Source: Anaerolineales bacterium (GTDB lineage Bacteria > Chloroflexota > Anaerolineae > Anaerolineales > UBA6663). From it: a stretch of 34,830 bases of DNA. Shown here in pieces: positions 1 through 34,830 of the stretch. Under the pieces are notes generated by a model. It ran no database searches and was not told the origin of the DNA. It was given only the letters and a program-made list of their open reading frames with translations. Both the position numbers and the translations under genes were made by a program. The stretch covers positions 1 through 34,830 of the forward strand of contig JANWXR010000004.1 in NCBI GenBank assembly GCA_025057205.1. Direction: 5' to 3'. How positions within the stretch are numbered: the first letter of the stretch is position 1; every line of letters starts with the position of its first letter.

Positions 1-1789
1 CGTTGCCCGAGTCCGCCACTTTGATGTCGAGGAACGCGCCCTGCGGCCCGCGGTCGGCGGCCTGCAGGCTAATGGTGAGATGCCCGCCGGTGGGCATGGC
101 CTGGATGGCGTTCTCGATCAGGTTGACGAACACGCGCTCCAGCAGGCCGGCATCGGCCAGCACGAGCGGGCATTCGGTGGGGACATGCAGGGCGCGGATG
201 ATGTTGCGCTGCTGGAGTTTGGCGCTCCAGCGGCTCAGCAGCCGTTCGAGCATCGGGCGCAGGTCGGTGAGCCGGAGCTTCGGCTCGATGGGCTTGGTCC
301 AGGCCAGCATGTTGTTCATCAGCTCGGAGAGGCGCGTCGCCTCGGCCTGTATCTTGGCGAGCGACGGTTGCAGCGGGTCATCCTCGCTCAGTCGAGAGGC
401 GATGAACTGTACCCCCATCGAGATGTTGTTGAGCGGTGCACGTACTTCGTGCGCAAAGGCGGCGGTGGATTGGCCGATGTAGGCCAGATGGTCGAGTTGT
501 TCGCGTTTCAGCTCTTCGGCGCGCAATTGCGAGAGGTCGCTCAGCACCACGACGCAGCCGCCCGCCGGCGGAGGCAACGGCCGGATGCGCAGCATCACCG
601 GTAGGGCCTCGCCGTTGCGTCGGTGCACTTCGCCCTCCTTCTCGTCAGGCATGGCCGGATCGTTGAGGGCGGCCTGTAGCACACGCGCCAGCGTTTCGTC
701 GGGGGAGAGCACGTCCTCCACCTTCAGGCCGATCACGTCTTCCGGGCGATAGCCGAGCATACGGGCGGCTGCCGGATTAAGTTCGTCCACTGCGCCGGAA
801 GCATTGACGAAGAAGATGCCTTCGCTCACCTGGCTGTGAAGAGCCGAGAGCTGGTTGGTGAGGACGTAGGTCAGCCGTTGTGCGTCGAGCAGGCGCGCGT
901 GCCGCGCTACCTGGCGAATGAGCTGCATGAGGTGGCACGCGGCCACTTCAAGATAAGGCGCGGCAGCAAGAGGCGGCGGGCTGCCCACCTGATAGGCGAG
1001 GAACAGCACGCCCATCGGCGTCGGCGCTTTGCCCAGCGGCTGAGCGATGAGGTGCGCCCAGCCGGCGGCGCGAAACGCTTGGGCCAGTGGGTTGTCGGCG
1101 CGTTGCGTGCTGTTCCAGGTCAGCGGGGATTTGAGCGGGCCGGCCTGCTCCGCCGGCAGGCTGAGTGGAACCTGGCGTGGCAGGTTGTGGCGGAGCTCCA
1201 ACCGGAGTTCGCCGCTTTCCGGCAGGGTTTGGTACAGGCCGGCGGCATCGGCGCTGAAGGCGGCGGCCACGCGCTCCAACGCCGGCGGCAGCACCTCGGC
1301 GGTCGGCGCGTCGAACAGTTCCAACACCAGATGCAGGTGTCGGATGAGATGTTCATGGCGTGCCTTCTCCAGCTCCTGCGCCTGGCGCGCCTCCGTGGGC
1401 GTGGCCTGCGCCAGCACCAGGACTTCGCCGCCGTCGTCGAAGGCCGAGATGCGAATGTCCATCGGCAGCGGCCGGTCACCGTGAGTGAGCACGGGCACGG
1501 CCAGCAGCTGGCGGACATTGCCCGGTTGCAAGTTGTGAAACGTCTCCAACGCTTCGGGCGACAGGATGAACTCGGCCAGCGCGCATTTGAGCAGTTCTTC
1601 GCGCGTCCAGCCGGTGAGGGCGATGGCGCGGCTGTTGATGGTGACGAACTGACCGGTGCGCGGCACGACCACCCAGGCCGCGCTCGGCATCTGCTCGATG
1701 ACGTGCTGCAAGCGCGTGGCGTAATTGCGTGGCGGGAAGAGCGCGCGCAGCGGATTGAGCGGCCTGGTCCTTAGGGAGGCAGAACTCAT
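1..1789 (-). CDS. PAS-domain sensor histidine kinase, partial (C-terminus runs off the left edge)
   Basis: Manual reverse-strand translation is open from ATG at 1789 to base 1 (MSSASLRTRPLNPLRALFPPRNYATRLQHVIEQMPSAAWVV...). Contains PAS-like segments, HisKA H-box-like 'AFAHEVRAPLNNISMGVQFI' and an N-box-like 'LLERVFVNLIENAIQAMPTGG'. Missing from the ORF track because it is truncated. Confidence 0.9.
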   Translation of the reverse strand, partial: MSSASLRTRPLNPLRALFPPRNYATRLQHVIEQMPSAAWVVVPRTGQFVTINSRAIALTGWTREELLKCALAEFILSPEALETFHNLQPGNVRQLLAVPVLTHGDRPLPMDIRISAFDDGGEVLVLAQATPTEARQAQELEKARHEHLIRHLHLVLELFDAPTAEVLPPALERVAAAFSADAAGLYQTLPESGELRLELRHNLPRQVPLSLPAEQAGPLKSPLTWNSTQRADNPLAQAFRAAGWAHLIAQPLGKAPTPMGVLFLAYQVGSPPPLAAAPYLEVAACHLMQLIRQVARHARLLDAQRLTYVLTNQLSALHSQVSEGIFFVNASGAVDELNPAAARMLGYRPEDVIGLKVEDVLSPDETLARVLQAALNDPAMPDEKEGEVHRRNGEALPVMLRIRPLPPPAGGCVVVLSDLSQLRAEELKREQLDHLAYIGQSTAAFAHEVRAPLNNISMGVQFIASRLSEDDPLQPSLAKIQAEATRLSELMNNMLAWTKPIEPKLRLTDLRPMLERLLSRWSAKLQQRNIIRALHVPTECPLVLADAGLLERVFVNLIENAIQAMPTGGHLTISLQAADRGPQGAFLDIKVADSGN

Positions 1790-3237
1790 TCGGCGTAGGC
1801 GGTCATTGGCGCCAGGGCTGCGGCTCGCGCACGGGCCAGACCGCGCAGGTGTGCAGGAAGGATGCCGAGCATGTTGCGGTACTTCGCCACGGTGCGCCGC
1901 GCTACGTGGACGCCCTCCTCCGCCAGGCGGGCGGCGATTTCGTCGTCGGTCAGTGGGTGCGTCTCCGCTTCGATGATGCGGCGCACCTGGTCGCGCACGG
2001 AGAGGCTGCGGTCGAAGAACTTGGCCAGCGGCACGATGCGACCGCTGGGCAGGGCGATGGATTTGCCTGCCACCGCCCGCGAGATGGTTGACTCGTGAAC
2101 GCCGAGGGCGCGCGCGACGCGCGAGCGGGTGAGCGGGCGCAGATCGCCGTCTCCACCCAAGATGAAATCGCGCTGTTCGGTGGCAATCACCTCCATCAAC
2201 CGGCGCAGGGTGTGATTGCGCTGTTGTAGGCACTTGGTAATCAGGGCTGCGCGCTCCACAGCCTGCGCCCACTTCTCGCGCTCTTCGTCGCCGGCGAAGG
2301 CGGTGTTCTCCTGGAGTGCCGCCTTGAATTGGGGGTTGACGCGCAGCCAGCCGGAGAGCGGTGTGCTAATCTCCACCATGAGGGCTTTGCTGTGCCGCAT
2401 CTGCGAGATGGTGATGTCGGGTTCGCGGTAGCCGACCACGTCCTCATGCGGGAGTTTGCCTTCGCCCCAGAAGGCGCGGGCCGGGTAGGGCGTCAGGTTG
2501 CGCTGGATGAATTGCGCAGCCTGCGTGGCGAGCGCCGGCGGAATGCGCAGGGCGCGCGCCAGCCGTGCGTAATCCTGCCGCGCCAGCGCGTCCAGGTGAT
2601 GCTCGATGATGTGCCGGGCCGGCGTTGCCAGCGCGGCGGGGCAGGCCCCGGCCTCCACCAGCGAGTCGAGCTGGATGAGCAGCGACTCCTGCCGGGTGCG
2701 CGCGCCCACGCCGGGCGGGTCGGCGCGCTGAATCAGGCCGAGCACACGCTCGACGGCAGACGGCGGCACGCGCAGGTAGGCGGCGGCCTCGGCAAGCGGC
2801 TCATCGAAGAATCCGTCCTCATCCAGCCGGGCCAGCAAGTAAGCGGCGATCGGCCGCTCGTGCGGCTCGAGCATCGGCGCAATCTGGCGCAGCAGATGCT
2901 CTTCCAGCCGCTCCTGTTGGCGGGCTTCCAGGTCGGTATCGCGTTCCTCGCCATCCGAGGCGTTCCGCCCGCCGCTGGGCTGCCGGGGCGAGAGGAAAAC
3001 CACGGGCAGGTCATCCTCGCGCGGCGCGGCGCAGGTGGGGCAGGGCAAGCGGGTGAGTCGCTTGTTGCACTGCGGGCAACGCAGCTCTTCGACCAGCTCG
3101 AGAGCCGGGTTTTTGTTGAGTTCGTTGCGTAGGGCCGCCTCCAGCTCCGTCGTGGACATGTGGAGGAAGGTCATGGTTTGAGCCAGGTGAGCGGTGGTCT
3201 GCGGACGAAGTTCGTGGAAGGCGCGGTGACTGAGCAT
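1786..3237 (-). CDS. rpoN: RNA polymerase sigma-54 factor
   Basis: RpoN box 'ARRTVAKYR', region I 'LAQTMTFLHMSTTELEAALRNELNKNPALE', core-binding and HTH regions. The ORF extends to 3339 but the region I-like N-terminus points to the Met at 3237. Confidence 0.95.
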   Translation of the reverse strand: MLSHRAFHELRPQTTAHLAQTMTFLHMSTTELEAALRNELNKNPALELVEELRCPQCNKRLTRLPCPTCAAPREDDLPVVFLSPRQPSGGRNASDGEERDTDLEARQQERLEEHLLRQIAPMLEPHERPIAAYLLARLDEDGFFDEPLAEAAAYLRVPPSAVERVLGLIQRADPPGVGARTRQESLLIQLDSLVEAGACPAALATPARHIIEHHLDALARQDYARLARALRIPPALATQAAQFIQRNLTPYPARAFWGEGKLPHEDVVGYREPDITISQMRHSKALMVEISTPLSGWLRVNPQFKAALQENTAFAGDEEREKWAQAVERAALITKCLQQRNHTLRRLMEVIATEQRDFILGGDGDLRPLTRSRVARALGVHESTISRAVAGKSIALPSGRIVPLAKFFDRSLSVRDQVRRIIEAETHPLTDDEIAARLAEEGVHVARRTVAKYRNMLGILPAHLRGLARARAAALAPMTAYAE

Positions 3238-3345
3238 AATGCCTGGCAGTTTAGCCGTGAGTATAAACTTGGTTAGGATGCCGGTCAACGCTGATGCAAG
3301 TTGTGTGCCAGGCGACCGAACCAAGAAAGACGGGAGCATTTCAGA

Positions 3346-3837
3346 TTATTGGCCGCCCCTTCGACTACAACCCGCAAAGGCAGCGGGCCTCCGTTCAGAG
3401 TGCAGCCCGGCCAAAAAATAGAAATGCACCCAGAAAGACCGCACCAGCTTGAGAGGGTTGACGGCGAAGTTACCGACGGGTTGACCATCCGAGTCGTGCA
3501 GGTCGGAGCCTGGCCCGCTGTTGGCATCCGGCGTGGTCAGGGTGTAGCGCGGGGTGGTGAGAGCGGCCTGCGTCAGATCAATGCATCGGCGGTTACCAGG
3601 ACGTCAGCAATGCCGGTATCAATTGCCGTTTCGAGCGTGCCGCTGCCATTGGCAATGTTACTGTCGTGTCGCGGCGGCCGTTGCTGTTGTAATCGTGATA
3701 GATGACCTCCGGTGAGCGTGCCAGCGGGTCTGCGCCGAGGGGACCGCAAGCGAAAAGTTGAGTAGTACGAGTGCCTGAAGTAAGGCCAGTCCAAGGCGAC
3801 TCAGTCGTCTGGCCTGACTGTTGGCGGGTGTGTTCAT
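3346..3837 (-). pseudogene. Relic of a secreted SdrD-B-like (Cna-B/SpaA-type) domain protein
   Basis: Signal peptide 'MNTPANSQARRLSRLGLALLQALVLLNFSLAVP' followed, in successively shifted frames, by 'LGADPLARSPEVIYHDYNSNGRRD', 'SNIANGSGTLETAIDTGIADVLVTADALI' and 'DLTQAALTTPRYTLTTPDANSGPGSDLHDSDGQPVGNFAVN'. Confidence 0.7.
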
Positions 3838-3936
3838 AGAGTCCCCAGAGGGCCGATTCGTTTGTGTCACCTGCGGGTGATGCTCATCATATAAAAGCAG
3901 CCTGCAGAGGCAAACGGCCTGGCTAGCCGCAGGAAC

Positions 3937-3968
3937 AAAAAGGCCTGGCAGGCAAAAGCCTGCCAGGC
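3937..3968 (-). terminator. Rho-independent terminator of the response regulator gene
   Basis: Perfect 11-bp stem GCCTGGCAGGC-AAAA-GCCTGCCAGGC (3943-3968) followed on the minus strand by a T-tract (3937-3942). Confidence 0.85.
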
Positions 3969-3984
3969 TTTGGGATCGTGAGGG

Positions 3985-4461
3985 TTACAGCGCCGGATTC
4001 TCCACCGGCGCAGCGCCTGACTGTGGCCGTGCAACCTGCCGGATCACCGCCGCCAGCTCATCCAAGGCCTGATGTTTTGAAACAAAGGCAGCTGCGCCGG
4101 CCTCCCGGGCGCGGCTTTGCAGAAACTCGTCGTCGTACAGGCTGAGGATAATGACGGCGCTCTGCGGAGCAACGGCATGCAGTGCGCTGGTCGCCGCCAG
4201 GCCGTCCAGGCGCGGCATATCAATATCCATCAGTACAATGTCGGGCTGAAGCTGCCTCACCAGTTGCAGCGCCGACTCACCGTCTTCCGCTTCACCGACA
4301 ATGTGCATGTCCGGTTCGGCGCCCAGCCACGAACCGACGGCTTGGCGAATAACAGGTTGGTCATCCACGAGAAGAACACGGATCGCGTCCGAAGAGTCCA
4401 CGGTTCCACCATTCAGGGTTGACTCCCGCCGAGTGTATACTGTTCGCGCTATCCTTGCCAT
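3985..4461 (-). CDS. Single-domain response regulator (REC)
   Basis: 'IRVLLVDDQPVIRQAVGSWL...DIVLMDIDMPRLDGLAA...FVSKHQ' is a receiver domain without an output domain. Start may instead be GTG at 4401. Confidence 0.85.
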   Translation of the reverse strand: MARIARTVYTRRESTLNGGTVDSSDAIRVLLVDDQPVIRQAVGSWLGAEPDMHIVGEAEDGESALQLVRQLQPDIVLMDIDMPRLDGLAATSALHAVAPQSAVIILSLYDDEFLQSRAREAGAAAFVSKHQALDELAAVIRQVARPQSGAAPVENPAL

Positions 4462-4521
4462 CCCGCTCTAGGCCTACCTGTTTTTTGTAAATCAGTCTCT
4501 CTGAAATAGGAGCGCACTCCT

Positions 4522-5544
4522 ATGCGCGTTTGGTTCTCCGAGCGCCATCGCCGCCATGCCACCGACCCGATCCGCTTTCATGATGAGCCCTATGCTGAAG
4601 TCCCCGCTCGGGCCGAGCGCATTCGTACAGCGTTGCTGGCGGGTGGATTTACTGACTGGGCCGAGCCTGCCGATCATGGTCAGGCGCCGCTTCTGGCCGT
4701 GCACACTCCTGGCCTGCTCGAGTTCCTCCAGACGATTTATCCTGCCAGCCGGGGTCTGCGCCCGGCTACCGCTTTCTTTCAGGCCGATACTTTCGCAACC
4801 CGCAGTGCGCGCCGCCGCTCGCCGCATCCGTGGGCGCAGGTTGGTTACTACGCCTTCGATATCGAAGCGCCGTTCCTCGAAGGGACGTGGGAGGCCGCTT
4901 ACTGGTCTGCCCAGTGCGCGCTCAGCGCCGCCGACGCCGTGCTCGCCGGCGAATGCGCCGCCTACGCGCTCTGCCGCCCGCCCGGCCATCATGCCCTGGC
5001 CGATCAAATCGGTGGCTTTTGCTACCTGAACAACGCCGCCATCGCCGCGCGCTATCTGCAACAGGGCCGGCCGACTCGCGTTGCCATTTTGGACGTGGAC
5101 TATCATCACGGCAACGGCACGCAGGAAATCTTCTACGCCGACCCGACTGTTTTCTTTGTCTCGCTGCACGCTCACCCCGATATCGAGTACCCGTTCTTCT
5201 GGGGAGGGGCGGAGGAGCGTGGCGAAGGGCCGGGCGCGGGCTTCAACCTGAACCTGCCGCTGCCGCAGGGCACGGGCGATGCCGAATATCTTGCGGCGCT
5301 CGATCAGGCGTTAGCCGCCATCCGCGACTACGCGCCGCGCTACCTTGTCGTCTCGCTGGGGCTGGACATTGCGCAGGGCGACCCGGCTTCGCTGGCCGGC
5401 TTTGCTGTAACTACTGCCGGCTTTCGCGCCATCGGCGAGCGGATTGCGGCGTTGGAGCTGCCGACGCTGATCGTGCAGGAGGGCGGCTATCGGCTGGACA
5501 CGCTGGGTGAGAACGCCGTTGCCTTTCTGCGGGCTTTCCGCTGA
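4522..5544 (+). CDS. Histone deacetylase family protein / acetylpolyamine amidohydrolase-like
   Basis: 'RPPGHHA', 'GGFCYLNNAAIAA', 'AILDVDYHHGNGTQEIFY', 'GLDIAQGDP' match the HDAC/AcuC/AphA fold signature. Confidence 0.93.
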   Translation: MRVWFSERHRRHATDPIRFHDEPYAEVPARAERIRTALLAGGFTDWAEPADHGQAPLLAVHTPGLLEFLQTIYPASRGLRPATAFFQADTFATRSARRRSPHPWAQVGYYAFDIEAPFLEGTWEAAYWSAQCALSAADAVLAGECAAYALCRPPGHHALADQIGGFCYLNNAAIAARYLQQGRPTRVAILDVDYHHGNGTQEIFYADPTVFFVSLHAHPDIEYPFFWGGAEERGEGPGAGFNLNLPLPQGTGDAEYLAALDQALAAIRDYAPRYLVVSLGLDIAQGDPASLAGFAVTTAGFRAIGERIAALELPTLIVQEGGYRLDTLGENAVAFLRAFR

Positions 5545-5632
5545 GTGAGCGCTCGGCGCAAGGCGAGTTGCTTCTTTACCGCAGAGCGCGCCGAGTGCGT
5601 GGAGATATGACAATAAAGAACGCTGCGCTCTC

Positions 5633-5755
5633 GTAACTGCTCAGCTGTCCTGATTTATCCGCAGATTACGTAGCTTTTCGCAGAGGCAATCTGTGACCAT
5701 CTGTGACATCTGTGGATTCTTTTCAACGGCTGGAAGCCGTTGCCTGAGCAGTTAC
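5633..5755. mobile_element. MITE-like element, copy A (123 bp)
   Basis: Perfect 12-bp terminal inverted repeats GTAACTGCTCAG/CTGAGCAGTTAC flanked by perfect 8-bp direct repeats GCGCTCTC (5625-5632 and 5756-5763). Internal CTGTGA/CTGTGGAT motifs and a CAACGGCT-gga-AGCCGTTG hairpin (5724-5742). Confidence 0.8.
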
Positions 5756-5808
5756 GCGCTCTCTTCGGTTAGCCCCTCGCCGTAGACTCAAGGATATAAT
5801 TCCCCGCG

Positions 5809-7173
5809 ATGCGCATCGCCATGCTTTCTTATCACACCTGTCCGCTGGCCACGCTCGGCGGCAAAGACACCGGCGGCATGAACGTCTACGTGCGCGACCT
5901 GACGCGCGAACTGGGACGGCGCGGCCTGCGCGTGGACGTGTTCACCCGCTCTCAGGACGAGCATCAGCCGCACGTCAAAGAAGAGCTGGGCTACGGCAAC
6001 CGCGTCATCCACATCCCGGCCGGGCCGGAAGTGCCGCTGCCCAGAGAAATCCTCTACCAGCACGTTCCCGAGTTCGTCGGCGGCGTGCGCGAGTTTGCGC
6101 GTGCCAACGACCTGCACTACGACGTGATCCACGCCCACTATTGGCTCTCCGGCGTGGCGGCCCGCAGCTTGCGTGAGACTTGGCACATCCCGTTCGTGCT
6201 GATGTTCCATACCCTCGGCCACATGAAGAACCGCGTTGCACAAAGCGAGGCCGAACGCGAGGGCGCGCTGCGCGTGCAGGTGGAGACCGAGCTGATGGCC
6301 CAGGCCGACCGCCTGATTGCAGCGACACCGGCAGAGATTGCACAAATGCAATGGCTCTACGGCGCCGACATCAGCCGCGCCGTCGTCATCCCGCCCGGCG
6401 TGGATTTGAACCTCTTTTATCCGCGCCCGGCCAACGTGGCGAAGCAACGCATCGGCGTGGACCCCGACCGCATCCTGCTCCTCTTCGTCGGGCGCATCGA
6501 GCCGCTCAAGGGCCTGGAGACTCTGCTGCGCGCGCTGGCCGTTCTCAAGGAGCGCGGCGTCTGCCAGTGCAACCAGCTGGCGCTCTCCATCATCGGCGGC
6601 GACCCGGAGGAAGATGCCGCCCAGCGCAATGCAGAGATGGAGCGCATCAAGGCCCTGCGCAGCCGGCTCGGCCTGGAGGGGATGGTGACCTTCCTGGGCA
6701 AACAGGATCAGGACACGCTACCCGATTACTATTCCGCCGCCGACGCCGTCGTGATGCCGTCGCACTACGAGTCCTTCGGGATGGTGGCGCTGGAGGCGAT
6801 GGCCTGCGGTACACCCGTCATCGCCTCCGAAGTGGGCGGGTTGGCCTTCCTGGTCAAGGACGGCGAGACAGGTTTCCACGTGCCGGACCGCGACCCGGAG
6901 GCGCTGGCCGACCGCATCTGCGACATCATCACCGACCCGCTGCTGCGCGCGAAACTGGGCGGCCAGGCGGCGGAGTACGCGCGCAGTTACTGCTGGCCGC
7001 TCATCGCCGATAAAATCATCGCAGTTTATCGCGAACTACACACAGGCCGTGCACCGGCCTGGCTGGAGCGAAGAGGCAAGGCGCACGATGGTGCCGCCCT
7101 TACCAGCGAAACAGCCTCCGCATCACCCGATCCCACACCGCGTCCGGCAGGAAACGGCGCAGCAGTATATTGA
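5809..7173 (+). CDS. Glycosyltransferase family 4 protein, MshA-like
   Basis: 'MRIAMLSYHTCPLATLGGKDTGGMNVYVRDLTRELGRRGLRVDVFTR', 'VVIPPGVDLNLFYP', 'LLFVGRIEPLKGLETLLRA', 'PSHYESFGMVALEAMACGTPVIASEVGGLAFLV' match GT4 GT-B enzymes of the MshA/sucrose-phosphate-synthase type. Confidence 0.92.
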   Translation: MRIAMLSYHTCPLATLGGKDTGGMNVYVRDLTRELGRRGLRVDVFTRSQDEHQPHVKEELGYGNRVIHIPAGPEVPLPREILYQHVPEFVGGVREFARANDLHYDVIHAHYWLSGVAARSLRETWHIPFVLMFHTLGHMKNRVAQSEAEREGALRVQVETELMAQADRLIAATPAEIAQMQWLYGADISRAVVIPPGVDLNLFYPRPANVAKQRIGVDPDRILLLFVGRIEPLKGLETLLRALAVLKERGVCQCNQLALSIIGGDPEEDAAQRNAEMERIKALRSRLGLEGMVTFLGKQDQDTLPDYYSAADAVVMPSHYESFGMVALEAMACGTPVIASEVGGLAFLVKDGETGFHVPDRDPEALADRICDIITDPLLRAKLGGQAAEYARSYCWPLIADKIIAVYRELHTGRAPAWLERRGKAHDGAALTSETASASPDPTPRPAGNGAAVY

Positions 7174-7939
7174 GCGTGGTGCGGAAGGGGAACGAATAGC
7201 GGGCGCGCGGATGCGGGGTCATGAGGATTCGCTCAACGAGCGCCGCGAACTGCTCCGGCGGGAATCCCTCGCGAGCGGTGGCCTCTGCCAGCTGCGCGTA
7301 GCGCGCAATCAGCCCGCGATATGCTTCCGCCCTGCCGCCCGTGTACAGCGCCCGCGCGTTCTGCTCGCCGGCCTTCCAGATGGCCGTCGGGCTGCCGCCC
7401 GGCTCGATCACCACCACTTTCACTCCAAACGGCGCCAGCTCCAGCCGTAGCGAATCGCTCAGGGCCTCCAAAGCAAACTTGCTGGCGTGGTAGGCGCCCG
7501 TCACCGGGAACGCCATCCGCCCGCCCATGCTCGAAACATTGAGGATAGTTCCGCGCGCCGCCTTGAGCAGCGGTAGCAGCGCCTGCGTCACCGCCACCTG
7601 CGCGACGACGTTGATCTCCAGCTGCGCGCGCAGGTCGGCCAGCGGCAGGATTTCGAGCGGGCCGGGGTAGGCCGTGCCGGCGTTGTTGAGCAGCGCGTCG
7701 AGGGACGGCGCGAGCGCAGCCGCCGTGCGGCCCAGCTCCGCCACCTGCGCGTCGTCGGTGATGGCGCAGACCAGCGGCTCCAGCGTGATGTTTTTCTGCA
7801 ACGCTTCGGCGCGCAGGCTCTCTGCATCGAAGGCTTTGCGCACTACGGCCAGAACGCGCCAGCCGCGCTGCGCGAGATGAAGCGCCGTCGCTCGCCCAAA
7901 CCCTGAAGAACAACCCGTAATCAGAATCGTTCCGGTCAT
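7100..7939 (-). CDS. SDR family NAD(P)-dependent oxidoreductase
   Basis: 'ILITGCSSGFGRATALHLAQRGW', 'LLNNAGTAYPG', catalytic 'YHASKFALEALSDSLRLEL'. Confidence 0.95.
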   Translation of the reverse strand: MTGTILITGCSSGFGRATALHLAQRGWRVLAVVRKAFDAESLRAEALQKNITLEPLVCAITDDAQVAELGRTAAALAPSLDALLNNAGTAYPGPLEILPLADLRAQLEINVVAQVAVTQALLPLLKAARGTILNVSSMGGRMAFPVTGAYHASKFALEALSDSLRLELAPFGVKVVVIEPGGSPTAIWKAGEQNARALYTGGRAEAYRGLIARYAQLAEATAREGFPPEQFAALVERILMTPHPRARYSFPFRTTLNILLRRFLPDAVWDRVMRRLFRW

Positions 7940-7963
7940 TCGCCCTCATTGCCTCCGTTTCCC

Positions 7964-10375
7964 TCATTTCCCGATTTGAAACTCCACCCACTTCTTTCGC
8001 AGCCAATACGCACTACGCGATACGTAGCATGTTGCAGTCAACGCGCTCACCACAAGTCCCACCGACCACGTCCACGGCTCAAAGCGCATCTCAACGATGT
8101 GTTCGCCCGGCTCGGCTAGCGGCACGGCGCGGAAGGCAAAGTTGGCACGTAGCACTTCCACCTCGACCCCATTCACCCAGGCGCGCCAGCCGGGATACCA
8201 CACTTCGCTCAGCACCAGGTAGGCTGGGGCCGGCGTGCTCACAGCGATGCGGTAGGCCTCCGGCGAATAGTGCAGGTAGTAAAGATTTGAGTTCGGGGGT
8301 TGAAGGTCGGGCAGCGGCAGAAGCGCAGACGTTTCCAGCACGACCTCCCGTGTGGGGTCGAAGTCGGGCGCCACGATTGCGGCGAAGGCGGCCTCGCCAT
8401 CTGGCACTGCCCGCGCCGCGTACTTCAGGCTGATTCGCGGCTGCGCGTTGGTGTTCAGCCAGATGTCCACGCCGGGGTCGTCGTTGAAGACGGGGACGAT
8501 GTCCGGGTCGTCGGCGGGCGGCCGGTCTTTGGCGGCTACAATCCACTGCGCGCCGAGGAAGTCGTAGCGCGGCGCACCACGCGGCCCCATCGAGCCGATG
8601 TAGGTCTGATAAGCCGCCAGCACCAGCGGATTGCTCACCCCGCCGATGTCCTCCAACCCGTGCCGCGCTGCCGCGTCCGGCGCCCAGGCGCCCGTGGTCG
8701 AGTCAATGCGCGTCGGGCCGGGCCGGCTCTTCAGGTAACCAACGGCAACGGGATGTTGGAAGCCGAGCGTCGGGTCGGCGAAGTCCACCTCGACGAACGC
8801 GCCGTGGAAGAACAGGTCGGCGGCGAGGACGATGATGGCGAAGGCGGGGGCGAGGGAGGATAGAGAGTAGCGAGTAGAAAGTAGTAAGTAGGCGGCGAGG
8901 AGCAGGGCGAGGGTTACGGCCAAAGTCCAGAGCAGGTTCGATACCCGCTCTCCGGCTGGCGCTACGACAAGATATGCAATGACCAAGATTGCTACAGCCA
9001 CAACGCCAAATCCGGCAACCCATCGCCCTCTCTCTTTGCACTCCGCGTTCTCTGGGGTGAACACTCTCTGAAAGCCGAAGCCCGCCAGCACGGCCAGCCC
9101 CAGGTCGGTCAGCAGAACAAACCGCGCCGGCGCGCGCATTTGCGCAAAGCCGGGGACGAACTCGTAGAGCAAGCGATGCAGCGGCGTGTTCTCGCCGAGG
9201 GCGATGAGCAGGCTGAGGAAAGCAAGGGTTGCCCAGAACCCTTGGGTGCTGAGTCGGTGACCGGGTGAGTGAGCGATGAGGTGAGTGGAGCCGCTGTGCG
9301 AAGTTGTTGTGCCGGGCCTCTCAATCAAGGCGATGCCGGCGAAGACGAGCGGCAGCATGCCCAGGTAGCCCAGCTCAACGCGCAGCCACGGCCCCCAGTA
9401 ATCCGCGGCGCCGCGCCCGAAGAGCAGCGGTGAGACGAATCCGGCCAGCCCCGCCCAGGGCAGGGAGTACAGCGCGGCTTCGGGGTACCTCAGCCGCGCG
9501 CGCGCCGTGTACTGGGTCAGCTCAAGCGCCGGCAGCAACGCCAGGGCGCTCAGGCCGAGGGCGGCGAGGAAGACGAGGCTGAGGAGAATCGCAGAGCGTA
9601 TTGCGTATTTCGTATTCCGTTCACGCAACACGCAATACGCTATACGCCATACTCCCATACAGCCTATTGCCCCAAAGCTTATCAGCATCATCTGCGCGTG
9701 GCCGGCCAGCGCAGCGATGCTCAGCACCGCGCCTGCGGCCAGCGCCCAGTTCACGCTGCGGCGCGTCAGGCTGAGATGCAAACAGGCCAGCGCCAGCGGC
9801 AGCCAGGCCGACACCGCGACGATGTTCAGGTTGCCGATGTGCGTGACCAGGACATCGGAGAACATGAAGGCGACGGCGGCAAAAATAGAAGGAAGAAGGA
9901 AGAAGGAAGAAGGTGGAAAGAAGGGAGAAGGAAGAGGGTGGAAGGTTGAGGTTGGAGTGGCGTGAGCGCCCGCTTTAGTGTTCTCTTGCGTGCCGAGTAG
10001 GACTCGCATTAATACATACATCGAAGCGCCGGCCAGCCAGAAGTGAAAGACCACCAGCCATTCGATAGCGCGGTAGGGGAAAGAGGGCGCCAGCGCGAAG
10101 GCGAGCAGGTTGGGGGGGTAGAACAGGCCGCTCTGGTTATCGGCGGCGAAGGGCATGCCGGCGTAGAGCGTCTCGTTCCACAGCGGAATGCGCCCGCTCC
10201 ATAGCGCACGCGCTGCGTACGAGTACGTCGGCCAGAGGAAGGAGGCCAGGTCACCGCCGCCGCGCGGGATCCACGCCACGCCCAGCGTCACCGGCCAGAA
10301 GAAGATAAGCGCCAGGCCCGCCAGCGCCGCCAGCGCGATCCAGTCATGACGATGCCGGCGAAGCCAGACACCCAT
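7964..10375 (-). CDS. YfhO-like multi-pass membrane protein
   Basis: N-terminal 'IPRGGGDLASFLWPTYSYAARALWSGRIPLWNETLYAGMPFAADNQSGLFYPPNLLAF', many TM segments, C-terminal 'YLVLSEVWYPGWRAWVNGVEVEVLRANFAFRAVPLAEPGEHIVEMRFEP' typical of YfhO-family proteins. Confidence 0.88.
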   Translation of the reverse strand: MGVWLRRHRHDWIALAALAGLALIFFWPVTLGVAWIPRGGGDLASFLWPTYSYAARALWSGRIPLWNETLYAGMPFAADNQSGLFYPPNLLAFALAPSFPYRAIEWLVVFHFWLAGASMYVLMRVLLGTQENTKAGAHATPTSTFHPLPSPFFPPSSFFLLPSIFAAVAFMFSDVLVTHIGNLNIVAVSAWLPLALACLHLSLTRRSVNWALAAGAVLSIAALAGHAQMMLISFGAIGCMGVWRIAYCVLRERNTKYAIRSAILLSLVFLAALGLSALALLPALELTQYTARARLRYPEAALYSLPWAGLAGFVSPLLFGRGAADYWGPWLRVELGYLGMLPLVFAGIALIERPGTTTSHSGSTHLIAHSPGHRLSTQGFWATLAFLSLLIALGENTPLHRLLYEFVPGFAQMRAPARFVLLTDLGLAVLAGFGFQRVFTPENAECKERGRWVAGFGVVAVAILVIAYLVVAPAGERVSNLLWTLAVTLALLLAAYLLLSTRYSLSSLAPAFAIIVLAADLFFHGAFVEVDFADPTLGFQHPVAVGYLKSRPGPTRIDSTTGAWAPDAAARHGLEDIGGVSNPLVLAAYQTYIGSMGPRGAPRYDFLGAQWIVAAKDRPPADDPDIVPVFNDDPGVDIWLNTNAQPRISLKYAARAVPDGEAAFAAIVAPDFDPTREVVLETSALLPLPDLQPPNSNLYYLHYSPEAYRIAVSTPAPAYLVLSEVWYPGWRAWVNGVEVEVLRANFAFRAVPLAEPGEHIVEMRFEPWTWSVGLVVSALTATCYVSRSAYWLRKKWVEFQIGK
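8861..8891. repeat. Short AGTAG-type repeat inside the YfhO-like CDS
   Basis: TAGAGAGTAGCGAGTAGAAAGTAGTAAGTAG, encoding 'YLLLSTRYSL' in frame. Confidence 0.65.
9598..9655. repeat. TATTGCG/ACGCAAT-type imperfect palindromic repeat inside the YfhO-like CDS
   Basis: GTATTGCGTATTTCGTATTCCGTTCACGCAACACGCAATACGCTATACGCCATA, encoding 'RIAYCVLRERNTKYAI'; related sequence at 24553-24606. Confidence 0.75.
9886..9956. repeat. Polypurine GGAAGAA-type repeat inside the YfhO-like CDS
   Basis: GGAAGAAGGAAGAAGGAAGAAGGTGGAAAGAAGGGAGAAGGAAGAGGGTGGAAGG on the plus strand, encoding 'STFHPLPSPFFPPSSFFLLPSIF' on the minus strand. Confidence 0.75.
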
Positions 10376-10394
10376 CCGTAATTGCCCGGGCCGT

Positions 10395-10826
10395 TTACGG
10401 TTGAAGGATCTTGGTCAGAATGCGCACCGGCATCTCGCTCCAGCCACGCGCTTCGTAGAACGGGATCACCTCGGTGTTCTGCGGCGTGATGAGCAGATAG
10501 ACCTTGCGGCAGCCCTTCGCCTGCAGGCGGGATTCGACCTCGCGCAGTAGGGCCGCGCCCAGACCGTTGCCGCGCAGCTCGGCGGCCACAGCGAGGTGAT
10601 AAATCAGCCCGCGCCTTCCATCCCACCCGCCGATGACCGTGCCGGCCAGGCGCCCCGCCACTTCGGCGACGAGGAAAAGGTCTGGGTCGCGCGTCAGCTT
10701 CTTGGCAATTTCATCGCGCGTGTCGGAGAGGCCGACGCCGATGCCCGGCCCGGCGTTGCGCCAGAGCGCCAGCGCCGCTTCGTAGTCGCGGTCGAGGTCG
10801 AATTCGCGCAGGGTGAAGGTGAGCAC
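10395..10826 (-). CDS. GNAT family N-acetyltransferase
   Basis: 'GLIYHLAVAAELRGNGLGAALLREVESRLQAKGCRKVYLLITPQNTEVIPFYEARGW' acetyl-CoA binding signature. Confidence 0.93.
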   Translation of the reverse strand: MLTFTLREFDLDRDYEAALALWRNAGPGIGVGLSDTRDEIAKKLTRDPDLFLVAEVAGRLAGTVIGGWDGRRGLIYHLAVAAELRGNGLGAALLREVESRLQAKGCRKVYLLITPQNTEVIPFYEARGWSEMPVRILTKILQP

Positions 10827-10849
10827 GATTTACGACGGGGCCTGGCGGG

Positions 10850-12637
10850 TCAGTCTTCTTCGCCGCCGACGATGCGCTTCCACGCGCCGTGGATGCCGTC
10901 CTCGGTGACGCCGTAGTAGACGTAGATGTGGCCGTTGATGCGCTGTGCCAGGTCGTAGCGGGTGACGCCGCCGCGGGTCGTCTTCTTGATGAGCGCTCGG
11001 TCGTTCTGCCAGTGGAGGCGGGCCGGGTCCAGCCGGCCGCTTTCATGCTCGGTGATGGCGTAGTGCCAGAGCTTGCGGGCGCTGGCTCGAGTCACGTTCT
11101 TCACCACGTTGCCGTTGCGCAGGTCGCGCATGGTGTGATACTTGCGGCCGTTGCGCTCTTCGGTGGCGACGATTTCGACGCCGGTTCGGGGCGCGTCGCG
11201 CAGCGCTTCGGGGGTGGAGGGCGTTGCCGCCGGCAGACCGGCGGGCGCTTCGGCGGCGGAGTCGGGCGCGGGCGGGGGAACAGGTGACAACGCCGGCCCG
11301 GTCGCCTGACCTGTGCCGTGCACCAATCCCCGACCTGCCCGGCCGCGCAGCACCAGCTGCACGATCTCATCGCGCACGGCCATGGAGGTCTCGGCTTCAT
11401 CCCGCACGTAGATTTTGTAATCCTCGACGGCGTAGGGCGGGTCGTCGCCGCGTGGCGTGAGGATGCGAATGATGGTCTTGCCCCTCGTCTCCAGCGTGTC
11501 CACCGTACACTCGAGGTGGGGCGTAATCATCTGGTCAATGGCCGCGCGCAGCTCGCCGGCGGTCTGCTTCGGGTTCGGCACGCCGTGCGGCGACTGCTTG
11601 GGGTCGGCACTGACGCCGATGTAGACCGTGCCGCCGTTGGTGTTGGCGAACGCGCAGACATCGGCGATGATGGCGTACTGTTTGCCGCCGCGCACCTGCG
11701 CGCTCTCGTGGAAGGACTGCACGATGTTAGGGCCTTCTTCGCGCGCCTGCTGCACGTAGTCGAACTCAACTTCGGCGGTAGGGCTGTGCGGGCGGGTGCG
11801 GGCGAAGTCGTTGCCGGCGAACAGCTCCTTCAGCGACTCAAAGCTGACGTCATCAAGGAGCACATCGGTGGCGCGGTCGCCGACGCCCAAGTTCTTGGGG
11901 TTGGCCGGATCGCGGCGCAGCCGGTGGGCGTCCGAACCCTGGATGCAGTGCATCCGGCGCGGATATTCGGGTTTGGAGCCGTTGAAGAAGCCTTTGGTGG
12001 AGCCGCGCCCTTTGCGGTCAAGGTCGGTCACTTCGAGCGCAGCCAGGTGCGGGTCTTGGGTATAGGCGATGCGCGTTTGCCCACCGAAGCCGAGGCCGCG
12101 CATAGCCACGCCGTTGGACGAGTTGGCGTGTGCAGCAATGGCGATGCCGCCCGCCTCGGTGATAAGGCGATAGGCGGTGAGCACGTCGGCGGTTGCGCCC
12201 ACCTGCGCCGAGCCGAGGTCAATCTGGTCGCGCGGCACGTGAAGGCTGAGCAGCAGGTGCTCCAGCTCGCGGCTCGGCGTGTCCGGGGGGAAGATGCCCA
12301 GGACATGAAAGCCGAAGGTGGCGGTGAACTCGAAGCCGGGCAGGACGAGGATTTTCTGCATCAGCCGGCGATACTCGGCCAGACGGCGCTGCTCGTCCGG
12401 CAAGATGCGGCCGAGGCGTTCGAGGAATTCCAGTTCGCGGATTTCATCTTTGAGTCGCCGGATGCCGGCCACCGTGTTGTGGTCGGTGATGGCGATGATG
12501 TCCAGGCCGCGCGCTTCGGCGCGCTGGAGGATGTCGAGGTAAGTAACGTTGGGTTCCTGGTAATCACTCGAGGCGGGGGTGTGGATGTGTAAGTCCATCA
12601 CGCGCCAGCTTCGGGCGCGTTTTGTCTTGGGGGGCAT
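10850..12637 (-). CDS. PHP-domain phosphoesterase fused to an AlbA_2/Schlafen-type domain
   Basis: N-terminal PHP motifs '[13 protein letters not shown]', '[12 protein letters not shown]', '[10 protein letters not shown]', '[10 protein letters not shown]'; central '[41 protein letters not shown]...[19 protein letters not shown]' typical of AlbA_2; uncharacterised C-terminus. Confidence 0.88.
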
Positions 12638-12652
12638 AAGATTCCGAAAGGT

Positions 12653-13009
12653 TCAGGCCAGCACGCGCTGTAACATGGCCGTAAGCGCGTCCGGCGGGTA
12701 GGGTTTGAGTAGAAAGTGGTCGGCGCCGGCGGCCTTGCATTGCTCTTCCATATCCATGCCGGAGGTCATGATGACCGGGAGGCCGGTCAACTCCGGGGTC
12801 TGGCGTAGGGCACGCAGGACCTCCATGCCGTCGGCACCGGCCAGGTGCACGTCCATCAGTATTGCATCGGGTTTGAAGTTCAGGGCTTCCACAAGCACCC
12901 GGTCGCCATGGGGTACCACGCGCACCACGTAGCCGTCAAGCTCCAGCAGCGCCTGTAAAAGCCCGGTCATTGTCCGGTCATCGTCTACAATCAGGATGTT
13001 CTTTGGCAC
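12653..13009 (-). CDS. Single-domain response regulator (CheY-like)
   Basis: 'PKNILIVDDDRTMTGLLQALLELDGY...DAILMDVHLAGADGMEVL...LLKPYPPDALTAML'. GTG start at 13009 fits the domain start; the ORF track extends to 13216. Confidence 0.85.
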   Translation of the reverse strand: MPKNILIVDDDRTMTGLLQALLELDGYVVRVVPHGDRVLVEALNFKPDAILMDVHLAGADGMEVLRALRQTPELTGLPVIMTSGMDMEEQCKAAGADHFLLKPYPPDALTAMLQRVLA

Positions 13010-13115
13010 GTTCCACTTGCCCTTATGAAATTCTGGCTTGTCGGTTCCGTTCTGTTTTCTGGCAAGGTATTCGGTCGCTCTTAGTATACGCGTCTCTCCA
13101 TCCGGCTGCGAAGGG

Positions 13116-15725
<2,610 letters not shown>

Positions 15726-15782
15726 TCGATTCGGGAAGGGCGGCACCTCAGCGCCGCCGGGTCTGCCCCACGGGGTCGGGCG

Positions 15783-16211
15783 TTAGCGGATTTCCAGGCG
15801 CCGAGGCTGGAGCTTGGGCAGGGTGATGCGTAGGAAGCCGTCTTCGTACTCCGCCTGAATCTCGGCGGTCGCCACGGCGGTGGGCAATTCGACGTCAACG
15901 CGAAATTCCCCAAAATTGATTTCGATCTGATGATAGGACCGGGGCACGGAACGGTCGTGCGGGCGTATGCCGGCAATCATCAGACGGCGGTCTTGTAACT
16001 CAATTGAGATGTTCTCACGCCGCATCCCGGCCAGCTCCACCTGTACGACGATGGCCGTCTCGGTCTCATAGATGTCGGTCGGGGGCCGCCAGGCATGCGA
16101 GCGACGACTGGCTAGCCAACCCGTGCCGGTGGAGTATGCGCCTGTGAAAAGGACTTCGACCAACGAGGGGTCGTCTGAGGGGCGGGATTGTCGAGGCCGG
16201 TGCGCGGTCAT
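15783..16211 (-). CDS. Hsp20/alpha-crystallin family small heat shock protein
   Basis: 'PPTDIYETETAIVVQVELAGMRRENISIELQDRRLMIAGIRPHD...GEFRVDVELPTAVATAEIQAEYEDGFLRITLPK'. Confidence 0.93.
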   Translation of the reverse strand: MTAHRPRQSRPSDDPSLVEVLFTGAYSTGTGWLASRRSHAWRPPTDIYETETAIVVQVELAGMRRENISIELQDRRLMIAGIRPHDRSVPRSYHQIEINFGEFRVDVELPTAVATAEIQAEYEDGFLRITLPKLQPRRLEIR

Positions 16212-16286
16212 CGCTGAAGCCTCCAAGCTTGCGAGCAATTCATCGGTGCCGGAATTCTACCATAGCCTCCACCGAGAACCTCGTTG

Positions 16287-16376
16287 GTGTGCACGCAAAA
16301 CATGTCAGTCGCACCCTGAGCGGAGCGAAGCGCAGTCGAAGGGGCGGCACGTTCCCTGACAACTTGGCGTGCACAC
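16287..16376. mobile_element. Second MITE-like element (90 bp)
   Basis: Terminal GTGTGCACGC/GCGTGCACAC (imperfectly extended inward by AAAACATGTCAG / CTGACAACTTG) flanked by perfect 8-bp direct repeats CCTCGTTG (16279-16286 and 16377-16384). Core CCCTGAGCGGAGCGAAGCGCAGTCGAAGGGG. Confidence 0.75.
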
Positions 16377-16410
16377 CCTCGTTGGAACCGCGAAGACCCG
16401 GAGGATGCGA

Positions 16411-16533
16411 GTCAATGCTCCGCTATCCTGATTGAGCCACAGATGTCGCAGATTTTTGCGGAAAAGAGTCTGTGACTATCTGCGATGTTTGTGGAATCTC
16501 CAGCCCATCGGCGATTATGGCCTGAGACGTTGT
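16411..16533. mobile_element. MITE-like element, copy B (123 bp, degenerate)
   Basis: Same length as 5633-5755 and alignable along most of its length (GCTCcGCTaTCCTGATT..., tCTGTGACtATCTGcGA..TGTGGA.TCT, GCCTGAG..GTT). Flanked by near-perfect 8-bp direct repeats GGATGCGA (16403-16410) / GGATGCAA (16534-16541). Confidence 0.7.
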
Positions 16534-16635
16534 GGATGCAAAAGAGAACAAAGGCGAATCCTTCGCCCTGTTCGCCGCTCTCTTCGCGCCTCGGCGGCGA
16601 GTGCGCGGTATTTGAGGCCCCGCTGCCGGTCAATC

Positions 16636-18054
16636 TCAGTTACCGAACACCATCAGCACGACACGCGGCGTGAGGAAGGCCTCAAGCAGGGCAGCCATCG
16701 CCAGCAGGGGAATGACCAGCCCAAGCAAAATCTTGGCCCAATCGGCCAGCGCCAGCAACCAGCCTTCGCTTAGAGTCTTGCCGGGCGGCGGCGCGATGAC
16801 GCTGGCGCCCAGGCGCAGAATCGCACCGCCGGCGAGCAGGGCCGCCGGGATTTCGGCCACGCCGTGCGGCAGGATGAAGGCGGCGAAGAACGACAGCGGC
16901 GAGACGCCGGCCAGCGCCAGCTGCCCGGCGAAGAAGCCGGTGAGCGCCAGCGGCACCATCAACAGGACGATGGCCAGCACGCCCCACGAAAATATGCCGA
17001 GAAGCGAGGCGAAGCCGAGCGCGCGCAGGTTGATGAGGAAGACCCAGCTCGCACCGGTGGGCGAGAAGAAACCGAACTGCGCGAAATGCTCAGCGGTGTC
17101 CTCCAGCAGCCGGAAGTTGCCCGCAACAAACAGGTTGGGATACTGCGACGCCTGGCTGTAGCCGAGGAGCACGGCGCCGAACAGCGCCAGTCCGAGCACC
17201 GCAATTGGTGCGCGCAGGCGCGCAACCGTCGGGAACACTTCTTTCCGGTACCAGCCGGCAAGGCCCGCTCTCTGGCCTGCGCCTACAAAGCCCTGCGCAA
17301 AGGTGCGCCAGGCTGCTTTCAGGTTAAGCTCGTCCAGGTCGCGGCCCAGCAGTTCTTCGCGATTGAAAAGTTGCACGCCCATTCGCAGCAGGATGAACAG
17401 GATGAGCAACAGCGCCAACAGAATCCACCAGAGGGCCTCGTACCGTCCCCAAAGCATGATGACGCTCTCTCCCTGAATGAGCAGGGCAAAGGGGATGATG
17501 ATGAACGAAGCCAGCAGGTTAGCAGCGCGCACCGAGGTGGCCTGCGAGGAAACCACAACCGCCCCGGCGACCATCACTAATCCTTGCACGGTGGTCAGCG
17601 CCAATATCTGTATCAGGAGGACAGGCTCAGCAAACCAGCCCACCGTCAGCGCCAGGCCGACCAGATAGACGAAGATGCCGAGATACGATGACAGCAGTGG
17701 CGGGAGAGTGGAGGCCAGAATCTTGCCGACGTACAGTTCCGTGTCTGTGAGCGGCGAAGCCAGCAGCGGCTCCAGGCTGTGCCGTTCCTTCTCGCCGACG
17801 AAGCTCTCCAGCGCGATGACGAGCGAGACGGAGATGGGGAAGAAGCCGACTACCATCAACAGGAAGGGCACCAGCCGCTCACCAAGGATGTTCGCGCCGT
17901 GCTGCGCCATGAAGTCGAGCATGCGGTCGGCGGTGAAGTTCATCAACAGTGGGAAGAAGAGGGTGAGCACCACCACCGGGAAGATGATTCGCCAGTCGCG
18001 CAGCTGGTCGCGTAACTCGCGGCGGGTGACGATGAGGGCGCGGGAGAGAGTCAT
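16636..18054 (-). CDS. ABC-2 type permease fused to a SpoIIM/DUF95-like membrane domain
   Basis: N-terminal half 'RRELRDQLRDWRIIFPVVVLTLFFPLLMNF...EKERHSLEPLLASPLTDTELYVGKILAS' is NatB-like ABC-2; C-terminal half 'LINLRALGFASLLGIFSWGVLAIVLLMVPLALTGFFAGQLALAG...AAFILPHGVAEIPAALLAGGAILRLG' is SpoIIM-like. Confidence 0.85.
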   Translation of the reverse strand: MTLSRALIVTRRELRDQLRDWRIIFPVVVLTLFFPLLMNFTADRMLDFMAQHGANILGERLVPFLLMVVGFFPISVSLVIALESFVGEKERHSLEPLLASPLTDTELYVGKILASTLPPLLSSYLGIFVYLVGLALTVGWFAEPVLLIQILALTTVQGLVMVAGAVVVSSQATSVRAANLLASFIIIPFALLIQGESVIMLWGRYEALWWILLALLLILFILLRMGVQLFNREELLGRDLDELNLKAAWRTFAQGFVGAGQRAGLAGWYRKEVFPTVARLRAPIAVLGLALFGAVLLGYSQASQYPNLFVAGNFRLLEDTAEHFAQFGFFSPTGASWVFLINLRALGFASLLGIFSWGVLAIVLLMVPLALTGFFAGQLALAGVSPLSFFAAFILPHGVAEIPAALLAGGAILRLGASVIAPPPGKTLSEGWLLALADWAKILLGLVIPLLAMAALLEAFLTPRVVLMVFGN

Positions 18055-18065
18055 GGGGGAAATTG

Positions 18066-18980
18066 TTACTGGTGCGCAATGACTTGCAGGTACACGTCTT
18101 CCAGGCTGCGCGGCACTTCGGCGAGGGTGATGACGGGCACGCGGCGTTCGGTCAGGCGCTGCAGGATGAGCGGGTTGTAGGTCGCCGGATCGGGCGTGCG
18201 GTAGCGCAGCCAGTTGTCGCCGGCCTCCACGATTTCAACGAGGTCGGACAGGGAATGGGCGACGCCGTTGAGCGGAGCCGCTGTGCGCAGTTCGAGCAGG
18301 GCCGGGCCGAGCAGGTCGCGTTTGAGTTGCTCCGGCGAGCCGCGCGCAACGATGGTTCCACGCCGGATGATAGCGATCTGGTCGGCCAACTGCTCGGCCT
18401 CGGTCAGGTTGTGGGTGCAGAGGATGATGGCGCGGTTGGCCGAGCGCAACTGGGAGATGGCGTCGCGCACCAGCCGTGCCGACTCGGGGTCCATGGCCGA
18501 AGTCGGCTCGTCGAGCAACAGGACGGGCGGGTCGTGCAGCAGGGCGCGGATCAGCGCCAGCTTTTGGCGCATGCCTTTGGAATACTCGCCGAGTCGCTTG
18601 GAGACGGCCTCGCTCATCCCGAAGCGTTCTAGCCAATAGGTGGCGCGTTTCCGGCAGACGGCGGGTGAAAGGCCGTACAGCTCACCGAAGAAGCTTAGGT
18701 ATTCCTCGGCCTGCATGCGGAAATACAGGCCATGATGTTCGGTGAGCACACCGACGCTGCGACGCACCGCCTCCGCTTGGCGCACCACGTCGTAACCGGC
18801 GACGCGCGCCCAGCCTGAAGTCGGTTTGAGGATGGCGTGCAGCATGCGCACGGTGGTGGTCTTGCCGGCGCCGTTGGGGCCAAGTAGCGCCAGCACCTCG
18901 CCGGGCTGCACGTGGAGCGAAAGGCCGCGCACTGCGATGAAGTCGTCGAACTGCTTGACCAGTTCGTGAGCTTCGACCAT
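18066..18980 (-). CDS. ABC transporter ATP-binding protein (NatA-like)
   Basis: Walker A 'LLGPNGAGKTTTVRML', signature 'YSKGMRQKLALIRALLHDPPVLLLDEPTSAMDP'. Confidence 0.95.
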   Translation of the reverse strand: MVEAHELVKQFDDFIAVRGLSLHVQPGEVLALLGPNGAGKTTTVRMLHAILKPTSGWARVAGYDVVRQAEAVRRSVGVLTEHHGLYFRMQAEEYLSFFGELYGLSPAVCRKRATYWLERFGMSEAVSKRLGEYSKGMRQKLALIRALLHDPPVLLLDEPTSAMDPESARLVRDAISQLRSANRAIILCTHNLTEAEQLADQIAIIRRGTIVARGSPEQLKRDLLGPALLELRTAAPLNGVAHSLSDLVEIVEAGDNWLRYRTPDPATYNPLILQRLTERRVPVITLAEVPRSLEDVYLQVIAHQ

Positions 18981-19123
18981 GTCCCAATTATAGAGCCTGT
19001 GCGGGCACTGAACTGGGCGGAAAAGTTGGCGCAGGGTCGCGGCGTCAGGGGCGAGCGTCGCTTGCTTCAGCGGGTTCTCACAGGCAGGTTTGTCAACAGC
19101 CGCCGCCGCAAGTCGTTGCCTGC

Positions 19124-20038
19124 CTAATCGCGCGCTTCGGCTTGCGACGTGCCTTCCTCCGCTGGTGGCTCGGCAGCCGGCGCAGAGTCCGAGGCCGGCG
19201 CGAGCGCCCCCGCTTCGCGTTGTGCCTTCAGCTCGTAGCGGCGCAGGCGGTGACGATGGCGCGTAACCAGCACCAGCGCTGCGGTCACGGCTACAATCAG
19301 CATGAAGGCCTGGTTTGTGTTGACGCCGAAGAACTGGGCGTTGTCCAGCCGAATGAAATCTAGGAAGAAGCGCACGGTAGGGTAGGCGATGGCGTAAATC
19401 AGCATCAGGTCGCCGGGCTTGAGCCAGTCCGTGCGCCGGCGTGCCAGGTAGAGCAGGCCACCGCAGATGAGCAGGTTGGCGAGGGACTCGTAAAGAAAGA
19501 GCGGATGAAAGCGCTGGTCGGGCGTGTAGGGTGGGATAGGGTTGTCAATCTTTATGCCCCAGGGCAGGGTGGTCGGCGCGCCATATAGTTCCTGATTGAC
19601 GAAGTTGCCCCAACGCCCGATGGCCTGACCAAGCGGCAAAGCCGGCGCGGCGATGTCCACCCATTCGAGAAAGTTCAGCTTTTTCCAGCGGGTGAATAGG
19701 TACAGGCCGAGCAGGCCGCCGAGCACTGCGCCGGGGATGCCCAAGCCGCCTTGGAGGGTGTTGATGGCCTCGAGTGGGTTCTCGAGGTAATACTGGGTGG
19801 TAATGCCTTGCGCGATCATGCTGGGCGGCGGGGTGAAGATGTGCCACAGCCGCGCGCCGATGATGCCGGCGATAAGCGTCCAGAGCAGGCCGTCCCAAAC
19901 GAATTCGGGGTTCTGGCCGCGTCGTTTGGCTTCAAGCGAAGCAAGATAGGCCGCGACGAACGCGCCGCCGACCAGGATGAAGCCGTAGTAGCGAAAGTAG
20001 AGGGGGCCAAGGTGGATGCCAAATTGGTCGAAGTACAT
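19124..20038 (-). CDS. lgt: Prolipoprotein diacylglyceryl transferase
   Basis: 'YFRYYGFILVGGAFVAAYLA', 'LPLGQAIGRWGNFVNQELYGAPTTLPWGI', 'HPLFLYESLANLLI'. Confidence 0.95.
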   Translation of the reverse strand: MYFDQFGIHLGPLYFRYYGFILVGGAFVAAYLASLEAKRRGQNPEFVWDGLLWTLIAGIIGARLWHIFTPPPSMIAQGITTQYYLENPLEAINTLQGGLGIPGAVLGGLLGLYLFTRWKKLNFLEWVDIAAPALPLGQAIGRWGNFVNQELYGAPTTLPWGIKIDNPIPPYTPDQRFHPLFLYESLANLLICGGLLYLARRRTDWLKPGDLMLIYAIAYPTVRFFLDFIRLDNAQFFGVNTNQAFMLIVAVTAALVLVTRHRHRLRRYELKAQREAGALAPASDSAPAAEPPAEEGTSQAEARD

Positions 20039-20047
20039 TGCCGTAAC

Positions 20048-20683
20048 CTATTTCTCAGTTGATTTGGTCAGCGCCTGCCGACGCACATGCCAGGCCCGCT
20101 GTAGCGCGGTCACGTTTGCCAGGATGGCCATAATCCACAGCGCCAGCCAGGGCACGTTGAGGAGCAGCGCCGGGGCCATCACAAGGTAGCGCTCCATGCG
20201 CGTCAGCACGCCAACGTTGCAGTCGAATCCGAGCGCCTCGGCGCGCGCCTTGGTGTACGAAACCATCACGCTGCCCATCGTCGCCAGGAAGACCAGCAAC
20301 GCGTATAACCAAGCCAGCGGGTCGGGGCCGGTGACGTAGTAGTACAGCAAGCCCATGAAGATGAGCATCTCGCTCCAGCGGTCGGTGACTGAATCCACGA
20401 ACGCGCCGAACTGCGTGGGCTGGCCGAGGCGGCGAGCCATCGCGCCGTCCAGACCGTCAAAGGGGCCGCCGATGAGGATGAGCACACCGCCCCACGAGAT
20501 GTGTCCCAGCGCGACCAGCAACGCGCCAGCGACGTTGAACGCCAGGCCAAGGGCCGTCATCAAGTTAGGCGTCAGGCCGATTCGCAGGCAGGCCTCGGCC
20601 AGCGGCTCAATGACGCCCTTCAGCCGGCTGCGCATCCAGTCCGTCGGCGTTAGGGGTTTGGGTTTAGACTTTTCGGCGTGCAT
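20048..20683 (-). CDS. CDP-alcohol phosphatidyltransferase (candidate phosphatidylinositol-phosphate synthase)
   Basis: CDP-AP motif D-x2-DG-x2-AR-x8-G-x3-D-x3-D matched exactly by 'DGLDGAMARRLGQPTQFGAFVDSVTD'. Start at MHAEKSK (20683); the ORF's upstream residues derive from a repeat. Confidence 0.9.
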   Translation of the reverse strand: MHAEKSKPKPLTPTDWMRSRLKGVIEPLAEACLRIGLTPNLMTALGLAFNVAGALLVALGHISWGGVLILIGGPFDGLDGAMARRLGQPTQFGAFVDSVTDRWSEMLIFMGLLYYYVTGPDPLAWLYALLVFLATMGSVMVSYTKARAEALGFDCNVGVLTRMERYLVMAPALLLNVPWLALWIMAILANVTALQRAWHVRRQALTKSTEK

Positions 20684-20691
20684 GCATTGGA

Positions 20692-20752
20692 ATGACTGAT
20701 AACTGAAGACTGAAGACTGAAGACGGATGATTGAGTCTTCAGTCATCAATCA

Positions 20753-20755
<3 letters not shown>
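20692..20755. repeat. ACTGAAG/CTTCAGT heptad repeat between ino1 and the CDP-AP gene
   Basis: ATGACTGATAACTGAAGACTGAAGACTGAAGACGGATGATTGAGTCTTCAGTCATCAATCATCA; related sequence at 27475-27502. Confidence 0.75.
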
Positions 20756-21838
<1,083 letters not shown>

Positions 21839-21937
21839 TCAAAGCCTCCAACTGTAGTGGGGGTGTCGTTCGAGCATTCGAACCAACATCGGCGTATTAT
21901 ACGCGAGACATTTGCCTATGCTATAATCGCCGCAGTT

Positions 21938-22012
21938 CGGGGCGTGGCTCAGCTTGGCTAGAGCACTCGGTTCGGGACTGAGAGGTCGGCGGTTCAAATC
22001 CGCCCGCCCCGA
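21938..22012 (+). tRNA. tRNA-Pro (CGG anticodon)
   Basis: Acceptor CGGGGCG/CGCCCCG, anticodon arm CTCGG-TTCGGGA-CTGAG, T arm GGCGG-TTCAAAT-CCGCC. Extended -10 TGCTATAAT upstream (21919-21927). Confidence 0.93.
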
Positions 22013-22017
22013 CTGGC

Positions 22018-22054
22018 AACCACACAGGCTCCCCATTGCGGAGCCTGTGTGGTT
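22018..22054 (+). terminator. Strong hairpin downstream of tRNA-Pro
   Basis: Perfect 15-bp stem AACCACACAGGCTCC-ccattgc-GGAGCCTGTGTGGTT; only a weak T-tract. Confidence 0.65.
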
Positions 22055-22170
22055 TGCGCTTGGCTCCCCGCACGCCCCAACGGACATGGGCGAGCTTATA
22101 ACCCTGCCCTCTTCCTGTGCGGCCTTTGGTAAAGCTGGGTATCTCCTCAACCCTGGCCGGAGGCCACCCG

Positions 22171-22550
22171 GACTCTCAGATTGTAGCCGTGAACTGCTTG
22201 TGTGACGATATGCTGCCGGCCTTGCACTACCGCGATGACCCTCAATGCCGGTGAGCCGCCGCCAAAGTGATGACGACCGCCTTGGTCGCCCGCCGGCACT
22301 TTGACGGAAACCTGGAGGGAGCGCGGGTCTATCTCCAGGAACATGGCTATGTGCCGCAGAGGCTGAGCAAAAGCCGCTTCAATCGGCGTTGGCAGCGGGT
22401 GCGCCGTTCTTCTTGGTGCTCTCTTCCACACGGTTGGGCGAAACGTGGAAGGATTTGAACGCCGGCGCGATTTACGCCGTGAATCGTTTTCCCGTGGCGG
22501 CGTGCGACAACGCGTGCAGCTTTGATCATCTGTATAGCAGCTTGGGTTAA
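22171..22550 (+). pseudogene. IS982-family transposase remnant
   Basis: 'DSQIVAVNCLCDDMLPALHYRDDPQCR*AAAKVMTTALVARRHFDGNLEGARVYLQEHGYVPQRLSKSRFNRRWQRV' then, frameshifted, 'LGETWKDLNAGAIYAVNRFPVAACDN'. Internal stop, frameshift and truncated 3' part. Confidence 0.82.
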
Positions 22551-22613
22551 ATGCGAAACGAAGCTCTGTGCCATACTTGGCCTTCGTGGCACGCAGCTTC
22601 GTTATAGGCGAAG

Positions 22614-22646
22614 GGTTGATTAGCCACGAAACTGGGCTGATCAACC
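22614..22646 (-). terminator. Hairpin downstream of tRNA-Gln
   Basis: 12-bp stem GGTTGATTAGCC/GGCTGATCAACC with one G-T pair. Confidence 0.55.
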
Positions 22647-22649
22647 GGC

Positions 22650-22723
22650 TGGCTGGGGATCGTGGATTCGAACCACGGCATACAGATCCAGAGTCTGCTG
22701 TCCTACCACTAGACGAATCCCCA
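22650..22723 (-). tRNA. tRNA-Gln (CTG anticodon), CCA encoded
   Basis: Reverse strand TGGGGATTCGTCTAGTGGTAGGACAGCAGACTCTGGATCTGTATGCCGTGGTTCGAATCCACGATCCCCAGCCA; anticodon loop CTCTGGA. Confidence 0.95.
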
Positions 22724-22824
22724 GAGCGGTTGAAATTCTAGCACAGCGCGCCGGGGCTGTAAACTTCTGGAAAGCGCCGTGCTCCTGAGATACACTTACT
22801 CCATCCCACTTTGATGAGAGAAGA

Positions 22825-24528
22825 ATGACCGACTTGACGCCTACTTCCCCGCCCGCATCGGTGGACTTTATTCGCGCTGCCGTGCTCGAAGACATTCGCT
22901 CCGGTCGCTTCGGCGGCCGCGTGCACACGCGCTTTCCGCCCGAACCAAACGGCTACCTGCATATCGGCCACGCCAAGGCGATGGCGGTGGATTTTGGCAT
23001 CGCCGCGGAGTTCGGCGGCAAGTGTAACCTGCGCTTCGACGACACCAACCCGGTGAAGGAAGAGCAGGAATACGTGGACGCGATTATGGAAGACATCCGC
23101 TGGCTAGGTTATCAGTGGGATGGCGAGCCACGGTATGCGTCCGATTACTTTGACCAGTTGTATGAATGGGCCGTCAAGCTGATCAAAAAAGGTAAAGCGT
23201 ACGTCTGCGACTTGACGCCGGAGCAGATGCGCGAGTATCGCGGCACCCTCACCCAGCCCGGCAAAGACAGCCCGTACCGTAACCGCTCCGTCGCCGAGAA
23301 CCTCGACTTGTTCGAGCGCATGCGCCGCGGCGAGTTCGCCGAAGGCTCGCGCACCCTGCGCGCCAAGATTGATATGGCCTCCGGCAACATCAATTTGCGT
23401 GACCCGGTGATGTACCGCATCCTACACGTAGAACATCACCGCACCGGCAACAAGTGGTGCATCTATCCGATGTACGACTTTGCCCATGGCCAGTGTGACT
23501 CTATCGAGGGCATCACCCACTCGCTGTGCTCGCTGGAGTATGAGGATCACCGCCCGCTCTACGAGTGGTTCCTAAAGGAGCTGGAGATTTACGCGCCCCG
23601 GCAAATCGAGTTTGCCCGACTCAATCTGTCCTACACCGTCTTGAGCAAGCGCAAGCTGCTCCAGCTGGTGAAGGAGGGCCATGTGCGTGGCTGGGACGAT
23701 CCGCGCCTACCCACGCTGCGCGGCCTGCGCCGACGTGGCTACACGCCGGAAGCCATCCGCGATTTCTGTGCCCGCATCGGCGTGGCTAAGAACAACACCA
23801 CCATCGAGCTAGCACTGCTGGAGCACTGCCTACGTGAAGACCTGAACCGGCGCGCGCCGCGCGTGATGGGCGTCCTGCGCCCACTCAAAGTCGTTATTGA
23901 GAACTATCCCGAAGGACAGGTCGAGGAGATGCAGGCCATCAACAACCCGGAAGACCCGTCTGCCGGGACGCGCCTCGTCCCCTTCAGTCGTGAGCTGTAC
24001 ATCGAGCAGGATGACTTCCGCGAGAACCCCCCGCCCAAGTATTACCGCCTCGCGCCGGGCCGCGAAGTACGCTTGCGCTATGCCTACTTCATCAAATGTG
24101 TAGGTGTGGTGAAAGATGCCGCCGGCAACGTCATCGGACTGCGTTGTACCTACGATCCGGCCACGCGTGGCGGCGACGCGCCCGACGGTCGCAAGGTGAA
24201 ATCCACCATCCACTGGGTCTCTGCCGCGCATGCCCTGCCCGCCGAGGTGCGCCTGTACGACCGACTGTTCACCGTGCCCCACCCGGATGACGTTGATGAC
24301 GGTCAGGATTTCAAGGCTTATCTCAATCCCCACTCGCTCGAAGTGCTCACAGGCAGTGTGGTGGAGCCGGGCCTGAGGAACGCACAGCCCGGCCAGAGCT
24401 TCCAGTTCGAAAGGCTAGGTTATTTCTGCGTGGACCCGGACTCCGCCGGCGGTAAATTGGTCTTCAACCGCTCTGTGCCGCTGAAGGATTCGTGGGCCAA
24501 GATCGAGAAAGCGCAGCGGGGTGAGTAA
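22825..24528 (+). CDS. glnS: Glutaminyl-tRNA synthetase
   Basis: '[26 protein letters not shown]', '[28 protein letters not shown]', '[11 protein letters not shown]' class I aaRS motifs; GlnRS anticodon-binding C-terminus. Confidence 0.96.
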
Positions 24529-24552
24529 TGGCTTAAGGGGTGAACAGGATAC

Positions 24553-24606
24553 ATATTGCGTATTCCGTAGCGGACGAACACTGTGCAACACGCAATACGA
24601 GATACA
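24553..24606. repeat. TATTGCG/ACGCAAT-type imperfect palindrome between convergent genes
   Basis: ATATTGCGTATTCCGTAGCGGACGAACACTGTGCAACACGCAATACGAGATAC between the glnS stop and the kinase-STAND stop. Confidence 0.65.
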
Positions 24607-24608
24607 CT

Positions 24609-27434
24609 CTACGGCGGACATGGCCCACGCAGATAGCGCCGGCACTCCGCCGCCGTCCAGGTGCGCGTGAGGGCGCGGCGTGCTGCTTCGAGGAGCGCAG
24701 GTGTATCTTCAGGCGACGCCTGGTTCGGGTCGGCGGCACGCAATGCTCGGCGCAGGGCGTCCTCGACTTCCGGCATCGGGCGCTCGGTAAGGGAGGCAGC
24801 GTGCAGGGCGAGCAACAGGCTAAGTTGGGGATCGGTGGACGCAACCAGTTGCGCCTGCGCGGCCAGCTCGTACACCTGCGCCAGACGCGCCTGACTCTTG
24901 GCGCGACGGATGTTGACGCTAGCCCAGTAACCGGAGATGAGCACGGCGCTGACGGCGACCGTCGCCAGCGCGAGGATGAGGCCGAGGTAAAGTGAGCGCT
25001 GCCGTTGCTGCCGGTGTGACGTGGCCTGTTCGCCGGCGCGGCGCATCTCGATCTCGGCCAGACGCCGCGTCGCCTCGATTTCGCGCTGACGCAGGCCCTC
25101 GCGTTCGGCGGCCTCGCGTTCGCGCAGGGCAATGCTGGCGCGAATGAAGTCGCGCTCTGCCTGACCGATCTCGGACTCGCGCTCCGCCAGCCAGCCTTCC
25201 GCGCCGACAAGGAGTGCGCCGCGCAACAGCGCGCCCTCATCGTGGCCGGCGGCCTCCCACTGCTGCATCATGCCGCGTAGCCGCTCCTGCCAGGCGCGGA
25301 AGTTGCGGTTCGCCTGCATCCACTCGCGCAAGCGGCTCCAGCTGCGGATCAAGGCCTCGTGCACGATTTCGGCAGTCTCCTGTCCGCTTGGATCGCGATT
25401 GGTGACGAGCAAGCGTGCGTTCGCCAATTGTTGTACCAGTGGCCAGGCATCCTCCAGTTCGGCGCGCGTGGCTTGGCGCCGCGTGTCTTCCGTCCCCTCG
25501 CCGGGGCGCACCAGCTGGACAAGGGCGCGGCGCGCCAAGGCCTGCTGTTCGGCAGACAGCTCACTGTACACTTCCTCGGCGTAACGCGCCAACGCACCCT
25601 CCACACGACCGATCTCTTCGTAGGCCTGATGTGTCAAAAGCCTGCTGCTTTGTTTGGCCCACAGGGTTGTCAGCGCGAATTCGAGCAGCGGCAGGTTCCC
25701 CGGCTCTTCGCCCACGTCGTCCAGAATGCGCTCGACCAGGCCGGATTGGAACTTGACGCGCTGCTTGCGGGCCGGCTCTTTGATGGCGCGGGTCAGCTCT
25801 GCCCGCGTCATTGGGCCGAGAAAGAGCGTAGCGTTTTGCAATGCGTCGGCCAGCAGGCGGTGCGAGAAGGCTTGTCCAAGAAAGTCTGCACGCATGGTAA
25901 GCACGATATGCAACTGTGGACACTCGTCCAGCCCGGTGAGCAGCACATCAATAAACGCACGGCGCGTTTCCGGATCGGGGCAGACGGTGAACAGCTCCTC
26001 GAACTGGTCAATGACCAGCAGCAGGCGATGTTTGTCGGGCCGGCTGCGCAGAAAGAGCTTGACAGCGTTGGCAAGCCGCACCGAGCCGTCGCAGAGCGAG
26101 TCGGCCAGCGATTGTAACTGTTTGACGCGCTCAGGGGTCTCCGGTGGAAGCACAGCATTCGCCAGCGCCTCGAATGGGCGTGCGCTAGGGCGCATGTCGG
26201 TGAGCAGCCAGGCCTTTTGCTGGGATTGGCGCAGCGCAGGAGCCTGCCGCAGGCGCGAGACCAGCCCGGCGAACACCACCGACGACTTGCCACTGCCGGA
26301 TGGCCCGACCACCGCCGTCAGCTGTTGGCTCTCCACTCTGTCGCTGAGCGTGTCGGTGAAGTCTTCGCGCCCGAAGAAGAAGGGTGCATCATCTTCCTGA
26401 AAGGCAAACAGCCCGCGATATGGGCAGGGCGGGGGCGATGCTGCAAGGGTGACCATCGTGAGCGGCGGCGTTTCGGCGAAGTCCTGCTGTTCGCGCAGCC
26501 GGTGCAGGCTGCGCGGCACAATCGGTGGGGCGCTCGTCAACTGTTCAGCCGTCACGCCCAGCGCCTCGCGCAAAGCCAGCGCCAATGCACCGGCGGAGGG
26601 GTAACGGTCCTCGGGCCGCTTCGCCAGCGTCTTCAGGATGACCTGCTCCACCGCTGCCGGCAGCTCCGGATTGAAGCGCGTCGGTGGCGGTGGGGGTTGT
26701 TCCACCTGCATCCGCAACAGGTCGTCGGGGTTCTCGGCGTCAAAGGGCACGTTGCCCGTCATCAGCCCGTAGAGGATGATGCCGAGGGCGTAGATGTCAC
26801 TGGCGCGGTCGCCGGGTTGGCCCTGGCACAGCTCCGGGGCCATGTAGATGGGCGTGCCGGCAGGTCGTCCGCTGGTGACGACGGGCAGCGCGTCGCCGAC
26901 CATGCGCGCGATGCCGAAGTCGGTGAGGATGATCTGGCCGTCATTGGTGAGCATGATATTGCCCGGCTTCAGGTCGCGGTGGATCATATTGCGCGCGTGG
27001 GCATAATCCACCGCGGAAGCCAGCGCGTTGAACAGAAGGACGGTCTCGATAGGTGAGAAGGTGGGACGGTTGGGGATGGCCGTTAGGCTGCGCTCGTGAA
27101 TCTCGGTGGCCAGCGTCGGCCCCTCAATCAGCTCCATCACCATGTAGTACAGGTCTCTTTCCATGTCCACGTCGAAGTCGAAGACTTGGACGATGTTGGG
27201 ATGGCGCAGCCGGGCCGCCAGCACCGCCTCGCGCTCAAAGCGCTTGATGAAGCCGGGTTGCTCGGCAAAGTGCGGATGCATCACCTTAACGGCGACGAAG
27301 CGGTCAAGGCCGGGCTGAAAGGCCTTGTACACTTCGGCCATCCCCCCAGAGCCGAGTTGTGAGACGAGGCGGTATTTGCCGAGGGTGGTTCCAATCACAC
27401 GAAGCAGTTTAGTTGGGCCGGGCAGTTTTGCCAA
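24609..27434 (-). CDS. Ser/Thr protein kinase fused to an nSTAND-type NTPase, with a C-terminal TM segment
   Basis: Kinase 'LGSGGMAEVYKAF...MIHRDLKPGNIMLTNDGQIILTDFGIAR'; STAND 'CPYRGLFAFQEDDAPFFFGREDFTDTL...TAVVGPSGSGKSSVVFAGLVSRL', 'LLLVIDQFEELFT'; TM 'LYLGLILALATVAVSAVLISGYW'. Confidence 0.93.
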   Translation of the reverse strand: MAKLPGPTKLLRVIGTTLGKYRLVSQLGSGGMAEVYKAFQPGLDRFVAVKVMHPHFAEQPGFIKRFEREAVLAARLRHPNIVQVFDFDVDMERDLYYMVMELIEGPTLATEIHERSLTAIPNRPTFSPIETVLLFNALASAVDYAHARNMIHRDLKPGNIMLTNDGQIILTDFGIARMVGDALPVVTSGRPAGTPIYMAPELCQGQPGDRASDIYALGIILYGLMTGNVPFDAENPDDLLRMQVEQPPPPPTRFNPELPAAVEQVILKTLAKRPEDRYPSAGALALALREALGVTAEQLTSAPPIVPRSLHRLREQQDFAETPPLTMVTLAASPPPCPYRGLFAFQEDDAPFFFGREDFTDTLSDRVESQQLTAVVGPSGSGKSSVVFAGLVSRLRQAPALRQSQQKAWLLTDMRPSARPFEALANAVLPPETPERVKQLQSLADSLCDGSVRLANAVKLFLRSRPDKHRLLLVIDQFEELFTVCPDPETRRAFIDVLLTGLDECPQLHIVLTMRADFLGQAFSHRLLADALQNATLFLGPMTRAELTRAIKEPARKQRVKFQSGLVERILDDVGEEPGNLPLLEFALTTLWAKQSSRLLTHQAYEEIGRVEGALARYAEEVYSELSAEQQALARRALVQLVRPGEGTEDTRRQATRAELEDAWPLVQQLANARLLVTNRDPSGQETAEIVHEALIRSWSRLREWMQANRNFRAWQERLRGMMQQWEAAGHDEGALLRGALLVGAEGWLAERESEIGQAERDFIRASIALREREAAEREGLRQREIEATRRLAEIEMRRAGEQATSHRQQRQRSLYLGLILALATVAVSAVLISGYWASVNIRRAKSQARLAQVYELAAQAQLVASTDPQLSLLLALHAASLTERPMPEVEDALRRALRAADPNQASPEDTPALLEAARRALTRTWTAAECRRYLRGPCPP

Positions 27435-27474
27435 CGAGGAAACGGTGAGCGTCGGTTGGCAAGCGTCGGTGGCT

Positions 27475-27502
27475 CAGTCATCAGTCTTCAGTCATCAGTT
27501 AT
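27475..27502. repeat. CAGTCAT/CAGTCTT heptad repeat
   Basis: CAGTCAT CAGTCTT CAGTCAT CAGTTAT: four 7-bp units, matching the unit at 20692-20755. Confidence 0.75.
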
Positions 27503-27625
27503 AGACCTCCAGAGCCGCGAATCCCTACTGGTTCAAGAGCCTCCTGCGGAAATAAGGCTCGGGCGACGGTATTGCCGTTGCCCTAACCGGGAAAAACTCA
27601 CTTTCGAAGGAGCCCAGCTTGACCC

Positions 27626-28372
27626 TTACCTTGCCTTGCCCTGCGCGGCGACGGCAGCAGCGGCTTTCGCCACGGTCTCCGGGTCGCCCAGGTAGTAGCT
27701 CTTGAGCGGCTTCAATTCGGCATCCAACTCGTATACCAGTGGGATGCCGGTGGGGATGTTGAGTTCGACGATGTCCTGGCTGGAGATGTTGTCCAGGTAT
27801 TTGACCAGCGCGCGCAGGCTGTTGCCGTGTGCGGCGATGACCACGCGCTTGCCGCTCTTGACCACCGGCGCGATGACGTTGAGCCAGTAGGGGATCATGC
27901 GGGCGACCGTGTCCTTGAGCGACTCGGTGCACGGCAGTTCCTCGGGCGCGAGGCCGGCGTAGCGGCGGTCGAAGCGTGGGTGGCGCTCGTCGTCCGGCTC
28001 CAGCGGGGGCGGGGGCACATCGTAGCTGCGTCGCCAGACTTTCACCTGCGCCTCGCCGAACTTCGCCGCCATCTCCGCCTTGTTCAGCCCCTGAAGCGCG
28101 CCGTAGTGGCGTTCGTTCAACTGCCAGGCCTTGGTCACCGGCAGCCAGTCGAGGTCCATCTCCTCCAGCACCAGGTTGAGGGTATGGATGGCGCGCTTGA
28201 GGACGGAGGTGAAGGCAACATCGAAGGTGTAGCCCTCCTCCTTGAGGAGCCTGCCGCTGTTTATCGCCTCCTGGCGGCCCAGCTCGGTCAGGCCGACGTC
28301 CGTCCAGCCGGTGAAGCGATTCTCCAGATTCCAGGTGCTTTGCCCATGACGAATCAAGACGAGTTTGTACAT
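27626..28372 (-). CDS. gpmA: 2,3-bisphosphoglycerate-dependent phosphoglycerate mutase
   Basis: '[36 protein letters not shown]', '[22 protein letters not shown]', '[18 protein letters not shown]'. Confidence 0.96.
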
Positions 28373-28434
28373 GCATTCTCCTTGAATGTGCAACTGAATA
28401 CACAACATGACTCCAGTGCAAAAACTATGATCTC

Positions 28435-28503
28435 ACCGCGAAGCCGCGAAGGGCGCAAAGGCTTTGCTCCTGTTTTCCTTAGCGTTCTTGGCGTCTTCGC
28501 GGT
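28435..28503. repeat. CGCGAAG-type imperfect inverted repeat upstream of gpmA
   Basis: ACCGCGAAGCCGCGAAGGGCGCAAAGG (28435-28461) and CCTTAGCGTTCTTGGCGTCTTCGCGGT (28477-28503): 27-bp arms, mostly complementary. Confidence 0.7.
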
Positions 28504-28565
28504 TCACATGGACTTTTTTCAGTAGAACCGCAACATGCAATACGGAATGCGCAGCGCTTAGCCCC

Positions 28566-30353
28566 TCAGGGTTCGTGCGCATTAAGGCGCCGGCTGGCGC
28601 GATAAGGCGGGATTTCCAACACCTCGCCGGCTCTGTGCCGGGCCTGCATATCGCGCCAGAAGCGTGGCGTGAGCAGATCGCCGTGCGCTTCCAGAAAGGC
28701 GCGCCGCAGCTCGCCGGTCAGCCCCAGAAAGTTGCCGAACTCCTCGGGAAAGATGTCCTTCTCGCCGACGTAGTACCATGGCTCGGCGCTCATTTCATCG
28801 TCGTAGCTGCTCGGCGGTGGCAGGTCACGGAAGTTGCAATCGGTGAGCATGGTCAGCTCGTCGTAGTCGTAGAAGATAACGCGCTTGTGACGTGTGACGC
28901 CGAAGTTCTTGAGCAGCAGGTCGCCGGGGAAGATGTTGGTGGCGGCCAGGTCTTTGATTGCCTGGCCGTAGTCCAGCACGGCGTCGCGCGCTTCTTCCGG
29001 CGATGCTTCGCGCAGGTACAGGTTGAGCGGCTTCACGCGCCGCTCGACATAGACGTGCTTGAGCACTACGTCCCTATCGGTAAAGTCTACGCTCTCGGTG
29101 GCCGTGGCCAGCTCCGCCAGCAAGTCGGGCGCAAAGCGCTCGCGTTCGAACGTCAGGTGGCGAAATTCCTGCGCGTCCACCAGCCGCCCGGCCCGGTCGT
29201 GCTGGAACACCAAATCGTATTTGGCCAGCACATCACGGCGCGTCGTCATCTTTGGCGGGGCGAAGTGGTCGCGGATGACTTTGAAGACGATGTCGTAGGA
29301 GGGCAGGGTGAAGACGACCATCACCATGCCTCGATCGCCCGGCGCGATGACAAAGCGGTCGTCGGAGCGCTCCAGATGCTGCAACAAGTCCCAGTACAGC
29401 TCGGCCTTGCCGTGGCGGTTGTAGCCGAGGGAGATGTACAGCTCGGCGAGGCGCTTCCAGGGCATGAGCGATTTGAGGAACTCGACGACTTGGCGCGGCC
29501 GCTCCAGGTCCACATGGAAGTAGGAGCGGGTATAGCTGAAGACGATGCTGACTTCGTCCTCGGTGAGCAACACGGCGTCTGCAGCGACGCGCCCACCCCG
29601 GTTGCGCAGGACGATGATCAGCGGCATGGCGCACTCGCCGCTGCGCAGACGGCCCACCAGGTAGGCGGCCTGGTTGCGATAAAAGATGGGCCGGAGCAGA
29701 TCGGCGGCTTCGAAAGGGCGCCCGCCCCAGTCCTCGCGCCGGCGCTCACGTTCGAGCACACGCGCGATGAGGGCGGCGTCGCGCTCCAGGTCTTCATAGG
29801 GAATGCGGAAACGCGCATGTTGCAGGCAGGTGCGGGCCAGCGCCGTCAGCGACTCGCCGGCGACGTAGGTGATGTACGGCGGCTGATCATTTGCGGTGAA
29901 GGTGGGCGGCGTCTCCAGGTCGGCGCCTTGAAACTCGATAGGCACATCAATGCCGACGGTATCGAAGACGCGGCGTGTGACGGAAGTGAAGTACGTCTTG
30001 GCGATCTCGGCAGCCGGGTGGCTTTGGCACAACTCGGCGTAGGCGTGCTTGACGTAGCGCCATAGGTTGCGGTTGCGGAAGCGTTCGCCGATGAGCGGGC
30101 GCAGGTGTTGCAGCGCGCCCTGGATGTAAATCTCGCGCACGTTGAGGCGCTCGACGGCATCAGCATGTAAGCCGCGCCAGTCCTGTTGTTCGAAGCGCTG
30201 CTGTGCCCGGCGCATCAGCCCGCGCAGCGCAGCACGGTAGCCGCCGAACGATTGCCAGATTGCACACGCGCACTCATGCGCCAGCTCGGAGACGGTGGTG
30301 GGGAGAGGCAGCGCATCCAGGTGAGCGGCGCCGTTCATTTCGCTCCGTTCCAA
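28566..30353 (-). CDS. aceK: Isocitrate dehydrogenase kinase/phosphatase
   Basis: AceK-like over its full length: '[30 protein letters not shown]', '[16 protein letters not shown]', '[15 protein letters not shown]', '[27 protein letters not shown]', '[30 protein letters not shown]', '[13 protein letters not shown]'. Confidence 0.95.
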
Positions 30354-30379
30354 TCCGTTCCTTCGCTATCCGCTGGCAC

Positions 30380-30406
30380 AAAAAAGGCCGGACGGGAAGT
30401 CCGGCC
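30380..30406 (-). terminator. Rho-independent terminator between icd and aceK
   Basis: Perfect 8-bp stem GGCCGGAC-gggaa-GTCCGGCC (30386-30406) followed on the minus strand by TTTTTT (30380-30385). Confidence 0.85.
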
Positions 30407-30413
30407 TGTACGG

Positions 30414-31724
<1,311 letters not shown>

Positions 31725-31806
31725 TCAAGCTCCTCGAGAGATGATCTCAGAAAGATTATAGTCGGGCGGCTTGCAGAATGCCATAGCGCGAACGATACCA
31801 ACGAGC

Positions 31807-33138
31807 TTATCGCTTCTCCAAGGTCATCAACAGGCCAGGCCGAGGGCGCAGCGTGGCCAGCGGTGTGGGCCGCACCCTGTAGCCGGGCACAGCCTTTAGC
31901 CGGTAGCGCTGGGCGATGGTCGCCAAAAGCAGCGTGGCCTCCACCAGCGCGAACTGGTCGCCGATGCATTTGCGCGGGCCGGCGGCGAAGGGGAAGTACG
32001 CCAGCTTGTGCCGGGCTTCCACGGCTTCTGGACGAAAACGCTCTGGGTCGAACGTCTCCGGCTCCGGCCAGAATTCCGGCAGGCGATGGGTGACGTACGG
32101 GCTGAGGAAGATGGACGCGCCTGCCGGCACGTGGTAGCCGCCGAGCTCGTCGTCGGCGACGGCGGTGCGCACGAACATCCACGCCGGGGGATAAAGCCGC
32201 AGAGTCTCATCGAGGACCAGGCGCGTATAGGTGAGGCGTGGCAGGTCGTCGAAGGTCGGCGTGCGCCCGCTCAGCACCCTGGCCAGCTCGTCTTCCAGGC
32301 GGCTGAGGATCTGCGGCTGCCGGCTCAACACATACCACGTCCAGCTCAGCAGCGTGGCCGTGGTTTCGTGTCCAGCAAGAAAGATGGTGATAATCTCGTC
32401 GCGGATTTCCTCATCGCTCAGGCCTCTGCCATCGCCTTCCTCGCGGGCGGCCAGCAGCATGGAGAGCAAATCCGCTTCCTGCCGCCCGCTGCGGCGACGG
32501 TCCGCTAAAATGGCGTACACTGTTTGCGTGATGAAATCGCGCTCCCGTTTGAAGCGCCGGTTGGCGGGCGTGGGCCAGTCCAGCGGAATATGGATTGGTG
32601 AAAAGAGGAAACGATTGAAGTAGGCCAGTAGATAATCAAAGGCGGCACCGATGCGCTCGGCGTTGGCACTGACATCTGTGCTGAACATGGTGCGCACAAT
32701 GATGGTTTGCGTCAGCAGCATCATCTCGGAGCTGATCTCTAGCGGCTTGCCGGTCGGCTGAGCGGCCCAGCGCGCTAGCATTGTTTCGGTCGCCGCCGTC
32801 ATCACTCCTGCCATCTGCGCGATCTGCGTGCGGTGAAAGGCCGGCTGCATCAGGCGGCGGTGGCGCAGCCACTTTTCACCGTTGCTGGTTAACAAGCCGT
32901 CGCCGAACAGAGGCTTGATGGGGTCGTAGGCTTTAACGAAGTTCTTTTGATTGTCTTGAAGAACGTACTTCACGTCGTCCGGGTGGTGAATGAGGTAGAA
33001 CCGGCTCGGGCCGAGGTCTAACTGTACGACGCGCCCATGTGTCGCGGCTTCGACGAAGAAGCGGAGCGGGTCTTTCCAGACTCCGGGCAGTTGTCCAACG
33101 AACGGATAACTCTGAAGTTTTGGGGGAGTTTTCAGCAT
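31807..33138 (-). CDS. Cytochrome P450
   Basis: I-helix 'FLAGHETTATLLSW', EXXR 'DETLRLYPP', heme loop 'FPFAAGPRKCIGDQFALVEA'. The ORF extends to 33240; start uncertain. Confidence 0.95.
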   Translation of the reverse strand: MLKTPPKLQSYPFVGQLPGVWKDPLRFFVEAATHGRVVQLDLGPSRFYLIHHPDDVKYVLQDNQKNFVKAYDPIKPLFGDGLLTSNGEKWLRHRRLMQPAFHRTQIAQMAGVMTAATETMLARWAAQPTGKPLEISSEMMLLTQTIIVRTMFSTDVSANAERIGAAFDYLLAYFNRFLFSPIHIPLDWPTPANRRFKRERDFITQTVYAILADRRRSGRQEADLLSMLLAAREEGDGRGLSDEEIRDEIITIFLAGHETTATLLSWTWYVLSRQPQILSRLEDELARVLSGRTPTFDDLPRLTYTRLVLDETLRLYPPAWMFVRTAVADDELGGYHVPAGASIFLSPYVTHRLPEFWPEPETFDPERFRPEAVEARHKLAYFPFAAGPRKCIGDQFALVEATLLLATIAQRYRLKAVPGYRVRPTPLATLRPRPGLLMTLEKR

Positions 33139-33253
33139 GGAGTCGAACAAAGCCTTTCTGTCAGGATGACACAAGTATCGCATCGGCAGATTAGCATAAC
33201 GTGAGCGCCGGTGCCAGGGAGCCGGCGTTAGCAAACCCATTCGGAGGTGTTTG

Positions 33254-33547
33254 ATGAACCGTTACCGAATCTAACCTAGGCAGAAAATTGATTCGAGTCA
33301 GTGGGACCCGGACGATCGGAGCGCGTTCGACGGCGGTAAGAAAGATGCCGAGGCCCAGCTGGCGGAGCTGAGCCAGGAGCTGGACTCTTTGCAAGACATG
33401 CTCTTGGCACAACGCCGGCACAGGCTGCTGGTCGTTCCGCAGGCGATGGATACCGGCAGCCAGGACAGCATGACCCGCAAGGTCTTCGAGCATGTGAACT
33501 CTGAGCTACCCGAAGCCGAATCGGGAGCGGGCGATAATCAAGATTGA
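33254..33547 (+). pseudogene. Degenerate, truncated polyphosphate kinase 2 (PPK2) relic
   Basis: One frame from ATG: 'MNRYRI*PRQKIDSSQWDPDDRSAFDGGKKDAEAQLAELSQELDSLQDMLLAQRRHRLLVVPQAMDTGSQDSMTRKVFEHVNSELPEAESGAGDNQD*'. PPK2 N-terminus with a stop at codon 7, a Walker A region lacking Lys, and loss of the rest of the domain. Confidence 0.8.
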
Positions 33548-33559
33548 ACAGCAGCCCAC

Positions 33560-34207
33560 TTAGTTGAGCGAGAAATTTGAGTTCTGCTGGAAGCGGCCAG
33601 AATCTAGCATCGCGCGGATCAGGCTGAGTTCCCGCCGGTAAAGCGTGCACTCACGCTCCAGCATCTCATCCATAGTGGGACAGCTCAGCAGCGTTTGTTT
33701 TTCCCCAAGCGGCGCTTGGATGATGATGGCAGCAAGATAAGCCAGCGCCAGCGGGCTGGTGGGCAGGCTCTGGCGGTCGAATGGGATGTTAGCCACCTCG
33801 CTCAACAACTTTAGGTAGCGGCCCAGCCAGTGAACGAGTCGTCTGGCGCAGCGGGCGACCGTGGGGCCGTGCGCCTCCACCAACGGAAACTTCTCGACCG
33901 TGCCGGTCAAATAGGCCTCGTCGTGGTGCAGGGCCAGCACGCGAAACCGCTCTTGCCCGATGACCTCGATGTTCATGCGCCCGTCGTGCAGCTGCTCGAC
34001 TCGCGAAATCAAGCCATATGTGCCGATAGGGTACGGCTCGGCATAGCCGCCGACCTCCATCCCGCGGCGAATCAACACCACGCCGAACGGCTCACTCCTG
34101 GCAAGGCAGCGGTTAATCATCTGCCGGTAGCGCGGCTCGAAGATGTGCAGCGGCAACGTCATGCCGGGAAAGAACACCGTGTTTAGGGGAAACAGTGCAA
34201 GTTTAAT
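33560..34207 (-). CDS. LON substrate-binding (PUA-like) domain protein
   Basis: '(I)KLALFPLNTVFFPGMTLPLHIFEPRYRQMINRCLARSEPFGVVLIRRG...YPIGTYGLISRVEQLHDGRMNIEVIGQERFRVL'. The track starts at an internal ATG (34177); conserved residues extend upstream to an ATT codon at 34207. Confidence 0.88.
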   Translation of the reverse strand: MKLALFPLNTVFFPGMTLPLHIFEPRYRQMINRCLARSEPFGVVLIRRGMEVGGYAEPYPIGTYGLISRVEQLHDGRMNIEVIGQERFRVLALHHDEAYLTGTVEKFPLVEAHGPTVARCARRLVHWLGRYLKLLSEVANIPFDRQSLPTSPLALAYLAAIIIQAPLGEKQTLLSCPTMDEMLERECTLYRRELSLIRAMLDSGRFQQNSNFSLN

Positions 34208-34232
34208 GGCGGCACCTGCCTTGCGAGCAGAA

Positions 34233-34260
34233 TTGACAGTTGGGTGTCAGCGGCTATAAT
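34233..34260 (+). promoter_or_regulatory. Sigma-70-type promoter of tRNA-Leu
   Basis: TTGACA (34233-34238), 16-bp spacer, TATAAT (34255-34260), 26 bp before the tRNA. Confidence 0.85.
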
Positions 34261-34286
34261 TCTACCGCTGTCATGCCCAATCGTAT

Positions 34287-34370
<84 letters not shown>

Positions 34371-34382
34371 CCTCGACCGCAA

Positions 34383-34425
34383 GACCGCAGTCGTCCGGCT
34401 CGCGCCGCGCGGCTGCGGTCCTTTT
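34383..34425 (+). terminator. Hairpin terminator downstream of tRNA-Leu
   Basis: GACCGCAG ... CTGCGGTC followed by CTTTTG. Confidence 0.65.
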
Positions 34426-34490
34426 GTCGGTGCACGGCTTGTCCGGCTCAAAAGCCTATCATCTTCCGTTTATCACACTGAAGGCTCTCT

Positions 34491-34830
34491 ATGAACACTG
34501 TCAGGCTCGTGATTATCGGCGCAGGCATCGTCGGCGCAAGCGCGGCCTATCACCTGACCCGCCTGGGCTGGCGTGATGTGCTCGTGCTGGACAAGGGCAA
34601 CCTCGAGGAAAACGACGGCTCCACCTCGCACGCGCCCGGCGGCGTGGTCGGCCTAAGCCACAACAAGCTGCTCACGCAGATGGCCCAGTACGGCTCCGAC
34701 CTGTACCGCAGCCTGAAGCCCTACCATCCGGCGCGCAACACCTACAACGCCGTCGGTGGGCTGGAGCTGGCAACCACGCCTGAGCGCCTGCGCGACCTGA
34801 AGCGCCTGCATGCCGAGGGTAAGAGCTTCG
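34491..34830 (+). CDS. FAD-dependent oxidoreductase, partial (sarcosine/dimethylglycine dehydrogenase-like)
   Basis: 'MNTVRLVIIGAGIVGASAAYHLTRLGWRDVLVLDKGNLEENDGSTSHAPGGVVG...' with GxGxxG dinucleotide-binding motif; runs off the right edge. Confidence 0.88.
   Translation, partial: MNTVRLVIIGAGIVGASAAYHLTRLGWRDVLVLDKGNLEENDGSTSHAPGGVVGLSHNKLLTQMAQYGSDLYRSLKPYHPARNTYNAVGGLELATTPERLRDLKRLHAEGKSF

What the first reader, a model, noticed from the sequence alone, without database searches (positions are those of the whole stretch)
5625..5763. Non-autonomous MITE-like element (copy A) with perfect TIRs and 8-bp target duplication
Intergenic 5633-5755 is exactly bounded by GTAACTGCTCAG and CTGAGCAGTTAC and flanked by GCGCTCTC on both sides. 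It is too short to encode a transposase and contains an internal CAACGGCT/AGCCGTTG hairpin and CTGTG(A/G) motifs. An 8-bp duplication and a shared length with copy B point to cut-and-paste mobilisation by a transposase acting in trans.
Basis: seen in the sequence. Interest (0 to 1): 0.65.

Follow-up and report, generated by a model that had tools for sequence, protein, structure and literature searches.

The report
Short transposon stowaway of IS66 type
This is a 123-base DNA parasite that carries no gene and has spread to dozens of places in its bacterial genome, most likely by borrowing the jumping enzyme of IS66 (ISBst12-type) transposons; the same end sequences turn up across related bacteria wrapped around completely different hairpin-forming sequences.

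Summary
5633-5755 (123 bp) has perfect 12-bp inverted ends (GTAACTGCTCAG) and a perfect 8-bp duplication (GCGCTCTC); it is the only such pair in the window. No second copy with these ends ("copy B") lies in the window, but the 2.48-Mb draft genome holds about 50 related stretches. Of 18 complete copies, 12 have perfect 8-bp duplications, each at a different target. The ends match IS66-family transposons of the ISBst12 group. An IS66 transposase relic with such an end lies in the same genome, full-length relatives have such ends and 8-bp duplications, and ISDge4, shown to transpose, has GTAACTGCTCAG as one end. So it is a non-autonomous IS66/ISBst12-type MITE, moved in trans. Cut-and-paste is not shown.

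Beyond copy A, 43 of 396 Anaerolineae genomes carry 109-139-bp elements with these ends (zero control matches), up to 208 in one genome. Of 134 examined, 104 have duplications of at least 7/8 (chance 0.2%). Their interiors fall into 26 unrelated groups, mostly strong hairpins, some built from intergenic palindromes that mostly occur without the ends. Constant ends around exchangeable hairpin cargo is the more interesting result. Weak point: IS66 transposase genes are not significantly enriched in element-bearing genomes.

The parts
5625..5632 (.). left copy of the 8-bp target-site duplication, GCGCTCTC
5633..5755 (+). the 123-bp non-autonomous element (copy A); no coding capacity for a transposase
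   Evidence: orientation + is that of the family alignment A1 and is arbitrary
5633..5644 (+). left 12-bp terminal inverted repeat GTAACTGCTCAG, the IS66/ISBst12-type end
5657..5717 (+). main interior hairpin (ATCCGCAGAT ... ATCTGTGGAT), kept in the other copies of this family
   Evidence: (whole element z = -5.5)
5744..5755 (-). right 12-bp terminal inverted repeat CTGAGCAGTTAC
5756..5763 (.). right copy of the 8-bp target-site duplication, GCGCTCTC

Best explanation
Copy A is a non-autonomous miniature inverted-repeat element (MITE) of the IS66 family, ISBst12 group. It encodes nothing. An IS66-type DDE transposase supplied in trans recognises the GTAACTGCTCAG ends and inserts the element at a staggered 8-bp target, leaving an 8-bp duplication; surviving insertions lie mostly between genes. 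Shown: the ends, the duplications, the multicopy family, one nested insertion into a related element, and agreement of the ends with those of IS66/ISBst12-type transposons. Inferred: that this transposase moves it, that it was mobile recently, and the chemistry of the move (cut-and-paste or copy-and-paste is open). More generally, the same 12-bp shell encloses unrelated, mostly hairpin-forming interiors in Anaerolineae; I infer that interiors are acquired as cargo, and that pairing is kept by templated correction of the palindrome or by selection. That last part is a hypothesis.
For: About 50 related stretches in the genome; 18 complete copies read, 12 with perfect and different 8-bp duplications. 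Nested insertion in G008 with duplication TGAGCAGT, present once in an uninterrupted end. IS66 transposase loci with GTAACTRYTCAG-like ends and 8/8 duplications, e.g. L071, L074, L077, L138, L139. Relic IS66 transposase (PF03050) next to GTAACTACTCAG in the same genome. ISDge4, ISBst12 group, transposes with ends GTGACTACTCAGCA/GTAACTGCTCAGCA and an 8-bp repeat (PMC12898284). Same shell in 43/396 Anaerolineae genomes, controls 0; 104/134 elements with duplications of at least 7/8, null 0.2%. Intergenic bias, 5/17 against 85% of random sites in long frames.
Against: No intact IS66 transposon was found in this genome; only one truncated relic. Across 396 genomes IS66 transposases are not significantly more common where the shell is present (16/43 against 98/353, p = 0.21), and the genome with 208 copies (G273) has no PF03050 match. 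Missing multicopy IS in draft genome bins may explain this but was not tested. No interior similarity to the IS loci, so copy A is not a simple deletion derivative of any IS seen.
Confidence: 0.88

Rival explanations
1. A MITE moved by a transposase of another family that happens to share GTAACTNNTCAG-like ends and an 8-bp duplication.
For: IS66 transposase genes are not significantly enriched in shell-bearing genomes, and the richest genome has none detected. Other IS families also make 8-bp duplications (own knowledge).
Against: The specific 12-bp end is found flanking IS66 transposase genes in many phyla with 8/8 duplications and in an experimentally mobile IS66-family element. No other transposase was seen between such ends, although only IS66 was used as a query.
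Confidence: 0.08
2. A shrunken IS66 element made by internal deletion, whose interior is leftover IS sequence that has since diverged.
For: This is a usual route to a MITE; L173 in another genome is such a case, with transposase C-terminus sequence between the ends.
Against: None of the other interiors resembles any of the 115 IS-bearing loci; the interior of copy A is a CAGATT/AATCTG hairpin that also occurs without the ends in G041 and G008.
Confidence: 0.03
3. Not mobile: a chance pair of inverted and direct repeats, or a host regulatory hairpin (terminator or RNA).
For: The element folds strongly (z = -5.5) and lies between genes.
Against: Perfect, different 8-bp duplications at many sites, nested insertion, chance expectation 0.02, no Rfam match, no terminator-like site in the element by consensus scan.
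Confidence: 0.01

Closest known systems
IS66 family, ISBst12 group (e.g. ISDge4 of Deinococcus geothermalis)
   Same: The 12-bp end: one end of ISDge4 is GTAACTGCTCAG(CA), identical to copy A; 8-bp target duplication (PMC12898284).
   Different: Those elements are about 1.5 kb with a single transposase gene; copy A has 123 bp, no gene, and an unrelated hairpin interior.
Bacterial MITEs derived from IS elements (e.g. MITEPsy1 of Pseudomonas syringae, MITECca01 of Cardinium)
   Same: Short, no transposase, ends like those of an IS, target duplication, multicopy, mostly intergenic (PMC3189936; PMC9769881).
   Different: MITEPsy1 is linked to ISPsy2 (IS5?) with 4-bp duplication and MITECca01 to an IS982 element that shares subterminal sequence; here the ends are IS66-type, the duplication is 8 bp, and no sequence inside the ends is shared with IS loci.
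IS66-family elements with passenger genes (tIS66, e.g. ISPa75 with fosZ)
   Same: IS66 ends enclosing sequence unrelated to the transposon core (PMC12888890).
   Different: tIS66 keep their transposase and carry a gene; copy A has no gene, and the ends are of the ISBst12 type.
Intergenic palindromic repeats (REP and similar)
   Same: Interiors are palindromes found between genes; one interior type, CATTGCGAG...GAAGCAATC, is in 120/396 Anaerolineae genomes.
   Different: REPs proper are 20-40 bp and linked to REP-associated tyrosine transposases (PMC3733652, PMC2817692, abstracts only); here the palindrome sits in an IS66-type shell with 8-bp duplications.

Membership tests
MITE (non-autonomous miniature inverted-repeat element) | short (under about 300 bp) with terminal inverted repeats | tested here: met
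   123 bp, 12/12 ends
MITE (non-autonomous miniature inverted-repeat element) | no transposase gene | tested here: met
   length excludes it; no ORF of 80 aa or more lies within the element
MITE (non-autonomous miniature inverted-repeat element) | target-site duplication at many independent sites | tested here: met
   12 of 18 complete copies in this genome 8/8, all different; 104/134 class-wide at least 7/8
MITE (non-autonomous miniature inverted-repeat element) | ends recognised by the transposase of a full-length element in trans | not testable with these tools
   end identity only; needs a mobilisation or binding assay
MITE derived from its parent by internal deletion | sequence inside the ends shared with a parent IS | tested here: not met
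   no interior similarity to 115 IS-bearing loci except L173 of another genome; the true parent of copy A may not have been among them
IS66 family, ISBst12 group (ends) | GTAA... terminal repeats of the ISBst12 type | tested here: met
   same 12-mer or 1-2 changes at ends of IS66 transposase loci and of ISDge4
IS66 family, ISBst12 group (ends) | 8-bp target duplication | tested here: met
IS66 family, ISBst12 group (ends) | intact IS66 transposase in the same genome | tested here: inconclusive
   one truncated PF03050 relic beside a GTAACTACTCAG end; genome 64% complete, 715 contigs

The most novel reading that the evidence does not exclude
IS66/ISBst12-type ends act as a reusable shell that captures and spreads otherwise independent intergenic palindromes, so that one transposase family disperses many unrelated palindromic repeat families in Anaerolineae; one genome can hold several cargo types in the same shell (G172: four interior groups in six elements).
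Probability: 0.4. Interest if true: 0.65.

Novelty: new variant of a known kind. Interest (0 to 1): 0.45.

Why it matters
Bacterial MITEs are usually explained as shrunken copies of an IS. Here the ends stay constant while the interior is unrelated to any IS seen, differs between genomes and is mostly a strong hairpin; at least one interior type is a palindrome that mostly occurs without the ends. If confirmed, this is a testable route by which such palindromic repeats, whose means of spread is mostly unexplained, are carried around genomes. For this genome it identifies a high-copy repeat that shapes its intergenic regions.

Tried and rejected
Second copy in the window: none. Intact parent IS in the genome: only a truncated relic; single unpaired ends elsewhere are degraded MITE pieces or chance matches inside genes. 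Association of IS66 transposases with shell-bearing genomes: not significant. Orthologous empty site in family relatives: the two flanking genes match on different contigs, and upstream DNA is not conserved. Shell in viral contigs: 0 exact matches. Copy A in plasmids: no match. Rfam on 5400-6000: nothing. Promoter- or terminator-like site inside the element: none. Outer inverted repeats around CATTGCGAG palindromes that lack the IS66 shell: 3 of 10 against about 14% in shifted controls, and no convincing duplications, too few to claim. Literature on IS66-derived MITEs: none found in the open-access library; subscription papers and ISfinder were not searchable. A search for the palindromes as text returned only primer sequences.

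Full report
OBSERVATION. CTGAGCAGTTAC, GCGCTCTC at 5625-5763. It is the only place in the window where 12/12 inverted ends coincide with an 8/8 duplication; shuffles give 0.02 such cases at 11/12 or better. No second element with these ends is in the window. It lies between a histone-deacetylase-family gene (4522-5544) and a glycosyltransferase gene (5809-7173).

FAMILY IN THE SAME GENOME. The genome (G000; 2.48 Mb, 715 contigs, 64% complete) has 51 similar stretches. Of 18 complete copies of 110-125 bp that were read, 12 have perfect 8-bp duplications, all different, and one more has 7/8. A near-identical subgroup (L006, L009-L013), five of six with perfect duplications, suggests more recent activity. 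Two longer copies (L029, 250 bp, 8/8 duplication; L019, 242 bp) are the same element interrupted by a second repeat. Sites fall mostly outside long reading frames (5/17 against 85% of random sites in the same loci), as expected for insertions that survive.

NESTED INSERTION AS AN EMPTY-SITE TEST. In G008 (same order) one related element sits inside another. The inner one is flanked by TGAGCAGT, which occurs once in an uninterrupted right end (C-TGAGCAGT-TAC), and the outer one keeps its own CATTTAAC duplication. This compares a filled with an empty site, for a related element and not for copy A itself.

THE PARENT. The ends are those of IS66-family transposons of the ISBst12 group. Loci found with the IS66 relic as query often show GTAACT(A/G)(C/T)TCAG-like ends around the transposase gene, many with 8/8 duplications, mostly 1.4-1.7 kb apart; L138 (2,606 bp) has GTAACTGCTCAG at both ends. 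In G000 itself GTAACTACTCAG at C310:13425 is followed by a truncated PF03050 transposase. ISDge4 of Deinococcus geothermalis, ISBst12 group, was seen to transpose, with ends GTGACTACTCAGCA / GTAACTGCTCAGCA and an 8-bp repeat; its authors describe copy-and-paste (PMC12898284). So mobilisation in trans by an IS66-type transposase is well supported by anatomy. Cut-and-paste is not supported by anything here.

ONE SHELL, MANY INTERIORS. The pattern GTAACTRYTCAG-N(85-115)-CTGARYAGTTAC occurs in 43 of 396 Anaerolineae genomes, with zero matches of the reversed control in every genome; G273 has 208. A phylum-wide draw adds seven genomes outside the class. Of 134 distinct elements (38 source labels; ten loci were not tied to a genome), 89 have 8/8 and 104 at least 7/8 duplications, against 0.2% for mismatched flanks. 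The interiors form 26 similarity groups; representatives of 20 fold with z below -3, median -4.5. One genome can hold several interior groups in the same shell: four in G172, two in G122, G337, G321 and G165, and two in G008. Interiors do not resemble the 115 IS-bearing loci, except L173, which carries transposase C-terminus sequence and has no duplication. One interior type, CATTGCGAG...GAAGCAATC, is far commoner than the shell: 120 of 396 genomes, for example 165 matches in G401, which has no shell element. Capture of pre-existing palindromes fits this; loss of the shell after insertion is not excluded.

HAIRPIN EVOLUTION. In G273, 12 of 42 consensus stem pairs change on both sides while pairing is kept, and the loop occurs in both CTTCGG and CGAAGG form, as if inverted. 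In the own family 6 of 29 consensus pairs have at least one both-sided change, which is modest. Templated correction of quasi-palindromes, or selection for folding, would explain it; counts on related copies cannot tell the two apart.

WEAK POINTS. IS66 transposase genes are not significantly enriched in shell-bearing genomes (16/43 against 98/353, p = 0.21), and the richest genome has none detected. Loss of multicopy IS from draft bins is a likely but untested reason. That no IS66 MITE has been described rests on an open-access library only. Elements were found with a fixed end pattern, so the true range of sizes and ends is wider than counted, and similarity groups depend on the BLAST threshold used.

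VERDICT. Copy A is a real, multicopy, non-autonomous IS66/ISBst12-type MITE (confidence 0.88). Taken alone it is a new member of a known kind. The constant shell around exchangeable hairpin interiors, seen across a class, is what makes it a new variant worth a second look.

Noticed in passing
window 16287-16376: A second, unrelated mini-element: ends GTGTGCACGCAAA, 90 bp, 8-bp duplication CCTCGTTG. The genome has 42 similar stretches of about 80-105 bp; 9 of 20 loci read have exact 8- or 9-bp duplications.
   Followed up: partly
L029 1316-1565, L019 610-851, L022 1501-1748 (G000): Copies of the MITE are interrupted by another dispersed repeat (about 120 bp, with ACTGAAAAAA-like ends), in both orientations.
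   Followed up: partly
G273 (208 copies; L172, L181, L188, L237-L256, L269-L274): One Anaerolineae genome of about 3.4 Mb carries 208 copies of a 112-bp IS66-shell hairpin element and no detected IS66 transposase; stem arms change in step and the loop occurs in both orientations.
   Followed up: partly
L032, L034, L036-L038 (G041, G008): The CAGATT...AATCTG hairpin of copy A's interior also occurs between genes without the IS66-type ends; what moves it there is unknown.
   Followed up: partly
120 of 396 Anaerolineae genomes, e.g. G401, G130, G122: The CATTGCGAG...GAAGCAATC palindrome is abundant with and without the IS66 shell (up to about 290 matches in G098); no clear own duplication was seen at ten copies without the shell.
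   Followed up: partly
L128 (Ktedonosporobacter rubrisoli) and G752, G762, G708, G660: 131-bp IS66-shell mini-elements with yet another interior in large genomes of the phylum outside the class; in G762 three lie nearly head to tail (C6:242033-242441), and in L128 one seems to lie between two IS66 copies.
   Followed up: no
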